A model generated the notes under the pieces. That model saw only the letters and a program-made list of their open reading frames with translations, made no database searches and was not told the origin of the DNA. From Phaeospirillum sp. (GTDB taxonomy: Bacteria; Pseudomonadota; Alphaproteobacteria; Rhodospirillales; Magnetospirillaceae), in assembly GCA_030824585.1 (NCBI GenBank), contig JAVBXM010000011.1:1-41233 (forward strand): a stretch of 41,233 bases of DNA, given 5' to 3'. The position numbers were made by a program, and so were the translations under genes. Positions 1 through 41,233 of this stretch are shown here, piece after piece; position 1 is the stretch's first letter, and every line of letters starts with the position of its first letter.

Positions 1-102
1 ACCCTTTCGGTGGATCACCGGGTGGTCGACGGCGCGGTGGGGGCGGAATTCCTGGCCGCCTTCAAGACGCTGATCGAAGACCCGCTCGCCATGCTGCTGT
101 AG
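1..102 (+). CDS. pdhC: Dihydrolipoamide acyltransferase (E2), C-terminal end, partial
   Basis: Only the last 33 codons are present; the gene enters from the left edge and stops at TAG 100-102. The tail reads [20 protein letters not shown] and carries the HxxxDG active-site motif (HRVVDG) of the acyltransferase domain of 2-oxo acid dehydrogenase complexes. In this family the His and Asp catalyse acyl transfer from lipoamide to CoA. The motif context with GAEFLAAFK resembles the pyruvate dehydrogenase E2 more than the 2-oxoglutarate or branched-chain enzyme, but 33 residues cannot settle this. The nitroreductase gene starts 13 bases downstream, so the two are probably cotranscribed. Confidence 0.8.
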
Positions 103-115
103 GGAGGGACGCGTC

Positions 116-670
116 ATGATACCCAGCTTGGACCAGCTTCTTCTCCAGCGGCGAAGCCTGCGCTCGTTCAGCGACCATCCCATCGGGCGCCCGGCGTTGC
201 TGCGGATGTTCGAGGCGGCGCGGTGGGCCGCCTCCGCCTTCAACGAGCAGCCGTGGAGCTATGTGGTGCTGGATGATCCGCAGTCGGAGGTCCGGTCGCG
301 GGTCCTCGACAGCATGGAGCCCCATAACCGGTCCTGGGCGGAAAAGGCCCCGGTGATCCTGGCCTCGGTGGCGCAACTGGGGTTTCGCGGCCGCGACGGC
401 GCCAACCGTCACGCCCATCACGATGTCGGCCAGGCCAACGCCCATCTGGCGCTGCGGGCGGCCGAACTTGGCCTGACCGTTCACATGATCGGCGGCTTCA
501 AGCCCCAGGCCGCGGCCGAGGCCTTGAACCTTGCGAGCGGTTTCGAGGTGGTGGCGTTGATGGCCGTCGCCTATCCCGGCCCGGCCGAGGCGCTGCCCGA
601 GCCCCTGCGGCTCCGGGAGACGGCGCCCCGCGTCCGCCGCGAGATCGGCGAGTTCGTCCGCTTCGGCTAG
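116..670 (+). CDS. Nitroreductase family protein
   Basis: A 184-residue protein with the N-terminal signature of the FMN-dependent nitroreductase fold: RRSLRSFSDHPI (FMN-phosphate-binding arginines), then a helix and SAFNEQPWSYVVLDD. Members are dimeric flavoproteins using NAD(P)H to reduce nitro groups, quinones, flavins or enones; the substrate here cannot be read from sequence. The length is typical of the short subfamily. The start has a strong ribosome site, GGGAGGG at 102-108, seven bases before ATG. It follows the E2 gene by 13 bases and is probably the last gene of that operon, ending in a hairpin-rich gap shared with the convergent thioesterase gene. Confidence 0.85.
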   Translation: MIPSLDQLLLQRRSLRSFSDHPIGRPALLRMFEAARWAASAFNEQPWSYVVLDDPQSEVRSRVLDSMEPHNRSWAEKAPVILASVAQLGFRGRDGANRHAHHDVGQANAHLALRAAELGLTVHMIGGFKPQAAAEALNLASGFEVVALMAVAYPGPAEALPEPLRLRETAPRVRREIGEFVRFG

Positions 671-727
671 AGTTCTTCGGAATCGGAAAGTCGAAAAACT
701 CTTAAGCCCGAGCGGCGCCCGAGCCCT

Positions 728-746
728 GAAAAAGCGGAGCTTTTTC
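728..746. terminator. Bidirectional terminator-like hairpin
   Basis: GAAAAAGC (728-735), loop GGA, GCTTTTTC (739-746): a perfect 8-bp stem whose arms carry the A-run and the T-run, so it can end transcripts from either side. It lies between the convergent nitroreductase and thioesterase genes. Confidence 0.55.
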
Positions 747-760
747 GTATATACAGAATC

Positions 761-795
761 CTGGAGTGCTTCAGCTTGAAGCTGATGCACTCCAG
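761..795. repeat. 35-bp near-perfect palindrome overlapping a stop codon
   Basis: Left arm CTGGAGTGCTTCAGCTT (761-777), one central G, right arm AAGCTGATGCACTCCAG (779-795). The arms pair over 17 positions with a single mismatch. The element covers the last codons and stop of the minus-strand thioesterase gene (stop 771-773). It could be a terminator or an intergenic repeat that has moved into the gene end. Confidence 0.7.
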
Positions 796-1205
796 GCGGA
801 AAAGGCGGTGATCACCCGGGGCGGAAGCGGGGCCGCCTTGATTCGTCCCCGTTCGGCGTCGAACACCGTCCATACCCTGGTTTCCGAGCATTCCACGGCC
901 ACCACGTCGCCATTGCGGACGACGTGCTGAAGCTCGAAGGCGCTGCGGTGCAAGGCGGTCACCGTGGTCTCGATGACCAGGTCGTCGCCCCAGCGGCTCG
1001 GCGCCTTGAACTGTGCCTTGTTGTCGACCAGCGGAATGCCGTCGATGCCGAATTCCTCGATCATGGATTTCAGGGACATCCCCGCCCGGGCCAGCAGGGC
1101 GTGCACCGAGAAGTCGAACCAGACGAAGTAATTGGGGTTGAAGACGATGCCGGACGGGTCGCAATGGCCGAATTCGACATGGACGGATCGGGAGTTGGAC
1201 AGCAT
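771..1205 (-). CDS. 4-hydroxybenzoyl-CoA-type thioesterase (hotdog fold)
   Basis: A 144-residue single-domain hotdog protein. The N-terminal stretch VEFGHCDPSGIVFNPNYF matches the active-site loop of the Pseudomonas 4-hydroxybenzoyl-CoA thioesterase family, with the catalytic aspartate at D16 (GHCDPSGIV). Such enzymes hydrolyse aromatic or short acyl-CoA thioesters in the cytoplasm; the exact acyl group is unknown. ATG 1205 has GGAAG seven bases upstream. The gene points away from the molybdoenzyme operon, and a terminator-like hairpin lies in its leader about 95 bases upstream. Its 3' end runs into a 35-bp palindrome, so the last residues (SAWSASASS) are repeat-encoded and may not be conserved. 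Confidence 0.85.
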   Translation of the reverse strand: MLSNSRSVHVEFGHCDPSGIVFNPNYFVWFDFSVHALLARAGMSLKSMIEEFGIDGIPLVDNKAQFKAPSRWGDDLVIETTVTALHRSAFELQHVVRNGDVVAVECSETRVWTVFDAERGRIKAAPLPPRVITAFSAWSASASS

Positions 1206-1298
1206 GGAGGGTCTTCCACCGGCTGGGAGTTGCGGGCTGCGGAATCCTGAGGGGATCGGGTGCGTGCTGCAAGCAATCTCCCTGGGACATTGTTGGGG

Positions 1299-1329
1299 AA
1301 AAAGGGGCCGGACGAATTCTCGTCCGGCC
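1299..1329 (-). terminator. Rho-independent terminator-like hairpin in thioesterase leader
   Basis: Read on the minus strand: GGCCGGACGA, loop GAAT, TCGTCCGGCC, then CC and TTTTT. The 10-bp stem is perfect (1306-1315 with 1320-1329) and the T-run maps to 1299-1303. No minus-strand gene lies just upstream, so it would end either a small RNA or the thioesterase leader transcript (attenuation). Confidence 0.55.
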
Positions 1330-1515
1330 AGGAGAGGGTATGGCGGCCCGGTGTCCGGTCAGGAGTGGGGAGAACAATATCCAGACGTACCGGCGCGGTT
1401 CAAAGGAACCATGGCCAGGGTAGCAATGGGCGGCGGCTGACATGGTTTCCAATTAATATTTCAGCGTTTTGATTTTCAGAACGCTCCCCCCGGGGCATTT
1501 TTCAATCATTCAGGT

Positions 1516-1533
1516 GTATGCGGTCTTGCATAC
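1516..1533. promoter_or_regulatory. Inverted repeat, candidate operator of the molybdoenzyme operon
   Basis: GTATGC (1516-1521), six-base spacer, GCATAC (1528-1533): a perfect dyad with the size and spacing of a site for a dimeric helix-turn-helix repressor. It is about 165 bases upstream of the start at 1698, in AT-rich DNA. No regulator gene is adjacent. Confidence 0.35.
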
Positions 1534-1697
1534 CCGTAATATCCCGGAGATGGGGTGTTCGATTTCTGCGAACGCTCTGCGCCGAGATTAAATCAAAGAC
1601 CGAAACATCCCCAGCATACAGTGATGCGATCATCGCTGTTGTGCCGCATGGCCACGGCGCATTGCTTTTGCGGTTCTTGATTCGAGGAGAAAGCGTG

Positions 1698-3839
1698 ATG
1701 ACGCCAGCCGAGGTGTCCGTTGAAGCGGCCGATGGCGAGACGACCATTCTGAAGAGCGTCTGCCGGTCCTGTCACGGCGGCTGCGGTACCTTGCTTCACG
1801 TTCGGGGCGGAGAGCTGGTCAAGGTGGAGGGCGACCCGGATTCGCCGCTCAATCGCGGCCGCCTGTGCCCCATCGGCACCGTGACCCGCGATCTGGTCTA
1901 CCACCCAGACCGGCTGAAATACCCCATGCGCCGGGCGGGCAAGCGCGGCTCGGGCCAGTGGGACCGCATCACCTGGGACGAGGCGCTGGACGAGATCGCC
2001 ACCCGGCTGGGCGACATCAAGGCGCGCTACGGCGCCGAGTCCATTGCCTTGGGCACCGGTACCGGGCGGCATCATATCCGCTGGGTCTCGCGCTTCGGCC
2101 ATGCGCTCGGCACTCCCAACTGGGCCGAGCCGGGTTTCGCCCAGTGCTTCCACCCCCGGGTCAACACCTGCATCCTGACCATGGGCGACTACCCGGTCTG
2201 CGACTTCACCGGTGACGTTGCCGCCGAGACCATCATGTATTGGGGCCACAACCCGGTGAATTCCGGGCCGGACGGCGAGACCCGCTTCAACGCCCGCGAT
2301 TCGGCGGCGGCGGCCAAGCACATCATCGTGGTCGACCCGCGCGAGACCGAGCTGGCCAAGCGGGCCGAGATCTGGCTGCAGGTGCGGCCCGGCGCCGACG
2401 ACGCCCTGGGACTGGCCATGCTCAACGTCATCATCGGCGAAAAGCTTTACGACGAGGCATTCGTCGGCCGCTGGACCCACGGCTTCGCCGAACTGGCGGC
2501 CCATGTGCGGCAATACGCGCCGGAATGGGCCGAGCCTATCACCTGGGTCCCGGCCGACAAGATCCGGGCGGCGGCCCGACTGTTCGCCCGGAGCAAGCCG
2601 GCCCTGCTGGAATGGGGCTGCGCCATCGAGCACACGCCCAAATGCATCCAGACCATCCGGGCGCTCTCGATGATTCCGGTGCTGACCGGCAATATCGAGA
2701 TTCCCGGTGGCTGGGTGTTCGGCATGAAGGGCATCGGACGCTTCCCCAGCCTGATCGAACTGCTGAGCCCGGAAGCCAACGCCAAGCGCCTGGGCGGGCA
2801 GCAGTTCAAGCTGCTGGGCGGCGAGGGGGCCGACCTGCCGGCCGCCCATATCCCGACCCTGCTGCAGGCCATGCGCGAGGGCAAGCCCTATCCGGTCAAG
2901 GCGTTCCTGGTGTTCGGCAACAACACGTTGACCACCTACGCCAATTCCTCGCTGGTCCATGAATCCCTGATGAAGCTGGACTTCATGGTCAATGCCGACC
3001 TGTTCATGACCCCCACCGCCGAACTGGCCGACATCGTCCTGCCCGCCGCGTCGTGGCCGGAACTGGACCAGATCGCCGGCCTGCCGACCATCGCCGCCAA
3101 CGTGGTGCTGGGCCAGCAGAAATCGGTCCGGGTGCACGAATGCAAGGCCGACGAGGAGATCTTCACCGAACTGGCGCGGCGCATGAACCTGCCCGGCTGT
3201 ACCGAGCCGGTGCGCGACGTGCTGGATTCCCAGTTGAAGGGCTTGGGCATCACCTTCGAGGAACTGACCAAAAAGGGCTTCGTCAAGGTGCCGTTCAAGT
3301 ACGGCAAGCACGAGGAGAAGGGCTTCAAGACGCCGACCGGCAAGATCGAGCTCTATTCCACCCGGCTGGAGGACATGGGCTACGCCCCGCTGCCCTATTA
3401 CGAGGAACCGCCGGAAAGCCCGATCTCGGCCCCCGAGGTCGCCAGGGACTTTCCCCTGGTGCTGACCACCGGCGGGCGCATTCCCTTCTACTTCAATTCG
3501 GAACACCGCCAGTTGCCCCGCTTGCGCAAGGCGCGGCGCGATCCGCAGGCGGAAATCCACCCCGAGACCGCCGCCCGCTTCGGCATCGGCAACGGCGATT
3601 GGATGTGGATCGAGACCCGGCGCGGCCGCATGAAGCAGAAGGCCAAGGTCACCACCGGCATCGACGCCCGCGTGATCAACGCCGAGCACGCCTGGTGGTT
3701 CCCCGACGAGGAGGGGCCCGAGTACGGAGTCTGGAAGTCCAACGTCAATCTGCTGACCAACAGCGAACCGCCCTACGACCCGGCCATGGGCACCTATCAG
3801 CTCCGTGCGCTCCTGTGCCGGATCGGCAAGGCGGAATAA
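1698..3839 (+). CDS. Molybdopterin oxidoreductase, DMSO reductase superfamily, single subunit
   Basis: A 713-residue protein. C22, C25, C29 and C57 (CRSCHGGCG ... GRLC) form the N-terminal [4Fe-4S] site, followed by the large molybdopterin domain (IMYWGHNPVNSG, VVDPRETELAKRAEIWLQVRPG) and a C-terminal molydopterin dinucleotide-binding domain from about residue 570 (LVLTTGGRIPFYFNSEHRQ). C150 (AQCFHPRVN) sits where family members have the Mo/W-ligating residue. There is no Tat signal, so it should be cytoplasmic, and no adjacent iron-sulfur or membrane subunit. This resembles the acetylene hydratase / transhydroxylase / phenylacetyl-CoA oxidoreductase branch more than respiratory reductases; the reaction is unknown. 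Start: ATG 1698 with GAGGAG eight bases upstream; GTG 1695 is possible. First gene of a probable operon. Confidence 0.85.
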   Translation: MTPAEVSVEAADGETTILKSVCRSCHGGCGTLLHVRGGELVKVEGDPDSPLNRGRLCPIGTVTRDLVYHPDRLKYPMRRAGKRGSGQWDRITWDEALDEIATRLGDIKARYGAESIALGTGTGRHHIRWVSRFGHALGTPNWAEPGFAQCFHPRVNTCILTMGDYPVCDFTGDVAAETIMYWGHNPVNSGPDGETRFNARDSAAAAKHIIVVDPRETELAKRAEIWLQVRPGADDALGLAMLNVIIGEKLYDEAFVGRWTHGFAELAAHVRQYAPEWAEPITWVPADKIRAAARLFARSKPALLEWGCAIEHTPKCIQTIRALSMIPVLTGNIEIPGGWVFGMKGIGRFPSLIELLSPEANAKRLGGQQFKLLGGEGADLPAAHIPTLLQAMREGKPYPVKAFLVFGNNTLTTYANSSLVHESLMKLDFMVNADLFMTPTAELADIVLPAASWPELDQIAGLPTIAANVVLGQQKSVRVHECKADEEIFTELARRMNLPGCTEPVRDVLDSQLKGLGITFEELTKKGFVKVPFKYGKHEEKGFKTPTGKIELYSTRLEDMGYAPLPYYEEPPESPISAPEVARDFPLVLTTGGRIPFYFNSEHRQLPRLRKARRDPQAEIHPETAARFGIGNGDWMWIETRRGRMKQKAKVTTGIDARVINAEHAWWFPDEEGPEYGVWKSNVNLLTNSEPPYDPAMGTYQLRALLCRIGKAE

Positions 3840-3863
3840 CCACGAAAACGGGAGGTTAGAGGC

Positions 3864-5060
3864 ATGCATCAAACATTCAGGACGATGGCGCTGGCCGCAT
3901 TGGCCGGGCTGGCAGCCTTGGCGGTACACCCCGCCGGCGCGGAGACGGTCAAGGTCGGGGTGATCCTGACCTATTCCGGGCGTGATGCCGCGCTGGGCGA
4001 GCAGATCGACCGGGCCATCAATCTCTACATCAAGCTGCACGGCGCCGAATTGCCGGCGGGAACCAATGTCGAACTGGTTCGGCGCGACGATACCGGTCCC
4101 AACCCGGATGTCGCCAAGCGTCTGGCCCAGGAACTGATCCTGCGCGAGAAGGTCCAGATGCTGACCGGCGGCCAGTGGACGCCCAACGCCACGGCGGTGG
4201 CGGCACTGTCCAAGGAGGCCAGGATTCCCTTCGTGGTCATGACGGCCGGCGGGTCGGCGGTGACCGAGCAATCCCCCTATGTGATCCGCACCGGCTGGAC
4301 CCTGTGGCAGACCAGCTACCCCATCGGCCAGTGGGCGGCCAAGCAGGGCATGAAGAAGGCCTATACCGTGGTCAGCGACTTCGCGCCCGGCCATGACGGC
4401 GAGACCGCCTTCATCAAGGGCTTCACCGAGAATGGCGGCGAAGTGATCGGTTCGATCCGCATTCCGCTGAAGACCAGCGACTACCTGCCCTATCTGCAGA
4501 AGGTCAAGGAAGCCAATCCCGAGACGGTCTACCTGTTCAATCCCGGCGGCCCCCAGGCCACCGCCTTCATGAAGGCGTTCGACGACATCGGGCTGGCCCG
4601 GTCCAAGGTGAAGATCATCGGGCCCGGCGACATCACCAGCGACGACGAACTGCCCAACATGGGCAAGGCGGCGCTGGGCGTCACCACCTTGCTGCAGTAT
4701 TCCCCCTCGGGCGACCGGCCGGAGAACAAGGAGTTCGTGGCGGCCTGGAAGAAGGAATACGGCGAGGCGTCGGTTCCCACCTTCTTCGCCGTGGCCGGCT
4801 GGGACGGCATGAAGGCCGTCTTCGACGCCATCATCGCCCAGAAGGGCAAGATGGACGCGGACAAGACCATCGCCTTCCTGTCCAACTGGTCCAACCCCAA
4901 GAGCCCGCGCGGCCCGATCAAGATCGACCCGGCCACCCGCGATATCGTCCAGAACCAGTATATCCGCCGTGTCGAGGACGTGGGCGGCAAGCTGGTCAAC
5001 GTGGAGATCGAGACCATTCCCCAGGTCGCCGATCCGTGGAAGGCCATGAAGGCGAAGTAG
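3864..5060 (+). CDS. Periplasmic substrate-binding protein, branched-chain amino acid (LivJ/HAAT) type
   Basis: A 398-residue protein with a clear Sec signal peptide (hydrophobic ALAALAGLAALAV, predicted cut after AGA at residue 26). The mature part begins ETVKVGVILTYSG, the start of the type I periplasmic-binding fold (Peripla_BP_6), and continues with GGQWTPNATAVAALSKEARIPFVVMTAGGS. Such proteins bind amino acids, amides, or aromatic and dicarboxylic acids and normally feed an ABC permease. No permease or ATPase genes are adjacent; instead an MFS carrier follows. It therefore either uses a remote ABC system or acts as a receptor. GGGAGG at 3850-3855 precedes ATG by eight bases, and the gene follows the molybdoenzyme by 24 bases. 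Confidence 0.88.
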   Translation: MHQTFRTMALAALAGLAALAVHPAGAETVKVGVILTYSGRDAALGEQIDRAINLYIKLHGAELPAGTNVELVRRDDTGPNPDVAKRLAQELILREKVQMLTGGQWTPNATAVAALSKEARIPFVVMTAGGSAVTEQSPYVIRTGWTLWQTSYPIGQWAAKQGMKKAYTVVSDFAPGHDGETAFIKGFTENGGEVIGSIRIPLKTSDYLPYLQKVKEANPETVYLFNPGGPQATAFMKAFDDIGLARSKVKIIGPGDITSDDELPNMGKAALGVTTLLQYSPSGDRPENKEFVAAWKKEYGEASVPTFFAVAGWDGMKAVFDAIIAQKGKMDADKTIAFLSNWSNPKSPRGPIKIDPATRDIVQNQYIRRVEDVGGKLVNVEIETIPQVADPWKAMKAK

Positions 5061-5072
5061 TCGGCACTTTTC

Positions 5073-5102
5073 CCGGAGCCGGCCTTCAAACGCCGGCTCC
5101 GG
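5073..5102 (+). terminator. Hairpin after the binding-protein gene
   Basis: CCGGAGCCGGC (5073-5083), eight-base loop, GCCGGCTCCGG (5092-5102): a perfect 11-bp stem 12 bases after the stop codon. No T-run follows. It more likely protects the upstream mRNA or partly terminates than fully separates the MFS gene. Confidence 0.55.
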
Positions 5103-5144
5103 TCACATTGTGCCCACGGGCGGGACTGGTCGGAGATCACGGAA

Positions 5145-6350
5145 ATGGGGACGCAGGAAACGACACGGTGGCCCGTGGTCGGTGTTTCGATCCTGGCCGG
5201 AGTGGTGGCCGCGGCCCATATCGGAAAGGTGCCGACGGTCATTCCCGCCCTGCGCGGCGAACTCGGCCTGGGGCTGGTCGCCGCCGGCTGGGTCGTATCT
5301 ATGTTCAATACCCTGGGCTCGGCCTGCGGCATCGTCCAGGGCATGATCGGCGACACCCTGGGGCATCGCCGTTCGGCCCTTGTCGGCCTTCTCATGCTGG
5401 CGGTGGGCGGCGGGGTGGGGGCCATGTCCTCCGATCAGGTGCTGCTGCTGGTCGGGCGCTGCATCGAAGGGGTCGGATTCATCTCGGTGGTGGTCTCCTG
5501 CCCGGGCCTGATCCTGGCGGTGACGGCGCCCCGCGACCTGCGGCTGACATTCGGGCTGCTGGGGGTCTACATGCCGACCGGCGTGGCGGTGGCCCTGGCC
5601 CTGGCGCCCCTCATCGAATCGGCGCTGGGATGGCGGGGGCTGTGGCTGGTGCTGGCCGCCGTTTCCCTGGGCATGGCCGTCCTCCTGGCATGGATCACCC
5701 GAGGCCTGCCGAGGAACGCCGCCGCCCCCGGCGCAGGCACGGCCCGGGGCATCGCCGATGACCTGCTGCTGACGCTCCGGCAGCCGGGGCTGTGGTGGCT
5801 GGCCGCCGCTTTCACGGCCTACACCATCCAGTGGTCGTCCCTGCTGGTATGGTTGCCCAGCGTACTCATGGAAACCCGGCACACCGATGCCGTCAGTGCC
5901 GCCGGGCTTACCGCCCTGATCGCGGCCGCCAATGCCCCCGGCGGTGTTCTTGGCGCCTGGCTGCTGCACCGTCGCATCCCTCGCGGCCAGTTGGTCATCG
6001 TCGCCAATGCGGCGATGGGGGTGTGCTGCATCGGGATTTTCTCGTCCGCGCTCAGCGACCAGATGCGCTTTGCGCTGTGCCTGCTCTTTTCCGGGCTGGG
6101 CGGGATCTTGCCGTCCGCCGTGCTTGGCGGCACCGCGGTGCACGCCTCCGGGCCACGCCGGATCGGCGCGGCCAATGGAATGGTCATCCAGGGGTCCAAT
6201 CTCGGCCAGTTGATCGGCCCGCTGACGGCGGCAGGCCTGGTCAGCCTGTTCGGCAATTGGGACAGCGTCCGCACCTTCCTGCTGGGAGCGGCGATGCTTG
6301 GGGCGGTCGCCGGTCTTCTGGTCGAGCAGAGCGAGCGAAGGCTGTCCTAG
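5145..6350 (+). CDS. MFS transporter (CynX/NimT-like)
   Basis: A 401-residue protein with about twelve hydrophobic segments. The loop between TM2 and TM3 carries the MFS signature in the form GMIGDTLGHRRSALVG, and a second half-repeat starts near residue 205 (LRQPGLWWLAAAFTAYTIQW). It resembles the cyanate/2-nitroimidazole (CynX/NimT) group of inner-membrane permeases. Substrate and direction cannot be read. It lies 84 bases after the binding-protein gene, separated by a strong hairpin, and is probably the last gene of the operon with the molybdoenzyme, where it may import the substrate or export the product. No strong ribosome site is seen before ATG 5145. Confidence 0.8.
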   Translation: MGTQETTRWPVVGVSILAGVVAAAHIGKVPTVIPALRGELGLGLVAAGWVVSMFNTLGSACGIVQGMIGDTLGHRRSALVGLLMLAVGGGVGAMSSDQVLLLVGRCIEGVGFISVVVSCPGLILAVTAPRDLRLTFGLLGVYMPTGVAVALALAPLIESALGWRGLWLVLAAVSLGMAVLLAWITRGLPRNAAAPGAGTARGIADDLLLTLRQPGLWWLAAAFTAYTIQWSSLLVWLPSVLMETRHTDAVSAAGLTALIAAANAPGGVLGAWLLHRRIPRGQLVIVANAAMGVCCIGIFSSALSDQMRFALCLLFSGLGGILPSAVLGGTAVHASGPRRIGAANGMVIQGSNLGQLIGPLTAAGLVSLFGNWDSVRTFLLGAAMLGAVAGLLVEQSERRLS

Positions 6351-6436
6351 TTCAGGCGCCGAGTGACGCGCCGGTTTGGCGGGGCCTGTCCGACAGGGCG
6401 GAACGGTGACGGAGAGACGCAAGGGAAGAGATGACG

Positions 6437-6456
6437 CACGGGCATGCAGGCCCGTG
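6437..6456 (+). terminator. Weak hairpin after the MFS gene
   Basis: CACGGGC (6437-6443), loop ATGCAG, GCCCGTG (6450-6456), 87 bases after the MFS stop. There is no T-run, so termination is only a suggestion. Confidence 0.3.
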
Positions 6457-6630
6457 TCCATCCCCACCATTCATGTCGCAAGGCGGGGATGCTCCGGACG
6501 ATGGCCAAGGCCCCCGCGGGAGGTGATTGGCGATTCCCGGCTGTGATATTGGCGGGCCCATCCCGCCGGGTGGCGCAAATGCCTCAACCGGTGGCTCCAA
6601 TGTGCTATGTTGTCCGGATGGAGCCAACAT

Positions 6631-6867
6631 ATGTCCTGGTTTAAACGCGCCACCCCTCCCGTCAAGCCGGGAGACCGCTTTGTCAAGATCGGGGACCAGC
6701 CCAACAAGGTGTGGGTGGTGTCTCGGGTTTGGGAAACGGTCGACGGCATTCCCCACGTTCGGATGGAGAGCTTTCTTCATCAGGGCGAGACGCGGATTAT
6801 TTCCGTATCGGCATTGACCGACCCGCGATTCTTCGCGCCCGCTGCTCATGTCGAAATTCTGGCCTGA
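6631..6867 (+). CDS. Small conserved-looking protein of unknown function
   Basis: A 78-residue protein starting MSWFKRATPPVKPGDRFVKI. I do not recognise a family with certainty. It is a single small domain with alternating hydrophobic residues (RFVKIGD, VWVVSRVWE, HVRMESF, TRIISVSAL) that suggest a beta-barrel or SH3-like fold, and no signal peptide or membrane segment. The start at 6631 is supported by GGAG at 6620-6623, seven bases upstream; an in-frame ATG at 6607 lacks such a site. It stands alone before the exonuclease gene (96-base gap) and could be cotranscribed with it. Confidence 0.65.
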   Translation: MSWFKRATPPVKPGDRFVKIGDQPNKVWVVSRVWETVDGIPHVRMESFLHQGETRIISVSALTDPRFFAPAAHVEILA

Positions 6868-6963
6868 CAACGCCGGGTGCCATTTTCAGTCGCATGGCGT
6901 CGCTGGGCCGGCGACGGTGTTCTGACGTCGTGTTTCATCCGCAGCCCACAGGAACAAGCCGCC

Positions 6964-7629
6964 ATGCTGTCCCTTGACGATTTAACCTCCATCGACCGGA
7001 TCATCGCCATTGACGCGGAGACCACGGGTTTCAGGGTTCCGACGCCGGCCGAGATCGGGAAGATGCCAAAGGGGTTGCGCCTGCCCGGCGTGGTCATCGA
7101 GATCGGCTGCCTTGAATTGGTCCGGGGGGATGAGGGATGGAAAGCCGGCGAAAGCTGGCAGCGCCGCATCCAGCCTGGGGGGCCCATCTCCAAGGCGGCG
7201 ACCGAGGTCCATGGGATCAATCCCGTGGAATTGAAGAATGCCCCCTCATTCCGCGATGTCCTGGATGACTTCGAGGCCTTCATCGGCCAGGACGTGCTGC
7301 TTGCCCACAGCGCCGAGAACGAGATCGAGTTTCTCAATTTCGAGTACGCAAGAGCCGGGCGCTGCGGCTTTGCCGAGATGATTTTCAGCGACGCCGATTT
7401 CGTCTGCACCCAGGAGCTTTCCCGGCAGTTCTTCCCCGGCGTTCCGGGCTCGCTGGACGTGCTGTGTGATCGTCTGTGGGTCGATCGGTCAGACCGGTTC
7501 GAGCACCACGGGGCCCTGCTCGACGCCATCCTGACCGCCGAGGCCTTCATGAAGATGGCCGGCGGGTTTGTCCAGGACGATACCCGCTATATGAGCTTTG
7601 GGGATCAGCAGGGGCGGGGCGAGACCTGA
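6964..7629 (+). CDS. DnaQ-like DEDDh 3'-5' exonuclease
   Basis: A 221-residue single-domain nuclease. Exo I is IAIDAETTG with metal ligands D17 and E19, Exo II is LLAHSAENEIEFLNFE, and Exo III is FEHHGALLDAILTAEAF with the general-base His and the final Asp. This is the DEDDh pattern of the DNA polymerase III epsilon proofreading subunit and its stand-alone relatives. Length and sequence fit an accessory exonuclease rather than the housekeeping DnaQ, and no beta-clamp-binding tail is evident. The start at 6964 places the first strand directly before Exo I; AGGA lies about ten bases upstream. It converges on the cold-shock gene. Confidence 0.85.
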   Translation: MLSLDDLTSIDRIIAIDAETTGFRVPTPAEIGKMPKGLRLPGVVIEIGCLELVRGDEGWKAGESWQRRIQPGGPISKAATEVHGINPVELKNAPSFRDVLDDFEAFIGQDVLLAHSAENEIEFLNFEYARAGRCGFAEMIFSDADFVCTQELSRQFFPGVPGSLDVLCDRLWVDRSDRFEHHGALLDAILTAEAFMKMAGGFVQDDTRYMSFGDQQGRGET

Positions 7630-7652
7630 CGGACTCCCCCATCCTCCATGAA

Positions 7653-7684
7653 CACGGCCAGCAGTCGTATTGACGCTGGCCGTG
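7653..7684. terminator. Hairpin between convergent exonuclease and csp genes
   Basis: CACGGCCAGC (7653-7662), 12-base loop, GCTGGCCGTG (7675-7684): a perfect 10-bp stem just past both stop codons. Neither side has a T-run. Probable shared transcript end. Confidence 0.55.
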
Positions 7685-7695
7685 CCATTGGAAGG

Positions 7696-7905
7696 CTAGA
7701 GGACCTTCAAATTGACCGCGGAGGTCTTGCCCTTGCGGGGGTCGCGCTCTTCTTCGAAGGAAACCTTCTGGCCGTCATTCAGCCCGGAGAGGCCTGCCCG
7801 CTCGACGGCAGAGATGTGCACAAACACGTCGGGACCACCATTGTCCGGAGCGATAAAGCCAAAACCCTTGGTGCTGTTGAACCACTTGACGCTGCCATTC
7901 GGCAT
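7696..7905 (-). CDS. Cold-shock domain protein (CspA family)
   Basis: A 69-residue protein that is one cold-shock (OB-fold) domain. The nucleic-acid-binding motifs are KGFGFI (RNP1, residues 13-18) and DVFVHIS (RNP2, residues 26-32), preceded by VKWFNSTKG. These proteins bind single-stranded RNA/DNA and melt mRNA structure; several paralogues per genome are usual and only some respond to cold. ATG 7905 has GGAG eight bases upstream. More than 200 bases of non-coding DNA lie upstream, room for the long structured leader often found on csp genes, though I could not identify a cold-box. Confidence 0.93.
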
Positions 7906-8430
7906 GAAGATTTCTCCGAAATTGAGATAGACAAGCCACGCGCTTCGCGACCTGCATCAGATACCGATCGCCCCCTGAGTTTCGCTCAAGGCATGATCGA
8001 CTCTGACAGTCTTCGTCGATTGTCGATCAAAAGCAAGCATTGCTCGCATCCCGCATCAAAAAGAGTGTCCTGACCGTGGTTCAGCCCGTGTGAGCCGCCG
8101 GGCATATTTCGGCCGGATTCCCCGCTATTCCGGGGCCTGCCGGGGTGCGGCAGCCCTACGGGATAAAATTGTATGCAATTCCTCAAGTCGGCGGTTTTGT
8201 GCCGGCCCCCTCATTTTTCGCTCATGAAAAAAGCCAAAGCCGCTATCCGACGGGGAGGAGGAGACGGTCAAAAGCTTAGCCAAGCTTGGCTAAGCGCGGG
8301 CGAAAATGGACCGGTTTGCCGCGTAATCTGGGTGCCGATGCGATAGCCGCCGCGCGGTCACGCCGACACCTCGCCGGATCGGCACCGGGGATGTTTCAGA
8401 GGATGGTGGGGCGAAAAATCATCGGGAGAT
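7906..8430. other. Non-coding region between csp and tRNA-Arg
   Basis: About 525 bases with no credible gene. The part next to csp should contain its promoter and leader. A 22-bp perfect palindrome at 8274-8295 with a T-run on its minus-strand exit side probably ends the tRNA transcript. Nothing else could be assigned. Confidence 0.5.
8270..8295 (-). terminator. 22-bp palindrome with T-run, possible tRNA-Arg terminator
   Basis: A perfect palindrome, 8274-8295, with half-site GCTTAGCCAAG. On the minus strand it can fold as GCTTAGCCA, loop AGCT, TGGCTAAGC, then TTTT. It lies 136 bases downstream of tRNA-Arg on the same strand. An operator is the alternative, because full symmetry is not needed for termination. 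Confidence 0.45.
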
Positions 8431-8507
<77 letters not shown>

Positions 8508-8939
8508 GCGGGTCTCGCCAAGGAACACTGACGACGAGAGGCGAGGTTTATAGCGCAGGCGCGCTGATGTGGGAAGGGGGAAGGTGGCTCTGCTTTCAGA
8601 GGGCCGAAGCTGGATTGCCGGCGCAGTGTGCCGAATTTGTGCCTGGGCGGTGGGGTCAATCTACTAGCCCAAGCTTCCCATTGGCGCGTTTCCGCGGCAA
8701 ACCTTGTCCATTCGGTGGGTTGCGAGTGCTCAGGTTCCCCCATGGCAGTCTTGTCCGGCAGTTTAGCAGATTGTCTCCGTGAATTGCCATGTTGACGGCA
8801 TCTTGATCCGCCCCTGGGCCTATGCAGGGTGATGCCGGGAAGTTCCGCCATATCGCGCGTTGCGTGCGATGGAGGGTGGTGGTTAACTCGGATGCAAGGG
8901 GACGGCTAGCTTGGCGCAACCAGCTGTTGGACGGACAGA
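8508..8939. other. Non-coding region upstream of the secreted orphan gene
   Basis: Holds the tRNA-Arg promoter (8547-8575) and the sequence shared with the downstream copy (8497-8517 and 8535-8559). From about 8600 to 8939 I see no gene and no clear promoter. The GC content falls toward the orphan gene. Confidence 0.45.
8547..8575 (-). promoter_or_regulatory. tRNA-Arg promoter
   Basis: Minus-strand TTCCCA (8570-8575), 17-base spacer, TATAAA (8547-8552), about 40 bases upstream of the mature tRNA 5' end. Four of six and five of six positions match the housekeeping sigma consensus. Confidence 0.6.
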
Positions 8940-9692
8940 ATGAGAGCCTCGGCCACCTGCTTTCTGCTTTGCGCCTTCATAGCCAGCGGCGCAGGCCTGC
9001 CTGTTAAGCATGTGCTGGCCACCGAGGCCCCCACTGAACGAGTTCCATTCGTTGGCTGCCCATCGGATGGCCAACAGGGGCCGACCCCACCCCCTGATGA
9101 TGCCGGGAGCACGCCGGCACTCCCTGTCTTGGCGGCTCGTCACCTCGCCTACTATGCGACATCGGATCTGGGGGTCCTGGCTCCGCGCGGGTGGAGTTGC
9201 TTCGGCCTTGTCGGATCAAGTGGCTCCAGCATCGTCGTAACCGCGATCCCTCATGTGCCGGAAGAGGTGTTCAAGGGAAACTTCAAACTCAGCGGGCCGG
9301 CAGTCCAGCTAACCAATTCTTTCGCCGGAACGTCGGGTAGGTTCAACATCGCCAGGGTGGCAGCCAGGCTGTTTCCCGAAAAGAAGTGGTTCGTCCAATT
9401 GGTGATCGATGAAGGGATCATGTCTCGGTCCGATTTCGAGTTCGCCCCATATCCGCGCGATCGGCTGAAAAGGCGAACCAGCGCAGATGTCGAATTCGAA
9501 ACGCCTGCCAATGAAGATGGCATGGGCACCAACAGCCTCTTGACGAGAGACGGCTTGCCAATTGAGGGCGTCGCGATCCTTGCCGAAGGGGAGGAGCCCG
9601 ATCTCCTGCAACTGGTCGTACGGCTACCGGACGAATTGCGTCGGCTGGCGCCGGTCATTATCGAGGCGCTACGGCTGCGCGGGTCTCGGTGA
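8940..9692 (+). CDS. Secreted protein of unknown function next to tRNA-Arg
   Basis: A 250-residue protein with a signal peptide (MRASATCFLLCAFIASGAGL). The mature part contains VPFVGCPSDGQQGP and LAYYATSDLGVLAPRGWSCF, a pattern I recall from uncharacterised secreted proteins; two cysteines (in VGCPSD and WSCF) might form a disulfide. No enzymatic motif is seen. The last residues, ALRLRGSR and the stop, are encoded by a truncated copy of the tRNA-Arg 5' end (9668-9688), so the natural C-terminus was probably replaced or ends by chance there. GC content is visibly lower and codon use less biased than in neighbours, which suggests acquisition. The ribosome site is weak (GGACGGACAGA before ATG). 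Confidence 0.7.
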   Translation: MRASATCFLLCAFIASGAGLPVKHVLATEAPTERVPFVGCPSDGQQGPTPPPDDAGSTPALPVLAARHLAYYATSDLGVLAPRGWSCFGLVGSSGSSIVVTAIPHVPEEVFKGNFKLSGPAVQLTNSFAGTSGRFNIARVAARLFPEKKWFVQLVIDEGIMSRSDFEFAPYPRDRLKRRTSADVEFETPANEDGMGTNSLLTRDGLPIEGVAILAEGEEPDLLQLVVRLPDELRRLAPVIIEALRLRGSR

Positions 9693-9718
9693 GCGAGAGG
9701 CGAGATTTATAGCGCAGG
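9668..9718 (-). pseudogene. Truncated second copy of tRNA-Arg promoter and 5' end
   Basis: Positions 9668-9688 are identical over 21 bases to 8497-8517, which includes the first 11 bases of tRNA-Arg. Positions 9694-9718 match 8535-8559 at 24 of 25 bases, including the TATAAA -10 box (plus-strand 9706-9711). The rest of the tRNA is missing; in its place is the 3' end of the secreted-protein gene. A 12-base difference separates the blocks in the two copies, and the -35 hexamer has decayed to TCCCCC. It cannot make a functional tRNA. Confidence 0.75.
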
Positions 9719-9854
9719 TCAGCGCAGGGGGGAGGTGGGCTAAAGCCGGTCGCTTGCGCGCTGTGCCGAAGATGTGGCTCGATGGCGGCACTCCTTCCAA
9801 CTGAGCCGTGCCAGAACCACGGCCGCGCCGCGCCGTCGTCGATGAGAGCCAGGC

Positions 9855-11471
9855 TCAAGCCGTCATGGGTAGGGTGAAGCAGAAGGTTGCTCCCCTGCCG
9901 GGCTCCCCGCGGGCCTCGATTTCGCCGCCGTGGCGGCGTATGACCCGCTGCACGGTGGCGAGGCCGATGCCGGTGCCGGGGAACTCGTCCTGCCGATGCA
10001 GGCGTTGGAAGGGGCGGAACAGCCGCGCCGCGTGCTTCATGTCGAATCCGGCGCCGTTGTCGGCGATGCAGATCCATCTTTGTCCGTCGCGTCGTTCGCT
10101 ATAGACGCGAATTTCCAGGAACGATGTATTGCCGCCGTATTTCCATGCGTTGCCGAGCAGATTGGTCATCGCCGTTTCCAGCATGCGCGGATCGCCCATG
10201 ACCACCAGGCCGGGCTCCACCTCGGTCGTCACCGAGCGCTGCGGCTCGGTGCGGGCCAGGCCGGCGAGCAGACGCCCCGCCATGGCCGATATGTCCACCG
10301 GTTCGCACGCGACCTCGCTCCGTGTCGTGCGCGAAAGGGTCAGAATGGCGTCGATCAGTTCGGCCATCTTGCGGCTGGCGCCAATGATTTCATCGATGAA
10401 TTGCCTGGCCTCTTCCGCCAGGGTGGGGCCGTAATCCTCGACCAGCGCCTGCGAGAAGCCATCCATGGCCCTCAGCGGCGCGCGCAGGTCGTGCGACACC
10501 GCGTAGGCGAAGGCGTCCAGCTCCTGGTTGCTCAGTTCGAGCGCCGTCGCGGTCGCCGCCAGTTCCGAGTACAGGGTCAATGTGTGATTCAACAAGACGA
10601 TAAGCACCACGACCGACGCCAGCAGGCCGGAGAGGCGTCCCAGGTAGAAGCCGACGTCGAAACGCCCGGCGTTAAGGACCGCCGAAAGCGCCACGTCGAA
10701 TAGCCAGGCGAACATCACGACCATCATCCAGAGGTCGAGCACTGACCGTCTCCGACGGCGCCAGCTCCATGCCGCCGCGGCAAATATGAGCCCCCACACC
10801 GACCCCACCACGAAGATCATGACGCCCGTGTAGTGGCTGCCGCGCATGATCGACGGCAAGGCGCTGGCATTTTCGTTGGTCAAGAGGACCAGCCCCGCCG
10901 CCAGGGCGAGGACCAGCAGAACGCAGGCGAGAATGGCTTGCCACGGCGGCCGTTGCGTCGTCGCGCCGTCCAACCTGAAGTAGGCCATGACGGCGAGCGG
11001 AAATCCGGCGTGCCAGAACATATACAGCCACGCGGTGCTCTGGGGGCCGGCGCCGAGAAGCCCCGCCGGCGCGAAAAGGCCAGGAAAGGTCAGCATATGG
11101 GCGATGGCCATGACGCCGGTGAAAAGGTAGCCGCTGGCCAGGATCATCAGTGGGCGCGAACGCAGAATCGACGCATTGCCAAAGAGCAGCACGGCCGTGA
11201 TGAGATCGCTGACGACCAGAATGGACTGGTAGATGGCGACGAATACCGGAAACGGTGTCAGCGGAACCTTGGCGAATGGAACGGACAACAGGAAGATCGC
11301 GCAGGATGCGACAACCACGGTGACGGCAAGCCGCCGCTCCGCCGCCGTGGGCGGCAAGGTGGAAATGAACAGCTGATGCCCGGAGGTATCCGGGGACAAT
11401 TCTATCCCACCAGCAGGTTGCGAACGCTGATCCATGACGACCGACCGTTCCGTTCCATGGCCCTTACTCAT
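9855..11471 (-). CDS. MASE4-domain membrane histidine kinase
   Basis: With the start at 11471 the protein has 538 residues. Residues about 45-300 contain seven to eight hydrophobic helices matching the MASE4 membrane sensor domain (FPVFVAIYQSILVVSDLITA, LTFPGLFAPAGLLGAGPQ, AWLYMFWHAGFPL). A HisKA domain follows with phospho-acceptor H327 (AVSHDLRAPLRAM), then a HATPase_c domain with N box (TNLLGNAWKYGG), G1 (IADNGAGFD) and G2 (GTGIGLATVQRV). It should autophosphorylate in response to an unknown membrane signal. No response regulator is adjacent, so it is an orphan kinase. Start: ATG 11471 has GGGAG just upstream; ATG 11435 and an upstream TTG at 11606 are alternatives. Confidence 0.88.
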   Translation of the reverse strand: MSKGHGTERSVVMDQRSQPAGGIELSPDTSGHQLFISTLPPTAAERRLAVTVVVASCAIFLLSVPFAKVPLTPFPVFVAIYQSILVVSDLITAVLLFGNASILRSRPLMILASGYLFTGVMAIAHMLTFPGLFAPAGLLGAGPQSTAWLYMFWHAGFPLAVMAYFRLDGATTQRPPWQAILACVLLVLALAAGLVLLTNENASALPSIMRGSHYTGVMIFVVGSVWGLIFAAAAWSWRRRRRSVLDLWMMVVMFAWLFDVALSAVLNAGRFDVGFYLGRLSGLLASVVVLIVLLNHTLTLYSELAATATALELSNQELDAFAYAVSHDLRAPLRAMDGFSQALVEDYGPTLAEEARQFIDEIIGASRKMAELIDAILTLSRTTRSEVACEPVDISAMAGRLLAGLARTEPQRSVTTEVEPGLVVMGDPRMLETAMTNLLGNAWKYGGNTSFLEIRVYSERRDGQRWICIADNGAGFDMKHAARLFRPFQRLHRQDEFPGTGIGLATVQRVIRRHGGEIEARGEPGRGATFCFTLPMTA

Positions 11472-11975
11472 CTGCTCCCAGGTCGGAGCCGGAACGGTGG
11501 CATCCCGGCCGGTCCGGAAAAGGCCTGACGCGCCAGCCGCCTTCAGGCTCGTCGTCGCGTCGGCGCCCCGATTGTCATCATAGTAACCGGGGCAACCTGC
11601 GCGCAAAAGTCATTTTGCGTGTCATTTCATCACCGCATGCGTGCCGCCGGGGACGCATCCATGTGGGTTTGGCCGCAATGTGGCGAGATGGGAGGCCAGG
11701 GGGGCGCCGGAAATGGAGGCATCGAGGGCCGATGACTGCATGCAGATATGGTTGTCAGCTAAAAAAACTTCGATAGTCTCAACAACTGTTCGGGCTTGGG
11801 CCAGTGTATCGGGTGTCGAAAACCAAGACGATGACAGCACTGGCCGGCCTGTTCCGGCGGCATGGACTGCCGTCTTGGCCCGAAACATCACGGCCGGTGT
11901 TTTGCTCGAGAACAAACCGGAAGGGGGAGAACCCTGGCTTGGACCACCTTTGAATAGGCGCGGGAGACGGCCTGA
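11472..11975. other. Divergent intergenic region, MASE4 kinase / DUF4239-like gene
   Basis: About 500 bases without a supported gene; the first 135 could be coding if the kinase starts upstream. It contains an AT-rich patch with a possible plus-strand promoter, TTGTCA (11752-11757), 16-base spacer, TAGTCT (11774-11779), giving a leader of about 190 bases for the gene at 11976. The match is weak. Confidence 0.35.
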
Positions 11976-12767
11976 ATGCTGACTGTATTGACTCTTCCTT
12001 TGTGGGCGCAGGCCCTGGTTACCATTGGCGGCGCCTTGCTGGTGGCGCTGAGCTTGCGGTGGTTGATCTATTGCTTGCCCCCGGGACCGATGCTCGACCG
12101 CGCCCGCGATGTGGCCAATCTCATGCGCCAGCCCACCACCACCTTCGTCGCCCTGACCCTGGCCTTGAGCGGGGTTGAGGTCATCAGCGAGCTTCATCGG
12201 GCCGGCGCCGATGCCGGGCGGGAGGCCGGCGTGCTGGAGCGGCTTCATCGCGACTCGGTCGCCTATGGCGGGATCGGCTCGGCCGAGTTCGGCGAGACCC
12301 TGGTGAATTATGTGCAGAGTGTCGTCGATGTGGAGTGGCATTCCATGCGCGGGATGGAGGAAAACCGTGCGACCAAGGCGCTGTTCGACCAGCTTCTGGT
12401 CATTTCCCATCAGATGCGCGCCGCAGATACCCGTGAACAGATGTGGCTGACCGACATGGTCAGCCAACTCAACGTCGCCGCCGATCTCCGCCGGGCCAGA
12501 ATCTCCCACGCCCAGGAGAGCATGCCCCTGATCTTCTACGTGGTCAGCATCAGCAGTTGCATGGTCGTGCTCGGCTTTGCCTCGCTGGCACCCCAGGGCT
12601 GGGGCGGCGGGATCATTATCGGCAGCTATGCCGTCGTCGTCGGCCTGGCTCTGTTGCTGGTGGTCAGCCTCGACCTGCCGTTCAGCGGCACCCAGGGCGT
12701 CAAGCCCGATGAGTTCAAGGCCATTTTGGAAAACATCCACCTGCGGATCGCTTCCAGGAATGTTTAG
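11976..12767 (+). CDS. DUF4239-like (bestrophin-like) membrane protein
   Basis: A 263-residue integral membrane protein. It has hydrophobic segments at about residues 5-34 and a pair near 182-230 (PLIFYVVSISSCMVVLGFASL and GGGIIIGSYAVVVGLALLLVV), with a long soluble middle part rich in acidic and basic residues (about 70-175). This layout and the closing LDLPFSG motif match DUF4239, described as bestrophin-like, whose role is unproven; anion conduction is only a hypothesis. The start has GGGAG about eight bases upstream. The next gene, a tiny unknown protein, follows after 124 bases. Confidence 0.7.
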   Translation: MLTVLTLPLWAQALVTIGGALLVALSLRWLIYCLPPGPMLDRARDVANLMRQPTTTFVALTLALSGVEVISELHRAGADAGREAGVLERLHRDSVAYGGIGSAEFGETLVNYVQSVVDVEWHSMRGMEENRATKALFDQLLVISHQMRAADTREQMWLTDMVSQLNVAADLRRARISHAQESMPLIFYVVSISSCMVVLGFASLAPQGWGGGIIIGSYAVVVGLALLLVVSLDLPFSGTQGVKPDEFKAILENIHLRIASRNV

Positions 12768-12891
12768 AGGCATAACATTTGTGCATGGCAGCATTTCCGC
12801 ATGGTGGGAATGTGATCTTCGGGAACCACCTTCATCGCAAAACCGGGCAAAACTGGCGATGCGCGGGATGCTGCTGCTGAGGAGATCGGCA

Positions 12892-13095
12892 ATGCCGAAG
12901 TTTCTTGTTTCCATTACCCGGGACGTGGCCAGGCCGGACATTCTCGAGGTCACCGCCGACAGCCCGGATGAAGCCCGCTGGGTTGCGCTTTCCAGCTGCG
13001 ACGCCTGGATGGGCGTCGACATGGGCGTCGTCACCGTGACGCCCGTCGCCACCCCGGCCGATGACAAGCTGTCGGCGCTCAGGAGCGCCGCGTAA
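12892..13095 (+). CDS. Small 67-residue protein of unknown function
   Basis: MPKFLVSITRDVARPDILEV..., 67 residues, no signal or membrane segment. I recognise no family. The pattern (FLVSITRDV, ILEVTADSPDEARWVALSSC, VVTVTPV) fits a small beta-alpha-beta domain. GGAG at 12881-12884, seven bases before ATG 12892, supports translation, and codon use keeps GC at third positions. It lies between the DUF4239-like and lipoprotein genes, all on one strand. Confidence 0.65.
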   Translation: MPKFLVSITRDVARPDILEVTADSPDEARWVALSSCDAWMGVDMGVVTVTPVATPADDKLSALRSAA

Positions 13096-13280
13096 TCCTT
13101 GCCCCTTTGGCGGATGCCCAGCCGTATCCGCCGAAGAAAGCATTGCTGAAGAGATTCCAAGGTGACGCACGTGTCACATTGCCGGTTCTCAGCCCACACT
13201 CCAAATGGTAGCTTCCGCGTGGAAATTCCAACTTCATGCGTTGCGCGTATCCATTGGCGGAATTGGGCGGGAAGCTATCG

Positions 13281-13937
13281 ATGACAAAGAATTTTACCGT
13301 TCTGGCCTGTGTTGCCGTGGCCCTTGTCCTTTCCGCCTGCAAGGCCGATCAGGCGGCCATGGCGCCGTCATCCACCGTTCCCGTGGTGGCGCAACCCATG
13401 GCCCCGTTCGATGCGCGGACGATCGCCGCCACGGTGAACCCCGAGGAAATCACCCTCTATGACGGCGACGACAAGAAGGCGATGCGCTATCTGATACCGC
13501 AACTGCGCACTGCCGCCCGGGCTCTCGGCTTCGGCGGCGTGGCCCAATACGCGGTCCTGCGGGGGGCGCGGGCCAACCTGCGCCTGGAAAACCGGCAGCC
13601 CCGGTTCCTGTTCGCGGTCCCCAGCAACGCCCAGCCTGAAAGCTACATCACCGTGGCCAATTTTGCCGTCCGCGACAACGGTACCCGCGAGGTCATCGTG
13701 GGCGGCGGGTTCATGAGCTATTCCACCGGTATCCACCAGGACCGGATCGTCCCCACCACCATCGAAAAGGTTGCCGACCAGTCGAAGGCGCCCAAGGGCT
13801 TCGTCCTGTACGTGGCGACCGTCACCTCCCCGCTGCCCAGCGGAGAGTACTCGGTGGTTTTCTATACCAGCCAGGTGCGTTCGATCGGCTTCTTCTCGCA
13901 TGCCCTGGACAGCTATTTCGATTTCGGTGTGGGCTGA
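13281..13937 (+). CDS. Lipoprotein of unknown function
   Basis: A 218-residue protein with a lipoprotein signal peptide (FTVLACVAVALVLSAC; lipobox LSAC with the acylated Cys at residue 20). After the Ala/Pro-rich linker comes a domain with TLYDGDDKKAMRYLIPQLRTAA and a beta-rich C-terminal half (FVLYVATVTSPLPSGEYSVVFY). No enzymatic motif is visible. It would be anchored to the inner or outer membrane facing the periplasm. ATG 13281 is chosen because it places the signal peptide at the N-terminus; an ATG at 13236 would add 15 unlikely residues. Confidence 0.72.
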   Translation: MTKNFTVLACVAVALVLSACKADQAAMAPSSTVPVVAQPMAPFDARTIAATVNPEEITLYDGDDKKAMRYLIPQLRTAARALGFGGVAQYAVLRGARANLRLENRQPRFLFAVPSNAQPESYITVANFAVRDNGTREVIVGGGFMSYSTGIHQDRIVPTTIEKVADQSKAPKGFVLYVATVTSPLPSGEYSVVFYTSQVRSIGFFSHALDSYFDFGVG

Positions 13938-13965
13938 GACCGGGAAGGCCGGGCAGGAGGGCTTC

Positions 13966-15057
13966 CTACCGGGACGGCTTGAAGCGGGACGGGACGAGCC
14001 GGCGCATGCCGCCGCCCGCCACGGTCCGGAAGCCCGGGCTGTGGAGGCAAATTCCCCCCAGCAGCCCGACAAAGCTTCCCAGGCAGGTATCGATGAACCG
14101 CGCCTGGATCAGGGCGGTCGGCGAGCCGTGCCCCAGGATTGCGGCGTCGGCGAGCAGGATGGTCAGGGGCGTGATGAAGACCACCGCGAAGGCGTAATGC
14201 CGGACCACCACCGTCTCGATGATGAAGGTGAGGAGGATCATGGTGACCGAGATGCTCCACATGTCCAGCGGCAGCGATAAGATCCCCCAGGCTACCGCCA
14301 GGCCGATTCCGGTGCCCAGGATGCGGTGCAATTGCCGGCTCCACACCGCGCGCAGCGAGGCCCCCTGGACCACCGCCAGACAACTGACCGGCACCCAGTA
14401 GGCCTTTTCCATCTGCAGCACCTGGGCCAGGGCCAGGGACACGCCGACGCAGGCGCCGATCACCACGGAATCGAAGACCACGAAGTCGAAGGTCGGTTCG
14501 GGCAGCGGCTGGACCGGCTGGGGCGGGCGCAGGCGCAGGGTGTAAACGCTGTAGAAAAAGGCGATCAGGGTGGCCAGCAGGGTTCCCATGCTCATCAGAC
14601 CGACCATCAGGGGAACCTGCATGAGGTCCACGGGGGAATAGGCCCCGATGGAGGCCGCCATGATGAAGAACAGGCTGCCCGGCACGCCGACGCGGTAGAA
14701 GCGGCACAGCATGGTGGTCAGGATCGCGATGAAGATAAGCACGGGCATCATCAGCACCGGGACGAGGTGGCTCATGACGCCCAGGGCGTAGCAGGCGGTC
14801 AGGGCGAAGGCCGAGGCCATCAGCGACACCATGCGGTGATAAAGCGGCGTCGGCGGCAGATACAGGAAGACCAGCCCGCCCAAAGACGACACCAGCCCGT
14901 AATCCAGGCGGCCGAAATAGGCTCCCACCAGCAGGGGCAGGCCCGACGCCAGGGATGCGGCGAAAGGCATCTGCCACAGGCGGTCGCTGGGATGGATGGT
15001 CGTGAGGTGGCGGAACTCCTCCCTGAGGAACCCCACCAGATCGCTCCATGTGCGCAT
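13966..15057 (-). CDS. FUSC-like membrane protein, putative exporter
   Basis: A 363-residue protein with about ten hydrophobic segments in two groups separated by a hydrophilic linker (LRLRPPQPVQPLPEPTFD), each group with a similar helical pattern (FAASLASGLPLLVGAYFGRLD; SVVIGACVGVSLALAQVLQ). The motif EKAYWVPVSCLAVVQGASLRAVWSRQLHRILGTGIG matches the conserved FUSC/YccS core of proton-driven aromatic acid or fusaric acid exporters. It lacks a large cytoplasmic domain. Start 15057 (ATG) is preferred over an in-frame GTG at 15132, which would add a polar N-terminal stretch. It is convergent with the lipoprotein gene, 28 bases apart. Confidence 0.8.
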   Translation of the reverse strand: MRTWSDLVGFLREEFRHLTTIHPSDRLWQMPFAASLASGLPLLVGAYFGRLDYGLVSSLGGLVFLYLPPTPLYHRMVSLMASAFALTACYALGVMSHLVPVLMMPVLIFIAILTTMLCRFYRVGVPGSLFFIMAASIGAYSPVDLMQVPLMVGLMSMGTLLATLIAFFYSVYTLRLRPPQPVQPLPEPTFDFVVFDSVVIGACVGVSLALAQVLQMEKAYWVPVSCLAVVQGASLRAVWSRQLHRILGTGIGLAVAWGILSLPLDMWSISVTMILLTFIIETVVVRHYAFAVVFITPLTILLADAAILGHGSPTALIQARFIDTCLGSFVGLLGGICLHSPGFRTVAGGGMRRLVPSRFKPSR

Positions 15058-15263
15058 TGCCGACGCCGTCCTGTCCTCGCGCCTTCTACTTCCACTATCG
15101 CACGCTTGCGGCGGCCAAGTCGAACGGGTCACGCCCCGGGAGGATAGCGCATCCTGTTCGGCGGAAGCCTCTCCGATTGACGGGGGCCTGGGATGCGATA
15201 ATGGCTGGCGAAGCTCGGTGGACCCGGCTTCACCCCGCGGGACGGCTCGGCCGCCTCGCGATG

Positions 15264-16574
15264 CTACAATACCGTCTTCAACTCGCCGAGGAAGTCTCCC
15301 ACCACGGTGTTGAGCTGTTCCGACTGGCGGGACAACTGGTGGGCGGCGGTCAGCACGTCGCCGGCGGCCTGGCCGGTCTGGTCGGCTCCTTCCGAGAGCT
15401 TGTGGACGTTGCCGCTGACCTGGTTGGCCCCGGCCGAGGCGCGCTCCACGTTGCGGGCGATCTCGCGGGTGGCGGCGCTTTGCTGCTCCACCGAGGCGGC
15501 GATGGCGGTGGTGTAGCGGTTGATGTCGGTGATGGTGCCGGCGATGGAGCGGATGGCTCCGGCGGTGCCGGTGGCCGCCGACTGGACGGCGGCGATCTGT
15601 CCGGCGATCTCGCTGGTGGCCTTGGCGGTCTGGGTCGCCAGGGTCTTGACCTCGTTGGCGACCACCGCGAAGCCCTTGCCCGCCTCGCCGGCCCGCGCCG
15701 CCTCGATGGTGGCGTTGAGCGCCAGCAGATTGGTCTGGGACGCGATGTCGTTGATCAGGTTCACCACTTCGCCGATCTTGCTGGAGGATTCGGCCAGGCT
15801 TTCAACCATGACGTTGGTCCGGGCGGCCTGATCCATGGCGGCGTTGGCGATGGCGGTGGATTGATCCACCTGCCGGCTGATCTCGTTGATGGCGGCCGAC
15901 AATTCCTCGGCGGCGGCGGCCACCGTCTCCACATTGGTCGAGGCCTCCTCGGCGGCGGCGGCGACGGTGGTGGCGGTGCCGCTGGTGTCGGCGGCGGTCT
16001 GCTCCATACCCTGGGCGGTGGCCTGCAGTTCCGTGGCGGCGGCGGCGGTCAGCCGCACCACCGAACCGACCGTATCTTCGAAACGACGGGTGACGGTGGC
16101 GAAATCGCCGACCTTGCGTTCGATGGCGCCGGTGGCGGCGTTGATGGCGCGGGCGCCATGCAGGAAATGGCCCATCATGCCGCGCTCGACGATCCGGCGG
16201 TGGTACTGTCCCTGGGCCACGTGCTCCATGGAGGCCGACGCCTCGCGCACGAAGCTGTCGGAGCGGTCGATCAGTTCGTTGATCGAATGCAGCAATTCGC
16301 CGACCCGCCCTCCTTCGTGGATTCCCACCAGCCGGGCCTCGAAATCGCCCCGCGCCACCGCCTGCACGGTCCTCACCGCGCTGTCGATGACCCGCCGCAG
16401 CCGCGAGATGCAGACCATGGCCGCCAGCGCGGCCGCCAGCCCGGCCACGGCGATTCCCACGCTCAGGGGGGAGGCGCGGCCGGTCATGGCTTCGGCCGCC
16501 GGGATCAGGACGAACAGGGCCGCCGAGGCGATGACCGCCAGCCGGGCCCTATAGAGAGAAGATGAACTGGTCAT
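15264..16574 (-). CDS. Methyl-accepting chemotaxis protein without periplasmic domain (CetA-like)
   Basis: A 436-residue chemoreceptor. Two hydrophobic helices at about residues 9-28 and 38-57 are joined by a loop of roughly ten residues, so there is no periplasmic ligand domain. HAMP-like sequence follows (55-110), then the long coiled-coil signalling domain with the conserved hairpin tip [20 protein letters not shown] (CheA/CheW contact). Its start overlaps the upstream PAS gene by 26 bases in another frame, so the two are translationally coupled. Together they have the parts of Aer split over two chains, as in Campylobacter CetA (receptor) and CetB (PAS). It probably takes its input from that PAS protein. 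Confidence 0.9.
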
Positions 16575-17073
16575 AGCGGACGCCCTTCTCCTCGAGGTAT
16601 TTCCGCAGCAATTCGCCGGAGGCCTGCAGCCCTTCCTTGGGTCCGGCCGCCTGCTGCTCGCAATCGGTCAGGCGGCGGTAGAGGGGGATGATGATGCCTT
16701 CCAGCGGCGCGCGGTCCGGGACCCGGCGGTTGGAATGGTAGCCGACGATCGCGTGGTTGGCGTCGAAGCTGGGCGTCACGTGGGCCAGGACCCAGTAATG
16801 GTGCCCCTGCTTGGTGCGGTTGACCACGTAGGCGAAGATCTCCCGCCCGGCCTGCAGCGTCTCCCACAGCATCTTGAACACGCATCGCGGCATTTGCGGG
16901 TGGCGGATCAGGTTGTGAGGCTGGCCGATCACCTCCGCCTCGTCATAGCCGCTCACCGTGAGGAAGGTGCGGTTGGCGTAGGTGATGACGCCCTTGAGAT
17001 TGGTCTTGCTGACAATGACGTCGTTCTCGCCGAAGAACGTCTCGATGCCGCTAAGGCGATCGTCGTGCCGCAT
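16549..17073 (-). CDS. Aer-type PAS protein (CetB-like redox/energy sensor)
   Basis: A 174-residue soluble protein whose first 125 residues match the FAD-binding PAS domain of E. coli Aer almost without gaps: [42 protein letters not shown]57 and H58 of Aer are kept at the same numbers, but the position of Asp60 is Gln (RHPQMP). The C-terminal 45 residues are a charged, probably helical tail that may contact the receptor. There is no membrane segment. GGAGG lies seven bases before ATG 17073. It is the first gene of a two-gene unit with the chemoreceptor. Confidence 0.9.
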
Positions 17074-17684
17074 GGGATGCCCTCCCTTGAATAAGCACAG
17101 ACGAATTATGCATTTTCCTTGCCTATTGTGGGATGCGCTTTGGTATTGCCCGGACTTCCCAGCCTTTCGGTTGAATTAGGGTGCAGACCCGACCGCGGGC
17201 CATGTTGCGAAAGATGACGGAGATTGCCGCAAGGTGAGAAGGTATATTGCGTGTGTCGCGCAGCGCGGCGCTATATGTGGTTATCTTGGGCGGCAAGACC
17301 TGGCACAACCGAAGATTAGGTATTAATCCCATACTGAAGTCGGGCCGTGTGACGGCGGTCCTCTGCCGGGGAGGGGTCGCCGATCGGAAGTCCCGGCCTG
17401 GGCTGGCTGTTGGCCTTGCTGGCTGCCGCGCCGGACGGAGGGCTGATTCGGGAGCGCGCCGGTGTAAGGCTGATGCATTATGCGGCGTCTTCACAGGAGA
17501 CGTGGCCTCGGGTCATCGGCTATATTCGGGGTCCGGGTGGAAACGCGACTGAAGCCTGGGCGGCTCGGGCGTGTTGAGCGCCACCCGTAAATTTCCCGGT
17601 AGCTTACTGATATTGAATGAATTATCCGCCATGGGTGGTACGGATTCGACGTCCGGATGCTCTCGTTTAAGTGGAGAATTTGTT
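17074..17684. other. Divergent intergenic region, PAS gene / HD-GYP gene
   Basis: About 610 bases with no supported gene. It should hold promoters for the PAS/chemoreceptor unit and the HD-GYP gene. The 110 bases next to the PAS gene are AT-rich. I found no strong hairpin and no sigma-54 site with correct spacing. Confidence 0.45.
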
Positions 17685-18953
17685 TTGAAAATCTATTGTA
17701 AGGACACAGTTTCCACCGGGATGCACATCGATCTCGGCCGGGTCGCCCATACGGTCACCAAGGCGCTCGACTACGTGGGGATCGACGACCAGAGCCACGG
17801 CCGCCGCGTCGGCCTGATGACCCATCGCGTCGCCCATGAACTGGGATGGGACCGCGAGACGCGGCACTTTTCCCTGATCGCCGGGATGATCCACGATTGC
17901 GGGGTATCCTCGACCGCCGCCCACCAGAAGCTGGTCGACGAGATCGAATGGAAGGGAGCGGGGGAGCACTGCCTGCGCGGCGGCGATTTCCTCGAGGGCT
18001 TTCCGCCCTTCGCCCAATATGCCGGGGCGGTCCGCTTTCACCATACGCGATGGAACGAACTGCCGGACTGGCTGGACGACGGCACCAGACGCGTCGCCAA
18101 CCTGATTTTCCTGACCGACCGCCTGGACGTGGTGCGTTCCGCCTACCTCTCGACCCACCACCCCTACGAGGTGCTGCGCCACCGCGACCAGATCGTCGCG
18201 AAACTGGCCCCCCTGTCGGGAACCCTGTTCGCTCCCGAACTGTTCGAGGCGCTGAACCAGGCCATCCTCAGGGACAGCTTCTGGCTCGAGACCGAGGACG
18301 AATTCCTCGATGCGGCCATCTTCGAGACGCTGTCCTTCTGGGATCATTCCATGACCCTGGGGTTCGACGACCTTTTGGCCCTGGGCGAGATGATTTCCCA
18401 GATCGTCGACGCCAAGAGCCCGTTCACCCACGACCACAGCCTGCGGGTCGCCGATCTGACCTATGCCGTGACCAACATGCTGGGATTCACGCCGCAACGC
18501 CGGCAGATGCTGCGGCTGGCCGCCCTGCTGCACGACATCGGCAAGCTGCGCACGCCGGACGAAATCCTGGAAAAGCCGGGCGCCCTGACCGAGACCGAGC
18601 GGGACATCATGTTGCGCCATCCCATGGACAGCAAGATGGTCCTGTCGGCGCTGTTTCCCGGAACGCCCATCGACCGCTGGGCCTCGAACCACCACGAGAA
18701 GCTCAACGGCACGGGCTATCCGTTCGGCTGGAGCGGCGATCAGATCGACGAGGAAACGCGGGTGCTGACCATCTGCGACATCTTCCAGGCCCTGTGCCAG
18801 AAGCGTCCCTATCGCGGCCGGCTGCGCGCCGACGAGGTGGTGGCGATCATGCGGAACATGGTCGAGGCCGGGGAAATCGATCCCACCATCTTCCGCATCG
18901 TCGCCGCCAACCAGGACGAACTCTACAAGACGGCGACCCGCGAGGGGCGATAG
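17685..18953 (+). CDS. Tandem HD / HD-GYP protein, putative c-di-GMP phosphodiesterase
   Basis: A 422-residue protein (from TTG 17685) with two HD domains. The first (about residues 15-170) has GIDDQSHGRRVG and LIAGMIHDCGVSS with HD ligands and a later FHHTRW. The second (about 235-410) is a full HD-GYP domain: HDHSLRVADL, LLHDIGKLRTPDEIL, HHEKLNGTGYPFG and ICDIFQALCQKRPYRG. HD-GYP enzymes cleave c-di-GMP in the cytoplasm. No receiver or membrane domain is present. TTG 17685 has GGAG eight bases upstream; ATG 17730 (MHIDLGRV) is a plausible alternative with a poor ribosome site. It stands alone. Confidence 0.85.
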   Translation: MKIYCKDTVSTGMHIDLGRVAHTVTKALDYVGIDDQSHGRRVGLMTHRVAHELGWDRETRHFSLIAGMIHDCGVSSTAAHQKLVDEIEWKGAGEHCLRGGDFLEGFPPFAQYAGAVRFHHTRWNELPDWLDDGTRRVANLIFLTDRLDVVRSAYLSTHHPYEVLRHRDQIVAKLAPLSGTLFAPELFEALNQAILRDSFWLETEDEFLDAAIFETLSFWDHSMTLGFDDLLALGEMISQIVDAKSPFTHDHSLRVADLTYAVTNMLGFTPQRRQMLRLAALLHDIGKLRTPDEILEKPGALTETERDIMLRHPMDSKMVLSALFPGTPIDRWASNHHEKLNGTGYPFGWSGDQIDEETRVLTICDIFQALCQKRPYRGRLRADEVVAIMRNMVEAGEIDPTIFRIVAANQDELYKTATREGR

Positions 18954-19011
18954 CCCGTCCGGCGGCAATCCGTCTCCGGGCGCATGGGCGGAGAACCGGC
19001 GAAAGGATGGT

Positions 19012-19437
19012 TCAGAACAGGTAGTTCATCACGCTGCCGGGCTTCACCGAGCCGGGCGAGGTGATGCGGATGTTCTGCTCGTAGGTACCGACGCCGCGCA
19101 GGACGTCGTTGAGGAAAATCCGCGACGAGGTCGGATCGCTGCCGTCCTCGGATGTGTCGGTGCCGTATTCGAAGATGCGCAACGAGGTCTGCGGCGCGAA
19201 ACCGCCCCGTTCGTCGCGCTGGCGGCGGCCGCCGCCATCCGGGTTGATCCCGTTTTCCTGCTGGAACCGGAGGATGGATTCCTCGTTGAGGCCCATGTGC
19301 TGGGCGTAATCGAGGCGCTCCACATCGGGGCGGGTCGACGAGGCTACATTGCGCCCGCCAGTGCCGACGCGAGCCGTCGCCGCCGCCACACTGGACGCCG
19401 CCGCCGCCGATCCGACCTGTTTGGTGCTCAATGCCAT
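19012..19437 (-). CDS. Protein of unknown function, Ala/Ser-rich N-terminus
   Basis: A 141-residue protein. Residues 1-35 are Ala/Ser/Thr-rich (VGSAAAASSVAAATARVGTG), but not hydrophobic enough for a normal signal peptide. Then come YAQHMGLNEESILRFQQENG, a Gly/Arg-rich linker, and the C-terminal part FLNDVLRGVGTYEQNIRITS ending in MNYLF. I recognise no family. The composition of the N-terminus resembles secreted or surface-structure components, but this is speculation. It converges on the HD-GYP gene (58 bases). Upstream are two copies of CCTAGAT (plus-strand 19446-19452 and 19461-19467). Confidence 0.65.
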   Translation of the reverse strand: MALSTKQVGSAAAASSVAAATARVGTGGRNVASSTRPDVERLDYAQHMGLNEESILRFQQENGINPDGGGRRQRDERGGFAPQTSLRIFEYGTDTSEDGSDPTSSRIFLNDVLRGVGTYEQNIRITSPGSVKPGSVMNYLF

Positions 19438-19602
19438 GATCAGAGCCTAGATACACAAAACCTAGATTAATCCAACGTTAAGCATACCCCCCTGGTGGTC
19501 CGAAGGGAAGGGCTAACATAACCCGCAAAGAGAGTCGCCGCCGGCCCTCGGGTGAATCGCGTATGGAAGAAGGGCGGCGGGACGACGGCAACCTGGATTA
19601 TT

Positions 19603-19621
19603 CCCCAAGGACAGGTTGGGG
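19603..19621 (-). terminator. Short hairpin after the hydrolase gene
   Basis: CCCCAA, seven-base loop, TTGGGG, about 30 bases past the hydrolase stop. On the minus strand it is followed by AATAAT rather than a T-run. Weak candidate. Confidence 0.3.
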
Positions 19622-19651
19622 AGAACAATTGGCGAATACCTTGGCTGTATT

Positions 19652-20452
19652 TCAGAAGCCTTTGGCGTCGAGCCAGGACAACGTCCGTTCCGCCGTCGGC
19701 TGCCACCAGCAATCGTCGAGCATCAGCCCGTGGGGCGCGCCGGTCAGCATGGACAGGTCCGCGCCGAAATAGGTGGCGGTCTCCATCAGGGCGGCGGTGG
19801 GGACCAGCACGTCGCGGTCGCCGCCCAGCACCAGGACGTCGGGCCGCCGCCGTCCCAGGGGCAGGCGGGGACGTTCGGGGTTGAGCAGTTCGACGCAGAT
19901 GCGGTGGGATTCCTTTTGCAGCCGGGGCAGCAGATGGGCCAGGGTGTCGGCCGGCGTGGCATCGGAGAAGAAGGCGCGGCGGATGACCTCGCCCTTCACC
20001 ACCGACGGTCCCAGGGCCTGCAGCAGCCCGAACTGCAGGCAGACGTCGGGAGAGAACAGCGACAGGTGCAGGGCCGACGACATCAGGCCCGACGGCGGCA
20101 CGCTGGCCATCAGCACGGCGGCGCGGACGCGCTCGTCGCCGGCCAGGCAATGCTGAACCAGCAGGCCGCCCATGGAATGGCCGACCAGGATCACTTCGCC
20201 GCCCACGTGATCCATGGCGGAATGGATGTCGGTGACGTAATCGGCCAGGGAGGCGTAGTTGAAGCCGCCCTCGCTCTCCCCGTGGCCGCGCAGCGACACC
20301 GCATGGGTCGACCAGCCTTGGCGGGCGAAGAACGGCATGAAACGCTCGGCCCATACCCAGGCGCCGCAATAGGAGCCGTGGACGAACAGCAGCGACGGCC
20401 GCCCGGTGGCGGGGCCTTCAGGCGGGTGGCAGTTCAGGAGTTCCAGTTTCAC
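19652..20452 (-). CDS. Alpha/beta hydrolase
   Basis: A 266-residue alpha/beta-hydrolase. The oxyanion-side motif is LLFVHGSYCGAWVW; the nucleophile elbow is GHSMGG with S93. The acid is probably D214 or D212 (LGGDRDVLVP) and the histidine H241 (GAPHGLMLDD). The relatives are esterases, lipases and non-haem peroxidase-like proteins; the substrate is unknown. There is no signal peptide, so it should be cytoplasmic. It starts at GTG 20452, whose GTGA overlaps the TGA stop of the preceding small gene by four bases, so translation is coupled. A longer in-frame reading upstream is an artefact of the high GC content. Confidence 0.85.
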   Translation of the reverse strand: MKLELLNCHPPEGPATGRPSLLFVHGSYCGAWVWAERFMPFFARQGWSTHAVSLRGHGESEGGFNYASLADYVTDIHSAMDHVGGEVILVGHSMGGLLVQHCLAGDERVRAAVLMASVPPSGLMSSALHLSLFSPDVCLQFGLLQALGPSVVKGEVIRRAFFSDATPADTLAHLLPRLQKESHRICVELLNPERPRLPLGRRRPDVLVLGGDRDVLVPTAALMETATYFGADLSMLTGAPHGLMLDDCWWQPTAERTLSWLDAKGF

Positions 20453-20775
20453 GTGAGGCCGATCGATTTTCTCAGCCGGGCGAGGAGGCCCGGCTTGGGG
20501 GCGGGCTTCTTCTTCGGGGCCGGCCTGCGGACGGCGGCACCGGCCGGCTTGGCCTTGGGGGCGGGCCGGCAATGGGGATTGGTGTAAGAAAAGAACAGGC
20601 GGAACTCGCCATCGGCGGCCACCTTGTAATAGGCCACCTTCTTGATGGCGGGGTCCAGCCGGCAGCGCCGCTTGGCATCGGCCTCGGCGGTCTCGCGATC
20701 GTCGATGTCGGAATAGTCCAGCTTGCCTTGCTTGAGCTCCTGGCCGTCGCGGCAGGAATAGATTTCCGTGCTCAT
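20449..20775 (-). CDS. Small protein with a basic Ala/Pro/Lys tail, unknown function
   Basis: A 108-residue protein. Residues 1-70 form a small domain with three or four cysteines or charged patches (IYSCRDGQELKQGKLDYSDI, AKRRCRLDPAIKKVAYYKV, FRLFFSYTNPHC); residues 71-108 are a low-complexity tail (PAPKAKPAGAAVRRPAPKKK). I know no family name. The tail suggests nucleic-acid or membrane contact. GGAAGGGAG precedes ATG 20775 closely. The stop overlaps the GTG start of the alpha/beta hydrolase, so the two are made together. Confidence 0.75.
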   Translation of the reverse strand: MSTEIYSCRDGQELKQGKLDYSDIDDRETAEADAKRRCRLDPAIKKVAYYKVAADGEFRLFFSYTNPHCRPAPKAKPAGAAVRRPAPKKKPAPKPGLLARLRKSIGLT

Positions 20776-20941
20776 GCTCCCTTCCTCTGCCCGGCCGGAT
20801 CATAGCGGTACGGGCCTCGAAATCGCAACTGTCTCCAATATGCAAATACCGCAGGTGCCCAGTTAACCGGATATTCGGAAATGCCGGCTATGCTATATAT
20901 TGTGAAGGCCCGCGTATTCTGGGCCAAAAGGATGAAGCGAC

Positions 20942-21229
20942 ATGGCCGACAGCGACGACGCGATCAACGCAGCCCTGGGTCTGGGAGAGAACCGCGAGGC
21001 GGTCTACGACGTCTCGGTGGAGCTGTCGGCGGTGTTGGGCACCGCCAACCTGCCCATCGCCCAGCTCCTGAAGCTGGGCCGCGGCGCCGTGGTGGAACTG
21101 GACCGCAAGGTCAACGACCCCGTCGATCTCTACGTCAACCGCAAGAAGGTCTGCCGCGCCGAGGTGGTGGTGGTCGAGGACCATCTGGCGGTGACCATCA
21201 CCGAGGTGCTGAAGCGCGCCGCCGATTGA
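20942..21229 (+). CDS. fliN: FliN-like flagellar motor switch protein
   Basis: A 95-residue protein that is essentially one SpoA/FliN domain: [33 protein letters not shown], then [31 protein letters not shown]. FliN forms the lower C-ring of the flagellar motor and helps CheY-dependent switching. The N-terminal extension is short compared with the 137-residue E. coli protein, which is usual in alphaproteobacteria. No other flagellar gene is adjacent, which is unusual, since fliN mostly lies in a fliM or fliF-fliG operon; it may be a second copy. AAGGA lies nine bases before ATG. The aldolase gene follows after 76 bases. Confidence 0.85.
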
Positions 21230-21305
21230 CGGCCCCCTGCCGATTGACGCAGCCCGCCTCCCTGGTAGTCTGGGCCCCGCGAACGCCAAAAGCAGGGGCC
21301 CATTC

Positions 21306-21962
21306 ATGAAGTTCTTCATCGATACCGCCGAAGTCGCGGAAATCCGCGAGCTTGCCGCCACCGGTCTGGTGGACGGCGTCACCACCAATCCGTCGCTGAT
21401 CGCCAAGTCGGGCCGCAAGATTCTCGACGTGGTCGCCGAGATTTGCGACATCGTGCCCGGCCCCATCTCGGCCGAGGTGGCCGCCACCGATTTCGAAACC
21501 ATGCTGGCCGAGGGCCGCAAGCTGGCGGCGCTGCGTTCCAACGTGGCGGTGAAGGTGCCGCTGACCCCGGCCGGGCTCAAGACCTGCAAGGTGCTGGCCG
21601 ATGACGGCGTCAGGGTCAACGTCACCCTGTGCTTCTCGGCCAATCAGGCCATCCTGGCCGCCAAGGCCGGCGCCGCCTTCATCTCGCCCTTCGTCGGGCG
21701 CCTGGACGACATCGGCCAGGACGGCATGGAGCTGATCGCCGATATCGTCGAAATCTACCGCGAATACCCGGCGTTCCGCACCGAGGTGCTGGCCGCCTCC
21801 ATCCGCCACCCCATGCATGTGACCGAGGCGGCGCGGCTGGGCGCCCACGTGGTCACCATGCCCCCCGCCGTGCTGCGCCAGATGTACCAGCATCCGCTGA
21901 CCGACAAGGGGCTGGCCGCCTTCATGGCCGACTGGGCGAAGACCGGCCAGTCGATTCTCTGA
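21306..21962 (+). CDS. Transaldolase / fructose-6-phosphate aldolase-like protein
   Basis: A 218-residue protein of the short transaldolase (TalC/FSA) class: [10 protein letters not shown] at the start, [10 protein letters not shown], and the Schiff-base lysine K83 in [12 protein letters not shown], followed by [20 protein letters not shown] and [11 protein letters not shown]. These (beta-alpha)8 enzymes either transfer dihydroxyacetone units in the pentose phosphate pathway or cleave fructose 6-phosphate; sequence alone does not decide. The length is the usual 210-220. AGGGG precedes ATG. Its last 41 bases overlap the convergent PfkB kinase gene. Confidence 0.9.
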
Positions 21963-22803
21963 GGATTTCCCGCACGCAAGCGTGATCAAGGAACGATCCC
22001 ATCCGGGTCACCTTGGCCGCGCCCCAGCGCACCGCCAGCGGCAGCGCCTGGGCCATGTCCAGCCCCAGGGCCAGGGCATGGGCCAGGCCGGCGGCGAAGG
22101 CGTCGCCGGCCCCGGTGGTATCGACCACCTTCACGTCGGGCGCGGTGGCCCGCAGCCGCTGTCCCTCGACGCCGAATGCCTCGGCCCCTTCCGCCCCATG
22201 GGTGATCACCACCCAGCGCAGGACGTCTCCCGCCAGTTTGCAGCCCTCGGCCAGGGGGGCGGCCAGGATGCGGGAGTCCAGATCCCCGTGCGAGCCAACC
22301 AGCACCTGGACCGGCAGGTGGCCGTCCCCCAACGGGTGGATCTGGGCGACGATGGGGCACAGCGCCGCCTTTTCCCGCAACAGCCCGGCCAGGTTCTGGC
22401 CGTTGGAGCGCACATAGACGCAATCGGCATCCAGGTCGAGCAGACGCCGGGGCGGACGGCTTTCCCGCGCCCGGGTCAGGTTGACGATGGTGCGCTCGCC
22501 CTCGGGGTCGAGCAGCACCAGCGAATGGGTGCTGGGGCCGGAGATGCGGGTCACCGGGCCGATATCCACGCCGTGGCGGGACAGCTCGGCCAGCATCTCG
22601 TCGGCCAGGGGATCGGTCCCCACCGCCGCCACCAGGGAGACCTCGTGGCCGGCATGGGCCAGCGCGATGGCGGTATTGGCGCCGCCGCCGCCCAGCCGGG
22701 CGACGGGCGGCGTTCCCTGCAGGTGGGCACCCTCCCGCAGGCGGTGATCCAGATGGATGACGTCGTCGCGGGCGACACTGCCCAGGACCACGATTCGTGC
22801 CAT
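21922..22803 (-). CDS. PfkB-family carbohydrate kinase
   Basis: A 293-residue ribokinase-type kinase. The N-terminal PfkB signature is [15 protein letters not shown] and the second is [16 protein letters not shown] (228-243), with the catalytic base D234 and the anion-hole glycines. These enzymes phosphorylate sugars, nucleosides or sugar phosphates with ATP; the substrate is not evident. ATG 22803 has AAAGGAGG just upstream, a near-perfect ribosome site. It converges on the aldolase gene with a 41-base overlap of coding ends, and starts 52 bases from the divergent MFS gene. Sugar metabolism is a shared theme of the two convergent genes. Confidence 0.88.
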
Positions 22804-22855
22804 CACGGCCTCCTTTAATCTACTCCCAGGATAGCCCCAAAGGCCGGGCGATGCC

Positions 22856-24085
22856 ATGATGACCATCATGACCGCATCCCATTCCAGCCGCGCTTTCCGC
22901 TCCTGGGGCCGCGCCCTGCGCCATCCGGGCTATCGTCTGTTCTTCTGCGGCCAGGCGGTATCGCTGATGGGGTCGTGGATGCAGATGGTGGCGCAAAGCT
23001 GGCTGGTCTACCGCCTGACCGGCTCGGCCGAGATGCTGGGGCTGGTGGCGTTCGTCGGGCAGATTCCGGTGTTCGTCTTCGGATTGCTGGGGGGCGCGGT
23101 GGCGGAAAGCCTGCCGCGCCGCCGGCTGATCCTGATGACCCAGGGGGCCTTCCTGATCCAGGCGGCGGCGCTGGCGGCGCTGACCCTGGCCGGATGGGTC
23201 GAGGTGTGGCACGTCCTGGTGCTGGCGGTGCTGTTCGGCGTGGTCAACGCCATGGACATTCCCGCCCGCCAGGCCTTCACCGTCGATCTGGTGGGCAAGG
23301 AGGATCTGGGCAATGCCGTGGCGCTGGACGCCTCCATCTTCAACGGGGCGCGGCTGGTGGCGCCGGCCTTGGCCGGAGCCCTGGTGGCGGCGGTGGGCGA
23401 GGGCTGGTGCTTCGCCATCAACGCCGCCAGCTTCCTGGCGGTGCTGGCCGCCCTGGTCCTGATGCCCGAGCCGGGCGGCGGTCCCGCCATCCCGACGGGC
23501 GAGAGCATGCTGGTCCGGGTAAGGGCCGGCCTCGCCTTCGTGGCCGGACACCGGCCCATCCTGGCGCTGATGGGCATGCTGGGCCTGTCGGGTCTGATGG
23601 GCATGTCGTTTTCCGTGCTGATGCCGGTCTTCGCCGACCAGGTGCTGGCCGGCGGGCCGGAAATGCTGGGTTTGCTGATGAGCGGGGCGGGAGCGGGCGC
23701 CCTGCTGGCTTCGCTGGCGGTGGCCGGACCGGCGGGAGGCGCCTCGCGCCGCCGGGTGGCCTGGGGCCTGTGCGGATTCGGCGCCGCCCTGGTGGCCTTC
23801 GCCCTGTCGTCGGCGCCGTTCCTGTCGGTGGCATTGCTGGCCCTGGCCGGCATGGGGCTGGTGGCCCACAACACCGCGTCGCAGACCCTGGTCCAGACCC
23901 TGGTGCCCGATGCCTTCCGGGCGCGGACCATGGCGCTCTACACCATGACCTTCATGGCGGCGACCCCCCTGGGCTCGCTGCTGGCGGGCTTCGCGTCCGA
24001 GCGGATCGGCCCCCAGCCCACCGTGGCGCTGGGCGGAACCGCCTGCATCCTCGGCGCCCTGGCCTATCGCCGCTGGGCGCCCTGA
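22856..24085 (+). CDS. MFS transporter (EntS/MFS_3-like exporter)
   Basis: A 409-residue protein with about twelve hydrophobic segments. The start FRSWGRALRHPGYRLFFCGQAVSLMGSWMQMVAQSWLVYRLTGS is characteristic of the MFS_3 (enterobactin exporter EntS-like) family, as is VNAMDIPARQAFTVDLVGKEDLGNAVALDASIFNGARLVAPALAG. Members export siderophores or drugs across the inner membrane; the substrate here is unknown. ATG 22856, 22859 and 22868 are all possible. The final 22 bases overlap the convergent histidine kinase gene. Confidence 0.87.
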   Translation: MMTIMTASHSSRAFRSWGRALRHPGYRLFFCGQAVSLMGSWMQMVAQSWLVYRLTGSAEMLGLVAFVGQIPVFVFGLLGGAVAESLPRRRLILMTQGAFLIQAAALAALTLAGWVEVWHVLVLAVLFGVVNAMDIPARQAFTVDLVGKEDLGNAVALDASIFNGARLVAPALAGALVAAVGEGWCFAINAASFLAVLAALVLMPEPGGGPAIPTGESMLVRVRAGLAFVAGHRPILALMGMLGLSGLMGMSFSVLMPVFADQVLAGGPEMLGLLMSGAGAGALLASLAVAGPAGGASRRRVAWGLCGFGAALVAFALSSAPFLSVALLALAGMGLVAHNTASQTLVQTLVPDAFRARTMALYTMTFMAATPLGSLLAGFASERIGPQPTVALGGTACILGALAYRRWAP

Positions 24086-25434
24086 TCGGCGAAGACCAGG
24101 GAAAAGACCGCGCCGCCGCCGGGGCGGTCGCTCACCTCGACCCGTCCGCCATGGGCCTCCATGATCTCGCGGACAATGGACAGGCCCAGGCCCGATCCGC
24201 TTTTGCGGCGCTCGGCCCGCCAGAAGCGCTGGAAGATGCGTTCGCGCAATTCGGCGGGAACGCCGGGGCCGCGATCCTTGACCCGCAGGGTGGCGGGGCT
24301 TTCCACCCGGACGGTGACGGTGGTGTCGGGCGGCGTGTGGGTCAGGGCGTTTTCCACCAGATTGCGCAAGGCGTTGAACACCGCCTCGGCATTGGCGGTC
24401 ACCGGGCACTGGCCGGGCGCCGCGATGACCTCGATCATCCGGTGCTGCCTCAGCGCCATGGGGGCCAGGAAGGTACACACATCCACGGCGATGGCGTTGA
24501 GGTCGGCCTGCTCGTCCATGGCCACGGTCAGCGCCTCGGCGCGGGCCACGGCCAGCAACTGGCTGACCAGCCGGGTCATGGAATCCACGTCGCGCACCAG
24601 GGAATCGCGGGTCTCGGGATCGGGCAGGGTCTCGATATGGGCGCGCAGCACCGCCAGGGGGGTGCGCAGCTCGTGGGCGGCGTCGGCGGTGAATTCCCGC
24701 TGGATGCGGAAACCGGCCTCGATGCGGTCGAGCGCGCTGTTGATGGCCTGGACCAGCGGCATGATCTCGCGCGGGACCTCGGCTTCCGGCAGGCGGATGT
24801 CGGTGCTGGCCGGGCCGATGGCCGCCGCCTGTTCCGACAGGCGCCGCAGCGGCAGCAGCGAATTGCGGATGGTCACCAGGCTGACCAGCAGCATGGCGAA
24901 CAGGAAGGGAGCCCCCAGCCAGCCACCCTCCCGGGCGAAGCGCTCCACCAGCGAGCGGGTCATGGCATCGAAGTCGCTGCTGCTTTCCTCCACCTGGATG
25001 ACCAGTTCTCCCGCCGGGAGGCCGAGGAGGAGGGCGGCGCCGACCATCAGCACCGGGCCGGGGCCGTCGGGATTGTGGCGGTACAGGCGGGGGCCGTCCC
25101 CCATCTCGGGGACAGGCCCCACCGTCTCGCCGCCCTGGACCAGGATGGCGCCGCTTGCCCGGTCACGCACCGCGAAGCGCAGCCCTCCCTCGGACTCGGC
25201 GTAGGAGGCCAATTGCACCGCCGGCAGGTCGACGGCGATCTTGCCGTCGGGCAGCATCACCACCTGATTGCGGATGGAGACCGCCTGCTCGATCAGATAG
25301 GTGTCGCGCATGATCTCGGTGACCGACTGGTACTTCCACCACAGCCAGGAATAGGCTAGCACGACGGCGATCAGGGTGGTCAGCGACAGCCGGACGACGA
25401 TGCGCCACAGGATGGCCGGCGGCTGGCGGATCAA
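24064..25434 (-). CDS. Sensor histidine kinase (TctE/QseC type)
   Basis: A 456-residue membrane kinase. TM1 is about residues 10-31, a periplasmic domain of some 140 residues follows, TM2 is about 172-189, then HAMP, HisKA with H254 (DAAHELRTPLAVLRAH) and HATPase_c with N box (NALRNLVENALTHTP), G1 (VKDRGPGVP) and G2 (GSGLGLSIVREI). It resembles TctE/QseC/PmrB kinases paired with OmpR-type regulators. Its start overlaps the response regulator stop by four bases (ATGA), so the two form a coupled pair. The 3' end overlaps the convergent MFS gene. Confidence 0.92.
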   Translation of the reverse strand: MIRQPPAILWRIVVRLSLTTLIAVVLAYSWLWWKYQSVTEIMRDTYLIEQAVSIRNQVVMLPDGKIAVDLPAVQLASYAESEGGLRFAVRDRASGAILVQGGETVGPVPEMGDGPRLYRHNPDGPGPVLMVGAALLLGLPAGELVIQVEESSSDFDAMTRSLVERFAREGGWLGAPFLFAMLLVSLVTIRNSLLPLRRLSEQAAAIGPASTDIRLPEAEVPREIMPLVQAINSALDRIEAGFRIQREFTADAAHELRTPLAVLRAHIETLPDPETRDSLVRDVDSMTRLVSQLLAVARAEALTVAMDEQADLNAIAVDVCTFLAPMALRQHRMIEVIAAPGQCPVTANAEAVFNALRNLVENALTHTPPDTTVTVRVESPATLRVKDRGPGVPAELRERIFQRFWRAERRKSGSGLGLSIVREIMEAHGGRVEVSDRPGGGAVFSLVFADQGAQRR

Positions 25435-26108
25435 AGGGCGCCGTCCGCCAGCATGTAGCCGATGCCGCGCAGGGTATGGACGGTGACCCGCGCGCCGGTC
25501 TGCTGCAGGCGCTTGCGCAGGCGCGACACCAGCACCTCCACCGAATTGGGGGTGACGTCGTCGTCGAAGCCGTACAGACCCTCTTCCAGCGAACGCTTGG
25601 ACACCACCTTGCCCGACCGGCGCAGCAGGTGTTCCAGCATTTCCATCTCGCGCCGGGGCATGGGCTCCAGCTTGCCGTCCACCCGCACCTCGCGCCCGGC
25701 GGTGTCGAAGGTCAGGTTGCCCAGGCTCAGCTCCACCGAAAGCGCCGCTCCCGGACGCCGCAGGATGGCGCGCAGCCGCGCGATCAGCTCCTCCATGGCG
25801 AAGGGCTTCAGCAGGTAGTCGTCGGCTCCGGCGTTCAGCCCCGAGACCCGGTCGCTGACCCCGTCGCGGGCGGTCAGCACCATCATGGGGCAGGGGGCGG
25901 CCTTGGCCCGCTGGCTCCGGATGATCTCCAGGCCGTCGCCGTCGGGCAGCCCAAGGTCAAGGATCGCCGCCTGGTATATGGCGGAATCGAAGGCGGCCAC
26001 CGCGTCGGCCACGGTGCCGAACACGTCGGGCACGAACCCGGCGTTCTTCAGCCCGGTGGAGATGAACTCGGCCAGGCGGTCATTGTCTTCCACCAGCAGA
26101 ATGCGCAT
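25431..26108 (-). CDS. OmpR-family response regulator
   Basis: A 225-residue regulator. The receiver domain carries E7/D8 and phospho-acceptor D51 (AAILDLGLPDGDG), followed by MVLTARD and a LKPF switch lysine. The C-terminal winged helix (about 125-220) includes PRREMEMLEHLLRRSGKVVSK and NSVEVLVSRLRKRL. It binds DNA as a dimer when phosphorylated, most likely by the kinase encoded directly downstream. It follows the DUF6134 gene by nine bases, so the transcript order is DUF6134, regulator, kinase. Confidence 0.93.
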   Translation of the reverse strand: MRILLVEDNDRLAEFISTGLKNAGFVPDVFGTVADAVAAFDSAIYQAAILDLGLPDGDGLEIIRSQRAKAAPCPMMVLTARDGVSDRVSGLNAGADDYLLKPFAMEELIARLRAILRRPGAALSVELSLGNLTFDTAGREVRVDGKLEPMPRREMEMLEHLLRRSGKVVSKRSLEEGLYGFDDDVTPNSVEVLVSRLRKRLQQTGARVTVHTLRGIGYMLADGAL

Positions 26109-26117
26109 GGACCCCGC

Positions 26118-26774
26118 CTATTTCAGGACGTAATAGATGTCCGAGCCGTCGTCACCCCTGATCCATATCTGGACCAGGGTCTGGTTCGCATCGTACCACA
26201 ATTCCCGGCGCAGCCCGTCGTCCCAGAGCCAGCGCGTGGCGCGGGTCGGCTTGCCTCGCACCGCGATGGTGTCCTCGCCCAGCAGTTGGACCTTCAGCGG
26301 CGTCGGATTGCCGTCGCCGGGGTCGAGCATCATGGTGAGGTGGGGCGAGGGGGGATACCACAGGGAGCCGGGAATCATCTCCGGGTGGCTGGTGGCCGGC
26401 TTGCCGTCCACCGACACCCGCATCCTGCCTTCCGTCACCTCGGCCTTGACCGCGTGGCGTTCGCCATCGTCGTTGGTGACGTAATCCAGCGACTTGAGCC
26501 GGCCGTTCTCCCAGACCTCGACGCCCTGCTGCTCGTAGACGAAGAAGGGGATCAGCAGGATGCTGACCCGGATATCGGCCTCCACACGGACCTCGAAGCC
26601 GCCCTTGCGCGGCCGGAAGGCGTAGGTGTGGTAACCGATGGGCCCACCGTTGCGGGTGACGGCGAAGGACAGGGTCTGCTCGGTCTGGGATGCCAGGAAG
26701 GCGGGCGTGGCCGCCGCGGCCTTGGCGGAAACAAGCAGGACCAGGGCGGCGATGAGTGGACGGAGGGTCCTCAT
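26118..26774 (-). CDS. DUF6134-like exported protein
   Basis: A 218-residue protein with a signal peptide (PLIAALVLLVSAKAAAA). The mature protein is beta-rich (TLSFAVTRNGGPIGYHTYAFRP, FEVRVEADIRVSILLIPFFVYEQQGVEVWENGRL, QTLVQIWIRGDDGSDIYYVLK), a pattern I associate with the uncharacterised DUF6134 family. It should lie in the periplasm. It is the first gene of an operon with a response regulator and a kinase having a periplasmic sensor domain, which makes a part in signal sensing or a target role plausible but unproven. Confidence 0.75.
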   Translation of the reverse strand: MRTLRPLIAALVLLVSAKAAAATPAFLASQTEQTLSFAVTRNGGPIGYHTYAFRPRKGGFEVRVEADIRVSILLIPFFVYEQQGVEVWENGRLKSLDYVTNDDGERHAVKAEVTEGRMRVSVDGKPATSHPEMIPGSLWYPPSPHLTMMLDPGDGNPTPLKVQLLGEDTIAVRGKPTRATRWLWDDGLRRELWYDANQTLVQIWIRGDDGSDIYYVLK

Positions 26775-26836
26775 GCGCGGCGGGTACCTCTTACTGCTGC
26801 GGACCGTCGCCGCCGCCCCGGGACGAAGCCGAAGGG

Positions 26837-26873
26837 TCTTTCAGGCAAACGGCAGCCGCTTCAGGCTGAAAGA
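26837..26873. repeat. Inverted repeat between DUF6134 and rne
   Basis: TCTTTCAG (26837-26844), 21-base loop, CTGAAAGA (26866-26873). The loop is itself partly self-complementary. It lies downstream of rne and upstream of the DUF6134 gene; either a minor terminator or a short dispersed repeat. Confidence 0.4.
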
Positions 26874-26923
26874 TCCCTCGGTCCAGCCTCGGGGATGACA
26901 AATGCAGGCTCCTCATGCGACCG

Positions 26924-26949
26924 GCGGCCCCCGGCGAACCGGGGGCCGC
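26924..26949 (-). terminator. rne terminator hairpin
   Basis: GCGGCCCCCGG (26924-26934), loop CGAA, CCGGGGGCCGC (26939-26949): a perfect 11-bp GC stem with a tetraloop, ten bases after the rne stop. There is no clear T-run. Confidence 0.6.
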
Positions 26950-26959
26950 ACACGTCGAA

Positions 26960-29737
26960 TCAGGACATCAGGCGGTTCCACCAGCCCTTGCGCGGCGGCT
27001 TGGCCGGCGCCGGGGCCTCGGTCTCGGCCACCGGCTGAGCCACGACCTCGGCCACCACCGGGGCGACCGGCTCGGGCTGGGGCGCGGGGGCCGGTTCCTC
27101 GACCACGGCCACCGGCTCGGCGGCCGCGGCCGCGGCGGCCGGCTCCTTGGCGACCACGGGTTCCGGGGCGACCACGGGTTCCGGCTGGGCTTCGGCCTCG
27201 GCCTTCTTCTTGGCCGGCGCACGCTTGCGCTTGGGCTTTTCCTCGGTAGCGGCGGCGGCCGGTTCCTCGGCGGCGACGGCCTTGGCCCGGCTCCGGGACC
27301 TGGCCTTGGGTGCCGCTTCGGCCTCGACCTCGACCTCGGCCTTCTTCTTGGCCGGGGCGCGCTTGCGCTTGGGCTTTTCCTCGGTAGCCGCCGGAGCGGC
27401 CTCCTCGGCGGGAGCGGCTTGCGCTTCCGGAGCGGCCTCGGCGGTCTCGGCCTCGCCCGTCGGTTCGGCGGTCACGGCGTCGGAGGATTCGGCGTCGGCG
27501 CCTTCGGAGCCTTCACCGGCCTCTCCCTCTCCCTCACCCTCGCCGTCGCGACGACGCCGGCGGCGGCCGCCACGGCGGCCACGGCGGCGCTTGCGCGGCT
27601 GGTCGTCGTCGCCACCCTCGGTCCGGGTGCCTTCACCTTCGCCCTCACCCTCGGCTTCGTCGTCAGCGGACTCGGACTCGCCCTGGGCCTCGGCGTTGGG
27701 CTGCTCCTCGTCGGCGGCGGCTTCGCCGTCCTGCTCGGGACGGTCGTCGCCGGGCTTCCGGCGGCGGCGGCGGCGGCGGCGGCGCTTGCGGCCCTCGCTG
27801 TCCTCGCCGCGGTCCTCCTCGCCCCGGTCCTCCCTGGCGCGCTCGTCCTTGTTGCGGGCCGGACGCTCGGGCTGGGCTTCCTCCTCCTCGTCCTCCTCGT
27901 CCTCGGCCTCGACCTCTTCCGGCTCGGCCTCTTGCGGCGGCCGGTGGACGGCGTCATCCATGGAGATGGCGGCGCGCGGCGGCTCGTCGGGGCGGAACTC
28001 GGCCTTGACCTTGTCCATGCGGAAGGCGGGCGGGATCAGCGTGTCGTCGCCCGACAGCAGGACGTCGAACTCGTAGCGCTCCTCGATGGCGGCCAGCGCC
28101 GAGCGCTTCTGGTTGAGGATGTACAGCGCGATGGCGGTGGGCACGTACACGGTGATCTCGGACGAGCGGCGGCGGATGCCCTCCTCCTCGATGGCGCGCA
28201 GGATGTGCACGGCGGCCGATTCGACCGAACGCACCAGGCCGGTGCCGCCGCAATGGGGGCAGGGGCTGAAGGTGGTTTCCTGCAGGCTGGGGCGCAGGCG
28301 CTGGCGCGACAGCTCCAGCAGGCCGAAGGCGCTGATCTTGCCCACCTGGATGCGGGCGCGGTCGTTCTTCAGCGCTTCCTTGAGACGGCGTTCAACCGCA
28401 TGGTTGTTGCGGTTCTCCTCCATGTCGATGAAGTCGATGACGATCAGGCCGGCCAGATCGCGCAGGCGCAACTGGCGGGCCACCTCGTCGGAGGCCTCCA
28501 TGTTGGTCTTCAGCGCCGTCTCCTCGATATGGCGCTCCTTGGTGGCGCGGCCCGAGTTGACGTCGATGGCGACCAGCGCCTCGGTCTGGCTGATGACGAT
28601 GTAGCCGCCCGACTTCAACTGGACCACCGGCGAATGCATGGCGTCCAGCTGGGCTTCCACCTGATAGCGGTGGAACATGGGCATCACCGGGTCCTTGTAG
28701 GGCTGGACCTTCTTGGCATGCGAGGGTGTCAGCATGCGCATGTAGTCCTTGGCGAGGCGATAGCCCTCGTCGCCGTCCACCAGCACCTCGTCGATGTCGC
28801 GCGAATAGAGGTCGCGGATCGAGCGCTTGATCAGGCTGGCCTCTTCATAGACCAGGGAGGGCGCGCTGGATTTCAAGGTCAGTTCGCGCACGCTGTCCCA
28901 CATGCGCAGCAGGTATTCGTAGTCGCGCTTGATCTCGGTCTTGGAGCGCTCCGAGCCGGCGGTGCGGATGATCACCGCCATGCCGTCGGGAATGTCCATC
29001 TCGTTGGCGATGGACTTGAGGCGGCGGCGATCGGTGGCGCTGACGATCTTGCGCGACACCCCGCCGCCACGGGCGGTGTTGGGCATCAGCACGCAATAGC
29101 GGCCGGCCAGGGACAGATAGGTGGTGAGAGCCGCGCCCTTGTTGCCGCGCTCCTCCTTGACCACCTGCACCAGCATGATCTGCCGGCGCTTGATCACTTC
29201 CTGGATCTTGTAGTTGCGCAGCAGCCGCGCGCGGCGGCGCTCGTTCTCGGCGTCGTCGTCGCCGCCCACGGTTTCCACGTGACGCTTGCGCGGCGCCGGC
29301 TCGGCACCCTCGCCGTTGTCGCCGTTCTCGGTGTTGGGAGCGTCCTCGACGGTGGTGCCGTCGGTCTGCTCGGCGACGGCCTCGGCGGCCAGATGGCCCT
29401 CGCCGATGGCGTCGGCGTCGTCGCGGTCGTTGGTGGCCTCGCGCATCACCTCGGCGCGCTGGGCGGCCAGCAGCGCCTGACGGTCGGCCACCGGAATCTG
29501 GAAGTAGTCGGGGTGGATTTCGCTGAAGGCGAGGAAGCCGTGGCGGTTGCCCCCGTACTCGACGAAGGCAGCCTGAAGCGAGGGCTCGACCCTCACCACC
29601 TTGGCCAGATAAATGTTACCCTTCAGCTGCCGCTTGGTGGATGTCTCAACATCCAGTTCTTCCAGGCGGGTTCCATTGACCACCACGACCCGGGTCTCCT
29701 CCGGGTGGGTGGCATCGATCAACATACGCTTGACCAT
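26960..29737 (-). CDS. rne: Ribonuclease E
   Basis: A 925-residue endoribonuclease. It begins MVKRMLIDATHPEETRVVVV; the S1 domain (NIYLAKVVRVEPSLQAAFVEYG) is interrupted by an acidic insertion at about residues 80-170, usual in alphaproteobacteria. The catalytic core follows with the two metal-binding aspartates (VAIDVNSGRATKERHIEETA and GLIVIDFIDM) and the zinc-link CPHC at residues 493-496. From about 570 on, the protein is a disordered scaffold of acidic stretches, RRRRRRRR blocks and two copies of EEKPKRKRAPAKKKA, ending GWWNRLMS. It initiates mRNA decay and processes rRNA/tRNA. Start 29737 fits the family N-terminus; GGAGAG lies upstream. Confidence 0.95.
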   Translation of the reverse strand: MVKRMLIDATHPEETRVVVVNGTRLEELDVETSTKRQLKGNIYLAKVVRVEPSLQAAFVEYGGNRHGFLAFSEIHPDYFQIPVADRQALLAAQRAEVMREATNDRDDADAIGEGHLAAEAVAEQTDGTTVEDAPNTENGDNGEGAEPAPRKRHVETVGGDDDAENERRRARLLRNYKIQEVIKRRQIMLVQVVKEERGNKGAALTTYLSLAGRYCVLMPNTARGGGVSRKIVSATDRRRLKSIANEMDIPDGMAVIIRTAGSERSKTEIKRDYEYLLRMWDSVRELTLKSSAPSLVYEEASLIKRSIRDLYSRDIDEVLVDGDEGYRLAKDYMRMLTPSHAKKVQPYKDPVMPMFHRYQVEAQLDAMHSPVVQLKSGGYIVISQTEALVAIDVNSGRATKERHIEETALKTNMEASDEVARQLRLRDLAGLIVIDFIDMEENRNNHAVERRLKEALKNDRARIQVGKISAFGLLELSRQRLRPSLQETTFSPCPHCGGTGLVRSVESAAVHILRAIEEEGIRRRSSEITVYVPTAIALYILNQKRSALAAIEERYEFDVLLSGDDTLIPPAFRMDKVKAEFRPDEPPRAAISMDDAVHRPPQEAEPEEVEAEDEEDEEEEAQPERPARNKDERAREDRGEEDRGEDSEGRKRRRRRRRRRKPGDDRPEQDGEAAADEEQPNAEAQGESESADDEAEGEGEGEGTRTEGGDDDQPRKRRRGRRGGRRRRRRDGEGEGEGEAGEGSEGADAESSDAVTAEPTGEAETAEAAPEAQAAPAEEAAPAATEEKPKRKRAPAKKKAEVEVEAEAAPKARSRSRAKAVAAEEPAAAATEEKPKRKRAPAKKKAEAEAQPEPVVAPEPVVAKEPAAAAAAAEPVAVVEEPAPAPQPEPVAPVVAEVVAQPVAETEAPAPAKPPRKGWWNRLMS

Positions 29738-29784
29738 TAAGGCGATCTCTCCGTGGCGCCGCCCGCGACGCACTAGAGTGCGAT

Positions 29785-29822
29785 GACAACAGATCAGTGC
29801 ATCTCTGCGTTGACCTGTTGTC
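29785..29822 (-). promoter_or_regulatory. Hairpin in the rne 5' leader
   Basis: GACAACAGATCA (29785-29796), 14-base loop, TGACCTGTTGTC (29811-29822): 12-bp stem with one mismatch, about 50 bases upstream of the rne start. E. coli rne is autoregulated through a leader hairpin; an equivalent role here is inference from position only. Confidence 0.45.
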
Positions 29823-29870
29823 TGAATCGCTCTCTAACCCGTTGATTAGAGACGGATTCAGCTTTTCGGC

Positions 29871-29889
29871 CGAATCGCGAAGCGATTCG
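29871..29889 (-). promoter_or_regulatory. Second hairpin in the rne leader region
   Basis: CGAATCGC (29871-29878), loop GAA, GCGATTCG (29882-29889): a perfect 8-bp stem. It lies upstream of the first leader hairpin, so it belongs to the leader only if transcription starts beyond 29890. Confidence 0.4.
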
Positions 29890-30362
29890 ACCTCGAAGCA
29901 TCCGGCTCCAAGCGCATGCGAGCAGCTGTCTGATCCAGCGAAGCCGGCGCGTAGGCACGCGCGACCAATCAGTTTGCCGCTGGAACCAGCGGCGCCTCGG
30001 AAAATGACCGCGCGTCCGGCACTGGACGCTGGCTTCATTCGGCGGAAACCTGATCGCGGGCGGATCCGCCCGGCTTCGAATTCTAGTTTGGCGTCGCGGT
30101 CCGAGCCATGGCGCATCCCCGGGTTCGCAGTCGTTGCGAACCATCGTGACGCCATCGTCCCATGAGGGACTGTCGGATATTGCGAGCTCATGGGCAGTCA
30201 AAATAGCCTTGCCGGGTCCATTCGACAACGATCTTGTTGCAACCGGCCCACACACCGGGTGGATTCGACGGAAGAGTCTGGCGAATCAATGTGTTTTGGG
30301 TTGAGCTTGAGTCTGCGTCTGCGTTATAGCTGTGAATGGGATTTACCAATCGGCCCGTGACC

Positions 30363-32042
30363 ATGAGGCAGATGAGGACCAGACCGCGTTTCCTGTCGGC
30401 ATTGATGGCCCTGGCGTTGCTGTGGGGAGTGGGCGGCGTGCCCCGCTCCCTGGCGGCGACGGCGTCGGGCGCGCGGCTGGGCATCCACGGCGAGGGCGTC
30501 ACCCGTTTCGTCCTCGACCTGTCCGACCAGGTGGCCTTCAAGATCACTCCCATCGCCGATCCCTATCGCATCGCCATCGACCTGCCGGGAGCGGATTTCA
30601 CCGGCCCGGCCGGTATCCCCAAGCCGTGGGGGGCGGTCAATTCCATGCATCTCGACGGCGGGCGCATCGTGCTGGACCTGCGCAAGCCCGCCCTGGTCAA
30701 GAGCGCCTTCATCATTCCGCCGCGCGACGGCATGAGCCACCGCCTGGTGGTGGACCTGGCGGAAACCACGCGGGAAGCCTTCCTGGCCGTCGCCGGCAGC
30801 AGCCCGGCCAGCGTCAAGGCGCCGGTGCTGAAGCCGCCGGCCGCCGCCAAGGTCGCCCCGCCGCCGGCGGCTCCCAAGCCGGCCCCCAAGCCGGTGGAGG
30901 AATTCCACCTGCCGGACGCCGCCGTTCCCACCGAGGCGGCGCGCCCGGCCGGCAATCCCCTGACCGCCAGCCGCATCGTGGTGACCAGCCCCAACGCTCC
31001 CGCCGACGTCCTGCCGCCCGAACCGGTGACCGCGGCGCCGGTGCCGACGGCGCCCGCCCCGGCCGCGCCGGTCAGTCTGGTGCCGCCGCCCATGCCGGTC
31101 GAGCGCCCGCAGGTGGCCGAGAGGTCCGGCCCTGCCGCCGACAAGTCGGCGCGCGGCGCCCAGGGCGCGCCCATGCTGTCGGCGCCCATGCCGCCGCCGC
31201 CCGAGCGTCCCGCCCAATCTCAGCCACAGGCCCAGCCCGCCGCCGCGCCCCAGCCCCAGTCGACTCCCCCGGCGCCGCAACCCGCGCCGCAGCAGGCCAT
31301 ACAGGTGCCGACGCCCTCCATGGAGAGCGTCACCAAGGCCAAGGACGGCGTGCCGGTGATCGTCATCGACCCCGGCCATGGCGGCGTCGACCCCGGCGCC
31401 ACCGGCGTATCCGGCACCTATGAAAAGCACATCACCCTGGCCATGGCGCGCGAACTGAAGACCATGCTGGAGCGCAACGGGCGCTACCGCGTGCATCTCA
31501 CCCGTGACCGCGACGTGTTCATCCGCCTGCGCGAGCGCATCGCCATCGCACGGGCCCAGGGCGCGGACCTGTTCATCTCGCTCCATGCCGACGCGGTGCA
31601 AAATCCGCAGATCAGGGGCCTGTCGGTCTATACCCTGTCGCGCAACGCCTCGGATTCCGAGGCGCAGGCCCTGGCGGAAAAGGAAAACAAGGCCGATCTG
31701 ATCGCCGGTATCGACCTCACCCACGAATCCGCCGACGTGGCCAACATCCTGATCGACCTGGCCCAGCGCGAGACCATGAACCGCTCGGCCGGCTTCGCCA
31801 CCGAGCTGGTGGACGAGGTGGGCCAAGAGATGGACCTGCTGGGCAACACCCACCGCTTCGCCGGCTTCGCCGTGCTGAAAGCGCCCGACGTGCCGGCGGT
31901 GCTGGTGGAGATGGGCTACCTCTCCAACGAGTCCGAGGAGAAGATGCTGCGCCAGCCGCAGTACCGCGCCCGTCTGGCCAAATCCGTCTCCAAGGCGGTG
32001 GAGCGCTTCTTTCCCCCCAATCTCAAGGCCAAGCGGCCGTAA
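30363..32042 (+). CDS. amiC: N-acetylmuramoyl-L-alanine amidase (AMIN + Amidase_3)
   Basis: A 559-residue exported cell-wall hydrolase. After the signal peptide (FLSALMALALLWGVGGVPRSLA) comes an AMIN domain (about 35-125: RLGIHGEGVTRFVLDLSDQ ... RIAIDLPGADF), which targets septal peptidoglycan, then a 180-residue Pro/Ala-rich linker, then Amidase_3 (about 335-555) with zinc ligands in DPGHGG, YEKHI and ISLHAD. It cleaves the bond between MurNAc and the stem peptide during division. Start is uncertain: ATG 30363, 30336 and 30372 are all in frame and none has a strong ribosome site. The order amidase then PBP1A next to rne is common in alphaproteobacteria. Confidence 0.92.
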   Translation: MRQMRTRPRFLSALMALALLWGVGGVPRSLAATASGARLGIHGEGVTRFVLDLSDQVAFKITPIADPYRIAIDLPGADFTGPAGIPKPWGAVNSMHLDGGRIVLDLRKPALVKSAFIIPPRDGMSHRLVVDLAETTREAFLAVAGSSPASVKAPVLKPPAAAKVAPPPAAPKPAPKPVEEFHLPDAAVPTEAARPAGNPLTASRIVVTSPNAPADVLPPEPVTAAPVPTAPAPAAPVSLVPPPMPVERPQVAERSGPAADKSARGAQGAPMLSAPMPPPPERPAQSQPQAQPAAAPQPQSTPPAPQPAPQQAIQVPTPSMESVTKAKDGVPVIVIDPGHGGVDPGATGVSGTYEKHITLAMARELKTMLERNGRYRVHLTRDRDVFIRLRERIAIARAQGADLFISLHADAVQNPQIRGLSVYTLSRNASDSEAQALAEKENKADLIAGIDLTHESADVANILIDLAQRETMNRSAGFATELVDEVGQEMDLLGNTHRFAGFAVLKAPDVPAVLVEMGYLSNESEEKMLRQPQYRARLAKSVSKAVERFFPPNLKAKRP

Positions 32043-32045
32043 TCG

Positions 32046-32375
32046 GTGATCAGCCGCCCCGTCCTTCTGCTGCTCGCCGCGATCCTGGCGCTTCCCGTCC
32101 GGGCCGAGACCAGGCCGTCGGTGCCCTGCCTGACCTGCGCCCGGCCGGTTCCCGCCTGCTGGATGGTGATGTACCGCTGGACCGACTACAACCTGCGCTC
32201 GGGGCCGGGCAACCACATGCTGATCACCACCGGGCCGCCTCCCAGCACGCCGGAACTGGCCCAGGCGGCCGACGACATCCGGCGCGGCCTGCCCAAGGGC
32301 ATGAGCGCCAAGGTGATCGGCACCAACCGCATCGACTGTCCCGAGCGCATCAAGGCGGAAGCGCGCAAGCTGTGA
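32046..32375 (+). CDS. Small exported protein of unknown function
   Basis: A 109-residue protein beginning with GTG, three bases after the amidase stop. It has a signal peptide (PVLLLLAAILALPVRA) and then a mature domain with cysteines in VPCLTCARPVPACW and RIDCPERI, so one or two disulfides are possible. I recognise no family. Close spacing suggests translational coupling with the amidase, and a periplasmic role, possibly at the cell wall, is inferred only from context. Codon use fits the neighbours. Confidence 0.65.
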   Translation: MISRPVLLLLAAILALPVRAETRPSVPCLTCARPVPACWMVMYRWTDYNLRSGPGNHMLITTGPPPSTPELAQAADDIRRGLPKGMSAKVIGTNRIDCPERIKAEARKL

Positions 32376-32554
32376 GCGGCGTCGTGCCCGGGCCCCATGC
32401 GCCGGATGGCGGCCGGATCGGTCCGGCGGAATTGCCACCCTCGGTCCCGCGAATGGTGGTGGACAGCCGCTTCTATCGCCTGCATCTTCCCGACACTTGA
32501 CGCCGGGCGCCGCGAGGCGGTACCACCGGGCCTGTTTGCGAGGCACCGCACCCC

Positions 32555-35119
32555 ATGTTCCGCTTCCTGCTTGGACTGTTCAGCCTGTTCATCCTGCTGG
32601 CCATCGTTGGCGCGGCCGGGACGCTGTTCGTCTTCTGGCATTACGGCCGGGGGCTGCCCGACTACCACCAACTGGCCCATTACGAGCCGCCGATCACCAC
32701 CCGCGTCTATGGCGGCGACGGCCGTCTGGTGGCCGAATACGCCGTCGAGAAGCGGGTGTTCGTGCCGTTGCCGGTGGTTCCTCAACTGGTCAAGGACGCC
32801 TTCCTCTCGGCCGAGGACAAGAATTTCTATTCCCATGCCGGCATCGACCCGGTGGGTATCGCGCGGGCCATCGTCGTCAACCTGAAGAACCGGGGCAAGG
32901 GTGCCGACCGGCGGCCGGTGGGCGCCTCGACCATCACCCAGCAGGTGGCCAAGAACTTCCTGCTGACCAACGAGGTGTCCATCGAGCGCAAGGTGAAGGA
33001 AGCCATCCTGGCGCTGCGTATCGAGCGCACCTTCACCAAGGACCACATCCTCGAGCTCTACCTCAACGAAATCTACCTGGGCAGCGGCGCCTACGGCGTG
33101 GCGGCGGCGGCGCTCAACTATTTCGACAAGGGCCTGGACGAGTTGAACGTGGCCGAGGCCGCCTATCTCGCCGCCCTACCCAAGGCGCCCAACAACTACA
33201 ATCCCCATCGCCATCCCCTGGCCGCCAAGGAGCGCCGGGACTGGGTGATCGGGCGCCTGTTCGAGGACGGCAAGATCAGCCAGGCCGAGTACCAGGCCAT
33301 GGTCGCCATGCCGCTGGAGGTCCGCACCCGCAAGGAAATGCAGGCCACCCAGGGCGGCGACTACTTCGCCGAGGACATCCGACGCGAGCTGCAGGCCAAG
33401 TACGGCGAATCCGCCCTGTGGAAGGGCGGGCTGGTGGTGCGCGCCTCCATGGATGCGCGGCTGCAGGCGGTGGGCTCCCGGGTGCTGCGCCAGGGGCTGG
33501 CCGCCTATGACCGCCGTCACGGCTGGCGCGGTCCCGTTACCCGTATTCCCGCCGCCGCCGGCTGGGGGCCGCTGCTGGCCGCCGTGCCGCGTCCGGGCGG
33601 TGCCGACGAATCCTGGCAGACCGCCGTGGTGCTGGCGCTGAACGACCACGAGGCCACGCTGGGCCTGGTGGGCGGAAAGGTCGGCCGGGTGCCCTTCGCC
33701 GAGATGAAGTGGGCGCGGCCCGCCCTGGAAAAGGCCCATATGGGGCCGTTTCCCCGCCGCCCCGCCGATGTGGTGGCGCTGGGCGACGTCATCGTGGTGG
33801 AGCCGGTCGCCAAGGGCGACGACGGCAAACCCTATCCCGCCAATTCCTTCTCTTTGCGCCAGGTGCCCAAGGTCGAGGGGGCCCTGGTGGCCATCGACCC
33901 CCATACCGGCCGGGTGCTGGCCATGGTCGGCGGCTGGTCCTATGGCAAGAGCCAGTTCAACCGCGCCTCGCAGGCGCTGCGCCAGCCCGGCTCGGCCTTC
34001 AAGCCGTTCATCTATCTGGCGGCGCTGGAAAGCGGCTATACGCCGTCGTCCCTGGTGCTGGACGCGCCCATCGCCCTGCCGCAGGGGCCGGGCCTGCCCC
34101 TGTGGCGGCCCAAGAACTACAACGACGACTATCTCGGCCCGACCACGCTGCGCGTCGGCATCGAGAAGTCGCGCAACCTGATGACCGTGCGCCTCGCCCA
34201 GGCCATCGGCATGGATCGGGTGGCGGATTATTCCGGGCGCTTCGGCATCTACGACAACCTGCCGCGCCAACTGTCCATGGCCCTGGGGGCGGGCGAGACG
34301 ACGCCGCTCAAGCTGACCGCCGCCTATGCCATGCTGGTCAACGGCGGAAAGCGCGTGCGTCCCACCCTGATCGACCGCATCCAGGACCGTAACGGCAAGA
34401 CCATCTTCAGCCATGACCTGCGCTTTTGCGACGGCTGCTCGGCCGGCCGGTTCACCGGCCAGGACATGCCGGTGCTGCCCGATATCCGCGAGCAGATGGT
34501 CGACCCCGTCTCCGCCTATCAGATGGTCAGCATCATGGAAGGCGTGGTCCAGCGCGGCACCGGCACCTCCATCAAGGCGGTGGGCAAGCCCCTGGCCGGC
34601 AAGACCGGCACCTCCAACGATTCCAACGATGTGTGGTTCGTAGGCTTCTCGCCCGACCTGGCGGTGGGCGTGTTCGTCGGCTTCGACGACCCCGCCACCC
34701 TGGGCCCCAAGGAGACCGGCGGCTCCATCGCGGCCCCCATCTTCCGCGACTTCATGATGGAAGCGCTGAAGGACAAGCCGCCGACTCCGTTCCGCGTGCC
34801 GCCCGGCGTCCGGCTGGTGCGCGTCAACGCCCATACCGGTAAGCCGGCCATGCCCGGCGATGCCAAGGCCATCTACGAGGCGTTCAAGGGCAGCGACCGC
34901 ATGCCCGGCGACGAGGAAGACGTGCTGGAAGGCTCGGGCGGCATCGATGCCGGCTTCAGCTTCGCTCCGTTCCTGGGAGCCGAGGAGGGGGGAACCTCCG
35001 GCGTCCAGCTGACCCCGCCGCCCGGCGCGGTCCCCGGCCCCGACGGGACCATGCCGGCCGCGCCGCCGGTCCAGGCTCCGCCCAGCGGCGCGGCCCCCTC
35101 GGCGGGCGGGCTGTATTAG
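32555..35119 (+). CDS. mrcA: Penicillin-binding protein 1A (bifunctional transglycosylase/transpeptidase)
   Basis: An 854-residue class A PBP. A membrane anchor at about 4-28 is followed by the glycosyltransferase domain (about 50-230) with catalytic E87 (SAEDKNFYSHAGIDP) and the GASTITQQVAKN motif. The transpeptidase domain has S480-x-x-K483 (GSAFKPF), S539-R-N541 and K683-T-G (KTGTSND). It polymerises and cross-links peptidoglycan. The C-terminal 60 residues are Pro/Gly-rich. GAGG lies upstream of ATG 32555. A 179-base gap, with no gene that I can support, separates it from the small exported protein. Confidence 0.95.
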   Translation: MFRFLLGLFSLFILLAIVGAAGTLFVFWHYGRGLPDYHQLAHYEPPITTRVYGGDGRLVAEYAVEKRVFVPLPVVPQLVKDAFLSAEDKNFYSHAGIDPVGIARAIVVNLKNRGKGADRRPVGASTITQQVAKNFLLTNEVSIERKVKEAILALRIERTFTKDHILELYLNEIYLGSGAYGVAAAALNYFDKGLDELNVAEAAYLAALPKAPNNYNPHRHPLAAKERRDWVIGRLFEDGKISQAEYQAMVAMPLEVRTRKEMQATQGGDYFAEDIRRELQAKYGESALWKGGLVVRASMDARLQAVGSRVLRQGLAAYDRRHGWRGPVTRIPAAAGWGPLLAAVPRPGGADESWQTAVVLALNDHEATLGLVGGKVGRVPFAEMKWARPALEKAHMGPFPRRPADVVALGDVIVVEPVAKGDDGKPYPANSFSLRQVPKVEGALVAIDPHTGRVLAMVGGWSYGKSQFNRASQALRQPGSAFKPFIYLAALESGYTPSSLVLDAPIALPQGPGLPLWRPKNYNDDYLGPTTLRVGIEKSRNLMTVRLAQAIGMDRVADYSGRFGIYDNLPRQLSMALGAGETTPLKLTAAYAMLVNGGKRVRPTLIDRIQDRNGKTIFSHDLRFCDGCSAGRFTGQDMPVLPDIREQMVDPVSAYQMVSIMEGVVQRGTGTSIKAVGKPLAGKTGTSNDSNDVWFVGFSPDLAVGVFVGFDDPATLGPKETGGSIAAPIFRDFMMEALKDKPPTPFRVPPGVRLVRVNAHTGKPAMPGDAKAIYEAFKGSDRMPGDEEDVLEGSGGIDAGFSFAPFLGAEEGGTSGVQLTPPPGAVPGPDGTMPAAPPVQAPPSGAAPSAGGLY

Positions 35120-35161
35120 AGTTTGCCGGATTCGGGCTGAATCGCATTTCTTCCGCCGTCA

Positions 35162-35182
35162 CCCCCGGATTTGATCCGGGGG
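35162..35182 (+). repeat. REP-like hairpin after PBP1A
   Basis: CCCCCGGAT (35162-35170), loop TTG, ATCCGGGGG (35174-35182): a perfect 9-bp stem 42 bases after the PBP1A stop. The sequence type (GGATTTGATCC core) is a dispersed repeat in many alphaproteobacteria, by my recollection. It could also serve as terminator or mRNA end, though no T-run follows. Confidence 0.6.
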
Positions 35183-35250
35183 CATGGATTGCCGAGTCAG
35201 GCCCCCGGGTGTCCGGTTTAAGTTTCCGGGTGCCGGGGGATAGGCTGTTT

Positions 35251-35463
35251 CACCACCAAGGCACCAAGGACACCAAGGGGACTTTCCTTCATCTCATCGT
35301 GCCCGGACTTGTTCCGGGCATCCACGTCCAACCGCCGGCCTCATGACTTGACCGGGCATTCAGGCGGAGCCGCGTGGATGGCCGGAACAAGTCCGGCCAA
35401 GACGACAGAGATGCGGTCTCGTCACGTGCTCCGCCCTCTTGGTGCCCTTGGTGTCTTGGTGGT
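35251..35463. repeat. 213-bp nested inverted-repeat element
   Basis: Outer arms: CACCAAGG-type tandem units at 35251-35278 and their inverse at 35438-35463 (about 24 of 26 positions agree). Inner arms: 35300-35320 (TGCCCGGA/TCCGGGCA with core CTTGT) and 35379-35399 (TGGCCGGA/TCCGGCCA with core ACAAG), inverse copies of each other that continue into CATCCACG/CGTGGATG. The whole could fold as one large hairpin. It contains no gene and no visible target-site duplication. It may be a MITE-like or composite REP element. Confidence 0.6.
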
Positions 35464-35633
35464 TTATCCGTCTTTTCCGCGCGGGTGGAATGCGGTCAAG
35501 CCCAGGGGAAGCAGGCCGCCGGGGACGGTGTGCCGTTGTTAACCGGACGCCCGTGGGTCAGGCCCGGCAGTGACGGTAAATGGAAATGCTCCCACCCAAG
35601 CCGGAGGGACTCCAGAACTTGAAGCGGATGGGG

Positions 35634-35650
35634 GCGGGCAGGATGCCCGC
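35634..35650. repeat. Short REP-like hairpin
   Basis: GCGGGCA (35634-35640), loop GGA, TGCCCGC (35644-35650), followed by GCTCCACGAG. It lies 67 bases downstream of the CheY-like gene's stop on the minus strand and could end that transcript. This sequence type also recurs as a dispersed repeat in other genomes, by recollection. Confidence 0.45.
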
Positions 35651-35717
35651 GCTCCACGAGGCATCACGGAGCGTGGCCGTCCCGGCCGCCGCTCGGCGTC
35701 GATGGACCGGTACGGGT

Positions 35718-36119
35718 TCAGCCCCGCGCGTCGGATATGACCTTGACGATCTTTTCCTTGAGGGCCGGGGGCAGGACCGGCTTGGCCAGGAAGGCGTTGA
35801 CGTCCAGTTCCTTGGCGCGGCCCACCGTGGCGGCGTCGGTATGGGCGGTCAGCATCACTACCGGCAGGGCCTTGCCGAAGGGCAGGGCGCGGAGCATCCT
35901 GACGAAGCCGAAGCCGTCCATGGGGCGCATCTGTACGTCGCAGATCACCACGTCGGGGCGTTCGCGTTCCACTGTCTCCAGGCCGGAATTGCCGTCATGG
36001 GCCTCGACCACCGAGCCGATGCCGACCTGTTGCAGCATCTTCTTGACGATGGTCCGGACGAATTCCTGATCGTCGATGATCAGCACCTTCAGCGTACCGA
36101 GATCCACTGCAGCCGCCAT
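35718..36119 (-). CDS. CheY-like single-domain response regulator
   Basis: A 133-residue receiver domain without an output domain. The acid pocket is D16/D17 (LIIDDQEF), the phospho-acceptor D61 (VVICDVQMRPMDG), the switch Thr T91 (VVMLTAHTD) and the conserved K113 (FLAKPV). The protein could be a CheY acting on the flagellar motor or a phosphorelay intermediate; no kinase gene is adjacent. GGGGAA lies before ATG 36119. A 12-bp inverted repeat at 36142-36185 lies directly upstream, in its promoter or leader. Confidence 0.9.
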   Translation of the reverse strand: MAAAVDLGTLKVLIIDDQEFVRTIVKKMLQQVGIGSVVEAHDGNSGLETVERERPDVVICDVQMRPMDGFGFVRMLRALPFGKALPVVMLTAHTDAATVGRAKELDVNAFLAKPVLPPALKEKIVKVISDARG

Positions 36120-36141
36120 CCGAGTCTTCCCCTGGAAATAA

Positions 36142-36185
36142 CATTCTCACCGGTTCGGTGAGGCTAACAGAAGCCGGTGAGAATG
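36142..36185 (-). terminator. 12-bp inverted repeat, iorAB terminator or cheY-like operator
   Basis: CATTCTCACCGG (36142-36153), 20-base loop, CCGGTGAGAATG (36174-36185): a perfect 12-bp dyad. On the minus strand it is followed by TTATTT, giving a plausible terminator 22 bases after the iorB stop. It lies only 22 bases before the CheY-like start, so it could also be an attenuator or operator for that gene. Confidence 0.6.
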
Positions 36186-36207
36186 CCAAAGGGGGATGCT
36201 GCCTATA

Positions 36208-36828
36208 TCAGGCGGCTGAGGTCTTGGTCTTGGCGCTGCCGGCGGCGTCGCGGCCGGCGGCGAAGGCCTTCTGGTTGGCCTCGACCATGGCGGGCTTGCG
36301 TTCGCGGAAGCGGCCGACGATCTGTTCCTCCAGCTCGGCGGCGGGGAAGGGCAGGTAGTCGGCGATGGCGCCCAGCATGATGGTGTTGACCAGGCGCAAA
36401 TCGCCCAGTTCGCGGGCGATGGCGCCGGCGTCGAAGTCATAGACGGTGACGCCCGCCGCCCGCATCTGGGCCACCGGATCGTCCGGATACTTGAACAGGC
36501 CGGCCGAGACCACCGGCGGCACCAGCCGGATGGTGTTGACCATGGCCACGCCGCCGGGGCGCAGCATGTCGGCCCAGCGGGAGCCCTCGGCCACCTCGAA
36601 GGCCACCAGGATGTCGGCGGTGCCCGGCGTGATGACCGGCGACCAGACGCGACGGCCGAAGCGGACGTGGCTGGTGACCACGCCGCCGCGCTGGGCCATG
36701 CCGGCCACTTCCGACTTCTTGCAATCCAGGCCGCGCGCGATGGCCGCCTGGGACAGAATCTCGGCGGCGGTCATGACGCCCTGGCCGCCGGTGCCGCATA
36801 CGAGGATATTGGTGATCACATCGCTCAT
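36208..36828 (-). CDS. iorB: Indolepyruvate:ferredoxin oxidoreductase, beta subunit
   Basis: A 206-residue protein of the pyruvate:ferredoxin oxidoreductase gamma-domain type: NILVCGTGGQGVMTAAEIL at the N-terminus, SEVAGMAQRGGVVTSHVRFG, and the closing FRERKPAMVEANQKAFAAGRD. Together with IorA it oxidatively decarboxylates arylpyruvates (from aromatic amino acid transamination) to aryl-acetyl-CoA, reducing ferredoxin in the cytoplasm. ATG 36828 has GAGGGA seven bases upstream; a GTG at 36843 would overlap the iorA stop. It follows iorA closely on the same strand and both are in one operon. Confidence 0.9.
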   Translation of the reverse strand: MSDVITNILVCGTGGQGVMTAAEILSQAAIARGLDCKKSEVAGMAQRGGVVTSHVRFGRRVWSPVITPGTADILVAFEVAEGSRWADMLRPGGVAMVNTIRLVPPVVSAGLFKYPDDPVAQMRAAGVTVYDFDAGAIARELGDLRLVNTIMLGAIADYLPFPAAELEEQIVGRFRERKPAMVEANQKAFAAGRDAAGSAKTKTSAA

Positions 36829-36839
36829 GATGGTGTCCC

Positions 36840-38696
36840 TCACTCAGCCGCCGCGGCGGACTTGGCCAGCACGATGGCGTTGGGGCCGCACGATTCCACG
36901 CACATGTGGCAGCCGGTGCACATGGCGGTGTCGATGGTGGTGAACTTCAGCTCGTTGACCTTGCCGTCGGCGCGGACCTTGGATTCCGAGCGCTTCACCG
37001 TGATGGCCGGACAGCCGACGTTGATGCAGTTGCCGCAGCCGGTACAGTCGTCGTCGATGACCTTGTAGGGCTCGATCTTGGTATAGAACTCGGACAGCAC
37101 GCAGGGCCGGTCGGTGATGATCACCGAGACCTCGGGAATGGCGGTCTCCCGCTTGATGGTCTTGAACACCACCGGCAGCACGTAGGGGTCGATCTTCGAG
37201 ATGCGCTCGGGCTTGACGCCCAGCGCCTCGACCAGACGCACGAAATCGACGCGGGGCGTGTCGTCGCCCTTCAGGCCCTTGCCGGTACCGGCGTGGTTCT
37301 GGCCGCCGGTCATGCCGGTGGTGCGGTTGTCGAGGATCAGGACGGTGACGTTGCCCCGGTTGTAGACGATGTCCAGCAGCCCCTGCATGCCCATGTGCAG
37401 GAAGGTGGAATCGCCGATTACCGCGACCACCGCCTTGTCCTTGGTCTCTTCCGAGCGGGCCTTGTCCATGCCCAGCGCGATGCCCATGGAGGCGCCCATG
37501 GAGATGGTGCTGTCCAGCGCGTTCCACGGATGGCCGGCGCCCAGGGTGTAGCAGCCGATGTCGCCCGAGATCTGCACGTTCTTGCGCATGCGGGCCAGCG
37601 AGTAATAGACACCCATGTGGGGACAGGCGGCGCACATGGTCGGCGGCCGGGGGAACGGATCGAACTTGGGGTAGGTGGTCGACGGCGGCACCGGCTCGCC
37701 CAGGAAGGTCTTGATGGCCGGGATCAGCACGTTGGGGGTCAGCTCGCCCAGGCGGGGCAGCAGGTCCTTGCCGTGGATTTTCTGCATCCCGGCGGCCTTC
37801 AGCTCCTGCTCCATCAGCGGCTCGGTCTCCTCGACCACCACCAGGTGCTCCACCTGCGCCGCCAGCTTCTCCACCAGGGCCACCGGCACCGGATAGGTGA
37901 AGCCCAGCTTGAGGACCGGGGCGTCGGGGAAGCTTTCACGCACATGCATGTAGGCGGGGCCCGAGGTGACGAAGCCGATCCGCTTGTCCGAGCCGTCGTC
38001 GAGGAAGTTCATGGGCGAGGCTTCGGCCAGGGTCTGCAGCTTGCCTTCGCGGGCGATCTGGGCGGGCAGCAGGCCCTTGGCGTTGGCGGGCGTCATCACC
38101 CAGCGGCGCGCGTCGGACTTGAAGCCGCCGATGGCGTGGGCGACCTTCTCGCCCACCTGCACCACCGCCTTGACGTGGCAGACGCGGGTGGTCAGGCGCA
38201 GGATGACGGGCGTGTTGTAGGCCTCCGACAGCTCGAAGGCGTACTTGGCCATCTCGTAGGCTTCCTGGGAATCGGCGGGCTCGAGCACCGGAACGTGGGC
38301 GAAGCGGCCCCAGAAGCGGGAATCCTGCTCGTTCTGGGAGGACGACATGCCCACGTCGTCGGCCACGGCGATCACCAGGCCGCCGATCACGCCGGCCACG
38401 GTCACCGTCATGAAGGCGTCCGAGGCGACGTTGAGGCCCACGTGCTTCATGGCGCAGAACGAGCGGGCGCCCGACATGGAGCCGCCGATGGCCACCTCCA
38501 TGGCGACCTTCTCGTTCACCGACCACTCGGCGTAGAGGTCGGGATAGAGCGACAGGCTCTCCAGAATCTCGGTCGACGGGGTGCCGGGATAGGCGGCGGC
38601 CACCTTGGCGCCAGCCTCCCATACGCCCCGGGCGATGGCATCGTTACCCGACAACAAAAGCCGCGACTGCGGCTTGGCCTGAACGGCTGCGGACAT
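36840..38696 (-). CDS. iorA: Indolepyruvate:ferredoxin oxidoreductase, alpha subunit
   Basis: A 618-residue subunit. The N-terminal pyrimidine-binding half has RLLLSGNDAIARGVWEAGAKVAAAYPGTPSTEI; the TPP-pyrophosphate half has CAACPHMGVYYSLARM and GDIGCYTLGAGHPW. The C-terminus carries two ferredoxin-type [4Fe-4S] motifs, CTGCGNCINVGCP and CTGCHMCVESCGP. It holds the thiamine diphosphate active site of the oxidoreductase. ATG 38696 with GAGGAG seven bases upstream is chosen over longer in-frame starts. It is the first gene of the iorA-iorB operon. The product, aryl-acetyl-CoA, links aromatic amino acid catabolism to CoA thioester metabolism. Confidence 0.93.
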   Translation of the reverse strand: MSAAVQAKPQSRLLLSGNDAIARGVWEAGAKVAAAYPGTPSTEILESLSLYPDLYAEWSVNEKVAMEVAIGGSMSGARSFCAMKHVGLNVASDAFMTVTVAGVIGGLVIAVADDVGMSSSQNEQDSRFWGRFAHVPVLEPADSQEAYEMAKYAFELSEAYNTPVILRLTTRVCHVKAVVQVGEKVAHAIGGFKSDARRWVMTPANAKGLLPAQIAREGKLQTLAEASPMNFLDDGSDKRIGFVTSGPAYMHVRESFPDAPVLKLGFTYPVPVALVEKLAAQVEHLVVVEETEPLMEQELKAAGMQKIHGKDLLPRLGELTPNVLIPAIKTFLGEPVPPSTTYPKFDPFPRPPTMCAACPHMGVYYSLARMRKNVQISGDIGCYTLGAGHPWNALDSTISMGASMGIALGMDKARSEETKDKAVVAVIGDSTFLHMGMQGLLDIVYNRGNVTVLILDNRTTGMTGGQNHAGTGKGLKGDDTPRVDFVRLVEALGVKPERISKIDPYVLPVVFKTIKRETAIPEVSVIITDRPCVLSEFYTKIEPYKVIDDDCTGCGNCINVGCPAITVKRSESKVRADGKVNELKFTTIDTAMCTGCHMCVESCGPNAIVLAKSAAAAE

Positions 38697-38867
38697 GAAC
38701 AAGCTCCTCACGCTCTCCGGTATCATCCGCCGACGCGGGGGCTTCCCCTCTCTTTGCCGCGGAATGGGGCGGAGCCTAACACCGACGGGGGCTTCACCGG
38801 AAGCAGAATGCACATTCAGCTTACGTGATTGCGTTACGACGCGATACTTACAATCATATTGTGTGTA

Positions 38868-39782
38868 TCACTTCCATCGGCCGTCGGAAGTCAGGCGGTC
38901 GAGATGCTCGACGGCGATGGCGTGCACCGCCTTGGCGGCAAGGGAGAGCGGCCGGTCCGAGGCGTGGGCCAGCGAGATGGTCCGCTCGATTTCCGGGCCG
39001 ACGATGGGCACCGAATCCAGGTTGGCGGCCTCGGGCCCGAAATGGGCATAGCGCTCGGACAGCACGGTGTAGCCGGCGCCGGCGGCCACCAGCGCCTTGA
39101 TCTGGTCCAGGGCGTCGATCTCGATCACCACGCGGGGTTCGGTTCCCAAGGTGCGGGCGGCGCGTTCCACCTCGGCCCGCACCCCATGGGGGCGGCCGGG
39201 CAGGATCAGCGGCAGGGTCAGCACGCGGGTCAGGTCGATGTCGTGGCAGCCTTCGAGCAGTAGATCGCCCCTGGTGGCCACCAGGGCCAGGTGTTCGCGG
39301 GCGATGAAACGGGTGGCGAGACCGGCGGGGTGCTCCGAGCCGAACACCAGCGCCATGTCCACCGAGCCCGACAGCACCCATTCCAGCATGTGGCCGGACA
39401 GGCCTTCCACCACCCGCAGGTGGATGGAGGGGTGGCAGCGGCGCACCGCCAGGGCCAAAGGCACGGTCAGCATGGGCCCCAGCGAGGTGGGAATGCCGAT
39501 TACCGCCGGCCCGGCGGGGGCGGCTTCCAGGCCGCGGATCTCGTCTTTCAGCGTCGCCATGCGCTCGACCAGCACGCCGGCCTGCACGGCGAGGCGCATG
39601 CCGCTTTCGGTGGGAATCACGCCGCGCGCCGTGCGATGCACCAGCGGGCAGCCGAATTCCTCCTCCAGGCGCTTGAGATGCAGGCTCAGCGCCGGTTGCG
39701 CCACGCGCAACGCCTCGGCCGCCTTGCTCAGCGAACCGTGTTCGACGATGCCCAGGAAGTAGCGCAATTGCCGAATATCCAT
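38868..39782 (-). CDS. LysR-family transcriptional regulator
   Basis: A 304-residue LTTR. The winged helix-turn-helix is at residues 1-60 (MDIRQLRYFLGIVEHGSLSKAAEALRVAQPALSLHLKRLEEEFG), followed by the effector-binding domain (about 90-295: AVIGIPTSLGPMLTVPLAL ... DMALVFGSEHP). It is divergent from gcdH, with the intergenic TN11A dyad between them, so it likely controls gcdH and perhaps itself. The effector is unknown; glutarate or glutaryl-CoA is a reasonable guess. ATG 39782 gives the canonical family N-terminus, though no good ribosome site is seen; longer starts are possible. Confidence 0.9.
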   Translation of the reverse strand: MDIRQLRYFLGIVEHGSLSKAAEALRVAQPALSLHLKRLEEEFGCPLVHRTARGVIPTESGMRLAVQAGVLVERMATLKDEIRGLEAAPAGPAVIGIPTSLGPMLTVPLALAVRRCHPSIHLRVVEGLSGHMLEWVLSGSVDMALVFGSEHPAGLATRFIAREHLALVATRGDLLLEGCHDIDLTRVLTLPLILPGRPHGVRAEVERAARTLGTEPRVVIEIDALDQIKALVAAGAGYTVLSERYAHFGPEAANLDSVPIVGPEIERTISLAHASDRPLSLAAKAVHAIAVEHLDRLTSDGRWK

Positions 39783-39788
39783 GGAGGT

Positions 39789-39803
39789 ATAATGATCCGT
39801 TAT
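39789..39803. promoter_or_regulatory. LysR-type operator between the regulator and gcdH
   Basis: ATAATGATCCGTTAT: dyad ATAA-N7-TTAT that satisfies the T-N11-A rule of LysR regulators (T39790 to A39802). It lies just upstream of the regulator start and about 90 bases before gcdH, in a short AT-rich patch. Confidence 0.5.
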
Positions 39804-39891
39804 GACCACCATAGAAAAGATATTTTTCTCATGATGGCTCCGATGCGCCATGGTGACCCCAGTGCCATTCATTCACGTGGGAGACATCACC

Positions 39892-41070
39892 GTGCAGCAG
39901 TTCAAGTGGGACGACCCCTTTCTCCTGGAAGACCAGCTCAGCGAAGACGAGAAGCTGATCCGCGACTCGGCGCATGCCTATTGCCAGGAGAAGCTCCAGC
40001 CGCGCGTGATGAAGGCGTTCCGCGACGAGACCTTCGACCGCGAGATCATGAACGAGATGGGCGAGATGGGCCTGCTTGGCCCCACCATCCCCGAGGAGTT
40101 CGGCGGTCCGGGCGTCAACCACGTGGCCTACGGCCTGATCTCCCGCGAGGTGGAGCGGGTGGATTCCGGCTATCGCTCGGCCATGAGCGTACAGTCGTCG
40201 CTGGTGATGCATCCCATCTTCAGCTACGGCACCGAGGAGCAGAAGAAGAAGTACCTGCCCCGTCTGGCCACCGGCGAGATCATCGGCTGCTTCGGCCTGA
40301 CCGAGCCCGACGCCGGTTCCGATCCGGGCGGCATGCGTACCCGCGCCAAGAAGGTGGACGGCGGCTATCTGCTGACCGGTTCCAAGATGTGGATCACCAA
40401 CTCCCCCATCTCGGACATCGCCATCGTCTGGGCCAAGTCCGACGCCCATGAAGGCAAGATCAAGGGCTTCATCGTCGAGAAGGGCACCAAGGGCTTCACC
40501 ACGCCGAAGATCGAGGGCAAGCTCAGCCTGCGCGCCTCCATCACCGGCGAGATCGTGCTGGACGAGGCCTTCGTCCCCGATGAGGCGCTGATACCCAACG
40601 CGTCCGGCCTGGGCGGCCCGTTCGGCTGTCTCAACAAGGCCCGCTACGGCATCGCCTGGGGCGTCATCGGAAGCGCCGAGTTCTGCTGGCATGCCTCGCG
40701 CCAGTACATGCTGGACCGCAAGCAGTTCGGCCGTCCGCTGGCCGCCAACCAGATCCCCCAGTTGAAGCTGGCCAACATGATGACCGAGATCACGCTCGGC
40801 CTGCAGGCCTGCGTGCGCGTCGGCCGCATGATGGACGAGGGCACCTGGGCGCCGGAAGCCGTGTCGCTGATCAAGCGCAACAATTGCGGCAAGGCGCTGG
40901 ATATCGCCCGCATGTCCCGCGACATGCACGGCGGCAACGGCATCTCGGAAGAGTTCCACGTCATCCGCCACATGGTGAACCTGGAGACCGTGAACACCTA
41001 CGAAGGCGCTCACGACGTGCATGCCCTGATCCTGGGCCGGGCCATGACCGGCATCCAGGCGTTCTCCTAA
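39892..41070 (+). CDS. gcdH: Glutaryl-CoA dehydrogenase
   Basis: A 392-residue acyl-CoA dehydrogenase. The N-terminal domain begins [17 protein letters not shown]; the flavin motif is [19 protein letters not shown] and the C-terminal motif is [18 protein letters not shown]95 in [12 protein letters not shown] and catalytic base E371 correspond, one residue offset, to R94 and E370 that identify glutaryl-CoA dehydrogenases (the Arg binds the substrate carboxylate). The enzyme oxidises and decarboxylates glutaryl-CoA to crotonyl-CoA in lysine, tryptophan and aromatic degradation, passing electrons to ETF. GTG 39892 has GGGAGA seven bases upstream; the in-frame ATG at 39850 is less likely. Confidence 0.93.
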
Positions 41071-41084
41071 ATCCACGAACCGAC

Positions 41085-41108
41085 CGGCCGGGCCTTCGGG
41101 TCCGGCCG
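41085..41108 (+). terminator. Hairpin between gcdH and etfB
   Basis: CGGCCGG (41085-41091), ten-base loop that itself pairs as CC-TTC-GG, CCGGCCG (41102-41108). No T-run follows, so it may protect the gcdH mRNA end or attenuate, rather than fully stop, transcription into etfB. Confidence 0.5.
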
Positions 41109-41128
41109 ACTAAGGGATTGAAAGACAA

Positions 41129-41233
41129 ATGAAAGTCCTGGTCGCGATCAAGCGGGTGATCGACTACAACGTGAAGATTCGCGTCAAGTCGGATGGTTCA
41201 GGTGTCGAGACGCAGAACGTCAAGTTCTCCATG
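41129..41233 (+). CDS. etfB: Electron transfer flavoprotein beta subunit, N-terminus, partial
   Basis: The first 35 codons, [20 protein letters not shown] and on to NVKFSM, are the well-conserved start of EtfB, which with EtfA accepts electrons from acyl-CoA dehydrogenases such as GcdH and passes them to ETF:ubiquinone oxidoreductase. The gene leaves the window at the right edge. It lies 58 bases downstream of gcdH on the same strand, so it is probably in the same transcript. AGGGA is about ten bases upstream of ATG. Confidence 0.9.

Follow-up and report, generated by a model that had tools for sequence, protein, structure and literature searches.

A probable CetB/CetA-type energy-taxis receptor of Phaeospirillum sp. 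with reversed charges at a candidate PAS-HAMP contact

A 41,233-nt stretch of Phaeospirillum sp. DNA (contig JAVBXM010000011.1 of assembly GCA_030824585.1, hereafter the window) carries two overlapping genes that very probably encode a CetB/CetA-type bipartite energy-taxis receptor, in which a PAS protein would sense redox state through FAD and dock on the HAMP region of its own CetA. Receptors of this kind are known; the testable part is a charge-pairing rule that links CetB residue 35 to CetA residue 100, with a polarity that is reversed in the window pair relative to its three siblings in the host genome. We establish here the gene pair, the folds of its parts, the FAD-contact residues, the shared inheritance of sensor and receptor, and the coupling between residues of the two proteins. 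The features concerned are the following.

16549..17073, minus strand: CetB-like stand-alone PAS protein, 174 aa (AlphaFold2 mean pLDDT 95.1)
15264..16574, minus strand: CetA-like chemoreceptor, 436 aa, with two membrane helices, a HAMP region and an MCP signalling domain (Pfam, residues 238-394)
16549..16574, minus strand: 26-base overlap of the cetB-like and cetA-like genes
16894..16896, minus strand: CetB Gln60 (Aer numbering), codon CAA
16969..16971, minus strand: codon of CetB Arg35, which opens the helix that follows the second strand, with CetA Glu100 as proposed partner
16275..16277, minus strand: CetA Glu100, codon GAA, within the predicted second HAMP helix (89-120)
16404..16559, minus strand: CetA membrane hairpin, residues 6-31 and about 36-57 (AlphaFold2 helices 6-31 and 36-74; the C-terminal end of the second span was set by eye from hydrophobicity)
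16245..16403, minus strand: CetA HAMP unit 1, residues 58-110, helix-loop-helix in the AlphaFold2 model (Pfam HAMP at 63-104)
16101..16265, minus strand: CetA second, concatenated HAMP-like unit, residues 104-158, from profile-profile alignment

The coordinates, strand and 26-base overlap given in the initial annotation of this locus were all correct, and its analogy with CetA/CetB also holds, having already been published for magnetospirilla (PMC12442639). A stand-alone PAS gene adjoins a receptor gene that contributes membrane helices, HAMP and signalling domain and has no sensing domain; the PAS, anchor, HAMP and signalling parts that a single-chain Aer unites in one chain are here divided over two genes in different frames. 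As had been described, the receptor begins with two predicted helices (6-31 and 36-74) joined by a four-residue turn and continues into the HAMP region and the MCP signalling domain. This arrangement goes beyond chance, since an MCP gene lies directly downstream of 183 of the 195 CetB-like genes sampled. The two genes overlap in 114 of these 183 CetB-MCP pairs, by exactly 26 bases in 62, under a start-codon rule that leans on a profile from the host genome's own four pairs. None of the five proteins flanking the window pair had a match in 11 related loci, most of which offer only about 2 kb of flank. One of the neighboring genes, divergent from the pair (17571-18953, plus strand), encodes an HD-domain protein (Pfam HD_5) resembling c-di-GMP phosphodiesterases, equally unmatched in the short flanks of those 11 loci, and a 233-aa protein encoded at 13236-13937 (plus strand) matched nothing in Pfam or NCBIfam (E up to 0.01).

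Among solved structures, the PAS protein matches full-length Aer and the Aer PAS domain best by sequence. Its alignment with the E. coli Aer PAS domain runs ungapped from residue 15 to about 105 and keeps R57 and H58 in register, with Gln at position 60, as the initial annotation had stated. Compared with the PDB, its AlphaFold2 model fits best to 8dik_A, the FAD-bound Aer PAS domain (41% identity; rmsd 1.2 A; TM-score 0.94, normalized by target length), and next to the NifL and MmoS flavin PAS domains. Flavin-type PAS domains, with Aer in the lead, are thus its nearest solved relatives in both sequence and fold. The window CetB keeps the FAD-contact residues H53, N54, R57, F66, W70, N85, V99 and R116; five of them (H53, R57, W70, N85, R116) are invariant in 192 of 192 CetB-like rows and F66 is present in 190, while residue 54, which corresponds to a published FAD contact of Magnetospirillum gryphiswaldense CetB2 (PMC12442639), varies (S 136, N 54). 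Flavin is still expected in the window CetB because these contact residues are unchanged and the predicted fold matches that of FAD-bound Aer PAS; by this analogy, the protein would most likely bind FAD and report the respiratory redox state.

The receptor was modeled with helices at residues 6-31, 36-74, 89-120, 135-295 and 300-435 (mean pLDDT 86.9), and only this secondary structure was used because pTM reached just 0.39. The Pfam HAMP match at 63-104 falls under the Pfam cut-off (E 0.023), and HAMP is hit by 19 of 30 CetA family members when E values up to 5 are allowed (best 5.3e-9). Profile-profile comparison aligned residues 58-110 with 104-158 over 49 columns (probability 94.8, E 5e-8; four control comparisons gave 0.4-0.7), and both units have Gly and Asn positions in common, a pattern suggesting two HAMP-like units in tandem at residues 58-158. 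The literature on CetA, in the portions available, speaks of one HAMP domain. Invariant columns among the 30 CetA rows include G76, R81, N99, D103, R126, G132, G135 and N145. E. coli Aer has one HAMP unit, as against the two in tandem proposed for CetA. Nine conserved HAMP residues reportedly define the CetB/CetA family, according to Elliott et al. in 2009. A CetA-like receptor elsewhere in our set (L182, 1404-3416, plus strand) is extended at its C terminus by a long stretch of about 200 residues.

The host genome encodes three further PAS plus receptor pairs, whose PAS proteins are 50-53% and whose receptors are 37-43% identical to those of the window pair. With counts that include some single-chain proteins, matches were recovered in 17 of 17 genus genomes searched (E up to 1e-30), 47 of 55 family genomes (1e-50), 58 of 385 genomes sampled from the class (1e-45) and 29 of 369 sampled from the class to which genome G352 belongs (1e-32). 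FastTree was used for all trees, with few alignment columns for the sensor. The same eight members, the window pair included, form a clade in both trees (support 100 for CetB, 99 for CetA); they come from 7 of the 17 genus genomes plus one further genome of the family. None of the six pairs that genome G006 has in the set belongs to this clade, and five CetB pairs with receptor were counted in G037. Distances in the CetB and CetA trees correlate with r 0.52 over 169 pairs, the highest of 500 shuffles reaching 0.11. Common clade membership, this correlation and the residue coupling described below concur in that sensor and receptor are inherited and evolve together.

In a direct-coupling analysis of 278 pairs (effective number 200), none of the 49,545 inter-protein column pairs scored higher than CetB 35 x CetA 100 (z 8.7), which took eighth place when all 123,503 column pairs separated by more than five positions, within or between proteins, were ranked together. 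Inter-protein ranks 2 and 3 are an expected DNA artefact, since their residues lie in the gene overlap, and CetB 102 x CetA 78 came fifth; when the analysis was confined to the first 180 receptor columns, 35 x 100 was second, behind one overlap pair. By mutual information over 168 pairs (effective number 104), CetB 102 with CetA 79 and 78 came first and second, and 35 x 100 third (z 6.7). Over the 278 pairs, the charges at 35 and 100 are opposite in 178, like in 5 and neutral in 95, yielding the lowest charge correlation (-0.75) of 12,600 column pairs. The 91 pairs added after this discovery distribute as 51 opposite, 3 like and 37 neutral, and none of 10,000 shuffles was as extreme, relatedness being ignored. 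Three runs of random re-pairing abolished it (z between -0.9 and 0.7 for 35 x 100). Re-pairing within genomes left 35 x 100 at rank 1 with z 6.4-6.7, a decrease that is only slight because siblings often share polarity. We thus consider it rather likely, from covariation, that docking includes a salt bridge between CetB 35 and CetA 100. Such a bridge would not be required, given the neutral third of the pairs; in the window clade itself, one of the eight pairs is Arg/Gly. A CetBA class with Ser35/Asn100 (L145, L150, L151, L152), neutral at the proposed contact, occurs beside charged pairs in genomes G010, G015 and G016. When the charge pair was looked for in single-chain Aers, the HAMP parts of 32 chains failed to align with CetA.

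The same charge pattern could stem from shared ancestry of a few large clades instead of contact, a reading that we judge rather improbable. Only about 9 and 10 sign changes are placed on the tree for the two positions, and independent contrasts on well-supported (starred) branches numbered 4, none of them in the same direction, which is not significant (p 0.125). Moreover, 21 gammaproteobacterial pairs are essentially of one polarity at 35 (17 positive, 1 negative, 3 neutral). Against ancestry stands the two-trait likelihood test on the tree, in which 35/100 reached a 2 delta lnL of 58.1, as opposed to at most 21.1 for other charged columns; signs change together, like-charge states being left quickly and entered slowly. 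The next-best finished comparison, at 21.1, pairs CetB 35 with CetA 93, seven residues from 100, and 30 other CetB columns scored at most 18.6 against CetA 100 (93 of 144 comparisons finished in the first run; a second run of 83 took in the remaining receptor columns beyond 250 together with those 30 sensor columns). Both residues also lie where work on Aer places the PAS-HAMP contact. The literature searched on CetB/CetA, PAS-HAMP contacts, coevolution and specificity, including the available text of PMC12442639, yielded no description of the 35/100 pair; the 2009 work of Elliott et al. lay outside that search and may bear on it.

Several pairs also coexist in M. gryphiswaldense, which has four CetBA pairs (PMC12442639). 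The 2025 study of this species names interaction specificity among bipartite receptors as an open question and could not explain why CetB2 or CetA2 are not replaced by other paralogs (PMC12442639). In the host genome of the window, residues 35/100 are Arg/Glu in the window pair and Glu/Arg, Asp/Arg and Asp/His in the siblings, so that, of the six possible mispairings of the window CetB or CetA with a sibling, five would bring like charges together and one would combine Arg with His. Across 50 genomes with at least two pairs, 138 cognate pairs comprise 93 opposite, 1 like and 44 neutral, and 304 non-cognate combinations comprise 164 opposite, 40 like and 100 neutral; both polarities are present in 14 of these genomes. 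The charge rule amounts to one bit at most, because more than half of the non-cognate combinations are still opposite and only the 40 are like. As read from the alignments, it can separate polarity classes, not siblings of the same polarity. We propose only tentatively that reversed polarity helps to keep the window pair apart from its three siblings, and with equal reserve that 35/100 could be a flippable salt bridge serving as a one-bit address, the window pair being the reversed channel among four. The second coupled site, CetB 102/CetA 78, combines Ser with Phe and other residues with Leu, and may add to the insulation rule or only mark a deep split.

The initial annotation had placed its weight on Gln60 as an altered flavin site. 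Aligning Aer and CetB proteins and scoring position 60 confirmed that the Gln is real and private to the window CetB within its clade, the other seven members all carrying Asp60; the functional weight given to it was not sustained, since the position is free in CetB, with 90 of 195 proteins lacking Asp. In full, the 195 CetB-like proteins, which include one Aer-like-looking PAS-only row (L276), show D 105, E 33, A 31, H 10, Q 4, S 3, G 2, N 2 and T, L, W, K and Y once each, as compared with D 85, H 3 and E 1 in 89 single-chain Aer-like PAS domains. Two of the three His60 rows of the latter set are in the host genome itself (L005 and L263, on contigs C5 and C56). Asp60 occurs in 31 of 90 CetB-like rows from genus and family, which are free of position-60 pattern bias, in 14 of 27 from the class, and in 59 of 77 from a pattern search for related loci, a subset biased because the search patterns specified D, Q or A at 60. 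Changes at this position numbered 61 in 192 CetB rows and 5 in 91 long rows, under an earlier length-based split that left three CetB rows among the long ones. Gln60 is thus a real, private and probably tolerated substitution at a relaxed site.

That Gln60 instead weakens or alters FAD binding, resulting in a shifted redox potential, another cofactor or a flavin-free adaptor, appears unlikely to us. This reading can invoke the Aer D60N variant, which does not bind FAD and is CW-biased (PMC13059710, citing other work), and the retention of Asp60 in nearly all single-chain Aer-like domains and in every close relative of the window CetB. It has to face non-Asp residues in 59 of the 90 genus and family rows, the intact remaining FAD-contact residues of the window CetB, and an Aer PAS structure for which D60 is not among the listed FAD contacts (PMC9668731). 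Coupling of position 60 to CetA is also weak, with best z 2.1 and rank 628 of 29,319 by mutual information (168 pairs), and best z 3.8 and rank 127 of 49,545 by direct coupling (278 pairs). Gln60 as an altered flavin site was therefore rejected as the main point, the position being relaxed, and so was position 60 as a specificity residue, strong coupling with CetA being absent. We also rejected the natural G28/V65/V99 set as a sufficient rule for the freedom at 60. These residues suppress Aer folding defects (PMC2628428); G28 is found in 195 of 195 CetB rows, V or I at 65 in 190 of 195, and A65 in 81 of 89 Aer-like rows, and the rule is insufficient because all four Aer-like rows without Asp60 have A65. 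Tolerance of Gln60 in CetB is a caution against transferring Aer mutagenesis to CetB proteins.

The window pair resembles CetB2/CetA2 of M. gryphiswaldense in its overlapping cetB-cetA order, small PAS protein and receptor without sensing domain, and all eight FAD residues published for CetB2 (PMC12442639) have counterparts in the window CetB. CetB2 binds FAD with a midpoint of -274 mV against Ag/AgCl and interacts with CetA2, and CetBA2 drives an oxygen-repellent response (PMC12442639). The CetB of genome G037 that fits all eight CetB2 FAD residue numbers exactly (L180) has Asp at the position of Gln60 and belongs to a pair with Glu35/Arg100, the opposite polarity to that of the window pair, which lies in another clade. 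Campylobacter jejuni CetB/CetA likewise divides the domains of Aer over two proteins and has a two-helix membrane hairpin, and its CetB shares the natural G28/V65/V99 with the window protein (PMC2628428, PMC3558505); it differs in having Glu at position 60 (PMC2628428) and a second PAS protein, CetC, encoded upstream of cetAB, that can replace CetB (PMC2628428, PMC3558505). E. coli Aer likewise combines a PAS domain of this fold (41% identity, TM-score 0.94) with a membrane anchor, HAMP and a signalling domain; it is a single chain, with Asp60 and native Ala65 and Ala99. By description, Amb0994/Amb0995 of Magnetospirillum magneticum AMB-1 also comprise a CetA-like receptor adjoining a PAS gene and, unlike the window pair, are a proposed magnetoreceptor (PMC12442639).

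The host had been taken for a probable magnetotactic or microaerophilic alphaproteobacterium; magnetotaxis finds no support in a domain search of its genome (99.94% complete), where the magnetochrome (MCR) domain was not found, as against 11 of 17 genus genomes that have it; the Amb0994 setting of a host with magnetosome genes is thus not reproduced by this search. Absence of MCR from the host genome (G000) may reflect a non-magnetotactic member or an assembly gap. A role of the window pair in magnetoreception, as proposed for Amb0994/Amb0995, is very improbable, its likeness to the CetA-like Amb0994 with adjoining PAS gene being outweighed by a host genome without magnetochrome domain, by the lack of that domain in 4 of the 7 genus genomes with the window subtype, and by M. 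gryphiswaldense pair deletions that left magnetic alignment intact (PMC12442639).

We return to energy taxis as the preferred reading. From published work on CetB2/CetA2 and Aer, the small cytoplasmic CetB would bind FAD and sense the respiratory redox state, and dock at the HAMP region of the cognate, membrane-bound CetA through contacts that may include the 35-100 salt bridge; CetA would then relay this state to the chemotaxis kinase CheA, and the reversed 35/100 polarity might help to separate the window pair from its siblings. FAD binding, redox sensing and signalling to CheA are here inferred from these analogues. Pair specificity can be tested directly on one residue pair that follows a clear sign rule. 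If true, the 35/100 contact would mark where the redox-sensing PAS domain touches HAMP, and would allow the deliberate wiring of two-part receptors.
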